A stretch of 64,000 nucleotides of DNA from Phanerochaete sordida. Lineage: Eukaryota; Basidiomycota; Agaricomycetes; Polyporales; Phanerochaetaceae. The stretch is taken from NCBI GenBank assembly GCA_019973155.2, contig BPQB01000022.1:372001-436000 (forward strand), given 5' to 3'. The position numbers were made by a program, and so were the translations under genes. Of this stretch, positions 1-64,000 are shown one piece after another. The notes below the pieces were generated by a model. The model saw only the letters and a list, made by a program, of their open reading frames with translations, made no database searches and was not told the DNA's origin. Position 1 is the stretch's first letter. Each line of letters opens with the position of its first letter.

Positions 1-1670
1 CGATAGGAGCGGTCGTTGTCATCGGGCTCGTCTGGGTCTTTGGCCCGCGGAAGGAGGATATTATCCCGGAGAAGTACATCCCATGTGCGTGCTGCGTCCT
101 CGCTACCCCATGTCTATCTCATCCCCCGCCTAGCATTCCCAAAATCGCCATTCAATGACGCAGAAGAGCCGTCAGTGCGCCCACCACCTATACCCACGCA
201 CCCGACGATTGACCCGCCGCACGGAGACGACGACGTCGGCGTCGTACAGCCGTCAGTGCCGCGGCCGACTTCGCCTGCGACAGACCCAGACCCTGCGAAG
301 ACGGTATACTGCACACGGCCATTCAAACCTGAGCTTCCCCTCGTGCAGTACGCACTCATGATCGACGCTGGTTCGACCGGCTCGCGCATCCACATCTACA
401 AGTTCAACAACTGCGGCGCGTCCCCCGGCTACGAATACGAGGTCTTCAAGCAGATCAACCCGGGTCTTTCGTCGTACGCCGGCAAGCCGCTCGACGCTGC
501 ACAGAGCCTCGATGTCCTCCTCGACGAGGCGGTCTCGGTCGTGCCGAAGGAGCTGCAGCGCTGCACGCCCGTCGCGGTCAAGGCTACTGCTGGTCTGCGT
601 CTCCTCGGCGCCGCGCAAAGCGAAGAGATCCTCGAAGCCGTGCGCCATCGGCTGCACGAGAAGTACCCCTTCAGCCTGCAGGACAAGGACGGCGTCGTGA
701 TCATGGACGGCAAGGACGAGGGCGTCTTCGCGTGGATTACGGCGAACTACCTCATGAACACGATCCGCGCGGACACCCCCGTCGACACGCCGACGTACGC
801 CGTGCTCGACCTTGGCGGTGCGTCGACGCAGATCGTCTTCGAGCCCGTCTTCGCGTCGGACCAGCCCGAGAGCTCCCTCGCGGAGGGCGACCACAAGTAC
901 GATCTCGCCTTCGGCGGGCGCGCGCACGTCCTCTACCAGCACTCGTACCTTGGCTACGGCCTTATGCGTGCACGCAAGTCGGTGCACCGCCTCGTCGACT
1001 TCATGAGTTCGATTCAGCCCGCCGCGCCCGGCGGTGCGGTCGCCAACCCATGCCTCGCCAAGGGTACCACCCGCACGGTCGAGGTTGAGGACGAGCGACT
1101 TGGTACGGCGAGAAACGTTACCATGGTCGGTGCGGATGTCGGTTCATTCGAGGCGTGCAACCGCGTGATGCAGCTCGTCATGGCCAAGGATGCGTAAGTG
1201 CAGTGCTCCATAACGCGTGTAAGCCTCGCTGATGAAAGTGTAGGGTATGCGAGGTCAAGCCGTGTTCATTCAACGGCGTGTATCAGCCGTCGCTCCTCGA
1301 CACCTTCCCGAACGGCAAGATCCTGCTCCTCTCGTACTTCTACGACCGCCTGCGGCCGCTGCTGCCCGAAGGCGCCAGCGCGCCACCAATCACGGTGTCG
1401 ACGCTCGCGCGGCTCGCCGAGGAGCTCTGCCAGGGCAAGCCCGCGTGGGAGGCGCACTGGGGCGGCGACGACAGCCTCATGTTCGAACTCGAGGACCGCC
1501 CGGAATGGTGCCTCGACATGACGTTCATGCACGCGCTGCTGCGCCTCGGATACGAGTTCGACGATGGCCGCGTCGTCGAAATTGGCAAGCAGATCGACGG
1601 CACTGAGCTTGGCTGGTGCCTCGGCGCGACGATCGCAATGGTCGGCGCGGAGCTGACGTGTAGACTGTAG
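1..1670 (+). CDS. GDA1: Golgi guanosine diphosphatase (GDA1/CD39 family), 5'-truncated by the window edge
   Basis: Nucleoside diphosphatase that in yeast hydrolyses GDP released by mannosyltransferases in the Golgi lumen, letting GMP leave in exchange for GDP-mannose. Visible exons are <3..84, 134..1193 and 1244..1670; both introns are GT-AG (49 and 50 nt) and phases agree. The first visible residues (IGAVVVIGLVWVFG) form a signal anchor, so only the short cytosolic tail is missing. Apyrase-conserved regions appear in order: DAGSTGSR near base 364, KATAGLRLL near 580, GKDEGVFAW near 709 and DLGGASTQI near 808. The DAGSTGSRIH form and the single N-terminal anchor fit GDA1 better than the two-anchor apyrases. 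About 520 residues are visible, close to family length. Stop TAG at 1668-1670. Confidence 0.93.
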
Positions 1671-3700
1671 ACTCGATACTTTGTAACTCTCTGGATGCAC
1701 ACTTTGTATATGTTACAGTAGAACATGTTTGCACATTAATTTTTTCATTGCTATTTATCTTTCTCGACGTGCATGGCAAAGTAAGCGGTGGGCGATGGCC
1801 AAGTCTACTAGGCGCACTCGAAGCTTCACGAGAGTAGGGCTCTCACCCTGTGGGGGCTCTGCTGGCGAAGCTGTACCCCGCGGTCTCTAACGGACGGGTG
1901 GTACAGCACCTATTGAAAAGCGTGGCACATCTTCCACCATCCTGTGAACGTCGTCCAGTGCGGTAAGAACACGTTCCGCCGAAGCATACCGTTGTCCCAC
2001 GTACATCTTGGCCGACCTTGCCAATAGATGCCCCCAACCGTCCACGAGACGCCGTAAGCAGCGCAAACGGTTCTATGTGAGATCTACTGGATCATATTTC
2101 CAATCTTACTTGAGATAAATAACTGAGTGGACGACCCTGGGTTACTGAGAGTAGAATTTGAGTATTCGCGGGTCTGAAGAGGGCCCACCGGCACACTTCA
2201 CGCTCTCCGTCTTCCCAGCTGCTTCGAAAACATGGGCAGCGCGTAGGACAAGTCGAGTTCGTGCTGAGTGCTTTGGAAGGCCGTGAAGCGGTCCTGAAGC
2301 AGATCTCAGTGATGACGGAAGGTGAGAGCGTTACTTGAAATGCTCATGCAGATCATTGTCACCTGGCAGGCACGGATAGACGGCTTATCATCCGTGTCCG
2401 TCGAGCACCCGAACCCTGCACGGTCTTGAAACCAGGTCAGACAGCGTTCGGGCTAGTACACTGGCCAATTCAAACATACCGCAGATACAGTCATTCGTAC
2501 ACCGGGCCGTGAATAGCTCACTAGACCCGGATTAGCACGGGCAGTCTCCGTGAGGCCCTCGGTAATCGGTGAGCGACCTTAGAGCGCTGCAACGCGGAAT
2601 TGTTCGGAGGCTTGGCACTTTTGCCCGCCCGCAGATATAATCCTCTGAGGCTGTGAACGGCGAGCGCTGCGAGCAGCAGGTATGAGGACGAAGTTGACGC
2701 ACCGACGCTGTTCGTATCAGCGAGGAGGAGCGGAGGCGGAGCGTCGTACACCGTGACCGAGGCGGGGAGGCAGATGACGACGGGCGTCTGTTCCACGTGT
2801 TGTCCGCACGTGGCTCCGCTAATGGGCCTTTCCCTCAGCTCGCTTCCTTCGTCCTCATCCCCTTGTCCACAGCGTCGTCAGGATGCCTCGCGATTCCTTG
2901 CACACATCCTCTCGCTCTCCGCCCTCGCCTTCGACGACGTGATCTTTTTGCTATCGCGTCTCTGCAGAGGTGTAAATACCTCTTGTATTGTTGAGCACCA
3001 GCCCCCTTCCGTGAGTAAAATTGCCTGCATGAGATGTACCCGATGGTCCACCTCGGCATCGACGTCGTCCTTGGTATGTTAGTCCCCTCACCAGAATGAC
3101 TCTGTGATGCTCATGTTGTACTTTTTCTCCCTCGTTTCCCAGCGAGGTGCTGCATCGCCACTCCCAGGGCGGTCACGATAAATCGTTGAGCCCCGAAGCT
3201 CGCTATTTGGGCTTCCCCATGGCTTTCCCCAGAGCTCCTCACTCAATCTTGGTGGTAGGAGGCGGTAGATGGTCATTGGTAGTTATGGCAGCTCAGGTGC
3301 GTGTATTCGATGGCTTGCGTTCGTCGCAGCTCCCGCAGTCTGGCAGCTGACTTTCTCCGCGTCTTTTCCAGATAGATAGCTATGCTACACACCTATCTGT
3401 ACATATGTGACTTACGCCGTCGGCGGAGGTTGCGACAGCGTCGAGGGTGGCCTGCTCGACAGCGAGCCCGCCCTCGCGTCGGAGCGCCTACGACACGGAG
3501 GTAAAGCCCAAATAAAGTAACCAGCTGCTTACATCAGCCTCCCGTTAATTGCTTGCACACTCGGGCCGAACCGGGAACCCTAACCAAAGCCCCGGCCTCC
3601 GACACAGCGCGCCAGCGCCGTCGCCGTCGCCCACGTTTCCCTCGAGCTCGCCCAACTTTCCTAACTTATTGCCCCTGGACACACCTCCCTCCCTCATCTT
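1671..3700. other. Intergenic region, no supported gene
   Basis: About 2 kb between GDA1 and EPL1. A minus-strand frame at 2521-2796 without an ATG start ends in a hydrophobic stretch, and a few other short frames exist. None shows a domain, a consistent splice pattern or a recognisable family. The last 150 bases, rich in C and T, are probably the EPL1 promoter and leader. I see no repeat or RNA gene. Confidence 0.5.
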
Positions 3701-6700
3701 ATGGCCCGAGCTCAACATGCAGGCCCCTCGACGCACCGCAACCGCAACCGAGTCACCAACAAGACCCGCCTCAAGATCATCAAGGAGAGCATCGACGCTG
3801 ACTCGATCGTCCTCGATGAAGACGAGGAGAAGGCTAGGGTCGTCTCTACTGCGGGTGTGGACGCTGAGGACGCCAACGTACGTCTTTTCATCGTTTTTTC
3901 GTCGCTGTGGGCGACGTTGTTGAGGCCACTTGCGTGTCGCGCTCCCATTGGCTGAGAGCGTGGGATATCGATCCATGGAATGCTGACTAAGCAACTTGCC
4001 TTTTATAGGAACACCATCTGCAAGCCGTGCTCTCAGCGGCAGCGACGAGACACCAGTCCTCAGCACGCGCGACGCGAGGGGCTGAGAAGGAAGCACCGTC
4101 GACCGCCTACATACCCACTCCAGACAGCACCGGCAAAGTCGAAAACTATGACGAGCTGTATCCTCCTGGCCGCTGGAAGGACCCTGTCACGTACGTCAAG
4201 TCGTCCGACACGGTCGAGGAGTCCGTGGACTTCGCGCTCGCGAACGGATTCGCCTACTACATGGACGAGCGAGACGAAGAGTGGCTCGACAAGAACAACG
4301 AGGAAGCTCGTGGCGAGGGCACCAGCGCTCAGGGCGCCGTTTCGAGCTCGGGTACGCGGTCCAGTCGCAGCACGAAGAAGGGCAAGGAACCGGAAGGCAA
4401 TCACTCCATAGCTATATCCGAAGATGAATTCGAACTCGTGATGTCGATGTTTGAAAAGGTCACACACGAACAGACAGAGTTCCTACACCATGTACGTACC
4501 GCTATGCCCCGTCAATTGAGTGATTCATCTCACCACTACATACATAGGGCCTGGAGTCTGGGTCGCCCTTTCCTCCCTTTTCCGACTATCAAGACACTTT
4601 CGCATCACAGCTCTCGCCGTCTCTTTTTGCCATGTTCATGATTCCGTCCTGGGTTCCACAGCCGCCGCAGCTCCTGAGGATGGCCTACTCGATCTATCCT
4701 CACTGGAAGGAGCGACGTATTGAGAGGGGCGGACACCCTATAATGCCTTTCGTCAATGTAAGTCGCTCCACTCTACTGAGTGCGCTGCCACGTACTCACG
4801 CGCAGATGCAGCTTGACGAGACCGACACCAAGAACGAGTCCTACATATGCTTCAGGCGACGAGAAAGCAAGGCTGTGCGCAAGACTCGCGCACAGCAGGC
4901 CACTTATTCGGACAAGATGATTCGCTTGCAATCGGAGCTAACGTCCGCGATGGAGCTTGCCACCAGCGTACTCCAGCGCGAGAGTCTCAAGCGAGAAACC
5001 GCCAAGCACGGGAGCAGCGTCTGGGAGTCGAGGTTCACGTTGATCGACTTGAAACGCAAGTTTCCCACATTGGGAGCGAAGGAAGACGAAGAACTCTTTT
5101 ACGACCGCGAGAGAGTTCCAAAGAAGATCAAGACCGATATGTCTGGGTATGTTTTTCGCATCTCCATACGCTTCGGACTTGTGCTCAGTGGGCTACCCAG
5201 ACGTTTGCCGATCAAGCTGCCTGGTCGTGGCCAAGCGGACTACGGCTCGCCTGCTGCCCAGGCGCCGATCATGCCGCCGAAGGAACGTCTTGCTCTCATA
5301 CGCGCAGACGTTGAGCAGGACTTGGCGAAACGCAAGGAACGCGACCAAAGCTGGGACAACGTCGTCGACGTGAGTTTAGTATTCAGTCTCTCCTCAGCTG
5401 CCTGCTCATCACATCATTAGAACCCGTACCAAGCCCCGCCGGTGCCTTATCCATCCCGTCTATTCAAGTACATCTCCGCAGCGCGCGCCTCGTCAAAAGG
5501 GTCGTCAGACTCGGAAGACTCGTCGCCGCCCCGTGAACCTCGTGCGTTCCGCGTACGGGTTGGTCGCGGCGGCCGCATGATGGTCGACCGTCGGCTATCC
5601 AGACCGCCAGCTGTCGAGTGGGACTCTGATGGCGAGGATGGAGACGCACATCAGGATGCGGCAGAGCGTTCTCGCCGTCTCGAGGAACAGTGGCGATTCG
5701 ACGCGGATGACGAACCCGCGGTAGGTCCTGAGGGCCCAGAGGAGCATGGTCGAAAGTTGTTCGACGACTACACCGAATCGTAAGCCCCAGTACTGTATCC
5801 GCAGCGTTAGATTTGCTCACATCTATGTAGACGTTTGCAACATACCATAACACTGTTCAGCGAACAAGATTATGGGATGTTCGCTGTCGACCCTACGCTC
5901 ACGCTCACCGGTCCCGACGGGCGTCCACAATCGTATCTTCCTTATCGTTTGGGCATGCATCACATGGTACGACGTGAACACATGCGACCCTCGCCATTGG
6001 GTACGCCCAGCATCGTTCCCCCGAGGCATATCAACGGCTCGACGACGTCCGTCTCGTCGAATGGCTCGCCGTTAGCGACTCGGAGTATGCCACCCCCACC
6101 AGCTGTCCCACAAGGTCGTACACCGTCGAACGGCATCATGCGTCCGCCTGTGACTCCGACAGTGCCCGCCATCCCTCAACAAGGCTCTCCCCACCGCTCC
6201 CCTTCTGCGCCGAACGGCATCAACCACGAGTCGGGCATCGTGAACGGCGATCAGGACATCAAGCTTTCGGTTCCCATTGCCATCACTCCGGGTACACCAA
6301 TCCAAAGCGAGGACGCTATGCAGGTTGACGGTCAGCCTCAGAACATCGCCATCACGTCACCAGTCCGGCCGAAATCGCAAACACCATCCATGACCCCCAT
6401 ACCCAACGGATTCACCATACCCTCCGTTACCAACTTTTCTTCGCACATCGCAAATGGCGCTGCGTATGCACACTACCCCACCATGCGCAACGGCATCGTC
6501 GCAAAGTCGGCTCTTGTCGGCTTGGCTGGCCAGGACGGGGCGAACGGCACACATCTCCGCCAAGCAGCCTCTTATATGCCACACGGTACAGGCGTCAACT
6601 ATGCGTCGCAGCTGCATGCCGCGCGACAGATGCAATATGCAGCGCTCCAGCAGCAACAGCAACAGTCGCATCGGCAGCAAATCACCCTGACGGACAGCGC

Positions 6701-7025
6701 CGTCGATATGAACCTTACTCCACAGCTCTCGCCACCGCTTACCGGTGTCCCGCAACGCGCACCCTCCGCGAACGGCAACCGCCAGGTAAACCTCAGTCGC
6801 GGCCTCTCGTCACCCGCTCTCGCTCAGGCTATGGCAGCTGGCCAAGGCCGCGCGTCGCCCGGCGCTGCGCACATCGGGCGCTTGACACCCCACCCGCCGC
6901 ATTCGCCGCCGAACTTGCTCAGCCCCGGGCAGCAGCATGGGTCGCCACCGCGCCCGCAGCCGCCGATGCCATCCCCTTCGTTGCAGGCTCGCCAGATTGT
7001 CGGCGGTTCCGGTGTAGGCTATTAG
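3701..7025 (+). CDS. EPL1: Enhancer of polycomb-like protein, NuA4 histone acetyltransferase subunit
   Basis: Scaffold subunit that anchors Esa1, Yng2 and Eaf6 in the NuA4/piccolo H4 and H2A acetyltransferase. Seven exons: 3701..3877, 4009..4491, 4548..4757, 4806..5146, 5201..5369, 5421..5779 and 5831..7025, giving 977 residues. The N-terminus (RNRNRVTNKTRLKI, then EHHLQAVLSAA across the first intron) and the EPL1 core (YPPGRWKDPVTYVKSS, EDEFELVMSMFEK, FRRRESKAVRKTRAQQ) are clear. The C-terminal 400 residues are Pro, Ser and Gln rich and low in complexity, as usual for the family. The intron ending at 5200 could instead end at 5188; both keep frame, and the 54-nt version was preferred. A branch-like CTGACTAAG lies near the end of intron 1. 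Confidence 0.93.
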
Positions 7026-7267
7026 TTGTACGATTTTTCGCCTGTCGTTCGTCGCCGCGCTCTTTGGTCATATTCGTGTATGGACTCGTGTTGTTTCTAT
7101 TGTCATGACCATTCCCTCCTCAGTCGTCGTTATGTTCTTGCCTCAGTAATAGCTATCTACATGTACCAGTTGATAAACCCGGATTATGTGTTTAAGTCAC
7201 TCTAGCAGATGTGACTGTATGTCAGACTCCAGCGCGTGCCCAGTCTTGATTTGTATGTTTGCCCGTG

Positions 7268-10200
7268 CTACGTTCCACTATGGGTACTACGGAAAGTGAA
7301 AGCGCGAGAGAAAGCGTTCCGTGGGGATTCAACAGCTGATGGCGGCTCGGAGCCTGCACCCTCCCTCGCGTCCACTGTTTGGCTCTGGGCCTCAACGTCC
7401 TCTGCCACACCGCTATCGTGTCCAGGTTTGACTGTGACTGTGATGTTGTCCCCGGAAGCACCAGCTAGCCGCTCAGGTGGAGAAGAGCGAGGCAGGAGAG
7501 CTGATGGCAAGCCTAGCGTACGCAGAGCCTTGGGGCTCGCAACGGCGTCCGATTGGCGTGCGGTGTGCTTCTGCTGCTCCTGTATTCCTGCGAGCCTCGG
7601 GTACCGAGAGACATCCTCCGGGACCACGAAGAGGCCCAGCGCAGTGATCAGCATGTCTGGGAATACCGACACCTGCGTGGACTGCTCTGCTTCGCCTGCC
7701 CGGGGACCCGGACGCTCCAAAGAGCCTATGAGCTCGAGGCACTCGCCAGCGAGTTTGCGATCTTCTGTGAGCAGCTCGGCGGGTGACGGGAGCATGGAAT
7801 TATTTGATCCATTGTACGTCGCCTGCCATCCCTTCATCTTGTAGTACTCGCGTAAGGCCGCGTTCGTGGCGTACCAAAGTCTCGCCCACGCCGGCGGTTC
7901 ACGACGAGCTGCTGAAGGGACTGCAGCATCGTTGGTACTTGATGGTTGTGGCGCAGGGTCGGTGTTTGGACGATCTTGCTTTGTGGTTTCCGCGTATAGC
8001 TTCACGTGCAGGAAGCAGAAGCGAATCATGTCCATTGGAACAAAGTCGTCGTAAGCACCGAGTGCGAACTGGTTCGCTATTTGGGTGGACTGCTCTACAA
8101 GTTTCGCCTGTGCTTCAGGTGGAAGTAAACGGACTGAAAGCTCTGTCAGAGGCCGTTGAAGACGTACCGGAGCTTTGCGAAAACGCATCCGTGCCCAGCT
8201 GTAGGGCATACGCACGTGAAGTCTTCGTAACAGGGTGTAATGCGGCAGATGCGTGAATCAACACCAGGTAGGAGAAGGCCCAGTTCTCCCAGAGTGCGGA
8301 TAGAACAACAACTGCGTCGGGTTTCCTGTCCATGCGTTCCGCAAACTCAATGATGATAGAAAGGCTGTCGCGCGAACCAGCCATGACTGCTCGTCCAGTC
8401 TTTTTCTGGGCAAGCAGTGCTGAGCATATGAGATTCCAGAGATCTTGCAAGATAGGACGCGCAGCTGCATGTTCGAAGAGACCGGGCTCTTGCGCCATGA
8501 TAGTCCGCAGTGACTCTTTCTCGCGTGGGCTGCGACAGTACGGGCGCAGATACTGAGCGTACATGTAGCACACCGTGAGCATGCTAGCCGTGGAGCTGCC
8601 CTGAGCTTCGTAGATCGGACGGAGTCGACTGGATAATGGTCGGAAGGCAAGACGCTGTTGTCCGTGACCGGTAGCCAGCCACTGAGCTGTCCAGCGTGCC
8701 AGATCTCGATGAGTGGCCTCTGAGAGGATGTCTCTCAGGCATGAGACTGCGGATGCTGGGAGAGGATATGTGGAGCTGGAGAGAAGGAGCACCGTAGTCT
8801 TTTGCAGCCAGTCTGGATTAAACGACTGCAAGGTACCGTTTGGGCGGCGGCAGCTTGCCAAGTCTGCGAGGATGTCCATCACAGTGTCCCAGGTCCGGTG
8901 AGAGAGCGACGAGAAATCTGGGATGCGGTTGAGCCTAACAGCGGTGAGGTCTCGTGCTTCCTCGCCAAGACGCGATCTCACAAAGTCTACGACAAGAGGA
9001 AGCGAGGATGGCTTGTACGACTTATGCATTGCAGGATCCGACGACGTCCAGGTGTGGGGAAGGAAATCGTCCTTTGCCATTACTGCATCAATGAGCAGCA
9101 GAGTATCCTGATCGTCCTTGTCGCCGTGCCGTTCGTATAGCCTGCGGAGTCGGTTGAATAGCGAGCGAGATGCTGAGACCCGCGTGCCAGGCTCCTTTGC
9201 TATCCATCGAGAAATCGGCTTTACCGCAGATAGCCCGGGTGCATCCAAAATGAGGCTTCGAAGGCAGGCCACCGCCGGGTCGGGGAGCGGATGAGGAGAA
9301 CTGGAGAGAAAGAGCAGTGCCGTCTTCTTGAGCCAGTCTGGGCTGGTCTCGAGCAAATGTCCTCGCTCGGGTTGCGTGCTTGCTAGCTCTGCGAGGATCT
9401 CCATGAGAGTAGACCACATCTGCCAGGAAAGGGACGTAAGCTCTGGGACGCAGGACAGTTGATCGGCACGAAGGTATTCGGCTTTGGAACCGATGTGACT
9501 GATGATGAGGTCGACAATGAAAGAAAGCGACTTGGACGGGTCGTGGGGGCGTTGTTTCAGTACATCCCAGAGCGTGCGCAGGAGGTCATTATGATCACCG
9601 TGTTCGTAGAGCTGATGTAGCCGCTTGAAGAGTGGACCGAAACCAGACTCGAGCGAAGGTCCTAACCAAAGTGCGATAGACCGTACCGCGGGAAACCGGG
9701 ATTCCTCGGGCAAGAGGCGAAGAAGACAAACTAGTGTGGGTGGGGGCAGCGGATAAGGAGAATCGGAGAGAAGTAACAAGGTCGCCTTGTACAGCCAATC
9801 GGGGCTTGAGTCGAGCAAGGGACCAGGCTGAGGGCCCACCAACTTTGCAAGCATCTCCATGAAGGTCGACCATGCTCGGCGGGACATCGAGGTGAAGTTT
9901 GGAACGCGTGACAATCTGTCATTGCGAACGTAGGAATAATGGGTTTCGCCGACCCGATTCAGCATGAGCTCGACGACGAAGGATAGCGACTTCGCGGGAT
10001 CAGATGTGCGTTGGCGGAACGTCTCCCACATTGTCATCAGGAGAATGTCGTCGCCCATGATCCTGTCGGTGCTCAAAAGAATGTCCTTGTCGTCCTGGTC
10101 TCGAGTGACAACTACCTCCTCCTCATCGTCCTCTGTGGGTAGACTGGATTTCCGAGCGTTATCAGGAGACTCGACTGGTGCCGCTTTGGGATTTACAGCG

Positions 10201-11034
10201 ACGTTCATGACGGGAGGCTTGAGATAGAGATGTTGACTCCTGCTGATCACAGCTCTGGCAAGCAGAGAGGCCCATCGGCGAAGCTTGTGCGTGACATGCA
10301 CCCTCGCGGCGCGCATCACGGTCTTGAGCAGCGGCATCTTGTACGGACAGCGCGGGGAGATGAGCGGGGCGAACGTTGTAGCCACGACGAAGAGGGCCCA
10401 GCCGCAGACGAGCGGCAAGCTGGTGAGGCCCATGCGCTCATCGACGTTGGCGGTGAAGAAGCAGAGGCCGACGAAGAACAGGCCAAGCGAGACCTGGAGC
10501 AGCATTGGGAGCATCGCCGCGATCTCGAACACCTTCCAGCTGTCGAGCCCGGGCCTCCGGTACTGGCGCGCGCGGAGGCGCTCCTGCGGGGCGGTGTACT
10601 CGACCGCGAGGTACTCGCGCAGCCACTGCTTGACGAGCATGCTCAGCGAGGCTGTCGCGAGACTGACGATGAGGCTCGCGAACCACAGCCCGTTGACGCG
10701 TAGTGCCCACAGTGGGGCTGCGCTCTGGTCTGGTTGAGCGGGAGACTGCGCGTCGGACGTGATGGTGCCGGAAGCAATGGTGTAGCCCTGCGTCTGAACG
10801 GCGATGCGCTCGAGGAGGTACAGCATCTGGACTTGGGATCCGGCTGCAGGTTTTGGTAGGTCTGTATGAGGAAGGTCGAGAGCACCGCAGAATATAGACC
10901 AGCCTGTCGGGGCTTCCGGTAAGCGTATGCGCTCAACAATTCCGAGTCGGACTCACGAATACCAAGAGTGTGTCGATGTCTTCTTTGCAGTCGCGAATCT
11001 TCTCTTCGTCTAATTCACGTACAGTTCTTGCCAT
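7268..11034 (-). CDS. DUF6535-type membrane protein with three internal repeats; apparent 1-nt frameshift in exon 2
   Basis: Exons on the minus strand: 10957..11034 (start MARTVRELDEEK), 8216..10903 and 7268..8142, with introns of 53 and 73 nt. The exon 1/2 junction gives DIDTLLVF-AGLYSAVLS, the usual start of DUF6535. Hydrophobic segments follow (LWFASLIVSLATASLSM, MLLQVSLGLFFVGLCFF, GWALFVVATTFAPL), so the N-terminal third sits in a membrane. Between LQPDPK and QMLYLLERIAV the frame changes near 10838 with no possible intron; total exon length is 3641 nt, exactly one short of 1214 codons. This suggests a single-base deletion or a sequencing error. A three-fold repeat of about 155-175 residues occupies roughly 10075-8600. 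The function of DUF6535 proteins, common in Agaricomycetes, is unknown. Confidence 0.8.
8600..10075 (-). repeat. Three tandem coding repeats inside the DUF6535 gene
   Basis: Three diverged units encode the same pattern: a DP..SLSFVV-like start, then L.R(I/V)P.(F/L)(T/S)S(M/L)S...W.T.MEILA(K/D/E)L, then PDWL.K(T/A)(A/T)(L/V)LLLS.S.(Y/H)PLP, then a block ending LF.RL..LYE. The DNA anchors GAGAGAAGTAACAA (near 9765), GAGAGAAAGAGCAG (near 9303) and GAGAGAAGGAGCAC (near 8781) are 462 and 522 bp apart, which gives the unit length. Confidence 0.8.
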
Positions 11035-11594
11035 GGCACTCCAGCCCGTTGGTGGAGCAAGCTGAACATACGGTGGACCGCTCGTAGACTGTATTTGAGG
11101 TTGGTCTCACGACGAACCCGTGAGTTGACAGTTCTGAGGCGCACCAAATGGTCTTGTTCCGTCATAGGTTGCACAATGGAGCATACAGAAAGACAATGTT
11201 GTTAGGCTTGGATGTAGTAGCCGAGACAGCGAGGTCGTCTGCAAGCAAGAACCTGCATCGTGTCCTTCAGGGTCGTTTGCACGCGCCAGAAGCATGCTCG
11301 GCGTTCCGAGTCTGTAGATCCTTATAACTACGCCACGTGAGTGTGAATCTCGTGGGAGGAAAAGGGAGAGTAAGTGCGACGGTTGGAGAACACGTCGTGA
11401 GTGTTTGAATACATGACCTAGCTCGATGGAAGTTCAAGAGAGATCCTCTTCGTCCACCACAGCACACAAGGACCGGTCACGTGATGCAGGCACCATATCT
11501 CCGAGATTCGCTGCATGAAAGCAATAATATAGACTGAGAGTAGTCGGGTATATAGTGTCTGACGTCTAAATCTAGCATGTTGCACCGCGCCGCG
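11035..11594. other. Intergenic: promoter side of the DUF6535 gene and 3' end of the carrier gene
   Basis: Both flanking genes lie on the minus strand, so this stretch should hold the promoter of the DUF6535 gene and the terminator of the carrier gene. Only short frames without family signals are present, and no repeat was seen. Confidence 0.5.
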
Positions 11595-12705
11595 CTACGA
11601 AGCAGTGAGTCCCTGGATCACCCATTCGTACACTCCAAGGAAGACGGCACCACCTGCCGAGATCCACATTGTCCGTGGAACGACGCCCGCAAACAACGCT
11701 TTGGCACCCTCCTTCTGGTATATCTGCGTGAACCGTGTGAGCAGCGAAGGCGCCTTGTCCTTGGAGTCCTGCATGCACCAGATGAGCATAGAAGGATAAT
11801 TGGGAAGTATAGCAGCATACCCTCATGTCGAGCATGACTCTTGTCTTGATCACATCTAGAGGTGTCGTCGCAGCCGCTGCAATACCGCCGGAGATGCTTC
11901 CGCAGACCGCAGCTTCGTGTGCATGGGGTTTTCGGCCGAAGCGCTTCGCTAGCTGGGCCTTGAAGAGCTCGTACAGAGGGAACTGGACGGACGTGAACGG
12001 TATCTGCACGACGGCTGTCAAGCGGGGTACACCGCGGTGCGGGATGGAGCGTGCGTACCTCGCGCATGACCGTGATCCCGAAGCCGCGGTAGAAGCCTGC
12101 GAGCCCTTCGCGTGCCAGGACGAGCTGCGCGGCAGACAGCGACGACTGCGCCTGGGCGCCATAGCTCGCGGTCTGCATGCGCGTCTTGATTACTTCTGTG
12201 GGCACGCGGACCAGGCAGGCAGCCTTGCGGCGGCGCGTGAGGCGGCGCGAGCGCGGGGAACGAGCAGAGCACGCACAATCTCGCCCGCCGAGGCTGCGAG
12301 CATGTGCGTCACGGGCGCCATGTGCTGCGGCAGAGGTGTGTTCCGCTTGAGGGTGTCATACGTGCAGAAGAAGAGCGCGGCTGCGTGGTCGTGTGCTCAG
12401 CGCAGGCTGCACCGCAGGAGAACGGATGCGAGACGTACCGCCAGGCGCACTGCCCACCACGACGCTGCCTATGCCCTTGTAGATGCCATTGAACCCGCCG
12501 GCTTGGAAGAACCCCTGTGGGGACTGCAGACGCGTCTTGACGGTGTCGATGGGGAAGAAGAGCAGGTCCACGGACGTGCCCGCGAGGCCACCTGCCTGCC
12601 GAGGTGTAGCGTGACGGAAGCGGGGCGGGTTGCAGGAGGACTCACGGCAAGCGAGTGATAGAAGGTTGGCTCACGCCGAGGGCGTGCTGGCGAGACGTCC
12701 GCCAT
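11595..12705 (-). CDS. PET8: Mitochondrial S-adenosylmethionine carrier (mitochondrial carrier family)
   Basis: Inner-membrane carrier that imports S-adenosylmethionine in exchange for S-adenosylhomocysteine. Six exons: 12646..12705, 12439..12595, 12277..12380, 12059..12223, 11821..12003 and 11595..11768; 280 residues, against 284 in the yeast protein. Three carrier signatures occur in order: [26 protein letters not shown] and [14 protein letters not shown]. The opening [19 protein letters not shown] and the ending [19 protein letters not shown] agree with SAM carriers. Introns are 50-58 nt and all GT-AG. The close match of all three signatures makes the substrate assignment likely, though other PET8-like carriers cannot be excluded by eye. 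Confidence 0.9.
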
Positions 12706-13029
12706 CGCTCGTGCTCGTTCGCGGAATGAGAGGTCGGTCGGAGAGGCGCGCTTGCGAGCCGCTCCGTAACGGGATCACGTGCCACGCAAGATATCGCTTG
12801 TAAGTTGTAGAGTTGTAGTGGCTTGACCACCGAATTTCAAGCCTCGACGCAGCGCAATGAATGTGATAGATGCTCATGATATATAAGGATGGGAACGTCT
12901 AATTAGTAATTACGATACAATTATACTACGTCAGGTATACATATGACCGATGGGTCTGCCATGAGGAAACGAAAGTTGGACAATGCGCGATATACTTTTA
13001 CAAGCAGAAAGCAGCAAGAGAGTTTTGAA
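12706..13029. other. Short intergenic region
   Basis: About 320 bases of AT-richer sequence between two minus-strand genes; it should hold the promoter of the carrier and the terminator of the MFS transporter. Nothing else was seen. Confidence 0.5.
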
Positions 13030-15141
13030 TCACGCCGACGTCGCACGCTTCGACTTGGAGCGGACGAGCTTTCCGAAGCGGTAGAAGAGGAACGGTATAG
13101 GGACCTGCACAGCGATCAGCCGCAGTCCTTCCCCAAGCGCAAGACAACACGCACCATAGCCAGCGAGATGAACGCCCAGGTGCTTGCGGCCCAGCCGTTC
13201 CCGAGGTTGTGGTACATCGCGGTGATGAACAGCGGCATCGCGGCGCCGGACCCGGAGCGGATGACGGTCTTCGCCGCGAGCGCGCTCGCGACGTAGCCGG
13301 GGAACGCGTCGATGATGTACGCGTTCGCGCTGAAGTAGATGATGACCATGCCGAAGCCGAACGGGATCCCCGAGCTCACGGGCCCGACCCAGTTTCCGCC
13401 GCCCGGCATCACCGCCGGCGGGGACGTCCAGCCGAAGATGAAGAGCGCTGTGGGCGGAGTCAGCGGGGGCTCGAAGGGGGAGGGGAGGCGACGCACAGAT
13501 GGGCACGCAGAGCGAGCCGACCATCATCCCGACGAGGCGGTCCTCGGGCTCGGGCTTCCCGTTCTTCGCGGCGGAGCGCCGCATGTAGTCGCGCTGCAGG
13601 AGCGGCATGACCGCGAGCGCGATCGAGAGGCCGATCCAGACGGAGATGAACGTGAGCCCGACGAGGCCGTTGTTCCAGTGGTAGTCGTCGCCGAAGACGA
13701 CGGGGAAGCTGAAGAAGAACGCATACTGCGCGCGCGTCAGAACTGCCTGTGTGCCAATGGCGGCGGGGCGGGACGTACCAAGAGACCGTAGATGAGCGCG
13801 ATGTACGTCGACATCAGGAGCAGGATCGGCTCGGTGACGAGCATCGCGAAGGGCCGGATGAGCGTGCTCGTCGCGAGCTGCTTCCAGGTGACGGGGAACA
13901 GCTCCTGCTCGGTGCAGATGTACGGGTCGCCGGTCTCGGCCCGCATCTTCTTCGCGCGCCGCTTCAGAATGACCGGGGGATACGTCTCGGGGATGGTGCA
14001 CTTCAGGATCGCCATCGCACCGGCGAACATCATCGACACCTGAGACAAATTGAGCGGCTGCTTAGCTAGCATCATAAAATCGGCTGCGTACCCAGAATAT
14101 CCATCGCCAGCCTTTGGTCTCGCCAACAAAGCCGCCAACAATTGGTCCCAGAACGGGGCCGCCGTAGGGGGCAGCGGCGAACAGGGCGATGGCGAATCCT
14201 CTCTCCTCGTTATCAAAGACGTCCGATATCGTGCCGCCTGCGAGGGTGAGGGGGACCGATGCGAAGAAGCCGCAAATGAATCGACAGATCAACAAGGTCT
14301 GGATGTTCTGCGCGACGGCACACGGGACGATGAAGATGACGTAGACGAAAGAAGGTATGACCCAGAGCCAGCGGCGGCCAATAATCTCACTCTGCGGACA
14401 GCAGTTAGCGTCTTCGTAAGCGGCCGAGAAGGAACATTTACCATCGGCGACCACAGTAGCGGACCCACTCCGAACCCAGCAACCATGAGGGACACCGTCA
14501 GTGCAATGACGACTTCGCCCATGTGAAACCGTTCTTCCATGTCTTGGAAGTCGCCAGTCACGACTGCGGACGCGAAGGCGACTTCCACGACGGACATCGC
14601 GCAGACAAATGTGATATCTAGGCGAGAAGAGGTCAGAGGGGTGGATGTCGCGAATTTAGGACGCATACATACACCATTTGAACCACTTGGAGTAGTTTAG
14701 AGGACACTCTGGGTCGTTTGGAATGAATGTAACAAGTTTGTACTTTTTGAGCTCTCGTGCTTTCTCGGGATCCTGGAGGGCGCGGGGGTTCTTCAGCATA
14801 TGCGAGGGGACGGGCCGGAGCGCTGTGTCTGCCTCGACCCAACCCTGCTGCGAGACGGTGCGGTACTCGTCCGTGAAGCCACCCTCCTCGACGTTTGTGG
14901 TGTCAAAAGGGAAAGACAAGTCTGGTTCGTCGGGATTATGACTTCGTGGAAGATGTCCTGTTTCTGGACGACGCAGCTCTGTGCCGTTCGTCGCTGCTGG
15001 TGGTGCGCCATCTGCGGGTGCGTCTGCTGGCTGCTCTTTGCTGGGTCGTACGCCGGCTTCCTGCTCCTTGCTGGGGCGGTTGGCTGACGTTGGGTCGTGT
15101 TCATGGGAGTAGATCGTGGCGGAGTCAGGCGTGTCGGCCAT
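13030..15141 (-). CDS. Major facilitator superfamily transporter, DHA1 (drug:H+ antiporter) type
   Basis: Probable plasma-membrane proton antiporter exporting small toxic compounds or related metabolites. Seven exons: 14673..15141, 14442..14617, 14092..14391, 13779..14039, 13497..13725, 13155..13447 and 13030..13104; 600 residues. A hydrophilic acidic N-terminus of about 150 residues ends in NDPECPLNYSKWFKW, typical of fungal 12-TM multidrug transporters. MFS motif A is replaced by the family form SEIIGRRWLW; the motif-C-like segment GPVLGPIVGGFVGETKGWR is clear. Splicing to the second of two acceptors (13725) gives YGLLYAFFFSFP with a 53-nt intron. Start was set at MADTPDSATIY; an in-frame ATG lies 12 codons upstream at 15177. 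Substrate cannot be told from sequence. Confidence 0.88.
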
Positions 15142-15177
15142 CTTGGCTAGAGGCAAAGAGGAATGCGGGAGCAGCAC

Positions 15178-15754
15178 ACACCGACATCGCGACCTTTGAC
15201 CATATAACCCGCATTTCGCGCCCCCCGAAAAGATACGTCAGCAGCGCGTCGCGACCCAAAAGGAAGCAGCAGCGAGAGCCACAAATGCTGTGCCGCGGTG
15301 GGAACGGTGAGGAGACGGGATCGTGCTGCAGGCGATCGAGGCGGAGCAGGGGGGCGACGGCGCACCAACCCGCGTTCGCTTCCAGTCGCCCGGCGTCCGT
15401 TCCTCCATGGGGAAGCAGCCTTGGCCTTCGTGAGAACAAAGCGTGGGTGCCGGCGGTCTTGGCGCGGCTGTGGTGCTGCAGACGCAGGTGGCGTGGGCAC
15501 CCGTCGCTTGCACACGGACTCCTTCGGTCGGCCGAGTTCGCAACCTGAACGTCGTCGAAGCAACCCCGGGACTTAGTTTTGCGGAAATAGCTGATATCAT
15601 TGCAGACGCACCCGACAAAAACTGTGTCGGCTGTAGCCCTCGGCGCTGGGTCCAGGAGGTCGAGCAGGCCTGTCGACGTCGTGGACGACATTTCGGAGCT
15701 GCTTTTGTTCGGAACCGCGAACGTCATTTTGCTTCCGGATGATCGGTCCGACAC
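15178..15754 (-). other. Possible small gene or extended leader upstream of the MFS transporter
   Basis: A minus-strand frame starting MSDRSSGSKMTFAVPNK runs from 15754 and overlaps the MFS leader. A plausible GTGCGT...TTCAG intron (about 70 nt) could join it to a second frame rich in Cys, Thr and Pro. No family is recognisable and the codon pattern is weak, so it may be non-coding upstream DNA. Confidence 0.2.
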
Positions 15755-15781
15755 CCGAAATTAAGCTTGGATCCCCATCTA

Positions 15782-16686
15782 GTAGCCTATCCTAGGGTTA
15801 GGGCTACTCGACGGTGGCGAGTCAATCTCAGTGGAATATCCAAAGCCATTTCGCGACAAGACCAAGGCCAATACATAAGCCGCCTCCTCCAACTTCCTTG
15901 CATCGAGCGAACTTGTCCCTACTCGATGTGAGCAGCAACCCACTGCACGGCGGGTGTTCGTCCAGAGGCACTCGACCCCATCCGGCTCGTTTGGCGCGCG
16001 CACTGGAACACTGCTCGACTAATCACCTCGTGCAGGGGTCAGGGACGCTCGGCCACCTACGTCGGACCCCCCGCCGCGTGCGCCTTTGCCGGTCGCGCTT
16101 CTCCGTCAGCACGCGCAGCCCTCGAGGCGCGCACCGCCGTCGGCAGGGGCGGCCTATCCCACCCTGGCATCGGGACCGCGAGCCGCGCTTGCGCTGGCCG
16201 CACGCGCAGCGTCATCCTCTGGCTCGGCAACAGCTTTGCACGGCGGATGCGGCCGGTGCAACGGACGAGAGGAACTATCACAGGCCGACATCAATGCGAG
16301 GCGGTTCTCGCGAGCACGACATCGGGCAGAAGCTTGTGCGTGTCCTGCCGAACTGTGAGCGCGCACGCGCATGTGCCCGCCGCCCTGCGTCGAAAATATC
16401 TCGAGTCTATGTGGCAGAGTGCTAAATGAGTGTGACCGCCGCGTGCGAGCGGGGCGTAATGGCGACTTCAGACGGCTGGGGGAAGCTGCCAGACGCACAT
16501 GATAACTCCGAGTTTGACTTCCTCGCAGGGGAGCTTCGCCATGGCCAGGGGGCGCCTACGGGGCGCCTAATTAAGACTTAAGGATCGTAACGATCTTAAG
16601 AGACCCTAACCCTAGCGGACACTGCCCGAGGCCGTAGTTCACTGTTCCCGGGCTACACCGCAATTTTTTAACCCTAGGAAGGCTAC
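15782..16686. mobile_element. TA-flanked terminal-inverted-repeat element, non-autonomous (MITE-like)
   Basis: The left end GTAGCCTATCCTAGGGTTA (from 15782) and the reverse complement of the right end GTAGCCTTCCTAGGGTTA (ending 16686) match over about 18 bases with a one-base gap. Each end is flanked by TA (15780-15781 and 16687-16688), the target duplication expected for Tc1/mariner-like or related elements. The 905-bp interior has subterminal CCCTAACCCTAG and GGGTTAGGG motifs but no transposase frame, so it would need help in trans. Insertion lies in gene-poor DNA. A telomeric origin of the TTAGGG motifs is unlikely because they are single copies inside the inverted repeats. Confidence 0.6.
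16577..16600. repeat. Imperfect palindrome inside the inverted-repeat element
   Basis: CTTAAGGATCGT followed by A and ACGATCTTAAG can fold into a hairpin of about 11 base pairs with one unpaired base. It lies about 85 bases inside the right end of the mobile element, just before a CCCTAACCCTAG motif. Confidence 0.6.
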
Positions 16687-16688
16687 TA

Positions 16689-17946
16689 CATATGTACAGA
16701 GTGCGCCGCTTGGTCGTTGAAGCAGGAAAGTAGTATTAGAGGATGCTGTGAATATATCCGCCGATTTTGGCGACGAATTCACACAAAACAGCGTCACGGG
16801 GTGATTTTGAGGTTATTCACACAACGCCAGGGTACATAAAATAGCATTATAGCCTCCTAAATGTGTCAATGTGCTCAGGGGAAGCTACATCGAGCCATGC
16901 GTGCGTACTCGACCGCTGTGCGATGTGGGAGGGCGTGCTTGCCCGATTGGGCGGGGGGCGCTTGCCAGGCGCCCGGGCGCCGCCCATGGCTCCGTCGAGC
17001 CATTCCCTCGCGAGCGCAGCGAGCGGGGAGCTCCGGAGAGTCTACGCACCATTTTGGTGAGCTTTCCCTCTCTTCATCTCCTTTTTCTCCCCTCCGTTCC
17101 CCTGGCCAACCCTGGGCAAGGGTGTCAGGCCGCCTCCGGCGGCCCGACCCCTTGCCATGACTTAGTTGCCCCTCGCAGCTAGACGGCGTTCCTGGCAGCG
17201 TCGCGTGCCTTCACGGTTTCGCAGATGGGCTGATCAGGGCCATCATATACGCCCTCGTCGCGCAGAATTGTTCGCAAGGGACCTGTGGATGAACCCTCGA
17301 GCTGGTGGAGCGTTCGAAATTAAGACAATTTAAAACAAACCAGAGGTTCGATTGATGAGCCCGTGAATGTCCATCGCGAAGTTTTGAAGTACTATAAGGG
17401 CCTAAAACGCTAGTATCAGCAAACACTACGAGCGACGGCGGAAGGTGAAAACCTCTAGTAGCCGACGTTTTGCGCTGACATGCCTAGCACAGAGAGCATC
17501 CTCTGTATCTGTCCCATACGCGTCGTGGGCGGAATCCAGCCCGAGGAACGCTGCACGTTGCACCAATTTCCCGCGGTAAGCGAAGGTCACGTGTCGCGCC
17601 GTTTGGCATTGAACGCAACGACTCAGTACTCAGTACGACTTACTCGCGTGAATCTCTAACTCTCGCGCGGAAGAGGGAACGCGTTAGGATCTGCGCTATC
17701 TGGTATGCTGTCAAACTGTAATCTAGCCTGGCGGTGGCAATCACCGGCGCAGCCCAAGACTCCCTAGTACGCCCTGGGCCTCACAGCTGCCACGCGTTCT
17801 GCTCTTCAATTGCGTCCTTGTCGTTCACAACTATTCTCGGGAGACCTGCTAGGGCTGCGTCGTGCCGTGAAGTTTCGAAGAGGAGGTGCGTCGTCAGATT
17901 GTGCTTGTCTCAGGCCATCTAAGTCCAGCGGTCTTATACTTCAGGA
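16689..17946. other. Intergenic region, no supported gene
   Basis: About 1.25 kb between the inverted-repeat element and the first F-box gene. It includes a GC-rich patch near 16930-17010 with repeated GGCGCC-like words and several overlapping short frames, none with a domain. The last 200 bases should be the F-box promoter. Confidence 0.5.
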
Positions 17947-19561
17947 ATGTCGACAATCTCAAGCCTTCCATTAGAGACCATTGGCCATATATTATTCGTG
18001 ACGGCCGAGGAATGTGAACGCTCCTTCATCAAGTGGCTGAAGTATGGAATATCGGGGTCAACCACAAAGCCGCCGAAGGCCCCACCGTATGCCTGGATCC
18101 ATCTCACACACGTTTGTCGGGCGTGGCGCACGCTTGCCGTTCAGACATCGCTCTTGTGGTCTTTCATTGTTGTCAATGAGGAGGAAGAGACCTTCGAGAT
18201 GATCCGACGCGCAGGATCTCGGCCGCTGACGCTGGCGGTTTCGTCACCGAATGACATCTCGGATTACGCTTGGTCCTATCAGAATACACCCAGCGTTCGT
18301 TGCCTTCGCAAGATACTATCCTCCCACTTGTATCGGATTCAAGCCCTCATCATGCCGAGATGGGACACCGGTCTTACCATAGTATCGTCACCTACATCCC
18401 TTGTTCGCCGGCTGGTTCTCATCACACCTCACACCGGGATCCCACAAGAGCTGCCCTGGAAACGCTCCTGGATATTCCCTCAGTTGGAAGAGCTGGACAC
18501 TAGATGTCCGCTGGGATATTCGCTCGCCAGCGTCTCCTGCGCCAAGCTAAGAACGCTTGTGCTCCCCTCAGCAGACCTGATGTCGCTAGCAGACGCTCTC
18601 CAGAAGACACCGCTCCTCGAGACACTAGAAGTTACCTGCCTCACTGAACCATCCTTGGTCAACGCAAGGCCAATAATTCTCCCCCATCTCCGCAACCTGC
18701 ACCTGAGTGGTACCACCGGGCTCTGCGCGACGCTGTTCCGCGTGCTGGACATTCCGCGCAATGCGCGCGTCGCCCTGAGCCCGCCTGGCTTCGAGGGCCC
18801 GATGTCTTCTGTGCCCATGATCCTCGGGCGCATGTCACGCATCCTGCTCCAGCTAACAGCGTCAGCAACGGACGCACCCGAAGGTGCAGCGCCGTTCGCT
18901 CATGTGCTGTCGCTCGACGTCGTCTTTGGCTACGAGGGCTGCAGGCTCCGCGGATGGCGACGAGTGCGTGCGTTGGGGCAGTGGCGGGTGCTTGCCGACA
19001 ACACGCCCGACGTGCTGCTTGGCCTCACCAGGCATACATCTGTCGAGGACGCGGTGACACTGCTCTCAACGCTCCCTCTGCACCATCTTCAAGTCCTTCG
19101 CATCCACTGGCTGCCGCACGCCGACACACTTCTGCCTTACATGAGACGCCTCGCGACCCTCACCGCCTTGCAAGTCCTCGTGTTGGACGACATTTCCATC
19201 GAGGTTGTTCTGGAACTGGCCGCAGTCGCCACCGCACAGGAAGTGTGGCTGATGGGTATAGATTTTGAAGGTGTCCGGGAAGCAATCTCACCGTGTAGGT
19301 CATTCCAGACCCAGCGTTCGCTTGCCGTCACTCACGTTTCTCAACATAGATTCACCCGGCCAAGCCAGCTCGTCCGACAGGTGGCTCGCTCTGGTAGAGA
19401 TATGCGCCATACGCGCCGCGAGCGGCCTGGCCTTCTCGCGCGTCTACGTCGAAGGCGGGAGAGAGATCAACGAACTCGTCGTCGCTATGCTGCGCGAGGT
19501 ACCGGGCACAGAGGTCGAACTTTTGGAGCAGCGGCCACCCGGCGCGAGCCGGAGGTGGTGA
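17947..19561 (+). CDS. F-box protein, tandem copy 1
   Basis: Likely substrate-recognition subunit of an SCF ubiquitin ligase. Exons 17947..19294 and 19350..19561 (55-nt intron) give 519 residues. The F-box is N-terminal: ISSLPLETIGHILF, then the insert-bearing form typical of Agaricomycetes ending AWIHLTHVCRAWRTLAVQT and LLWSFI. The rest is leucine-rich and repeat-like (LRTLVLPSADL, LHHLQVLRIHWLPH, LTALQVLVLDDISIEV). The donor GTAGGT was chosen because it gives a second exon of 212 nt in the same phase as copy 2 (SSSDRWLALVEI here, NSQTSWLDLIET there). The neighbour at 19982-21598 is a close tandem paralog. The target protein is unknown. Confidence 0.82.
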
Positions 19562-19981
19562 AGACGACTGCCTGGGAGGGTACGGCGGTGATGTACACAG
19601 AACATTTTGAAGGACTGAAAGCGTGCTATGGTGTGTAATTCATCGTCGTGAAATTCATATCTCACGTGGACCGCCGGTAGGCCTCTTTGTGGCTCGGCAT
19701 ACTTTCCATCAGATGCCATCCGGGAGAACGCACCTGCCATAGTTTACAGCGGCTCCGTTAGATGACGATCCTTGAATAGCTCTGATACGGATGCTGCCCA
19801 ACCGGAGCGTGGCTATCACCGAATCCTAGGACAACGGGCAGCTTCGACGTCACCATAAGTATCTTCCCCTGCAACTCCCACCTTCGCCCAGAATCCGCTA
19901 TTGCGACGACGAGTCCTGTTAGGTATGTCTACCGTAGAATGTCACGTCTTAATCCCCGCTAACATCATTGTATCTAGCGAC
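19562..19981. other. Spacer between tandem F-box genes
   Basis: About 420 bases with no open frame of note. It should hold the terminator of copy 1 and the promoter of copy 2. Confidence 0.5.
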
Positions 19982-21598
19982 ATGTCTACTATCACATCGA
20001 TCCCGCCCGAAATCCTAGTACAAGTCTTCGAGATCCTGGCTTGCGAAGCCCAAGACTCGTTCGTTCGATGGCTTCGACTTGGAGACGCGAGGTTCTCAAC
20101 AAGGATGCACAAGCTCTCGCCCTACTCCTGGATCAGGGCTACGCATGTCTCCAGGACATGGCGTGATGTTGCCCTGGAGACGTCATCCCTCTGGTCCTTC
20201 ATCTCCGTGAAAGGGGAAGAGCAGACCTTCGAGATGGTCAGGCGTGCAGGGTCCCAGCCTCTCACGGTGGCAGTACCTTGGCCGAACGCCCTCTCGCACT
20301 CGCTCCGCCTTCGCGTGTACAGTATGGGAGCCCCACTATCCAATGCCTTCCGAAACTCTTCGCTTCGCACGGCCATCAGATCCACGCGCTGATCATGCCG
20401 AAGTGGAACGGCACTTTGGCCAAGATGTCGTCGTCGACGTCGCCTTTGCGCAAGCTCGTTCTGATCTCACCTGCCGTCGACGCTACGAATGACTTCTCCA
20501 AGCACGCTTGGACGTTCCCTCAGCTTGAAGAGCTCGACAGCGCGTTTTCCCTGGGATCGTCCTTGGCCGTGATCGCGTCCTCGACGTTGAAAAGACTCGT
20601 GCTGCCCTCCACAGACCTTCGGTCGCTTGCAGATGCCCTCCGCAAGATGCCGCTGCTCGAGGAGCTACACGTTGCTCTACGAGACTCGATCGTCGGCAGC
20701 ACAATGTCGCTGCCGCTTTACTCCCTCCGCAGCCTCCGCCTCATCGGTGAGGCTGATCACTGCGCCGCACTCTTCCGCCTTCTCGAGCTCCCGCAAGATG
20801 TCCGTATCGCTATCTCCCCTTCCGGCGTTCAAGGCCCAGTCACAGCATTCCCTGTGGCGCTTGGTAACATGCCGGACATTCTGCAGCAACTGGTGTCGTG
20901 CACCGCAGGCAGACCCGGCAGCCTGCTGGCTCCCGTCGTATCTCTCGACATCGCGTTCAGCGCTGAGGGCTGCAGAATCAGCGGATGGCGCCGCGTACAC
21001 GTGTTACCGCAGTCGAGGACCCTGGCCGGCCCTTCGCCTGACGTCCGGCTTGGGATCAGCAGTGACGCCGCCATCGGAGACGCTGCTACCCTGCTATCCA
21101 GCCTCGGCGCTCTGCAAGGCCTCCAGGTCCTACACATCCACTTGCTACCCCATGTCGATGCATTTCTGCCATTCATGAGGCGCCTCTCGACTATCGCCGG
21201 TCTGCGGGTGCTCGTATTGGACAGCGTGCCCCTCGTAGTCGTTTTGGAATTAGTCGCAATCACGACCGCCAAGGAGCTTTGGCTGCTGAGCATCGATTTC
21301 TCCAATGGTCAAAGCGTCACAAACGCAGGTACGTTTCTTCTATCTAAGCTTGCATCCCCGTCCGTGTTGCTTATAATTTCTTGCAGGTGCTCCCAACGGC
21401 ACAAACTCCCAGACTTCGTGGCTCGATTTGATTGAGACATGCTCACTCCGTGCTGTTACCGGCCAAGGGTTCTCGAGCATCATGGTTGATGGCAGGAAAG
21501 AGGTGACACAGAATGTTGTGGCGATGCTGAGCGAGCTGCCGGACACAGATGTCGACTTCCTGGCGGACAGGCCGCCGGAGTGCAGTCGGACATGGTAA
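19982..21598 (+). CDS. F-box protein, tandem copy 2; frame disrupted near 20315 unless a 65-nt segment is spliced out
   Basis: Paralog of the gene at 17947: same start (MSTITSIPPEILVQVF), same F-box form (WIRATHVSRTWRDVALETS), same second-exon length (212 nt, 21387..21598). The frame opened at 19982 stops at 20390, while homology to copy 1 continues in another frame (VQYGSPTIQCLPKLF, then HALIMPKW). Either there is a 1-2 nt indel near 20315, or the stretch 20315..20379 (starts GTGTAC, ends CATCAG, 65 nt) is removed as an intron. Splicing gives LRLR-IHALIMPKW in frame. The spliced model is 19982..20314, 20380..21328 and 21387..21598, 497 residues. Copy 1 codes through the same segment. Confidence 0.7.
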
Positions 21599-22318
21599 AG
21601 TGCAAGTAGATGCGACAGTGGCGTTTTATGTTGGTAAATTGGAAGATCCCATCATAGCTGATATTTGTGCACAGCAGCGATGGGCTCATTTCGGGCATCT
21701 AAGGTACAGCATGCGCAGCAGCAGTTTGGCGAGGAGCTCGGTTGCGTAAGGGTTTCCGCCAGGCATGGTCATCCTGAATGCTGTGGTTCGCGACACATTG
21801 ATTTCGTGTCTCATCACTTGACTCCCATTTAGCGCAGTTGCTGCTTGCTGAGGTATGCGAAGGTCGGATTCGGTTTCTGAGTTATCTCGAGCTCTCAAGC
21901 TAGGCTAATTGAACCGTTCACCTGACTGGAAGCGGATATTGGTATCGGGATCCCGGGCCCGTACTAGACGCCACAGTACGTGACGCTGCCAAGCGTGTCG
22001 CCTCAGATTCTCCAAAGCGACCTATTCCCAGTGGGCCATCTATTCCCCAAACGTTGCTGTAATTCCGTCTCCCAAGCCAGTGTGCCTTGCCTACAACGCG
22101 GCATGGTCTCCCCGACTATACGGGCAACGCACCCCGCTTCCATCAAACCGCTAGGCATATAGCTCGGTCTCGCGGCACCCTCTCATTCAAGTATCCTCTT
22201 ATTACCAGCAAACGCTGAGTCCACCGCTCTCACGCCGACTATTCCGACTGGTACCGAGGTTAGACCTTGTCATTTTCCTGTGATTTCCTTGCCAATTGAT
22301 ATTCTAGCAGAGGCTACG
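21599..22318. other. Intergenic region
   Basis: About 720 bases between F-box genes, without a supported gene. A possible acceptor (TATTCTAG, ending about 22309) just before the next start could mean that gene has an unseen 5' exon here. Confidence 0.4.
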
Positions 22319-23611
22319 ATGGTAGCTCTGATATTCGATTGCGAGCACCTATTCCACGCAAGATCGGCGTATCACGAGGGAGTCCTCCCAATTGAGTTGG
22401 CAGAGGCCTGCGTAGACTGGTTAGGCGACGACCAGGACGCACTCTACGCATGCGCACGAGTATGTCGAGCCTGGCTGCCAAGAGCTTATAGCCATCGATT
22501 TCGGAGGTTGCGATACGGCGGCCTCGCACCATGTCCGGGGTACTCGCCGCCACAGGCGACCAGTCTCGTTCGCCTGCTCGATTACTTCGAGGAAAATGAC
22601 AGGGTGTGCACTTTCGTGCGGGAGCTGCACCTCAAGACGAGGCGCGAACGGCTGCAACTGAATGTGTTTCGAAGACTACTCTCCTATTTCCCTTACCTCG
22701 CTGTGTGCGAGCTCGACTCTGCCATCCTCAACAGCTTCACATCCACCTTCACTTACCCCAGGTGCCCCTACATCCCGAGATCCCTACAGATCCTGAAGCT
22801 GCGTGCTCCTCGCGTGCTCAAGGAGCACACACAGCTGCACGAGATCCTCGAACTCTTCCGCAGCATCGACGACCTCCGCATCTGCCTCCCAACCCCACAT
22901 CCCAGCACGGCGGAGATCGAGCGGCGGGGAGGCACGCGCCGTCAGCCGGGCCTGAAGGTTGCGCGGCTGACCTTGGACAGCCGCTTTCCACGCACGGCCG
23001 TGCGCGCGCTACAGCAACTGCCCTTCGTGCTGGACCAGACGAGCCTGCGCACGCTATCGTGCCCCGCATTCGGCGCACACACCCTCGACCCCACCGCGCT
23101 CGAGCTTTTCCTGCGAGATTGTGGCGCAAGCCTCACCGAGCTGGACGTCGGCGACGCCGCGCGCGAGGCGGACAGCCCGCTACCACTCCACGCGTGTCCC
23201 GCCATCGCCATGCTATCTCTCACGGTGCCACTGCCCGTCGGCTCGGAGCTGCACGGGCCCAGCTTCAACGGCGGGTGGAACACGCTCTGTGCCATGCTGT
23301 GGAGCGCGCCGCCGTCGTTGCAGGAGCTCCGGCTCACGCTGGATCCCGTAGGTGATTGCAAGGCGTCGCCGGAGGGGATACACGCCAGAGAGTGCCTCGT
23401 GGCGTTGGATGGCTTGGATTGGTCCGCTGTGGACAAGTATCTGCGGGGTCGAAGCAGAGGCTCCCCGCATGTGCTCCGTCTCCGTATCGTCAATAGGGGG
23501 CTCGAGTCTGCCAGCACCTTTCTCCTCGTCGCAAGGCAATTGTTAGAGGAAAAATTCACCACAAGAGTACGACACCATGTACAGTATGCGGTAGTGTCCC
23601 CGCTTATGTAG
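22319..23611 (+). CDS. F-box-like protein, single exon
   Basis: A 430-residue protein read from the first ATG; the open frame extends 39 bases further up without an ATG. The region after residue 15 reads LPIELAEACVDWLGD, DALYACARVCRAWLPRAYS and FRRLRYG, a diverged F-box of the kind common in Agaricomycetes. The body has leucine-rich segments (IPRSLQILKLRAPRVL, PPSLQELRLTLD). No similarity to the preceding F-box pair beyond the domain was seen. It probably acts in an SCF complex, with unknown target. A missed upstream exon is possible. Confidence 0.72.
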   Translation: MVALIFDCEHLFHARSAYHEGVLPIELAEACVDWLGDDQDALYACARVCRAWLPRAYSHRFRRLRYGGLAPCPGYSPPQATSLVRLLDYFEENDRVCTFVRELHLKTRRERLQLNVFRRLLSYFPYLAVCELDSAILNSFTSTFTYPRCPYIPRSLQILKLRAPRVLKEHTQLHEILELFRSIDDLRICLPTPHPSTAEIERRGGTRRQPGLKVARLTLDSRFPRTAVRALQQLPFVLDQTSLRTLSCPAFGAHTLDPTALELFLRDCGASLTELDVGDAAREADSPLPLHACPAIAMLSLTVPLPVGSELHGPSFNGGWNTLCAMLWSAPPSLQELRLTLDPVGDCKASPEGIHARECLVALDGLDWSAVDKYLRGRSRGSPHVLRLRIVNRGLESASTFLLVARQLLEEKFTTRVRHHVQYAVVSPLM

Positions 23612-23761
23612 TTCGCCACCTAATATCTTCTGGGCCATCCGTCAGTAACTTATAGCAATTACTGTAAAGAATTGTGCAATAATACGACTTACTTTCCGAG
23701 CCCCTTTGCCTTTTGCCTGCTTTGCCGATGCCTGGAACCATCTCCCCAACTGTCTTACAGC

Positions 23762-25829
23762 TCAGTCGGACCACCGCTCAAGCCTGTCAGGTATAAAACG
23801 CGCATGCTCCGCGCTCCGTTGGATGATCTCCAGAGCAGCATCGGAGCGCGGTATGAACATGCACTTGAACGGCACGGGGAAGCTGTGGCAGATCGAACAT
23901 CAGCACGCAAAAATGGTACGAACGTGGGCCAGCTCACTTGATCAGCGAATCGACACTCTTCGTCACGGGGACGACCTCGTTCCCAAATTCGTCCTTGGGA
24001 GCCTTGAGGTCGAAAACCGCGAGCACGCATGCCATAGTGGCGAACGCCTGGGCCTGCGCCACGAGCATTCCTGGACAGACTCTAGAGGCGTGGCCGTCAT
24101 CCAACCCGTTCGGAAATTTAGCAAGCAGCGCGGTGAAGCTTACCGACGCCCGAATCCGAACGCGACTTCCAGCGGGTCCGGCGTGCTTGACTCCAGATGC
24201 CGCTCAGGCATAAACGTCTCGGGGTTGGGATATACCTCCGGGTCATGGAGGACGGCCCTGGCGCGACTCAGCGACGGAAATAGTACCATGGTAGCTGTAC
24301 TCACCAGATATTCGCCAGCATGTAGGTCCCCTTCGGGATGAAGTACCCGGTGTACTCGTCATCCTGGTTGGACGTGCGCGGGACTGAGCGGGGGCGTTCA
24401 GCGGCAGACAGTCGGAGGTGTTGGGCACTCACGCATGGACAAGATCGGCTGCCACCGAAAGATCTCCTTCAGGATCGCGTTCACGTACGGCAGCGAGTCA
24501 CGATCCTCGACACCTGGGAGGCGGTCGGGCCCTACGACCCTGTCGAGCTCCGCCTGAGCCTTCTGCTGCACCTCCGGATGGGTGAGCATTGCGTGTGTGA
24601 ACCACGAGAGTGTAGCCGTCGTCTACAGTCTGTCAACATTCTGCCGAACCATGTCTCAAAAATTCGGGCACACCGTGTCAAATTGGCCGAGGAATATGCT
24701 GCTAGCGGCCCATCGGATGCAGTCTTCGACCTCGGGAATGATCTTCTCTGTCTGGAGGAGGTACGAGCAGAATGAGCCGTCGGCAGTGCCTTGAGCCTAG
24801 CAGACCATTCTTCAATTTCCGCCGTCTCAGACACACATTGAGACGTACGAGATGCTTCTTGACCTCTTCGAACGGCCTACAGACGGTCTCGAGCACGACC
24901 GGCTTCGCGAGCTCCTGGTAGCGCTTGAAGCCCGCGAACGGGAACCACGCCGGCAGGCGGTCGACTGCGAGACGCGTTAGCTCCAGACACCTGTCAGCCG
25001 GCAGCGCGGTCCACGTACGAATTGGCAGTGCGTCGACCATCCACCCGCCGCCGGGCGCCACGACCTTGGCGAAGATCTCCATTGTCTCGATGGCACCCTC
25101 GAGCAGGTGGCGGTCCTCCGTGACACCCTCATAGCCGTACGTGATCTTCAGCGCGGTGTGTGCGGCCATCCTGATGATTACAGTCGTCAGCGGCGGCGCT
25201 CTCGCGCGAAGCAACGGACTGACCTTGTGTAGTGCCTGACATAGTCGTCGGGGTCAGTGTGCAGCGCCTCGAGTAGAAGGGCTGCGCGGTTGTTGATGTA
25301 CGGATGGTAGCTGCGCACGGCGGCGGGCGAGAGGCATTGCTTGAGGAACCGCCGCGACGTCTTCAGGCGGGCGTTGTACGGGAGGAGCGGCGTGACGTTC
25401 TTGAAGCCGGTCCTGGGGTACCCATGTCAGGGTTTTGCGTACGGAGGATACACAGGCGCGTACGACTCGGCCATGGTCATGCGGGGCTTGTCGGAGTAGG
25501 TCGCAGACCGGCCCTCGAAGAGGTCAACCATGACCTTCTTGTTGCTGATGACGTAGAACGTCTCGCCGGGAACTTGAACTCTCATCAAGTCCTTGCCTGT
25601 AGTACAGAGCCTCAGAAAATGCGGCAGCAGACATAAGAACGGTCCCACCATAAATTCTAGCCCAGTCCCGGAAAGTAACGTGTACCTCTTTCTTGGGCAT
25701 GTCGAGAAGGTTTCCCAGGAGCGGCAGGCCCTTCGGTCCCGGAGGTAGGTGGGCATTGCGCCTGTATGACCGTAGTATCTTGGAGGCGATCAAAAGCGCG
25801 GTTAAGAGCGCGAACAGCTCTCTCAGCAT
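23762..25829 (-). CDS. Cytochrome P450 monooxygenase
   Basis: Haem-thiolate monooxygenase anchored in the ER by the N-terminal segment LLTALLIASKIL, followed by the PPGPKGLPLLGN hinge. Ten exons: 25649..25829, 25464..25596, 25224..25412, 24849..25170, 24674..24796, 24433..24622, 24305..24383, 24144..24257, 23938..24081 and 23762..23882, giving 531 residues; introns are 47-62 nt and all phases agree. Key motifs are the ExxR (EIFR), PER (FMPERHL) and the haem loop FGFGRRVCPG with its axial Cys. The I-helix reads LGQFDTT instead of the usual AGGADTT, so the second Gly is Gln while Asp-Thr is kept. No partner biosynthetic genes are adjacent, so the substrate is unknown. Confidence 0.93.
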
Positions 25830-27339
25830 GGTGACTTCAGAAGAGGGAAATTTGATGGCGGGAATGTGAAGCCGTCTAGCACGTCTGCAATATAAGTAGC
25901 TAGAGCAGCACGGCAGGCGAAATGGGACGCAGAGCGCGTGCTGACACACCTCGCGGAGCGGGCTTCCATGTTGCACGAATTCTAGTATGGTTGTCCCGCT
26001 CCAACCGTCACTGCAGCATTGGTGTCAAACACTTCTGACGTACTCACAGAGGAATACATAGGAGAACACGTACCCAGTTTCAACGACGGCCATGCCACTG
26101 TCAGCGCGGCGGTGCCCGTCGCGTTTGAGCACCGAAAGACCGGCTCCTCTGCTTATGGTTAGTAGTCTACTCAGTACACTTATCTCTATCTTGGCATTAC
26201 TCAACCTCGGCCGGAGTGAGCGGGGATGGTATTACTATACTCCTTGTGCATGGCGTTGTCTTTCATGCCGCCTCCGCGACGTCCAGTTTGCGACTCGGAG
26301 AAACGTGGTGAGACGACGAAGGCCGCCCACATTTCTACCGTCATCCGAATCCCTTTCGCAGAAGAGTGAATTGCGGTTCAAACAGCCATGTCAACTCTAG
26401 GATATGCCTCCTGAAGTTTTGAAGAGGATGAAGACAGGTGCAATGGTAGTAGTACCCACAAAGTTTGCCTAACGAGGTTTCTTGGGTCCTCGGGTCCGGA
26501 GCACGTGGCACACGTGGTAGCCCCGCCCTCGACAGGGCGGACCGGTCCCGCCGACCCCGGTACCTTCAAAACAACCATGCCCGCCAAATGCCGCTTCAAA
26601 TCTCCAACGATCTTCCATGTCGGGGACAGCTGCGACACCAATTGCTCTATGAATGATGGTGCTGAGACCTGTAATATTAAATCGCTGACGAGAGGACACT
26701 TGGCGTTGAAATTGTCGACGCCATGGTGGCTGCGAGGACCTTTGTGTCTACGACGTGCGTCGTGTTGGATAAACCTCATATTGTAGACGAAATCCAGAAC
26801 TCGGACTTTGGGGACAGTTCTCCCAACAAAAGGTCTCAATCGATTATCGGAGATGCTCATCGCATGACCCGCAGATACATGAGAGGCGCAGCCAGCTGGG
26901 CAATCTCACACTTCAGAACTTCTGAACGTCGCTAGCCAGTCCACAAATAATCACTGGCGATTGTCCTTGCCTTACTTCCAAAATGCATGCCTAGACGTCT
27001 CAACTTTGGCGGTGGTTGACAACGGTCCTTGGTACAGCAATACTTAATCGTTTTAAGTTCAAGCCTGGATGACAGAGGCGCAACGGTCCACCAATGTCCA
27101 AAAATGAACTATCCGCTTGCGGTCCAAAACTACAGTCGGTGAAATCTGCTTCTCAAAGCACAGCGGCGGGTGACAGTGGCAACACTGGCAAGGGACGCGG
27201 CACGCGGCGGAAATGGTCACGTGATCTGACCCAAATAGAAGTTGGGCTCGCCGCACTGCTGCTTTACTTACACCATCTTATGCTGCCCTCCGCCACCGTG
27301 TCATCCACCTAATCCTCCTCGTGAACCGCTACTTCAATC
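25830..27339. other. Intergenic region with a possible eroded gene fragment
   Basis: Upstream region shared by the divergent P450 and TAF6 genes. The minus-strand frame 26378-26860 (NFNAKCPLVSDLILQV, SFIEQLVSQL) resembles part of a leucine-rich F-box protein, but it has no F-box, no partner exons and no clear continuation in other frames. I take it as a possible remnant. The rest shows nothing. Confidence 0.3.
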
Positions 27340-29000
27340 ATGACAAGCAAGCAGAAGGCTTGCGTCCCGCCATCACAGCTCACGGGCCTGTACAAGGCCG
27401 ACTCTATTCGCGTAAGACCACCTCGTCTTTTGTTACACCCTACACTGCCTATGGTGACCAGGATGTCGCAGAATCTCTCAATATACCCGCTCTACCCGAT
27501 TCAATTGCATCCGCATTAGCAAGCGATGTAGAGTATCGCATACACCAGGTGGTTGAGGTGCGCACACACGCCTTCTCTCCGCGAGCGTCCACTTGACAAG
27601 CCTTCGCAGGAAGCAGCCCGTTTCATGCGCCATGCACGAAGAACGACAATGACCACGTCGGACATCGACCAAGCGCTGCGCGTGTTGAATATCGAGCCTC
27701 TGTACGGTCATTACCCACATAACCCGCCCACCTTCCGTCGTGCCGGGCCCTACCCAGCGAGCCAGGCCGCAGGCGCGCTCTACTTCGTGGAGGACGAAGA
27801 AATCGACTTCGACCGCGTCATCAAGGAGGAGAAGATCTCCGTGCCGAAGGGCCCGCGCTGGGCGGCGCACTGGCTCGCGGTCGAGGGCGTGCAGCCCCTG
27901 ATACCCGAGAACCCGCCCGCGATACCGAAAGAGCACGACGGCGAGGCGCACGGCGTGAACGGCGTCGCGAAGCCCGCGCCCGCGGGCGGCTCGATCTTCC
28001 CGCCGACGCCGCCGTCGAGCGACCGCCCGTCGCCGATCCAGGCCGCGAAGCGACCGCACGCGCAGAGCCAGCAGCAGCTCGTCAAGCAGGTCCTCAGCCG
28101 CGAGCTCCAGCTGTACTACACGCGCCTCACGACCGCGCTCCTCCCGCCCGTCGACCAGACAAAACGCATCGCCGCGCTCGCGAGCCTCAGGCACGACGCG
28201 GGCCTGCAGGCGCTCCTGCCGTACCTCGTGCGCTGGGTCGCCGAGGGCGTGGTCGCGGCGCTCCGGTCGGGCGCGCAGACGGACAGCGAGGGGAAGACGT
28301 TGGCAGTGTTGTTGGAGGTCATTGGTGCGGTGCTGGACAACCCGACGCTCTTCATCGAGCCCTATGTGAGTCTCACCATACGCGGTTTTGTCGTTCATCG
28401 CTTACACCGCATTTAGCTGCACCAACTCCTCCCTCCCATCTTGTCGACACTCCTCCACTCATCGCTCCCGCCAGAACATGCCACGCACCTCCGGACACTC
28501 GCCGCGCAAACGCTCTCACACCTCCTCACACAACACTCCACGACCTACCCGTCGCTGTCCCCGCGCATCGTCAAGACGCTGCTGCTCGCGCTCATCGGCA
28601 AGGACAAGAGCATGGGCACGCGCGAGGGCGCCGTGCGCGGGCTGATGGGCATCGGCAAGGAGGCGATCCGGAAGGGCGTCGTCGAGGGCGGCGGCGCGAA
28701 GGTCGTCGGCGCGGAGTGCGCGCAGGCGATGGAGGATCAGGCGCAGTCGAGTTTGGTTGGTGCTGTGATGGTGAGATGCCTCTGCTTAGCACGGAGCCCT
28801 CGCTCACTCGTTTCATGCAGGCATCGTTCCAGAAGCTCAGCGGACGCTCGGCGAGGCCCGAGCCTCTCAACCCGGCGGACGACGCGGACGCTGCTGTTGT
28901 GCAGCGACTGCGAGACACCGTCGGAGACTTCTTCGCGGATCGGCTCACGGGCGACAGGCAGTGGGCTCTCGGTGTGCTGCAGGGTAACGAGGCGAGCTGA
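27340..29000 (+). CDS. TAF6: Transcription initiation factor TFIID subunit 6 (also SAGA)
   Basis: Histone-fold TBP-associated factor that pairs with TAF9 in TFIID and SAGA. Five exons: 27340..27411, 27462..27557, 27610..28365, 28417..28770 and 28821..29000; 485 residues. The N-terminal histone fold (DVAESLNIPALPDSIASAL, EYRIHQVVEEAARFMRHA, TTSDIDQALRVLNIEPLYG) is textbook TAF6, followed by the conserved linker FDRVIKEEKISVPKGPRW. The HEAT-repeat region carries LQLYYTRLT, LPYLVRWVAEGV, LEVIGAVLDNP and PRIVKTLLLALIGKDK. It is divergent from the P450 gene. Introns are 50-52 nt. Confidence 0.95.
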
Positions 29001-30135
29001 CGACTTTCGTGACCACCGCTTTGCTCTGTGTACATCAGTGTATTCTTGTCGCTCTGCAGTGCTTTCTCGCGTGGACGTATTTGTGACCGTGTTAGCAGCT
29101 GGCCTCAGCGTCGATGGTACGAGACCGCGGGAGCTGTGCTGACCTTTTCTCTTCGCAGGGAGATGCAGGGGAAGTGCGCCCAACAAGGTACGCTCTAATG
29201 CTGTCTGTCTTTGCAGCAGTTGGCTGATACGTTTGGCAAGCTCGCAGGCTCGTTGGTAGTGTACTCCGCACGCCTAGTCGAGAAACGCGAATATCAGCCA
29301 TCGGACTTTGATACCCGATAAAACCGCACAGAATTAGTTCCGAGTGCTGTAAACGCTATTACAAGAGACAGGCGAGACGCGAGCCCCGTTTCCTCGAGGC
29401 TGGAGACGGTGTCGAAACCGAAATATGTTCCCGCAGGTATGTCGTCATATCCGCGTATGTGTGGAAACCTGGCCCCCTAACTGAAGGAACAGGGCCCCTC
29501 TGTGGACTTGGCACCGCACCGACGGCTCGAACAGCATCCATCTGGGGATATCCAGCCCTGCCAGAGTCGCTGCGAGAAGGGCGGCTGACACAGCGTTGGA
29601 ACGGACGCATGGGCGGCAGGAGCGAAGATGCCACGGGCGTTGTGGCGTCGCGCCTCTTCGCGGGCGCCAAGCGCTCGCACTCTCCAACGCGCTCCTTCCG
29701 CCGCGTTCCTGGCCTGCATAGGGGCACGCACTCCGCGCAACCCAAACCCGCACCGTGAATTTGTAGAGTGACCTCATCCACCTCCAGCCCAAACGCCATG
29801 GAGGCAACCCCGTGCAGCCACTGCACGCCGCATGATGCCACATTCGCTTGAGGACCCCACCCCGCGCGCTGCGCTGCACGCCTGCGTTGTCGCTGCGATC
29901 TGTGGCACAGCATTGCACAGGGGTGCCACGATCCTCGCTCGCCTGTCCCCTCGGTGGCGTCCCAGTGATGCAACCGTGGTGTGTCTCGCCTTCCCGCGGC
30001 CCGCAGACGTCACCGGCAGCTCATCGTACGGGGATACCACGGTCTCCAAGCTGACTTAGGACGAGGCGTCGCTTGCATATAACTGGCAGGCCGCCGTGCT
30101 CAGCAGCACACCAGCTACCTATCACATCCCACAAC
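29001..30135. other. Intergenic region, no supported gene
   Basis: Overlapping open frames on both strands around 29360-29970 are long only because the DNA is GC-rich. They show no domain, no conserved start and no splice pattern. The last 100 bases are the likely promoter of the reductase, with a TATA-like GCATATAACTGG near 30073. Confidence 0.5.
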
Positions 30136-31375
30136 ATGGCACCAGTAAAGAACGGACGTCTCCTGTTTAACGAGATCCCCGAGGGTGCGTGGCGAGTTCG
30201 GTTGCTTCGACTGGTGTACTGACGTGCGCGTGCAGGCTTCCCCGAGCCCGGCAAGACCACTGTCTACGACGAGTCCGAGACCATCGACCTCGACAATGTC
30301 CCATTGAAGGGCGGTTTCCTCGTCAAGACCCTCGTTCTCTCCAACGACCCCTACCTCCGGTTCAACATGCGCGACCCCAAAGTTGAGAGCTACTCGGTAT
30401 GCACCTTGCGGGCATGACAGCGTAGCGCGACGTGCTGACCACACTCCTATGCAGGAAGCCTTCCACATCGGCAAGCCTATCGTGAACTTTGGCGTTGGCC
30501 TCGTCCTGCGCTCCGAGAGCAAGGAGGTGAAGAAGGGAGACCACGTGTATGGGCTCTTCCGTGAGTACATCTCCACCGTCTGCGCGTGCCCCCGTCTCAC
30601 CTCGCGCGCCCAGCCTTCTCCGAGTACTTCGTGCAAGAGAAGTTCGACGGCTTCCGCGTCCTCGAGAACAAAGAGGGCCTCCCGTGGTCCGTGTACGTCG
30701 GCGTCGCAGGCATGCCGGGCCAGACGGCGTTCCTCGCGTGGAAGGAGTTCGCGCAGGCGAAGAAGGGCGAGACCGCGTTCGTGACGGCGGCCTCGGGCCC
30801 CGTCGGCTCGTTCGTGTGCCAGCTCGCGAAGGCGGACGGCCTTAAGGTCATCGCGAGCGCCGGCACGGACGAGAAGTGCGACTTCGTGAAGAGCCTCGGC
30901 GTGGACGTCGTCTTCAACTACAAGAAGACGAAGACCGCGGACGTCCTCGCGAAGGAGGGCCCCGTCGACGTCTACTGGGACAACGTCGCCGGCGAGTCGC
31001 TCGACGCGGCGCTGGAGAACGCCGCGAAGCACGCGCGGTTCTTGGTGCGTGTCCGCACATGGCGCTCGGATGGTGTGCTGACCGCCCCTGCAGGAGTGCG
31101 GCGCGATCACGGGCTACAACGGCGAGGGCGCACCCGTGAAGAACATGGTCAACGTCTTCGCGAAGGAGATCCACCTGTACGGCTTCCTCGTCTTCACGCT
31201 CCTCGAGGACCACGCGGACGAGTTCTACGCCGAGGTCCCCGCGCGCATCGCCAAGGGCGAGTTCAAGTACATCGAGGACATCAAGAAGGGCCTCAAGTGG
31301 GCCGGCCACGCGATCTACGAGGTCCAGGCGGGCAAGAACCACGGCAAGAGCATCATCGAGGTCGCCACGGAATAG
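30136..31375 (+). CDS. Zinc-independent MDR reductase, 2-alkenal/prostaglandin reductase type
   Basis: Medium-chain dehydrogenase/reductase that probably reduces alpha,beta-unsaturated aldehydes or ketones with NADPH in the cytosol. Exons 30136..30184, 30236..30396, 30455..30560, 30614..31044 and 31094..31375; 342 residues, the normal length. LLFNEIP starts the GroES-like domain, and NDPYLRFNMRDP is the family signature. The cofactor site reads AASGPVGSFVCQLAK, then VIASAGTDEKCDF, and CGAITGYNG holds the conserved Tyr. No zinc ligands are seen, unlike true alcohol dehydrogenases. The substrate is inferred only from family membership. Confidence 0.9.
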
Positions 31376-31538
31376 AGGCCTAGCAGGGGGAAAAGAATAC
31401 AAAGAAGGAATAATCTTGTACATCAGTGTATAGTCTGCATAATGCGGCAAAATGGATGGAAGTACTGCAACGCTCCGAGTCGTGTGCGAGTTGTGATCAA
31501 AGTTTGTTACGAGAGAACGATGATGCATGCGGCGAGAA

Positions 31539-32367
31539 TCAGAATATGAAGGGTATGAGCTTGTACGGCGTCCGCTTCGCCCACCGCTCCCACTGCACCC
31601 CAAACTTGCGTTTCAACGCCTCGTCTTCCACACGCGCGCGGTCGACGAACGCGCTCGCGGCGAGGACCGCGAGCACGACCGCAGCGAAACGGAGCACGGT
31701 CCCAACGCGCGTGTCCCAGAGGCCGAGCGCGGCGAGGAGCGACGCGCGGTCGCGCACGCACATGTACGCGCCGGCGACGAACGCGAGCGCGCCGCCGTAC
31801 GCGGGGTGGCGCACGACGGCGTACGGGCCGCGCGTCTCGAGCGCGTGGTCCGCGCGCAGCGCGAGCCGGAACGTGAAGCGGCGCCCGAGCGCGCGGTAGC
31901 ACGCGCGCCGCACGAGCCCGCCGCCGCACACGAGGACGGTGCCGAGTGTGAAGTACGGCGAGGCGTGCAGACGCGGGGCGAGCGCCGCCGCGGCGTGGAC
32001 GGCGGTTGCTGGGAGAGCGAGCCAGGAGGGGAACCAGGACGCTCGTGGGGCGTACGCGACGAGGAGAACGGCAGTCTCGGTGGAGAAGAGCGCGTAGAGC
32101 GTGTACTGGCCGGGCGTGCAGTCAGCGGGTGGACAAAGGCACGCTAGACCGTCGACAAACCTTGACAAGAAGGCCGCCCCAGACGAGGAGCCCGGGCAGG
32201 ACCTCCCCAGCTGATTCGCGCCGGAATCTTGCTTGTTCGGTGCTGCTAGGGTCTGGCGTAGGTTGCTGCAGCGCCCAGTACGCGGCGATGAGGTTGCACT
32301 GGAGCATGAGCGATTTGATGAGGGGCTCCGTAGCAAATGAACCTGCTGTAGATCCAATTGCAAACAT
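31539..32367 (-). CDS. Isoprenylcysteine carboxyl methyltransferase-like membrane protein (STE14/ICMT family)
   Basis: Exons 32161..32367 and 31539..32105 (55-nt intron) give 257 residues. An upstream in-frame ATG at 32451 would add 28 residues; MFAIGSTAG was preferred because the hydrophobic family-like region follows directly. Several membrane segments (LYALFSTETAVLLVAYA, ALPATAVHAAAALAP, LGTVLVCGGGLV) precede the C-terminal methyl-donor region. That region has RFTFRLALR, ETRGPYAVVRHPAYGG and the final KFGVQWERWAKRTPYKLIPF, matching the family's RHP and E-x-Y-W-type motifs. Agaricomycetes carry many such paralogs, so it may not be the mating-pheromone methyltransferase itself. Confidence 0.82.
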
Positions 32368-32926
32368 CGTGCTAGCGTTTCTGTTGAGTCGCGGGATCGC
32401 TGGAACCGCTGTCCCTATGCAGGAGGAAAAGGGCAGATGACTGCAGCGCACGCGACCAGTCGAGTGGCAAGTTACAACACTTGAACGCTGCCTGAAGTGA
32501 AAATATTTGTCTCGAGCCTGTCGCGATAGAATGTTATTCGAAGGTCCCGGTCAGTCCTTGTCAGCGAGAGAGTGTGCTTACAGGCCTTCGCGAAATACGA
32601 TTCGCCGAAGGAGACGATGCGCGTAAACTTGAAGCAGCCGAGGCAGCCAGCGCATAAAGGAAAGCATCATTACGTAAGCATCGCTAGGACGAATCGTTCA
32701 CGATCCTTTCATCTCTGCTCTTGACTTCCACGTCGTCTCAGGACAACACCTAGGCTGGCTTGAAGGTATTCTAGCAGGGATCCTGAGACTTAGCGAGATA
32801 TTGAATATCCGCACGAGCATAACTGAATCGACAGGTCAGTGGCACGCATAGTTCTCGTCCCGTATAGCGCTATGCCTCTGAAGCTCGACCAATTTCATTG
32901 TTGTAGGCAGCGCATCTCGCAGGATC
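32368..32926. other. Intergenic region, divergent promoters
   Basis: About 560 bases between the minus-strand methyltransferase and the plus-strand CxxC/F-box gene. Nothing beyond short random frames was seen. Confidence 0.5.
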
Positions 32927-34684
32927 ATGACCTGGCACGAAGTTTGCGTTCTGTGTGGTATTCGGCATCACGGAAGTCCGGATGGTGTCTCTAGAGCTCC
33001 GGACGAAGCTGCCGCAGCGATCGCGAAAGAAGTCAGGGACGCTGGCTTCGTCGATCTTCCTCTGGACGATGTCAACGCCATGTTTCTCCGGTTGCTCTCT
33101 GAAGGAAGTCTTCACTCCTGGTACTCAGACTATAGCACGTCTGTTGATTTCGGCTACAACGCCAAGTCAGACCACGTTGCCATTGGCCACTTCGACGGCA
33201 CGGGGGGTTACAAGATATGCATGCATCACGGCCGTCCGCTCATCCCAACGGGCGAGGGCGTCGAGTCCCGACGAGTTGCGGGACAAATGTTACCAGCGGA
33301 GTTTACGAAAGTCGTCGAGATGCAACACGGCAAGCGCGTCCTCCGAGAAACCCCGTCGCAGTGTACCAAATACAACGCCTATTCCTGCAACATCGCGGTG
33401 CACAGGCCGTGCTGGGAATACCTCCAGACGTGGATCAATTGCACCCAGGACCCGCGCTTCGGCAGGGATGGCAAGCCGCTCACTCTCGCAGGCGAGGTAT
33501 ACGAGATCACTGCGTCGCGCCACGAGGCGCAGAAGGAGTGCCGCGGCTCGCTCCCGTGCATCAACTATGGCGGGACCATCGACGCGTACATGGGCACTCC
33601 TATGCAGGACTTCATCGTTGGCCCACGCAAGGGCACAACGAACATCGTGAAGGCCCTGCAAAAGGGCCTGCGCGAGGTGCAGCTCGTCCCGGCGCTCCTG
33701 CGCGACTCACGCTTCTGGATGTGGGCCAGGCCCGACATGTGAGCATGCCATTCACTCTCCCGTCGAGTATTCTGACGCGGTCGTAGATGGCCTCGAGCAC
33801 CTGTCGTGTGGCCGCGTGACCCAATCCCGCTCTCCGCCGTCTCAGGCACGGCGCTGCAGCCCATCGTGCCCATCCGCGCGCTGCCGAACGAGCTCTTCCC
33901 CGAAGTCCTCCAGCACTGCCACTTAGAGGATATCTTCGCGCTTGGATCGACGTGCAAGGAGCTGTACGCGTGTGTGCTCGATCGCGCCACGCTGGCCCAC
34001 GCCGTTCGCAAGGCGATACGCAACCGCGCGAGCCCACTGCAGTGGCTCCTGCCCGTGCCCGCGCTCCGCAAAGAGTGGCTCGCAGCGTGTGTGGCGATGC
34101 AAACGTGGCTCAAGCCAAGCTCTGGGTGGCGACAATATGGCGTCGCTGAGAAACCTATGGACGAGGATCACAACGACGACGCGTACTCGATTGCGACGAC
34201 CGAGAAGCTCCCCAGCGATTTCCAGCCCTCCCCTGTAACGCCGCGCCCCGATAATAATGACGAGGGTGGCGAGGGCGAGGGCGGGACCCAAGGGTACGAC
34301 GAGGACGATGAACTCTTTGACTTCGACTTTTCCATACCAGACGGCGAGGACGATGACTGGGTACAGAGAGGGCCCCAGGGACACGACGAAGGCGGAAATG
34401 AGCCAAACAGAGACGATGCGGAGGGTGATGAACCACCGCTCCCGCCACTTCCTCTCTTCGACCCCGCGTTCCCCATCGTGGATTTCCTGCGCGCGTACCG
34501 CACCTCCGCGTCGATGCACTCCCGGCGGCGGCGCTGGACGCTGATCAAGCAGTGGGACGCGCTGTTCGCAAATTACCGCCGCGACGGGTGGGAGCGCGAC
34601 GAATTCACGCCCCCTGGAACGAACTGGGCGATATGCGACGATGGGAGAATGAGGTGTCAGTGTGCGTTAGAAGAGGAAGAGTGA
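32927..34684 (+). CDS. CxxC-domain/F-box protein, tandem copy 1
   Basis: Exons 32927..33738 and 33787..34684 (48-nt intron) give 569 residues. The N-terminal 270 residues form a conserved domain with paired cysteines (EVCVLCGIR, CMHHGRPLIP, NIAVHRPCWEYLQTW, CRGSLPCINYGG) that could bind zinc. The second exon opens WPRAP and carries an F-box (IRALPNELFPEVLQHCHL, EDIFALGSTCKELYA). An acidic low-complexity linker leads to a C-terminal block (FLRAYRTSASMHSRRRRW, LIKQWDALF, RRDGWERDEF). The paralogs at 34974 and 63613 keep both ends, so the arrangement is a real architecture. It probably acts in SCF ubiquitination; the N-terminal domain is not one I can name. Confidence 0.8.
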
Positions 34685-34973
34685 TCTTGATTGTGCTCGG
34701 TTTTGTGAGCTGCGCTGCGACGGACCGTCCGTGGCTCTCATAACGCTGCTCATAGCATTTCACGCGTATCCGGTCTGTCTATATACCCTCATATAGCTGT
34801 CTACTCATATCGCCTTCATTTATAAACTTGGTTTTCACTAGCACTGGTCGCATCCGCAGCATCGGCGCGTGGGCGGCACAATGTCGCCGAATGTCATCAG
34901 TTAACAAAGCGCGATGGGCACATGAAGTATTCTCACGCGAACCACCATCTTCTTCATCTTTTGCGATATCAGC

Positions 34974-36501
34974 ATGGGCTGGGACGAGGTCTGTGTCCTA
35001 TGTGGCATCAGGAACGGCGAGGCTCCGTACTACTGGGGTGGTGGAATCAAGGATGCCGACGACATCGCGAAACAAGTGCATGACGCCGGCTTCGCCGACC
35101 TCTCATCCGCCGAGGTCAGCGCCATGCTCCTCAAGATCTTCGCTACGACCGTCGCCGATGCCGATCCCTGGTACAAATGGACCACAGACCCCGCCGAGGC
35201 CGGCGACTGCATCGCCATCGGCCACTTCGACGCGGACTACGGGTCGTACACGCCCTGCACGCACCACGGGTAAGCCCGGCACCCCACCGGCGACGGCGTA
35301 GAGGTCCGCAGGGTCGGCAGCGCCTCCTGGGGCGCGATCTTCGACACCGTCGTCGAGATGCGCGACGGCGTGCGCGCAGTCGTGCGCCGGAACACAGACT
35401 GCAGCACTCTCTGGCCCCTCGCGGCGTGCAACGTGTGGGTGCACGCGGCGTGCTGGGCGTATCTGCGCGCATGGCTCGACTGCGCGCTCGCGCCGCGCGT
35501 CGGCAGGCACGGCGCTGCGCTCTCGCTCGCGGGCGAGCTATACGAGGTCGTGGCGTCGCGCCGCGAGCGACAGTGCTACGAGCGGGGTGCGCTTCCGTGC
35601 GTGGACTATGGCGGCACGCTCGAGGCGTACTTTGGCGAGCCGCATCAGGACTACGTCCTCCCGTTGCGCAGGGATGCGAGACACACTGCCAAGGCGCTGA
35701 AGGACGGCCTCCGCGGCATGGAACCCGTCCCGGCGTTGTTGAAGGATTCGCGCGCGTGGCTATGGGTCCGTCCTGCCATGTAAGCTCACCGCATATACTC
35801 GCCGAACGGTATGCTGACATCGCCATAGTTGGCCTCGTGCACCTTGCCCGTCCGCAGCTGGCGAGTCGCTGCACGTTGTGTCACCTGCGGCACCACAGTC
35901 TCTGGCGGCGATCTGCGGGCTACCTAGCGAGCTGCTGCCCGCCATCCTGCTGCACTGTCGTATCGAAGACATCTTCGCGCTCGCGTCGACTTGCAGGGAG
36001 CTGTACGCCCGCGTACTAGACTCGAATACGCTGCGTCCCGTCGTACAGCTTTCGATGACGATTGTCACGAGCCCCCTGCGCTGGATCATGCCGCTGCCGA
36101 GCCTGCGCGAGGAGTGGGAGGCGGCGTGTGGCGCGATGTGGAGCTGGATGCCTGTCGGGAGGAGAGGCGGCGGACGCACCGATCCTGGCGGCGAAGAGAC
36201 CACGATAGGGCCCAAGCTCCCGGACGGTCCCACGCAACCTATCGACAAGTCAAGCTTGCCACCGCTCCCCGACTTCGAGGTCGGGTTCCCCATCGCGGCG
36301 TTCCTCCGAGCGTACCGCGACTCGGACTCGATGCGCTCGCGCCGGCGCCGCTGGGAGCTCATCAAGCAGTGGGACGTGCTGTTCACGGACTATCGCCGTG
36401 ACGGGTGGCAGCGCGACGAGTTCGTGCTGCCTGGCACGGCATGGGCGCTGGATGGGGATGGGCACCTGAGGTGTCAATGTCGGCCAGAGGGAACCTTTTG
36501 A
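34974..36501 (+). CDS. CxxC-domain/F-box protein, tandem copy 2; in-frame TAA at 35271 unless a 42-nt segment is spliced
   Basis: Paralog of the gene at 32927, with the same start (GWDEVCVLCGIR), the same split of domains and the same phase-2 intron (35780..35828). After CTHHG a TAA interrupts the frame exactly where copy 1 codes RPLIPTGEGVESRR. Beyond it the same frame stays open and conserved (CNVWVHAACWAYLRAW, LPCVDYGGTLEAYFG). The TAA is part of GGTAAGC, a strong 5' splice site, and CCGCAG at 35306-35311 could be the acceptor. Removing 35270..35311 (42 nt) restores one frame (exons 34974..35269, 35312..35779, 35829..36501; 478 residues). It is either a pseudogene or a gene with a new intron. 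Confidence 0.7.
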
Positions 36502-36619
36502 GATCATGTCCGAGACTTACCACGACGCAGTTCACCCAAAATATTTCTGCGGATATACACTCAGCTCCTACATCAGACGCTTTTCGCGCGGCATCCTGGT
36601 AGTGCCGCAGAAACACAAG

Positions 36620-37713
36620 TCAATACGGTAGGAGCACTGATACACTGCTGCCCGTCTTTTCGTCTGTGGGCCTCTCTTGGATAGCACGTACGTACGCCTC
36701 GACCTCTGTCCTCCACTGCCGGTCCCTCCACGCATTCTCGTGCAGCGCACTGTTCAAGACGACGACCCTGCGCGTCCCCTCCTTCTCCGCGTCCTCCTCG
36801 CCCGCCCGCGCAGCGTCGAAGATGGCCATGCCCTGGCAGTTCGGCACGATCTCGTCCTTCTTGCTCAGCACGAGCAGCATCCCGCGCGCGAGGCGGTGGA
36901 GGAGGCACCCGGGGTCCTTGCGCGCACGCACCATCGCGCCGACGGCGTCCCAGCGGTCGATCGCGAAGGCGCCGAGGTGGTGGTACGGCAGCCAGCGCTG
37001 CGGGTACAGCGCCTTGACCATCGCGGGGACCGAGCCGAGCGGGTTCTCGAGCACGAGCCCCGCGACGTTGCGCAGCGCACAGCCGTCGCGCAGCCGCGCT
37101 GCGAGGCACACCGCCGCGGCGCCCCCGAGCGAGTGCCCGTAGAGCACGACCTGCGAGTTGGGGAAGCGCGCGCACGCCCAGGACAGCGCGTGCTCGTAGT
37201 CGCAGAGCAGCCCGCGCTCTGTGCAGCGCCGCGGCGTCGACTTCCAGTACGAGCGCGGCGCGACGGCGAGCACGGCCGTGTCGCTCAGGGCGTCGGAGGG
37301 CGGAGTGGAGTGGGGCGTGAGACGAATGCCGAGCAGGAGGCGTTGGAAGACGGGCATGCGCGCCAGCGGGGTCCCTGCGTTTCCTGTGCGGGGTTCAGCA
37401 TGGTGAACAGTCATAATGCGCGGCTACGAGTAAATCGCCTGCCTTGCATGTAGAATATCACGGTCTTCGGGTCTGGAGACGACGACTCTCTGCGGACAAC
37501 CACGCCGTGCAAGGTGATTCCTTTCTCGCCTGGTATAGCCACTTCTTCGCAGCTAATACCTTTGGCCACCTTTGTATTCGCTAGCTGTTCTTCCCGAGCC
37601 CCGGGAGGAACATAGTCTGCGCAACGCCTGTCAGCGCGACTACGTGGCACAGCTGGCAGAGCGCAGAACGTACTCATGTATATGATCTTGCGCTGGAGTA
37701 GAACCATCATCAT
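36620..37713 (-). CDS. Alpha/beta hydrolase, BEM46/ABHD13-like
   Basis: Serine hydrolase fold with unknown substrate. Exons 37674..37713 (start MMMVLLQRKIIYM), 37443..37616 and 36620..37383; 325 residues. The nucleophile elbow is GHSLGG (VVLYGHSLGGAAAV). The likely acid and His are in VLSKKDEIVPNCQ and LNSALHENAWRD, and the opening KIIYM.YVPPGAR is the usual BEM46 start. The second intron (37384..37442, 59 nt) begins GC, not GT (CAAG|GCAGGC), and ends CACAG; both flanks stay in frame (FYMQG-NAGTPLAR). No signal anchor was found upstream in frame with a good donor, and a TATA-like site lies 87-92 bases upstream, so the ATG cluster at 37705-37713 was used. Confidence 0.82.
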
Positions 37714-37799
37714 GCACTGTGGGGCAGGGGCAGCAGGAACCGCAGTGTGAGCGTTTCGCCGGGGTTGGGCATGGGGGAGCACGGGGCGGGCCCACCGAC

Positions 37800-37805
37800 T
37801 TTATA
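37800..37805 (-). promoter_or_regulatory. TATA-like box of the BEM46-like hydrolase
   Basis: On the minus strand the sequence reads CCTATAAAGTC, 87-92 bases before the first ATG. Position and sequence fit a fungal TATA box, but transcription start is not known. Confidence 0.35.
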
Positions 37806-39699
37806 GGTCCAGAGGGCGACGGGGAGGCCCAGCACGACTGCGATCGCCAGACGGACAGACGGGGCCTCCGCCGTTGGGGCGAATGTGAGCGCGCCAAGCA
37901 GCAGGCGCAACGGCTGACTTGACGGTGACAAACAGCGTGGTACGCTGGTCCCCCAAGCGTAACGCCCGCGCGACGTGGCGCGCTCTGGGGGCCCCATGCA
38001 AGCAGTTTTCTGGGCGGTATCCCTGCCCCTGGCGACAAAAGGCAAGCGCGAGGGTCCTGGAGTGTTCCATCCCGTGAGCCGAGTCGCGGGCCCCAGCTGG
38101 GAGCTCCGCAGATGCCGAAATAAACTCGACATTCGTTTCCAAATGAGCTATATACGTTTGCGTCAATGTCTTATGATCCACGTTCATAACCTGGCCACGA
38201 ACAGGGTCAGCTCGAGGTACCCCTCGGAGTATCTGGACTGTGCACGTACCTCGAGGCCTCCGGCAGCTCGCAAGGTGCAACGCGGGCGCTAGTCGAAACC
38301 CTCCCCGCGGCCTGCCTAGCGCGCATTACGTCATCCCCGGCAGCGACCCAGAATGGAAGGTGTAGTTATTGTCCAGCAGACCTCGAGTGTCTTTACGCAG
38401 ACCCTGTCTCAGCGTTCCGGGCCCTGGGATATTATATTCAGAAAAAATAGACTATGGCATTTTGTAGTCTTGGCACGCAGCTTCCCGAACTCTCGCACCC
38501 GCCCTCGCCGACGCCTAGCACGGCTTTGTATAGCAGCCTCTCACATCTCATAATTTTCTACATATGTCTGCAACTGCTGGCCAGGATGCCCATCGCTCAT
38601 CTGAACTTGGTTACTCTTGAGACTTTTCTTTTCTTTTCCCCTGCCGTAGGCGCTTCCCGGCTTCCAGCCGTGGGAGCCCGCGGCTGCGTTCTGTATCAGC
38701 GGATCAGTGTTCGATGGGGACTAGCGTCATGTATGTCGCAAGAGCCCAGACCCAAAGCGGCCTGGCTATACAACACGTAAGGGTGCGGCGCACCAGCCTG
38801 CTGCTGACCCGCTTGCGCGACCTGCTCATCCCCTCTTGCCGATCTACGTGCACAGCGAAGTCGCCGTCTGCGCGCGCACTCGGAGCCGGCAAGGCATTCC
38901 CTGCGAACCCCTCGGCGAACATATAACCGCGGGTCATGAACGCCACTCGCTCCGACGCTGTCTAATAGCTCCGTTAAGCCGTCTACATTCACAAGCCGAG
39001 GGGGGTGGAAAGAATGTGAGCTCTGATGTGGGGAACCACTTGCGGCTTTCTGCGCGTGAAGGCTTTCTACGGAGAGAGAAAACACTGGTAACGTCCGGCG
39101 TTCACATTTTCTCCTCGATGCTTTCATTCCAAGTCAAAGGACCGACGGACGGAGTACCTCCCGCTTCACCTCTGATTTGCCCAGGGCTTGCTTGCATCAC
39201 TCTCTGCAATGCAAGCGATGCCACTGTTCCATTTGGATGAGGACGTCCCCGAGACAATTGGCGAAAGGATATTCGGTGCGTCGCCTCAGCCTTATCTCAA
39301 GGACAGACGACTACGTAACTTCTAGGTGGAGAACACGTAGAGAACGCTCGCACAGGTTGGCTACCCCTAGTAGCTATACATGCCGACCCCCGTTTTCAGG
39401 TACGTGTCCGCTGATCTTGAAGATAAATTGAGTCAAGTACCCTCAGTTGCCAAATGCATGCCTCCTGCCAGTGTCAAGCACACATACCCCACTTCGGAAT
39501 CGGGAAGAGGACTCGCACTGGCAGTGGGTCGGGGAAGTCGAAGGTACAGCTGTACCTCTCCCAGGGTCCTCATGCTGGGGTGTGTAAAAATGCAGCTTGT
39601 CGAGGGCCCAACTCCAGAGTTCTCTAGAGCGTCGACCATCTGCGTATCCCGCCGGTGAGTACCTAGAGCTACCCAAGACCTCACCCTCGCACGAGCACC
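37806..39699. other. Long intergenic region, no supported gene
   Basis: Nearly 1.9 kb. A minus-strand frame at 38704-38946 (MAFMTRGYMFAEGFAG) looks faintly protein-like but has no partner exon or family, and plus-strand frames are short. No repeat, tRNA-like box or mobile element was recognised. Confidence 0.4.
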
Positions 39700-40211
39700 A
39701 TGGAGCACTCCGCGTCGTACCAAGCCATATTCTTCCCCGCCGACGACCGCCTCCCGCACCTCGTCACGCTCACCGCGACACGCCTGCGCACGGAGCCGAA
39801 CAGCGGCGCACCCTATCGCTGCGGGCACATGCCGCACCCCGAGGTCTTCATGGAGCACCTCGCAGACGCGCGCGGCGCGCCGGCATGGTCCTACACGGTA
39901 CGCCCTCCGTGCGCGCATCGCCGCCGCGCTCACGCCGCCCGCAGGCCATCGACCGCCTCGAGGGCATGTCGCAGCCGCTCGCGCGGCCGTACGTGCTGTT
40001 CGCGCCGGCGGCTGCACGCGACGGGCAGCCGTTCCCGCGAAATACGTACGTGCGCGACGTCCAGGGCGCGTTCTACGAGGACGACCGGGCGTGGCGCGGC
40101 AACATCGTCGTCGCGAAGTATGCGGACCTGCAGTTCAGCGCGATGGTCGACGCCTCGATGGCTGACTTCCCGATCGTCAAGAATTGGCTCACGACGCATC
40201 GTGCTGAGTGA
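39700..40211 (+). CDS. Small conserved-looking protein of unknown function
   Basis: Exons 39700..39897 and 39945..40211 (47-nt GT-AG intron) give 154 residues, starting MEHSASYQAIFFPADD. The splice joins APAWSYT to AIDRLEGMSQP without loss of frame, and codon bias stays strong on both sides, which supports a real gene. No signal peptide or membrane segment is seen. Features include aromatic residues around NTYVRDVQGAFYEDDRAW and the end FPIVKNWLTTHRAE. I do not recognise the family; it may be specific to basidiomycetes. Confidence 0.6.
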
Positions 40212-40467
40212 CGTGCATTGGCATGTGGATTTGGTGACTGGTGACTATGTACTCAGATAGTAGTGCTTCAGTGGTACTCATGCGACCTTGGTCTCGCAGC
40301 CGTTCCATGTTTTTGCCGCCCGCCACAATGCAATATTATTTGACCTTCATATTGTAATAGGATACGGCCCACACAAGGATACACATGCCACAGTACGCGC
40401 ACAGCTCTCCCCGTCGAGGAGTCCCCTTGCCATTGTCGACGAGCGCCGCCGATAAGCTCTGATCCCC

Positions 40468-41688
40468 CTAGACGTTCGCACGCAATATCCGCACGAGGCG
40501 TTCCGGCTCGTCCCACTGGAACTGGCGGCGCAGCAGCGTCAGGCAGGCGGCACGCACGGAAGGCGACACAGCGCTTACACAGTGGTTCGCGCCCTCGATC
40601 TGCACGAGCGCCGCCTCGCGCAGGCGGCCGCCGGGCACGGGGCCGTCCTTCACTCGCTCGGCGAACTCCTTCGCGGCCCAGAGCGCCAGCCAGATGCTGC
40701 GCTCGCACCAGAGCGCGACGACGCGCACGCGCGGAAGCGCGGCGTCCGCGTCGCCCAGCCCGCGCGCGAAGTTCGCGGCGTACACCGACGGCGCGACGCC
40801 GAGGAACGCGACGGAGGCCTCCAGGTTGTCCGGCTCGACGATGCGCGCGGCGGCGTCACCGGCGAGCGTGTGCAGCGTCGGCGGGCGGCCCTCCTCGTCC
40901 GTGCGCGCGCGCAGACCCTCGGGCGTGATGTCGCCGACGGCGCGCACCGCGGTGTAGTAGCCCGAGACCCAGGCCCCGAACGCGGCGGCCTTGTCCGCGG
41001 GCGGCACGGCAGGGTCGTCGAGGGGGCTCCCGAGCCCGATGTCGGGCCACACGCCGTACATGCACGCCGGCGGGTCTGCGGCGGGCTGTCAGCGCCGCGC
41101 GCGTCAGTGCAGGGAGGGGGCGCACCGAAGGCGAAGGCGGTGTGGAGGTACGGCGCGAGCGCGGTGTGCTGCGCGGGCGTGAGCGTCGCGGGGTCGCCGA
41201 GCATGGCGAAGAGGCCCGCAGTGCTCAGCGACCACGTCAGCACCGCGAGCCCACCGCGCGTCTCCCCGGCGTGGACCGCCGTCGGCGGGATGCCGAGCAC
41301 CGTGCACACGTACACGAGGAAGCCGGCGAACTCGCGGCCGAAGCCGCGGAGGGCGTTCGTCTGGACGGCGAGGTCTTCGTCGGTGAAAGCCGCGAGCTCT
41401 TCTGCCGTGTAGGGCGTCGAGCCGTTGTAGCCGCGCATGTTGAGCGCGAGCAACCTCAGGCCGTGCTTTGCTGCGTGCGGTAGCATGCCCTCAAAGATGC
41501 CTGGAAATCATCGTTTCATGTTTTAGCTCATATTGAAGGAATGAAGCAAAGGCGCAGCGACGCTCACCACCGTTGATAGTGGCGCCATGGATGAGGACGA
41601 TGGTTGTGTAGTCGGGGACGTTGGGCGGGATTCCACTATCGGTGTAGTAGAAGACGGTGTCCTTGTCGTCTATACGTGCGAAAGGCAT
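40468..41688 (-). CDS. Alpha/beta hydrolase (epoxide hydrolase/lipase-like)
   Basis: Exons 41568..41688, 41126..41500 and 40468..41075; 367 residues, introns 67 and 50 nt. The first exon gives VFYYTDSG and VLIHGATINGG (oxyanion-hole HG). The junction joins INGG to IFEGMLPHAAKHGLRLLALNMRGYNGST, typical for a fungal family of soluble hydrolases. The nucleophile region is GGLAVLTWSLSTAG, where the usual GHSxG is replaced by WSLST; Ser is still present. The final His lies in IEGANHCVSAVSP. The gene is probably cytosolic, with no signal peptide. Function beyond hydrolysis of an ester, lactone or epoxide cannot be inferred. Confidence 0.8.
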
Positions 41689-43210
41689 GATGGGCGAGCG
41701 ATGTGCCGCTCGAGGAGAGGCGACGGTACCTTATATACGCTACGCCACAAAATCAGCACTCGTATCTGCCCGGGCACAGGTACATTTCTGTGGCGCGGAC
41801 CGAATGGCGCGGCCAGATGTCAGGGACGCGAGACCGCAGCCCACAGCATTGCTCATCGCGTAGGCACGCGAAGGCCTTGTTTGTCGTGGGCGGTCCTGTT
41901 CGGGGGAAGCACATGCGGGCGGGCCCGCACGCCCACCTGCGGCGGCGCTCGCGCGGCGCGCTTTGCGCAAGGCACGCGGATAGCGAGCCTAAGAACGATA
42001 GTCCGACTGCTTCTCTGGTGTGCCCCTGCATCATGACAGGGCCTCTCCGGCGACTGTGCCTGCTCCGGGGCCAGGAATGTCCCTGGCCACATCCGGGCTT
42101 GGGCGGAGCCGCTTGTGCGGCAGTCCGGGCGCCCCTGGGGAACCCTCTTGTCGTAAGGCGGGTACCGCATCCCGTCAGAAAATCTTCGCGCCCCTACCCG
42201 CGAAGCACTCTGTGCCTGCTCGAGCACACGGGTCGGCGTGAGGGGGAACCTTCGGCTCCCTGGATCGTGTCAGGGCATTGATGTCGTCTTGTAGAGCCTG
42301 GAAGGTAGAGATTGTGCATAAAAACTCCAGAAAATGATTACGGCAGATGAGCCAGAGGTCTCACTTACAACCAGACAGTCGACAAACAAACAGAAGGCAG
42401 CCGGAGCCTTGCACAGCGTGCCGCTAGCCCACGAGGAGAAGGCGGAAGCTTCTCGGACTGACCTGACGGGCTGGAAAAGCAGCCGCTTCCATCAAGCAAA
42501 TAGGCGTTGAACGTTTGTTTCACATGGAACAGGCCAAGACAAGGATATGTCGACGGAGTACCCGGCCGTGACCCGACCACCAAGTCGCCGTGTACGAGAC
42601 AACATCGGCAGGACGCTGTGGAGATCATGGATCAAGGAGGTATTCTCCTGCCTCTACCCACGAAGCATCTCGTGCCTTCTCGAGCACGCGGGTCAGCGTG
42701 GCGGGGAAAGCTTCAGTACCCTGAATTGCGTCAAGGCGTCATTTTCGTCTTGACGAGCCTGGAAAGCAAGAGTCATGTACAGAGGCATCAAAACATGATC
42801 ACAGCACGCAAGGATATGTCAGAGGTCTCACCTCTAACCAGATCTTTGACCGAAAAGCAGAAGCCAGACAGAAGCTTGCAGAGCGAGCCGCTGGTGCTCG
42901 AAGACAAGCGAAAGCCTCGCACGCTGACCGGACATGCCAGCGGGCGCATCTCCAGCAACCGGATAGCTGTCGAATGTAGGTTTCATCCGCAACAAACCAA
43001 AAGGAGGGTATGTCGCCGGAATGCCACCAGGTCGCCGTGTGCGACGGAACATCGGCAGGACGTCGTCGGCGTCGCAGGTAAAGCTGGGCCCGGCGGGAGG
43101 CGCCACGGCGCCAATTCCCTGATGCGCCATCAGAGGACCGGAGGCAACGCCCCGCGCCCCGTCCCGGACTCTCACCACCGACCACCACCCGCCCGCCTCC
43201 GTCCGCGCGC
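41689..43210. other. Intergenic region largely filled by a diverged tandem repeat
   Basis: Between the hydrolase and the Dsc3-like gene. The first 480 bases show nothing clear; the rest is the two-copy repeat listed separately. Minus-strand frames inside the repeat share words between copies, but no protein family is recognised. Confidence 0.5.
42170..43080. repeat. Direct tandem duplication, two diverged copies of about 450 bp
   Basis: Copy A (about 42170-42640) and copy B (about 42640-43080) align along their length. Examples are CGAAGCACTCTGTGCC at 42201 with CGAAGCATCTCGTGCC at 42661, the shared CAGAGGTCTCAC, and CATCGGCAGGACG closing each copy. The offset is 460 bp at the left end and slightly less at the right, so small indels separate them. 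Minus-strand translations share TYP..GL...K.TF..Y in both copies, hinting that the unit was once coding or belongs to a dispersed family. Confidence 0.7.
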
Positions 43211-44289
43211 ATGCATCCACTCAGCGACAAGGCCAAGGGCAAGCAGCGCGCACACGCGCTCGACGACGACGGCGGCGCGGGCCCGTCCGCGCGCACGAAA
43301 CCGCTCGTGATACGCTTCACAGAGGGCCTCGAGGACCTGCGGCTCGCCGTCGCGCCGGACGACGCCGTGCGCGACGTGAAGCGCAAGGTGCGTGGCGCGC
43401 TCGCTCGTCGTGGCAAGTGCTGATGGCGGGGCAGGTGCGCGACGCACGGCCCGCGCTGCAGGACCACCGGCTGCGCCTCATCCACGCCGGACGGCTGCTC
43501 ACCGACGGGACGAACCTGTATGCGTGGCTCGAGGCGCTCGAGGAGAAGCAGCGGAGGGCTGTTGCGGGCGCGGAGGGTGCGGAGTCTGCAGCGGGCGCGG
43601 GCCTGCCTACGACGTGGCTGCACTGCTCGGTGGGGCCGAAGCTCGAGCCGGGGGAGGAGGAGGAGACCAAAGTGCAGGTGCGTTGCTGCCATATCGCAGC
43701 TATATGCGCTAGCTGATGGAAAACGTCTTGCAGAAAGCGCAGCTGAAACCCTTGCGAGGGTTCGATAGGCTTGCAGCTGCAGGGTTCTCACAGGAAGACA
43801 TCGCAAATATCCGCTCCCAGTTCCATGCCAACTCGGCAGGGGACTACTTGGACAATGAGTTTAACACGGAAGAGGAATGCGAGTCCGTCTCTGAAAATGT
43901 CTAGTTCCTGGTCTCTGACTTGGCTGGTACAGTCGACGAGCATGTGCGGGCGCTCGAAGAGCAATGGATAGATTCGATGGACAACAGTGGCGCAGAATCC
44001 CTGTCACAGTCGTCTATCCGCGCCACAATGCTGAATGGCGTCGTCCTCGGATTCTTCTTTCCTATATTGCCGTATTTCTTCTTCTATGAGCGGAAGCCGG
44101 CCGTGTTCTGGGACGACGGCTCTGAACACGAGGTCGTGGAGAGACCAATATTCTCGTGAGTGGCTGATGCACGCCTGCCCCTGCTGAACTCATGATTGTC
44201 ACAGGAAACGGATGCAAATGGGGATAACGATTGGGATGCTCATGAACGTCGTGTTTGGCATGTGGACGTACGTGCTGACCTCTGCGTGA
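43211..44289 (+). CDS. DSC3: DSC E3 ubiquitin ligase complex subunit 3-like (ubiquitin-like and DUF2407 domains, two TM segments)
   Basis: Golgi/endosome membrane subunit of the Dsc ubiquitin ligase that processes SREBP in fungi. Exons 43211..43387, 43435..43677, 43734..43886, 43941..44155 and 44205..44289; 290 residues. The N-terminal ubiquitin-like domain (LVIRFTEGLEDLRLAV, RLRLIHAGRLLTDG) follows a KAKGKQRA start often seen in these proteins. The DUF2407 C-terminal part is GFDRLAAAGFSQEDIANIRSQF then LEEQWIDSMD, and the membrane segments are GVVLGFFFPILPYFFFY and TIGMLMNVVFGMWTYVL. The third intron is uncertain: an in-frame TAG at 43902 must be removed by an intron with length a multiple of three. 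GTCTCT...GACGAG (54 nt) is the best choice found. Confidence 0.83.
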
Positions 44290-44630
44290 CGTGCAGGCCC
44301 TGTCGCGGACTTACTGTACATATACTACTACCTTGGATACCTCTCATACATGGATAAACATCTCGCAAAGGCTCGCTTTGTGTGCGCAGGGCTGGGGATA
44401 CGATAGTCAGCGGGCTTATGTCAGCCATCAGCGCAGGTCAATAATTTCCGCGCGTGGTCTGTGGCCTGTTGAACTCGCGTCTACAATTTTCTGCTCTTTC
44501 CTCCTGCCATTGTCCATCTCGCACAGATACCCCTTTCTCTTTGTCTCTCTTATCCTTATATTCAAAAGCTCTGTGTGTCCTCGCCTCTCTCATCCCCACC
44601 ACGACGTACCCTGACCCCCTGTAGAGAAAG
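44290..44630. other. Intergenic region: Dsc3 terminator and importin promoter
   Basis: About 340 bases; the last 120 are pyrimidine-rich (runs of TCTTTGTCTCTC), typical of the leader of a highly expressed fungal gene. Nothing else was seen. Confidence 0.5.
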
Positions 44631-47600
44631 ATGGACCTGCAGACGCTCTCCAACCTCTTCGCCACGACCTACAGCTCCGACCCCAATGTACAGAAGAGCG
44701 GCGAGCTGCAAATCCGCAAGGTTGGTTCATCCGGCGCCCAACATCCAGGCTTCGTGGGGCTGATACCCGTGTTCGCAGCTCGGCTCGCAGGAAGGCATAA
44801 TTGCCGCCGTTTTGCAGATCATCGCCAACGATAACGTCGACAGGTGCGTGTGCGACGCGGATCCGCGCGTGTTTCACTGCTGACTTGCGTACAGGGCCAC
44901 CCGGCAGGCCGCCGCCGTGTATCTCAAGAATCGCGTCTACACCTCGTACTTCGTCGACCCCACCAGCCCGCGCCCTGATCAGGTCCCCATCGCGCAGTCA
45001 GACCGGGATGCGCTCAAGAGCTCGATCCTCCACGTCCTCGCCGTCTCGCCCTCGCGCGCCATCACCGTCCAGCTCGCGAGCACCCTCAAAAACATCGTCG
45101 CACGCGACTTCCCCGAGCAGTGGCCGGGCCTGCTGGATGACGTAAAGCGGCTGCTCGCGAGCAGCAACATCCGCGAGGTCGTCGCGGGCTGCGTCGCCGC
45201 CCTCGAGATGGTCCGGGCCTTCCGGTGAGTGGCCCGCCCCTGCACGCACGCGCCCCGCGGTGCTCACCGCGCGCAGCTTCCGCCAGACGCAGGACATCCT
45301 GCCCGAGCTCGCCGCGCAGCTCTTCCCCACCCTCGTGAACATCGCCTCGCAGCTCCTCGCGACGCCACCCGCGAACGCGGACCAGGAGATCCCGCTCATG
45401 CTGCACCTCATCCTCAAGACGTACAAGACGAGCATCGTGCTCCACCTTAGCCAGCACCAGCAGCGCCCCGAGAGCCTCGTGCCGTGGGGCCGCCTCCTCT
45501 TCCAGGTCGTGAACCTGCAGATCCCGAAGGAGGCCGTGCCCGAGGACGAGGACGACCGCGAGCGCAGCGAGTGGTGGAAGGCGAAGAAGTGGGCGTACGG
45601 CATCCTCGGCCGCCTCTTCAACCGCTTCGGCAACCCGTCCCAGCTGCCCAGCGCGATGAAGCAGGACTACGCGGACTTTGCCCAGCACTTTGTCACGACC
45701 TTTGCGCCCGAGATCTTCAAGATCTACCTCCAACAGGTCGAGCTCTTCGTGTCTGGCCACGCGTGGCTCTCGAAGAAGTGCCAGTACCAGATTTTCTCGT
45801 TCTTCACCGAGTGGTAAGCATTTTAACTCTTGGTATAACACTAAGGAGGCTCACATAGGCTTTTTGTAGTGTGAAGCCGAAGGCCACCTGGTCTATGCTC
45901 AAGCCTCACTTCGAGACCTTGGTTTCTACTTACGTCTTCCCCCAGCTTTGCTTCAACGCTGCAAAGCAGGAACAGTGGGAGACAGATCCCATCGAGTACC
46001 TCCGTATATCTGTCGGTGCGTCGGATGCTTTGCATTGAACCCGCATACATTGCGTACTGACCATGTTCCAGACGAATTTGAGGCGTACGACACTCCCACT
46101 TCCGCTGCGACTTCATTCCTGCTGTCGCTCGCGAGCAACCGCACAAAAGTCGCGTTTATGCCTATCCTTGGCTTCATCAACCGAGTTCTGGGCTCGTACG
46201 TAAATCTTCCTACCTCTCTTGATGCAGCAGCTCATCCGCCACAGGAAACCTCCCGCGCCGCAGCGTTTCGGTGCCCTCAACATGACTGCGGCTCTCGGCC
46301 ACTTCATTATGAGGCACCCAGACGTAAAGAACAACATGGAGCAGTTCTTGATGGAGCACGTCGTGGGCGAGTTCACTGCACCGGAGCCGTACATGCGTGC
46401 AATCGTGAGTCAATTCCACGAATTCAGCCGCGTCCGAACTGACCGACCCGCGTCAGGCCTGCGAAGTGCTCGGAACCGTCGAGAAGTCTGGCCTCCGGTG
46501 GACAAACGAACAGGTGCGGCCTCGTGTGCACCACACGCCCATGGCAACGCCCCGCTCATCAGACACGTGCAGAACCTCCGGTCGCATTTCACTGCGCTCG
46601 CCGCGTGCCTGGACGATCCTGAGCTGCCCGTGCGCGTGCACGCCGCCCTTGCTCTCACCGAGATGGTCACGAACCACGAGTCCGGTACGTCCCGCGCAGC
46701 CACCCCACACGCCGCCCGCGCTGACAGCGCGCGCAGTCAAGGACGCCGTCGCGCCCCAGGTCGGCAAGGTCATCCAAAGTGAGTCGCGTCGCACACGCGC
46801 ACCGGGCCCGCGCTGACGCCGCGTCTGCAGCGCTGCTCAAGCTCTCCGAGGAGACGGACCTCGACATCCTGAACAACTGCATGGAGACAATGGTCGACCA
46901 GTACCAGACGGAGCTGCTGCCCGTCGCAGCGGAGCTCACCGCGCGCCTGGTGCGTCTTCCTTCTACGCGTTTCTAGTACGGGCGCTCACACGGCGCAGTG
47001 CGAGACGTACACGCGCCTCGTGCGCGAGAGCATCGCCGCGGAGGAGGCCGCGGACAGCAAGGCCGTCGACCTCGAGCGCATCATGGACGAGACCGGCGAG
47101 GACAAGGTCTTCGCGGCGATGGGTGTCGCGAAGACGATCACCACCGTCGTCGCGTCCGTCGACTCGTCGCCCGAGATCCTCGCGCAGGTGCAGGAGGTGA
47201 TCGTCCCGATCATCGTGCTCACCCTCGAGAACAAGGTTCTTGGTGCGTGCTCTTCGGTATCTGTGCGCGTGGTGCGGGCGCTCACTGCGGCTGGCAGACC
47301 TCCTGGACAACATGTACGAGCTTGTGGACAGCCTGACCTTCAAGCTGCGCGCCATCGCGCCCACCATGTGGCCCGTCTTCGAGCTCACGTACAAGCTCTT
47401 CAAGTCCGACGCCGTCGACTTCCTTGACGAGATGCTGCCCTCGCTCGACAACTTTGTCTCGTTCGGCAGCGACGTCTTCAAGACCCGTGCGGACTACAGG
47501 CAGATGACCCTGGACATCTACACGACCTCCGTCACCAGCGAGCATCTCGGCGAGAACGACGCCGTCAACGGCTGCAAGCTTGCGGAGTCTCTCCTGCTCA

Positions 47601-48554
47601 ACCTGCGTGGTCACTTCGATGAGGTGCGTCTCTTGCATGTACACTTCCACGAGCCAGACTGACGTCTTCTCCTTAGGGCCTGCAACCCGTGATCACGACA
47701 GCGCTCAACCTGATGGACAGCATCCAGACGAGCTCGCTGCGCCTCGCAAACCTGGAAGTGCTCGTGAACGCGGTGCTCTACAACCCCGCCGCGGCGCTGC
47801 ACATCCTCGAGGGCGTGCGGCCGGGCGCGTCGCGCGTCTTCTTCGACAAGTGGTTCGAGGCGATCAACACCGAGGGCCGCCTCCCGCGCGTGCACGACAA
47901 GAAGCTCACGCTTACCGCCCTCTGCGCGCTCCTCGAGATGGACCCCGCCGCGGTGCCGCAGCCCGTGCGCGACGGCTGGCCGCAGATCGTGAGCGGCGCG
48001 CTCCGCGTGTTCAAGGACCTCCCGCGCGCCATCGAGGGTACGTGGTCATTGGCCGTTGTGCTGGGGCGGAGGCTGATTGTGATGCAGCGCGCAAGGAGCT
48101 CGAGCAGGCGTTCCAGGCTGACACCGACTCTGATGGCGACTACGACGAGGGTCTCCTGAACCTCGGCGACGAAGAGGGTATGTCGCGTTCTCACGTGTGT
48201 TCCTACTCACGCCTAACATGACACACAGAGGACGTGTGGGACTCAGACTCTGCCTACATCGAGATGCTCGCGAACGAGGGCATGCGCCTGCGCGAGAAGT
48301 CGATGAAGGAGGAGGCGGGCGACGACGTCTCGGACTACTCCGACGACGAGTCCGACATCGCCGAGGAGCTCGGGTACATCAGCCCCCTGGACACCGTCGA
48401 CCCGTACGCGTCCTTCAAGCAGGCGCTCACGGCGTTCCAGATGAAGGACGGCAACAACTACCAGCGCGCGACGACGTCGCTGAGCCAGGAGGACCAGATG
48501 TTCCTCATGGAGGTCATGCGCATCGCGGAGGAACACTCGCAGACGAGTGCCTAG
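44631..48554 (+). CDS. Importin-beta family nuclear transport receptor, Sxm1/Nmd5 (importin-7/8) type
   Basis: Karyopherin that binds Ran-GTP and carries cargo such as ribosomal proteins or Hog1 through the nuclear pore. Sixteen exons: 44631..44720, 44779..44843, 44895..45224, 45277..45813, 45870..46015, 46072..46195, 46245..46404, 46457..46513, 46573..46684, 46737..46778, 46831..46949, 46999..47242, 47298..47623, 47677..48037, 48088..48177 and 48229..48554, giving 1042 residues, as in yeast Sxm1/Nmd5. All phases agree. The importin-beta N-terminal domain covers SGELQIRKLGSQEG and ATRQAAAVYLKNRV, and HEAT-repeat hallmarks include ARDFPEQWPGLLDD and FFTECVKPKATW. Later come PAPQRFGALNMTAALG, DDPELPVRVHAALALTE and the acidic DTDSDGDYDEGLLNLGDEE near the end. 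Confidence 0.94.
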
Positions 48555-49448
48555 ACGATCTATCTCCACTGTACTTCTTCCCGCTATCCATCGATTCTTC
48601 CCTTCTCTTCTGCCTGTGTCCGCATGTCTTTCTGCTCACCTGTGCCACCATACATTGTGTTTGTGTCTCGCTTCTCCCACCTTGTCGTTATGAATATTCC
48701 CTGCACAGTCTACCCTTGTCGTAATCAGGCCGGAGCTTCTGGGATCGCATATAGTTCTCTATTCACAGAATCAAACGACGCCTGAAAGCGCGCGGCATAT
48801 GTTGCCTTTCGAAGTACTCGTAACTGCCATCTTGTCAATGTTTGTGCTGTAATCCTTCGTTAAAGTTCAACTTGCTGTGCACATCCTCGATACCTACGGC
48901 ATTCCGGCGGTAGGAGGTACGTACCTTTCATTTTGTAGCCCTGAATCCACGAGCCTCCACGGGCCACAGGACTCGTGTACGGTACCTTCTCCACCGACTC
49001 GCGACAGAAGATCACAGAGATACCGCAAGCTCCGGTGCTTCTGCCTGGATGTCTGTCTGAAGCAGAAGCTCAGCGGAGTGCGCGATGAGCGTTTGTCCTA
49101 GGTCTGTGGCGGAAGAATCCCAGTGCTTCACCTCCGAGCCGCCTCTTCCCGAAAACCCAATGTCATTACGACCGCGGAATCCCAAGTCAAACTGGAAGCA
49201 CGGGACAACTACACAGCGGTGACGTCTGTGTTACGTACACTTTGCACATGCCCTGACCCTGTGCTCCATGTCGGTGCCGGAGTCAACCTTAACTACAACT
49301 CAAAAGACCTGCGGTGGTGGGACACAGGCTGAGTGAATATCCCCCATAGTGTCCCTCGCCTCGCGCAGCAAGCCTGGTCTGTCGACACAATAAACCGCCC
49401 TGCTGCCTCTCGCTCTCCAGTCTTGCTCCTGCTTGTACTATTGGAGCC
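48555..49448. other. Intergenic region, no supported gene
   Basis: About 900 bases between two plus-strand genes. Only short frames without domains are present; the first 170 bases are T-rich, consistent with the importin 3' region. Confidence 0.5.
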
Positions 49449-50571
49449 ATGTCAGGTGCAAGAAGTGATACAGATTACACAGAAGAGTCCAGACGCGGTG
49501 GCGCACCCGTATGCAGCATTTTGTCAAGTGTAAGTACCTGGTCGCTGCTGAAATACATATCTATCCCTAGAGCTCGCGAGTACCTAGCAGGCAGTCCGGC
49601 TCTGGGCACGACGACCGACTCGGAAACGTCGCAGTGTCGTCCGTGTTCCATCCACACAACAGTATCCTGCCCGGGGCGGCGGACACCGTCTTGGTGTCGA
49701 CGGGCGACGTCTACTTCTACGTCCACTCCGGCCGGCTGGCGCAGCAGTCTTCGAACCATTTTGATCATCTCCTCCCTACGGAGACACCCGCCGAGGCACC
49801 TAGACGTGGAGAGAGAGTTCACGCGGTGCCCGTGCGCGACAGCGCGCAGGTACTGAACGTGATCCTGCACACCATCTACGGCCTGCCCTGCGGGCAGTTC
49901 GACCCGACCAACGACGAGCTCTCCGCGGCGGTCATGTCCCTGCGGCGGTACGGCGTGGAGCTCGCGGTGCACGTCGCGCCGGGGCGCCCGCTCTTCGCGC
50001 TCCTCGCCGCGCGCACGCCCGCCGCGCCGCTCTTCATCTACACGCTCGCGGCCGAGTACGACCTGTACGCGCTCGCGGCGCACGCGTCGGGCTTCCTCCT
50101 CGGCACGAGCCCCGCGGAGATCCCGCAGGAGTGCGCGGACCGCATGGGCGCGGCGTACCTCCACCGCCTGCTCGCGCTCCAGGTGCATCGCCGCGAGGCA
50201 ATGCGGGAGGTCCTGCGCGCCCTGCCCCGCGCGCACCCCGTGACGAGACGCTGCGGCGCTGAAGCGCAACAGAGGCTCGCCAATGCCTGGCTGCTCACCT
50301 CCGGGTATCTCATATGGGAGGGAAGGCCCGGTAAGTCGAGGGCAAGGCTGGTGATTGGCATGCGGCACTAACTGTGGCGGCAGACCTCACGACAACGTCC
50401 ATGTCGGTGACGTTTGAGGGCGTAGGGGCAAGCATACAATGCGAGATGTGTAGGGCGTGTTTCTTTGAACGCATTGAACAGGCTTTGACTGCCTGGGCGG
50501 GGCTGGCGGTAAGTGTCACTTTGATAGACAAGTCCAGCTGCTAAAGCTGCACTATGCAGAGAACCATATGA
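49449..50571 (+). CDS. BTB/POZ domain protein
   Basis: Exons 49449..49529, 49595..50330, 50384..50508 and 50560..50571 give 317 residues. After SSVFHPHNS the BTB core follows: ADTVLVSTGDVYFYVHSGRL, SSNHFDHLLP, then VHAVPVRDSAQVLNVILHTIYGLP, with the expected pattern of an expanded Agaricomycete family. The C-terminal half continues with ALAAEYDLYALAAHASGFL. The last exon is only 12 nt (codons for Arg-Thr-Ile and stop) and is the least certain part; without splicing there, the frame would run on into a few other residues. BTB proteins of this type may act as adaptors or regulators; no partner is evident. Confidence 0.78.
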
Positions 50572-50790
50572 TTGATAGAGACAGCGGCAATGTGTCTATG
50601 CTTCGCATTTCTGTCTTGAGTATCATATTGTGAGCATACAACTTGCTCGTCATGGATTTCGCTCACAGGTGCATCATCACGTACAGGTGACTCTCGTGTA
50701 CGATGGTGATGATCGATGCCCGACGCCTCTCTTGTGCACACCGCTCACCGCATAAGTACCAGCTCCATGGAAGGATCTACGTAAAAGGCT

Positions 50791-51982
50791 TCAGAGAATC
50801 GGCTCCGGTACGGCATGCGTCTTCCACATGAGGTACAGCCAGTCGCCCTGCCTCTCCCGGTTGATATCCTCCGTGCGCCCACTGAAGCCCCACCCCTCGA
50901 CGCCGCCGACCGCGCCCGCGCCGCTCCGCAGGAACGCGAGCTCCCTGATCTTCACGTGCGCACGCGGGTCATGCACGGCGCGCAGGAAGCGGAACTGCCC
51001 GCCCGCACCCTTCGCGAGGTCCGGCCAGCCGCCGTACCCGTCCTCCTGCACGATGAGGTCGAAGCGCGACGCCGCCTCCGCGGGGTCGAACGTGTACAGC
51101 GGCACCAGCCAGACGTATCTGCGCGCGGGTCAGCTCTGTGTATGTGTGTGTGCGTGCTGCGCGCGGTGGGAGCACGCACTTCCCGCCGAAGCCTGCGTTG
51201 ATGTCCGCGTTCCCGCCGTGCACCTCCACCACGCGCAGCGGGGGCGCCTCCGCCGCGCAGTCGCCGTACACGACCTGCGGCGTGCGCGTGTCAGCGGCGC
51301 GCAATGAGGGACAGGAGGCCGGGGCGCACCTGGATGTCCTTGACGAACGCGACGGGGCGCGCGCGGACGACGACGTCGACGGCCTCGCTCTCGCGCAGCA
51401 CGCGCGGCGAGACCCGGACGGCGTCGCACTCGTGGTCGAGGCCGGCGAAGTGGAAGACCTTCTGGTACAGGTTCAGCCGGCTGCGCGGGCCGACCGTGTC
51501 TGGGCGCGGGGCATGAGCAGAGCTGTGTGCGGGGATGGCATGCGCGGCGCACATGTCTGCTCGGTCGACTGCACCGTGGTCTGCACGACGCCCGCGGCGT
51601 GCTCGCGCACGAGGCGCAGCGCGCTGTCGAACTCGGTCGTGGTCGTGTTCTCCTGCGACGCCGCGGCGCCGAGGACCTCGAACGCGGCGCTGCCGAGCCC
51701 GAGGGTGAGGTCGAGCGATGCGGTGCTCGACTGCTGCGCCGTAGCGTAGCGGTAGATGGCTTCGTTGACCTCGCTTGCGAAGACGCGCGCGGTGAACGTC
51801 GTGCTGAAGGAGAGCGTCTTGCGGAAGGTGATCGTGCCGTCGTTCTCGCTGTTGTCGTACTCGAAGACGGGCTTCCAGAAGACGGTGCCCTGCATTGGGA
51901 CGGGGAAGGAAGGGATCTGCGCGGGGTAAGAGAGCCAGTATGTCAAGTTGAATCCGCCCAGGATATCGAATGCCGCTTGCAT
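50791..51982 (-). CDS. Unknown protein with three C-terminal beta-prism (MABP-like) repeats
   Basis: Exons 51553..51982, 51330..51499, 51180..51274 and 50791..51118; 340 residues, introns 53-61 nt, phases agree. The C-terminal 110 residues contain three copies of a D(I/L)N-x-G-x-GG pattern followed by an aromatic/hydrophobic strand: DINAGFGGKYVWLV, DLAKGAGGQFRFL and DINRERQGDWLYLMW. This is the hallmark of MABP-like beta-prism modules that bind membranes or lipids. The N-terminal 180 residues are Thr/Ser-rich, predicted beta-strand-like (GTITFRKTLSFSTTFTARVF), with no recognised family. No signal peptide is seen. A pore-forming or lectin-like role is possible but is inference only. Confidence 0.65.
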
Positions 51983-52251
51983 GGCGGGCTAGGACAGACA
52001 GTATGAAGGGCAGGTGAGCGCGGTTCGCGCATTACTTCGCGGTGTATTTGAGGTGTATCAGCCTGCTCAACGTCTTCCGCAATGCATGCATCTTCCCGAA
52101 CAGAGGCTGGTATTAGGTTCAGAGCATCGCGGACCTCCCACGGATGTCGCCCCTTTATCCAATCGATGCCGCGCGGTTCATTTCCTCGTAGGTTGAGCAG
52201 ACCACAGGCATCGCAGACAGCAACACTGAGCTGGCAGGCCAATCTCAACCC

Positions 52252-52857
52252 TCAGCCCCTCCCACTGCCCCACGCCTGCTGCCGGAGCGCGACGTTCTCG
52301 GAGTAAAGCTGCTCGTTCGTCTGGCGGAGGCGCGCGACCTCCGCGCGCAGCTGCGCTGCCTCCGCGCCGCTCGCGTCGTACTCCGCCTGGAGCGCGGCGA
52401 CCTGCGCGCCGAGCGACTGAAGCAGCGCGTGCATCGCCGCGTGCGCGCCCTGCGCCTCCTCGCACACGCGCGCGAGCGCGAGCAGGCCCGGGAAGAGTGT
52501 AGGTGGGCCGTTCGCTGTGCGGCGCTCAGCACAACTGTGCAGCACGCATGAACGGGAAGACGCACCTTGCGGAGGCCCGCCAAACCCGCCAGGCCAAGCC
52601 GGCGGTCCTTGCGCGCCCGCACCCGCCGCCCCGTCTGCGGCGCCGTTCGCCTCTGCCTTCGCCTTCGGTGCGGCACGCTTGCGCTTCTTGGGCACGGCGG
52701 CGGCGGGGTCGCCCGCGAGCGTCGGTGCGACAACTTTGCGGGACGTCGAGGAGAGGGCCTTGCGCGGCGCCTTGGAGCCCGTCGACTTGCGCGCGGTCTG
52801 CTTCGTGCGCGCGCCGGTGGGCGTGGGCGCGGAGGCGTCGTCTTCCCAGTCGTCCAT
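52252..52857 (-). CDS. Coiled-coil protein carrying a histone H3 N-terminal-tail mimic
   Basis: Exons 52566..52857 and 52252..52514 (51-nt GT-AG intron, ends GCACAG) give 184 residues. After an acidic 15-residue leader (MDDWEDDASAPTPTG), residues 16-35 read [20 protein letters not shown]: the first 20 residues of histone H3 with two changes (Gly13 to Ser, Gln19 to Ala). Lysines equivalent to K4, K9, K14 and K18 and Ser10 are kept, and a weaker match continues to an RK..AP near K27. Basic stretches (PKKRKRAAPKAK) look like a nuclear signal. The C-terminus is a leucine-rich coiled coil (LRAEVARLRQTNEQL, YSENVALRQQ), so it may dimerise. It is not a histone: the histone fold is absent. The real H3 gene is about 0.8 kb upstream in the same orientation. 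Confidence 0.8.
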   Translation of the reverse strand: MDDWEDDASAPTPTGARTKQTARKSTGSKAPRKALSSTSRKVVAPTLAGDPAAAVPKKRKRAAPKAKAEANGAADGAAGAGAQGPPAWPGGFGGPPQGASSRSCVLHSCAERRTANGPPTLFPGLLALARVCEEAQGAHAAMHALLQSLGAQVAALQAEYDASGAEAAQLRAEVARLRQTNEQLYSENVALRQQAWGSGRG

Positions 52858-53657
52858 TCGGTCTGATCAGGGGGATGAGCGCGGCGCGGGTAAGGTTGCG
52901 GGGCACGTACGATCGGAGTGGGAGGGTGTTCTGTCAGGAGTGCGAGGCTACGGCGCGGCGCGGCGTGTTGGAGCGGTAGGTAGGCCTCGCGTAGTGCGCG
53001 TGTTTTGCCACGTGGAATGGGCGAGCTGTGTGCGACGAGATGCCCATCGTCATCCTCGTCAAGCAGATGCGCCGTCCTGCGTAGCGAGATGAGAGGAAGA
53101 GTCAAGAGGCCGACGCCCGCGAACGCCCAGGACTGAGCGCCCTGCGATGCGCCCTATTACCAAATGGGGAAATGTGGCGGGAGCCTCGACGCCGAAGCGC
53201 ACGACGGCGACGGGCGTCTAGCGTATGGCGGGGCTTCGTGGCAACGTGTATACTGAACGCCGGGGCGGGCGGCGGAATCGGTGGGGGTCTGTTGTTCGAT
53301 GACAAATGGTGGGAACAGCGTTGCAACGGTGACTCTGTTCCGCATGTGCCTGATTTCCGGAACCAAACTCTACTCTTCTGGCCACCGTACATAGCCGCCG
53401 CGCCAGGGCGGGACACTGATGCGCACTCCATCCTGCGATGTGTTTCATGCATAGTGCATATTGTATTCCGCGGGGATGAGCAACAACATGTGTCTACAGA
53501 CGTTGCGCTACCGTCGACATAGGAGAGTCGTAGGAGAAATGCGGCCAAGATGACAAAACTAGGGCGAACATAAACGATACAGGAGTCCAGGGATGTTGGG
53601 ACCGGTGACTATGGTACAACACGACGAAGACAATGCGGAACCGACGTCGAGAGACGT
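52858..53657. other. Intergenic region between histone H3 and the H3-tail-mimic gene
   Basis: About 800 bases. Short frames on both strands (for example 53172-53522 on plus) have no family or splice support. The stretch should hold the H3 terminator and the promoter of the mimic gene. Confidence 0.45.
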
Positions 53658-54313
<656 letters not shown>

Positions 54314-54398
54314 TTACGAGGAGGAGGAGTGCGAGAGGCTCGAGAGGGCTGAGATGGTGGTGGTTGAGGAAGAAGTTGCACTTGGACTCCGAGCTGGA

Positions 54399-54406
54399 CT
54401 TATATA
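54399..54406 (-). promoter_or_regulatory. TATA box of histone H3
   Basis: On the minus strand the sequence is TATATAAG, about 100 bases before the H3 start codon and upstream of a CT-rich leader. This is the expected layout for a strong core promoter. Confidence 0.6.
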
Positions 54407-55463
54407 CGCCGACGCGTGACGCGCGGCACGTGACGTTCAACGAAGGCGCGTTTGTCCGCGTTTGTCCCGGCGGGCGCCCCGCCCCGACGCCCGCGTGGCT
54501 GCTAAGCGCTTGCTCTCTGCGCTTTGCGACCGACCATTTCGATCGTCCTCGAGCTCGTCGGCCGTTGTTGCGCGATGTTGCTCGTTTCCAAACATTCTCA
54601 AAAGCTGCGAGCTTGACGCTGTGCGGGCTGTTCAGATCTGCATGTGAGTTTCCATCGCACGGTGTGGCCGGGGCCTAGGCGAGCGGGTTGAACGTTGAGG
54701 GTCGTGCACTTCATCGTGATCAACACAAGATACTTGTTACATGTCTACCAGGCAAGGATGCTTTCTCGTAGAAACTCGAAGCAGCTCACAGACTAAATTT
54801 TAGCCACGAACACTGCCAAGGCGTTCAGCATGACAACGGGGTATCAGTGCCACTCTGTCGTAACTCTGTCAGTGCTGGGCAGTCGGAAACGCCACAAAAG
54901 GGCTCGTCAGCCATCTCATAGCGGGATTGGTATGCGTTTGGCCCTATTACGGCCCTCATGCTCGACCTGAGCACGTCCATCCCGTTTTGAACGTCCTCAA
55001 CCTAGAGCACTCAGACCTCAGGGTCTGTAATGTGCGAATGGGCGACTGACAGCGTGCGTTCCATGCAAGATATCGCTTTCCGACAGCTTCAAGTCATGCT
55101 GCTGATCTGGGATAGGTAGCCAGAGGGAAAGTTTGCAAGACATGAAGACCACACTGACACCACGCCATACAAGGTTCTCTACTCATACAGCTCATCTCCA
55201 CGCTCACAACTCAAAACCTAATCCTCTAGAGAAGGTTCTCGCAGGTGGTATAAATTGCTGGGCCTCCCGAACTCTCGCTTGGCGCATCGCGGTGCTTACC
55301 TACAGTATGTCTACTCGTGCCGAGATATCCTCCACCAGGATGAGCGTCGGGTGAGGGTTTTTTTTTTCGTCTTGCAGCTATTCACTCATGTTCACGCTGA
55401 ATCAGAGAGAAATCCTCGTCTCACCTCTCTCTACACTCTGCTGGCAAGACCAAATACGAGCGC
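54407..55463. other. Intergenic region between histone H3 and the DUF4436 family
   Basis: About 1 kb. The part next to H3 is GC-rich with repeated GCGTTTGTCC words (near 54448-54468) that could be histone promoter elements. The rest is AT-richer with no supported gene. Confidence 0.4.
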
Positions 55464-56898
55464 ATGAAACGATGGGCGCATGGCCCTTCACGCCGTGCAC
55501 GCTGGACGCGCGGGTTCGTGTACTTCTGCCTCCCCATGCTCATCGTCATCGCATTCGGCATGTCGATCGGGTGGTCCTTCCGCACGCCGAGCCTCAACAC
55601 GCCTCCGCCTGTGCAATTCCCCGGTCGCCAGATCTGATCACCCTTGTGCTCCAGGCTGTGGACCCCCTCACGGCCGGTGGGATCGTCACCCTCACATGGT
55701 GGATCGACAGCGACAGCTGTGTGGCCGAGGGCGGAAACGCGGCGACGTGTCCTCCGGTCAATTTTTACATGGACCCGTCTGTCTTTGTCTCTTTGTGCTG
55801 CCAGTGCGCATCGAAGCTGACAGGAGCGTCTTCAAGGAATATATTCGCGGGCCAATATGCGACTCCGCAGCAGCCCGCCAGCAATGGCATCCCGTCGGTC
55901 CCGACCTTCCAGCTCTTTGCTCCGACGGACTGGCGAAATCCTTTGGCACGATATACCACACAGCTGGCGGTCGCGACGCGCACCTACCGCCCCAGTGACA
56001 CGTTGCTCAACTACCCCTTTGATCGGTGCGTCGCGTCCATCTTCATTAGTGTCTGATTCCTGAGCTTCAACTTCCCTGTAGCTACGTGACAGAGGTCGTC
56101 GCATATGCTCAGGTGAACGGTACGAACGAATACGTCGGTCTCAACGTGGTCCAAGCTACCGGAGTCGCCTTGTTCGTCCTGCGCTATCCTCACGGCTACG
56201 TGTACAGCCTGACACTCGCTACAGCGGCTTCGACACCGTTGTGCCCTCGGCTGCGCGGATCCTGAAGGACTTCGGGATCCCTGCCGGCCCCGAAGGTGTG
56301 CAGGGCGGCCCGAACGGCTCCCTGCAGCTGCCGCTGGAGATCAGACGGACGATCCTCGTCCAGGCGTGCGTCGTCTCGCTGATCCTGGCCATGTGTGCGT
56401 TCCGCTTCGAGCACGAGCCGCGGCCTGGAGCTGATCGCTGTGCAGGGCTCATCACGCTGTGTCTCCTCGGTATCGTGATCAAGGCGACGTTCCTCCGGTA
56501 CGAGGTGGACGTCGCGATCCTCGTCGCGCCGGTGGCTACCCTGTTTGCGTGCACGACGCTCTGCCAGGCTATGCCAGGGTCTCCGTCGGGATTCGGTGCG
56601 TCGCCGTATACGCTTCGATGTTCACCTATCGCTGACGTTACGCGTGACAGGTGCTATCATCGGTGAGGCGTCATTTTTCCTGATCTTGCCCCCCCTGCGC
56701 GCTGATGCCCTTCCCTGACCAGACTTTGTCGGAACTCTGCCATCCCTCGCGGTTCTCATTGCGATTGTAAGCGACTGTTTCATCTCGGAGTCTCTCAAGT
56801 TAATGATCTTGCTTTACTAGACCGTAGTCTGCCTCTTCCACGCGCACAGAAACAAAGACACCAGACTCGAAGAGTGCAAGTGTCGCTCTGACAAGTAG
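55464..56898 (+). CDS. DUF4436 membrane protein, paralog A; apparent 1-nt frameshift in exon 1
   Basis: Exons 55464..55776, 55837..56025, 56082..56171, 56225..56394, 56446..56595, 56651..56662, 56723..56766 and 56821..56898. The N-terminal anchor is VYFCLPMLIVIAFGMSIGW. The conserved middle includes CPPVNFYMDP, SDTLLNYPFDR and VNGTNEYVGLNVV, and three C-terminal membrane segments follow (RTILVQACVVSLILAM, LITLCLLGIVIKATFL, IDFVGTLPSLAVLIAI). Between FPGRQI and LITLVLQAVDPL the frame shifts near 55637; the exon total is one base short of 349 codons, and both flanks align to paralogs B and C. It is either a recent pseudogene or a sequencing error. Exon 6 is 12 nt. The role of DUF4436 proteins is unknown. 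Confidence 0.72.
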
Positions 56899-57660
56899 AC
56901 TGCCGAGCAGGCAGAGACGGCATTCGTTCAAGTTAGCCAGAAGTAACTCCGTCACAGGCTGCGGACTACATAAGTCATCGTCTGGAGCATGGATGTCGAT
57001 GAGTGCATTGCGGTCAGCACGTGGAGAGCGAGGCTGTACAGCGTGTCCAGAAACATGGCTGCCGAACTCATTCATTGACAGCTTTCCATGCCATGACGCG
57101 AATATGAAGGCATGGAAGATGTCAACGTCAGACGAAGGAACTATGTGAGGCCTCCGTGTGTCTGCGCGTTATGCCTGACATATCTGGTTGATCTCTGCAG
57201 GCTGCACGCGACCGAATGTCGGTGGATAAGACATTAAGGGCAGAACGCAGGGTTTTGTCGCCAAACACATGGCTCTCGGAATGCGCGCTGTGCGTGGCTT
57301 GCACACCGTACAAGGGTTCAAGCTCCCTGACCTGATGCGTATGTTCATCTCGCTTGGTCCAACAGTTCATCGCTCCCCTTGGGGATTATGTACCATCCTA
57401 TCGTCTCACTGGGCCGTCGATGCCTGAATTTATATATACTCCTCGAAACCGGTCAGCATTGCTCACCACCTCTCTTACCCGCAGTCGACCTGTCCCAGTA
57501 ACCAAGTACCCCAAAGGCTATCCATCCCTCCCATTTTAACACAGAATGTAGGCACAATCTACGATCATGCTGCGCCAACGTCTTTAGAGGAAGCTCATCT
57601 TTCGCGTCTAGGGAGAAGCAGGCCTCTGACGACTCACTTCCCCTCCGTGGCACATGCGAG
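56899..57660. other. Spacer between DUF4436 paralogs A and B
   Basis: About 760 bases, with a TATATAT-containing AT-rich patch near 57432 that may be the core promoter of paralog B. No gene was seen. Confidence 0.45.
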
Positions 57661-59098
57661 ATGCCACGCGAGACGAGGCGTCAGCAGCTGATGTCGTGGA
57701 TCACGGGGCACTCCCGTAGTGCCCACCTCACGCGCGCTGCTGTCTGCTACGTGCTGCCCATGATGGCCGTCATTGCACTCGGTATCTCGGTCGGCTGGGC
57801 GTTCCGCACCCGCACCCTTGCCTCGCCGGCGGATCCGCCACAGTTCGACCAGCGTGTCCTCTTTCTTGGCACCCAGCTCGAAACGCTCGATCCGCTGTTG
57901 AATGGAGGCACGATTGTTGTCCAGTGGAGCGTCGACAGAGACAGCTGCATCGACGACGTGCCAGACCAGAACGACCTCTCGGGTTGCCCGCCGGTCAACC
58001 TGTACATGGATCCGTGGGTAGCTTGTTGTGCCTTGCGACTTTCAGCTGACGCTGCCCTTGAAGGACGATGTTCGCTGGCCCTGGCAATACTCCTTCGTCA
58101 GGCGGGAACAACAGCGTTCCGGATCAAGCTATCTTCCAATTTATTCCCGAGGAGATGAACGACGCGCACGCAAATCTGCAGATTTTCGAGACGGATCTCA
58201 CGATTGGAACACGCAGCGACAGGCTAGCAGATACCTTGCTGAATTACCCTTTTGATCGGTATGTGCGCTCTCGCCATGGCCGGGCTCAGCTGACCAGACA
58301 TGTCTCACGGCCCTCAGGTATACTGCAGAGCTTTGGATATTCGCCCTGGTAAACGGAACACAAGACCCAGTCTCACTTGCCATTGACTGGGCTGGCGGAG
58401 TCGCATTGTACGTGGCCCTCCGAGCCCGCATCGGGGCTCGTGCAGCTGCTGATAGAGGCTGCAGTGGCTTCGACACCGAAATCGTCGGCATCAACTCGGA
58501 TGCCGACGCTGGCTCGCTCGACGTGCTGATCGACATCAAGCGGACGGTGCTCGTCAGGGCTTACGTCGTGACGATCGTCATCGCTATGTGTACGTGCCCC
58601 GTTTTCGTCGTGGTATACGCTGACGCTGTGTAGGGTTGATCACGCTGCTGCTGCTCGTCATCTCGATCAAGGCGGTGTTCTTCCGCTGCGAGGTCGATAC
58701 GACGATCCTCGCTGCGCCTGTGGCCACATTGTTCGCATTTACAACCTTGCGCACTGCAATGCCGGGCTCGCCATCCGGGTTTGGTATGTATCTGCGTTCA
58801 TTCCACGATGGACAGAATACTCAAACGGCCTGCTCTAGGGGCAATTATTGGTGCGTAGTCTCTCGTGTTTTGGCCCGTACTTAAAGTCTGACTGCTCGCG
58901 TTCCAGATTTTGTTGGCACTTTGCCCGCGCTCGCAACGCTCATCGCCATTGTGAGTCGATTTCGTACCTGGCTATACCCAGCTTGTTCTGACAGAGAACG
59001 CACTGCAGACGGTCCTGTGTCTTCTTCATGTGCTGTTGCGCTCCAAGCGTCTGGAAAGTGCACACTGTGCACAGACCACCGCAGCCACGCCAGCGTAG
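57661..59098 (+). CDS. DUF4436 membrane protein, paralog B
   Basis: The intact family member. Exons 57661..58013, 58064..58258, 58318..58407, 58465..58589, 58634..58783, 58839..58850, 58907..58950 and 59009..59098; 352 residues, all phases agree. The first membrane segment is VCYVLPMMAVIALGISVGWAF. An extracytoplasmic domain follows with CPPVNLYMDP, TDLTIGTRSDRLADTLLNYP and FDRYTAELWIFA. Three C-terminal membrane segments are VLVRAYVVTIVIAM, LITLLLLVISIKAVFF and FVGTLPALATLIAI, followed by a short basic tail. Exons 3 (90 nt), 5 (150 nt), 6 (12 nt) and 7 (44 nt) have the same lengths in all three paralogs. Function is unknown, perhaps a surface or vacuolar membrane protein. Confidence 0.82.
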
Positions 59099-61872
59099 GG
59101 ATAGAATGCAGGGGTCGCTGGCGGAAGATGGTCCTTGAGGGTTTGTATGAGCGCCGGAGTACGCCTTTCTCGCTGATTATATACCACTGCAGTACTTACA
59201 CGATATGCTATGTGGCTAAACCCTTGCTGTAGTAGCAGCTGACGATCTTCGTGTGTCCGTTCAACGCCTGACATTGAGTCAGCTCAAGTATATGAGCACC
59301 ACAGCGTCGAGCCAAATGGCTCAGTTAGATTAAAAGGATTGAATAAGCGTAAGACGTGAACTATCGCCACACAATCGCGTTTTACGTTGCGAGGCCGCCA
59401 CCGCACTTCAAACCAACCTTCCCTTCCTTTTTGGGATGTGCGTGCTACGGCGCCTATAATATTCCGGCCAATCCGAGGGCATTTGCTCTTACTTTGCTCG
59501 CGCCCGCCAGCTCGACGGCCGCTTTTTCCGCCTGCCTGCACCTCAATTTCGGTAGCTACAAGCGAAGGCGGACAGCGTGGGTAGAAACCTGCTCACGTCT
59601 GTAAGCCTCTCACTTTATCCGCGTCGACCTTGCTGACGCTACAGCAGGATACGCCCGTCTCCTTGTGAACGGAAGTCGGGAGCTCGTGGCAGAGGCACGG
59701 GGCATCACGCGCCATATAGTTATGTGCATGTACGTGCTGACCGTTCCGGTCTCTTTCTTCTCTGGCATGTGGCTGCGCGCTGCAACTTGCCGATCGTCCA
59801 CATGCCGGCCACCCCATGCCCGCATGACGTATCAAGGGCGGTTGTATTCCTGTCACGGAACTGTTAGGCTCACCTTTTGCAGACGGATTATGAAGACCTG
59901 CGGCATGGTGCGTCTTCATCTCCTGGCTACGACACGTAAACCCGTGCACTACACATTGGCCCTTTGTATGGTAGATTGCCCTGTTTACTCCATGGCTCTC
60001 GTAATTATACGGAGAAATTGTGTTTTGTAGGACATACCAGGCCTTACTAAAGCTGACTATGCCTGTTTTCCCGCAGCGCTCCACGGACACGATGTCGCCG
60101 TTTGTCGAACTCCTTTAGTCATAATTCTCTGATAGCAACTCTTTCCAACGAAGCTGAACGCTCAGCAATACTACTCGAACGCATTCGAAGGCCATGCCAG
60201 CCTCGCACGCGACCTGCAGCGAAGTGGAGATATTGTAAGATTTGGCCCGGCAACACTTCCTGGAACCGTGATCGTGCCGCGATGACCACGGAGGAAGACG
60301 AGAAGATCGCAGTTGGCACGCAGCTCTTGGCACTTGTGCGCGAGCAGGAATTGCTGCCCTGGGCCCACGATCTCGCGCAGCAGATGCGAATTGTTGGCCG
60401 CAATTCAGCCGCTGCAGTACATGGACCAAGAGTCATATGCGCCATCTCGTTCTTGTATGTGGACCCTTTCCAGTCTTCTTGATTTCCCTGTATCAGGATT
60501 GAACCTTGAGCTTAGTGTCAGGTCCAACGGGTTTGCTATAGCTACCGTGGCAGCCGGAAGCACGGTGTGCAAACTCCGACATCAGGACACAGGTTCTATG
60601 GATTATTCGACAAGTTCGAGCTGCAGACGGCGCGTCTTACTGCCAGTAACCTGTATGTTAGACTGGAGCAAGTTTCGCCCTCTACTATGCACCGTTGACT
60701 CGATGCTGCGCTCCTCCTCACGAACATTTGACAACCGGAGGCGACGCTCACATCAAGCTTGAACGTGAGCCCGCGGGCGAAATCGCTGTTCGACATGCTT
60801 TGGCGAGCGCCGTGGGTATATTTGAGGTGCGTGTTTCAGCCCTACGCTGGAGACGTTTTCTCACTGGAGTTAACGCAGGAATGATCGGGTGCCTGAATTA
60901 GAAAGGGTCACTCACTGTCTGTCATCGTTTCTGTCTTCGCGATGCTCTCGTAATCAGGAAGCACAGCTCTGCACGCGCGATGGCGCGGGAGACTTGTCTC
61001 CTATAGGCGGTTCAGTCGATGGGCCATGCGCGCTGAGCTTCGCGCTGATATGTTCGGGAGGCCGTCTCCCATGCCGTGGTCATTCGGCGGGAAAGCCGGT
61101 CAATCTTGACGCCTGCTGTGCTAGTGAGCTCGACCGGTTTATACAGCTCTCGATCTCTCGATTATCCTGTCCATACTCAAATTATCCAATCGTGTTTGTA
61201 GCCGTATTCGTGGAGGATGCTCAAGCTCCGAAGAATTCATGAACAGATCCTCGGAACGAAGAAGCGAACACGGACGCAAACTCACGCGAATCGACATTGT
61301 CTCAGCATACAGCCCTCACGTCGGCTTGTAGTTCTCGACTGGTGGCTACATGTCATAGTATTGTGGTATGTGTGTGTGAAATACTCCCATAAACTGACAT
61401 AGGCTCTCACAGCGAATCAGCCCTTCCGAACACAGCGGAGCCCTGCCGTAGCTTCGACAGGCGCTGGAATGCTACGGCAGGGAACTGGAACCGTATCATA
61501 CGCTGACCTTCCTCCTTTGACTCTCGTTCCGTAGATTGAGATGAGGTCTTTCACTTCGGGGACCGTCTATGGGCTCTGGTGCCGAGCCAGTTTCTTGAGA
61601 ATTCCACAGAACATGGCAAAGGTTTGCACCCGGTAGAATTGCAACGTTGCAACCTCGCTGACTAGATGCGGGAGCCTTACAAATCCTAGGGCCTCGACAG
61701 CAGGGCGTAGTGGCTCATTTTACGACCGTTCGCCGTACCCCACACCGCGTCCATCTTTCTGCCCCACGGTAAATGTGAGTGTAGTCGACCACCGAGAGGG
61801 GCTGTCTCCGTAGCCGATGCACGCTGATATGCTGGCTCCAGGGAGAAGTCGGAGTCTGGAGAGTCTCTGCCA
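59099..61872. other. Long region with coding-like fragments but no complete gene
   Basis: About 2.8 kb between DUF4436 paralogs B and C. Protein-like stretches appear in changing frames on the plus strand: ASLARDLQRSGDIVRFGPAT near 60200, EEDEKIAVGTQLLALV near 60290, FDKFELQTARLTASNL near 60610 and KLEREPAGEIAVRHALASAV near 60740. A stop between the first two, and no consistent introns, suggest an eroded gene of unknown family. No DUF4436 remnant was recognised. The rest shows nothing. Confidence 0.3.
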
Positions 61873-63282
61873 TTGCAGCTCGGAGGCGGCGAGACGAGGT
61901 GGCAGTGGCTGAAGTCGTGGTTCGCCGTGCCTCACAAGCGTGCACGCTTGCTCCGCGGCTCTTTCTACTACGTTTTGCCCATCGTCCTCGTCATCATCTT
62001 AGGAATCTCCATCGGATGGGTATTCCGGACGCATACACTCGCCCCTCCCCCGCCTCCGCCGACACTCAGCGGTCGCAGCATGACGATGAGCCTCGAGCTC
62101 GACAGCATCGATCCGCTCGCGAACCAAGGCGTAATAGCTGTCCAGTGGACCCTCCTCCAAGACAGTTGCATGGTTGAAAACAACAACAACACCTCGGATT
62201 GCCCGCCAGTGAACATCTACATGGACCCGTGAGTACTTCATTCTCACCGACATTCTCAGTGTAATCTAAGCACTCGTGCTCCAGGACGATGTTTTCTGGG
62301 TCTGGCGGTGGTCCTCCGTCGGGAAACAACAGCGATCCGCAGTCGCCTGTCTTCACGATTTTTGCCGAAGGATGGAACGACCTATTCGCCAACTACCCCA
62401 ACTTCGAGACGAGCCTCAACATTGGTACCCGGACAGACAAGCTCGTTGATAGTTTGTTGAATTATCCCTTCGATCGGTACGTCCTCTGAGAGCACCAATG
62501 CCCCCGCCATACCGTTCTGACAGTCATCAGGTACATAGCAGAGCTGTGGATGTATGCTACCGTCGACGGAACGAACAACCCAGTCAATTTGATCATCGTC
62601 GACGCCAGCGGAGTAGCATTGTACGTTTCCCGCTCGCCGCGCTATGCGTGCACTCACCCAGGTTTCAGTGGCTTCGACGCCATGGTGGCAAGCATCGACA
62701 ACAGCGACAACCAACTTGACGTATTCCTCAACATCCAGCGCACCGTGCTTGTCCGAGCATACGTCGTCACCATCATCCTCGCGATGTGTGAGTACTACGT
62801 GGACCTCGCTGTGGGTTGATCTGACCTCGTTCCACAGGGCTCGTGACGCTGCTTCTCCTCGTCATTGCCATCAAGGCTATCTTTTTCCGCGGCAAGGTGG
62901 ACACCACGATCCTCGCCGCCCCGGTCGCTACACTGTTTGCGTTCACGAGCCTACGCACGGCAATGCCGGGAGCGCCATCCGGGTTCGGTGCGTGTCCTCC
63001 CAAATTTGCAAGCTCACACATTATTGATACTGCTACTTATAGGCGCTATCATCGGTATGTTTTCTTTGCTACGCGATGCTATGCTCAAAAGCTGATCATG
63101 GACCAGATTTCGTCGGAACTCTGCCTACCCTTGCGACTCTGATCACGATCGTGAGTCGCTTCTATCTAATGCAGGGCTTGCTGTTGCTAAGCTCGTGGGC
63201 GTAGACGGTCGTATGTCTTCTCCATGTGCTGCTACGATCTATCGGGGACGAGGCGAAGAAACCGAGTGCTTTGGAAGCCTGA
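61873..63282 (+). CDS. DUF4436 membrane protein, paralog C (5' end uncertain)
   Basis: Exons <61873..62228, 62285..62476, 62531..62620, 62669..62787, 62838..62987, 63043..63054, 63107..63150 and 63205..63282. The N-terminal anchor FYYVLPIVLVIILGISIGW is followed by CPPVNIYMDP, TMFSGSGGGPPSG, SLLNYPFDRYIAELWMYA and the three C-terminal membrane segments, as in paralog B. No ATG lies in frame at the start. Sequence before 61876 ends CATTGCAG, so a short upstream exon probably supplies the start. Exon 6 is the 12-nt microexon GCGCTATCATCG. About 340 residues are visible. Function is unknown. Confidence 0.78.
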
Positions 63283-63612
63283 AGCTGAAAGCCGCCAATG
63301 GCCCTTTCTCTTAACGATCTGCTCATGATTGACGATATGACGGGTACAGGACTCCATTGCCCTTAACGCTAGTTCTATGAATACACGAGATATGCTGTCG
63401 CCTTATTCTCCTATCGCGGATCCGCGAATCGCTGAGATGGCCATTCCCCAAGTCAGCGGGGTGAATGTTCACTTGTAAGTCTAGAATTATTCTTTCCATT
63501 CTCTGTTCATAGCTTGGCCCACGAGGCCTGTGAAGCGCGATGGTTGAAAGGTGGGTGCCAGTCAACTATGGGCCAGGCCAAGTGCATCGCGGGACTCATT
63601 GACACGCTCAAG
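63283..63612. other. Intergenic region between convergent genes
   Basis: About 330 bases that should contain the 3' ends of DUF4436 paralog C and of the minus-strand CxxC/F-box copy. Nothing else was seen. Confidence 0.5.
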
Positions 63613-64000
63613 TCAAGAGGTCTTCTCTGGCTGACATTGACACTTCAGACGCCCATCTCCATCCAAAAACCACGTCGTCCCAGGCGGCGCGAACTCGTCG
63701 CGCTCCCACCCGTCCCGGCGATAGCTCGCAAAGAGCGCGTCCCACTGTTTGATGAGCTCCCAGCGCCGCCGCCGCGCTTGCATCGAGGCCGAGGTGCGGT
63801 ACGCGCGCAGAAAGGTCGCGATGGGGAACGCGGGATCGAAGAGAGGGAGCGATGGCAGTGATTCGTCGTCCGCTACGGTAGGGTCGTCCCCGTGCGCGTC
63901 GCCTCCCGCGGGCGGTTCATCGTCTAGGGGGCCGCCCTCATGCTTCCCGTCGCCGCCATCATTATCCCCGGCCGCGGTGCGATCGTTATCGATGCTATCT
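63613..64000 (-). CDS. CxxC-domain/F-box protein, third copy, only the C-terminal 129 residues in the window
   Basis: Reading the minus strand from the window edge, the frame stays open to a TGA at 63613-63615. It encodes an acidic Gly/Asp-rich linker, then PLFDPAFPIATFLRAYR, TSASMQARRRRWELIKQW, DALFASYRRDGWERDEF, then CQCQPEKTS. This matches the C-terminal block of the genes at 32927 and 34974 (FLRAYRTSASMHSRRRRW; RRDGWQRDEF). The F-box and CxxC domain should lie beyond the window. It is inverted and about 27 kb away from the tandem pair. Confidence 0.78.
   Translation of the reverse strand, partial: DSIDNDRTAAGDNDGGDGKHEGGPLDDEPPAGGDAHGDDPTVADDESLPSLPLFDPAFPIATFLRAYRTSASMQARRRRWELIKQWDALFASYRRDGWERDEFAPPGTTWFLDGDGRLKCQCQPEKTS

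Follow-up and report, generated by a model that had tools for sequence, protein, structure and literature searches.

The gene PsYK624_078730, in the 64,000-nucleotide stretch of DNA of the wood-rotting fungus Phanerochaete sordida analysed here (the window), carries a copy of the N-terminal tail of histone H3 inside a small non-histone protein. Relatives have held on to this copy while large parts of the protein around it diverged, which gives it the look of a dedicated mimic of a major control site of chromatin. We propose that its product is a nuclear, dimeric presenter of that tail onto which writers and readers of the H3K9 type dock, and for the docking step itself we put the probability at about one in two. 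In the mechanism that we favour, a disordered N-terminal half predicted by modelling would present the H3 R2-G12 sequence from within the chain, ahead of a stretch resembling a nuclear localization signal (NLS) and a zipper helix; the protein, presumably nuclear, would form parallel dimers through the zipper and so display a pair of adjacent H3-like peptides. A fungal H3K9 methyltransferase of the Suv39/Clr4/DIM-5 type would bind the peptide and then methylate it at K24, the equivalent of H3 K9, and the methylated form could be read by HP1-type chromodomains. The protein might act as a titrating decoy that draws this machinery off nucleosomes, or as a recruiter that bridges it to other binding partners, and we make no firm choice between the two.

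The gene starts with an ATG at 52857 on the minus strand and its stop codon ends at 52252, which gives a protein of 184 aa identical in sequence to the public P. sordida record PsYK624_078730 (P0001). When the H3-like tail protein was re-derived, the coordinates, strand, length and alignment given in an earlier, sequence-only reading of the window all proved correct (Table 1). Because the 51-nt intron keeps the reading frame and its retention also leaves an open frame, of 201 aa, its splicing is a prediction; P. sordida gene models were published as manually curated BRAKER2 predictions (PMC8530024).

Table 1. Features of the H3-tail mimic gene and of the nearby H3 gene, in window coordinates
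Feature	Position	Strand
Mimic gene PsYK624_078730, exon 1 (N-terminus, H3-like tail, basic linker)	52566..52857	-
PsYK624_078730, predicted intron, 51 nt, GT-AG	52515..52565	-
PsYK624_078730, exon 2 (coiled-coil part and stop codon)	52252..52514	-
H3-like tail, residues 16-35 = H3 1-20 with G13S, Q19A	52753..52812	-
Conserved 11-residue core = H3 R2-G12; top-conserved 11-residue window of the aligned family	52777..52809	-
NLS-like PKKRKR, residues 56-61	52675..52692	-
Single predicted helix, residues 106-180	52267..52491	-
Leucine zipper, residues 139-174	52285..52392	-
Canonical histone H3 gene nearby, exon 1 (M + residues 1-30); comparison reference	54206..54298	-

The tail matches H3 1-20 at 18 of 20 residues, with the two substitutions that had been noticed from the letters, and retains K4, K9, K14 and K18 together with S10, R2, R8 and R17; past residue 20 a faint likeness to H3 can be followed by eye as far as roughly P30, at which exon 1 of the H3 gene stops. 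Chance is excluded as the origin of this likeness, because a whole-genome search with H3 returns the window-gene tail at E = 1.4e-4 and because only ~3e-7 exact copies of the 11-residue core would be expected in a proteome of this size (a rough composition estimate from our own round figures for amino-acid frequencies). What the protein shares with the H3 family (PF00125) is the N-terminal tail. A Pfam scan of the protein gave no family at the cut-off and no histone among the 19 families at E <= 1, PF00125 being absent from that list, and the structural model consists of a disordered half and one helix; a histone variant was rejected on these two grounds, and the sequence-only reading was right both in denying the protein a histone fold and in calling the tail internal, since it begins at residue 16 and not at a free N-terminus.

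AlphaFold2, run on eight sequences (mean pLDDT 68, pTM 0.34), leaves residues 1-105 without structure and predicts one 75-residue helix over residues 106-180, with a pLDDT by ten-residue block of 88-98 across 111-180 and of 66 in 101-110. Leu occupies five of the six d positions between residues 139 and 174, five Leu in one heptad position being reached in 6 of 100000 shuffles, and Asn stands at the a positions 164 and 171. Under the GCN4 rule Asn at a positions favours a parallel dimer, and this is the arrangement that the zipper probably favours here. Both the leucine coil and the basic, NLS-like stretch announced earlier are present, the latter as PKKRKR, and P-K-K-[KR] clusters of the same type occur in the relatives P0003, P0004 and P0006 and in one own-genome paralog, B, and not in paralog A, P0005 or P0008. 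A leucine zipper with Asn at a positions is also what bZIP proteins have; the mimic differs from them in having no basic region ahead of the zipper (residues 106-138, by eye), and with no bZIP family in the Pfam list either, a bZIP factor was rejected.

The earlier reading had made the existence of orthologs a check of its claim, and protein searches found relatives, six of them outside the three genes of P. sordida itself. A coil-only query (residues 84-184), from which the tail is absent, gave three proteins at E <= 0.001 among 242 candidates, namely the window protein P0001, P0002 and P0003, and both of the latter have the 11-residue core at the same place. A tail-masked alignment search, in which 7997 candidates were scored, gave six proteins at E <= 0.001 and added P0004, P0005 and P0006, all carrying the tail, in P0005 in diverged form (RSRPTARKTAG). 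All five relatives found blind to the tail (P0002-P0006) thus carry it. In the P. sordida genome one contig, C146, was indicated independently by the coil search and by the H3 search, and it holds a tandem pair of paralogs, A and B (G000:C146:34483-36258; L016:4484-6259, minus strand). Paralog A is the annotated protein P0007 (PsYK624_166210), and paralog B, 187 aa as modelled, was not encountered as an annotated protein. The two follow the same plan of a short N-terminus, tail, linker, predicted short intron and coil, the intron between the tail exon and the coil exon being predicted at 51 or 54 nt in A (the annotation of P0007 uses 54 nt) and at 55 nt in B. A further protein, P0008, came from a search whose query included the tail, and it resembles paralog A closely, with 'TGYI' and 'PRKVLAD' in common.

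The coil family thus has nine members, a small sample: six relatives and three in the P. sordida genome, where the counts are lower bounds, a 22-aa tail query having missed both the H3 gene on contig C31 and the tail of a VWA protein on contig C30. Weak coil-only matches in the same genome fall on C103, C40, C46 and C47 (E 0.2-0.9). Among named species, the coil form appeared only in P. sordida in the coil-only, tail-masked and tail-inclusive protein searches, of which the last two are lossy, with about 8000 candidates scored in each and P0005 missing from the tail-inclusive one. The 42 proteins returned by the tail-inclusive search, 21 of which had their sequence letters inspected, comprise 25 with PF00125 (H3-like), seven of the coil family, four with multiple tails, one VWA-like and five others. 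Adjoining paralog B is an open frame of 450 codons that is rich in coiled coil and in which no H3-like tail was seen (L016:6488-7840, minus strand).

Within this family the tail is the best-conserved part. In the set of six formed by the query and its five tail-blind relatives, R2-G12 has a mean pairwise identity of 83%, against 64% in the helix, 40% in the 18 residues that follow the core and 37% in the linker; none of the 153 other 11-residue windows reaches the tail, the best of them, in the zipper, standing at 81% and their mean at 50%. With P0007 and P0008 added, making eight sequences, the tail rises to 87% and the best other window is at 66%. The relatives retain the tail at 28-52% overall identity. 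In eight members, counted with paralog B and without P0008, six tail residues never vary (R2, T6, A7, R8, K9 and G12), S or T stands at position 10 and T or A at position 11; in the eight rows of alignment A4, Lys is found at K9 in all eight, at K4 and K18 in seven each and at K14 in three. A wider set, 30 copies of the tail drawn from 17 proteins or frames with none dropped, was picked by an expression that loosely fixes positions 7-11 and is unbiased only for positions 1-6 and 12-17: there R2 is kept in 28 copies, K4 in 25, Q5 in 22, T6 in 23, G12 in 28, P16 in 20, G13 in ten and K14 in four, while within the selecting expression position 10 is S or T in 29 and position 11 is A in six. The earlier claim of selection on the peptide is supported by the existence of relatives in which the H3-like segment is kept and is the top 11-residue window; the statement that every modifiable Lys has been preserved is true of the window protein and fails for the family, where K14 is mostly lost.

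The history of the copy looks somewhat different from what had been supposed. The neighbouring H3 gene has its ATG 1.4 kb upstream of the mimic gene, and nine of the codons for shared residues differ between the two, all of them synonymously as first reported, the shared residues being 18 and not 17. The three P. sordida mimic tails share GCG for A7 and TCG for S10, codons that are absent from all three H3 genes used for comparison, and this favours descent from a single ancestral mimic tail; the whole-genome H3 search found no H3 gene on C146, the contig with two family members. Judged from these sequence comparisons, the family is old and did not arise as a local duplicate of the H3 gene next door, since its P. 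sordida tails share codons foreign to the three H3 genes compared, no H3 gene was found on the contig of its C146 members and the tail has been kept in relatives so diverged overall. Recent copying from that H3 gene was rejected on the shared codons and the relatives, so that the denial of a recent accidental copy stands and the link to that H3 gene is weaker than had been claimed. Between the window gene and paralog A, which have otherwise diverged, 32 of the 33 tail bases (52777-52809) are identical, and so are ten of the 11 tail codons, where codon usage (2815 codons from seven frames) predicts 5.0 (P = 0.0013); gene conversion or a constraint on the DNA may lie behind this agreement. A transposon-borne H3 was rejected as well, with three coil-family copies found (a lower bound) and no mobile gene noticed by eye among the frames of C146.

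The pattern of conservation also points to the kind of partner, which would be K9-directed rather than any binder of the H3 tail, because K9 is always Lys in alignment A4 while K14 is mostly lost. For DIM-5 of Neurospora, the abstract of the published in vitro study gives R8-G12 as all that is required and its discussion lists G13 as required too; activity is lost with R8A or G12P and falls strongly with S10A or T11A, whereas K4L and A7M have no effect in vitro (PMC3248561). SUV39H1 is described as reading K4-G12, with a strict R8, R/K/S/T at +1, a small residue at +2 and G/K/Q at +3, and SUV39H2 as using T6, A7, G13 and K14 in addition (PMC8303541). On the reader side, Cbx3/HP1-gamma is reported to bind methylated 'ARKS/T' alike in H3K9, H1K26 and G9aK185 (PMC3325965). 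The substitutions seen in the family (S or T at 10, T or A at 11, G at 12, K4 mostly) fit the SUV39H1 profile best, and the conserved residues largely agree with what has been published on the residues contacted by H3K9 methyltransferases and by HP1 chromodomains. A strict profile of the DIM-5 or SUV39H2 kind is contradicted by G13 in only 10/30 copies, K14 in 4/30 and A at position 11 in 6/30, and A7 is invariant in the family although DIM-5 tolerates its change in vitro. That R2 (28/30) and K4 (25/30) are kept beyond the DIM-5 footprint suggests that another partner may matter.

The P. sordida genome has two Pre-SET matches, one frame rescoring at 2.7e-16, and Pre-SET is a motif that we take to be typical of the Suv39/DIM-5 class. 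A chromoshadow (HP1) search of the genome gave no match, and its control was silent as well; a chromodomain search gave 29 matches, and the eight loci inspected include no HP1, being six retrotransposon frames and one CHD1-like gene, both by eye, and one DNA-kinase-like fusion. In the last, a 5-hmdU DNA kinase helical domain and a chromodomain lie in one frame (G000:C19:384667-385680; L066:368-1381).

H3-like tails were also met outside the coil family. P0009 has four of them and P0019 two, P0010 of Daedalea quercina has four and P0011 of Phlebia brevispora six, one of these degenerate; both species belong, with P. sordida, to the Polyporales. None of the four proteins matches a Pfam family at E <= 0.01, and searches of the P. 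sordida genome with P0010 and P0011 found no multi-tail gene. Five others (P0043, P0018, P0025, P0026 and P0031) have an H3 tail at or near the start and then other sequence, which in P0043 includes ankyrin repeats according to precomputed domains; these could be gene-prediction fusions.

Starting from the VWA-like protein P0021, which has a single tail, eight matches of the VWA family were found in the P. sordida genome; of these, seven lie on contig C30 and one outside the window on C22, the contig of the window. The VWA cut-off is passed by the frame upstream of the H3-bearing C30 gene and by the L080 frame, the other frames being below it or unlisted, and the H3-bearing C30 frame has a weak PARP4 match in the PDB (E = 0.0039). 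Between a conserved 'FVAVD' and 'ALVRLQ' these proteins carry a variable loop, which was read in seven; the eighth match, L081, lacks such a frame. In the H3-bearing gene (C30:211359-212585; L073:1803-3173, minus strand) the loop, L074, holds about H3 13-35 and after it H3 2-13, in rearranged order; its first piece (about H3 13-35) was reached by 0 of 5000 shuffles, and a low-confidence model (mean pLDDT 56) leaves the loop disordered. The frame to the left of the window on its own contig (L078; C22:354603-355868, L078:1399-2832, plus strand) has in its loop three ribosomal P-stalk C-terminal ends (DDDMGFGCFD, DDEMGFGLFD and DDDMGFGVFD), with PF00428 at 2.8e-8 when the protein is scored as a whole, none of the individual stretches passing by itself, and PDB matches to P1/P2 only at E 0.04-0.06. 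L076 (C30:216152-216727) has eleven FG in its loop (0 of 20000 shuffles), and L077 (C30:303410-303982) and L079 (C30:281061-281633) have RS-rich loops, the FG- and RS-like labels being given by eye and composition, without a supporting Pfam family. The loop of L075 contains a weak 'ARRTAG', that of L080 nothing recognised, and a further frame, L045, has 'ARKTAG'.

It is tempting to see in these loops a sign that the mimic is one of several baits for foreign factors that attack the H3 tail and that would come from mycoviruses, from parasites or from rival genetic elements. A VWA family in the same genome whose variable loops include one with an H3 tail, one with P-stalk ends, one FG-like and two RS-like would suit such a role, and the lineage-specific duplication is consistent with conflict, but there is no known intruder factor, no immune signalling domain is listed among the scanned proteins, one loop (L080) has no recognised mimic and another (L075) has only its weak motif; moreover, the coil and VWA families have only the tail in common, and the loops could be localisation signals. 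We therefore consider a role as bait unlikely. Its extended form, a polypore repertoire of intracellular decoys copying the exposed tails of core machines with the window gene as its H3 member, is doubtful. In that form, disordered loops or tails on zipper, multi-tail and PARP4-like VWA proteins would copy H3, the ribosomal P-stalk end and FG-nucleoporin-like and RS-like repeats, and would catch the foreign or selfish factors attacking those machines.

We also think it rather unlikely that the mimic serves enzymes directed to H3K4, S10 or arginine, as their substrate or docking site, instead of the K9 pathway. The frequent retention of R2 and K4 noted above and the S or T at position 10, a position that lies within the selecting expression, are what such enzymes would lead one to expect. 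Residue 1, however, is variable and there is no free N-terminus, which many K4 readers need, and in the coil family R8, K9 and G12 are retained even where K4 has been lost, as in P0005. Retention of the tail as an import signal of the Kap123/importin-4 type is improbable: the proteins do look nuclear, and H3 1-28 works as an NLS in budding yeast, where Kap123 is described as holding K14 and K23 (PMC5677370), but K14 is Lys in just 4/30 tail copies and 3/8 family rows, and a separate PKKRKR-type signal is present. With a residue used by Kap123 mostly lost, an H3-type import signal was rejected as the main role. A functionless relic, an H3 exon 1 fragment fused to a coil, is most improbable, for although the likeness stops close to the H3 exon 1 boundary, making an origin by exon shuffling plausible, the frames are open in three P. 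sordida genes and the tail beats every other window in the six tail-blind sequences.

The reading that we prefer, docking of the H3K9 pathway, places the protein beside several known systems. It has an A-R-K-S/T motif in a disordered stretch of a non-histone protein, which is how H3K9 mimics are recognised, and like the animal H3K9-type mimics (G9a K185, GLP K205, LIG1 K126 and ATF7IP K16, and H1.4 K26) it bears an internal H3K9-like site outside H3. The animal mimics sit inside large enzymes or adaptors and are short resemblances, whereas the P. sordida mimic is a small protein with little beyond its zipper and keeps 18/20 of H3 1-20, with 11 residues in a row in most of the family. SNAG-type N-terminal H3 mimics have a free N-terminus and bind LSD1, and the window protein, with its tail starting at residue 16, is unlike them. 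At mimic sites of the animal type an H3K9 methyltransferase is reported to place the methyl mark that HP1, UHRF1 or MPP8 reads (PMC9768651, PMC3325965), with a chromodomain groove that accommodates six residues of the mimic (PMC3325965), and H3K9 mimicry through short motifs is already known (PMC9768651, PMC10611923). Among fungal proteins, Mlo3 is methylated at K167 by the H3K9 methyltransferase Clr4, in an account that describes no copy of the H3 tail (PMC9768651); methylation by an enzyme of this kind is what the two proteins would share. H3-derived sequence outside a true H3 gene also occurs in the hAT-captured H3 genes of Dothideomycetes, described as high-copy, with 94% of those in Pseudocercospora fijiensis matching only exon 3, the copies there being inactivated by RIP, and many of those in Pyrenophora possibly active (PMC6710886), whereas P. 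sordida keeps only the tail, in at least three open genes.

In the literature on fungal H3-tail mimics, VWA loops and decoys that was covered, which took in few subscription journals and preprints, this family is undescribed. Histone mimicry has so far meant short motifs in animal proteins and in pathogens. If our proposal is true, mushroom-forming fungi would possess a natural reagent for competing with the H3K9 pathway or for redirecting it. The family would offer a new route to ask how heterochromatin is limited in these organisms; and if the VWA loops share the same logic, a fungal repertoire of decoys would be indicated.
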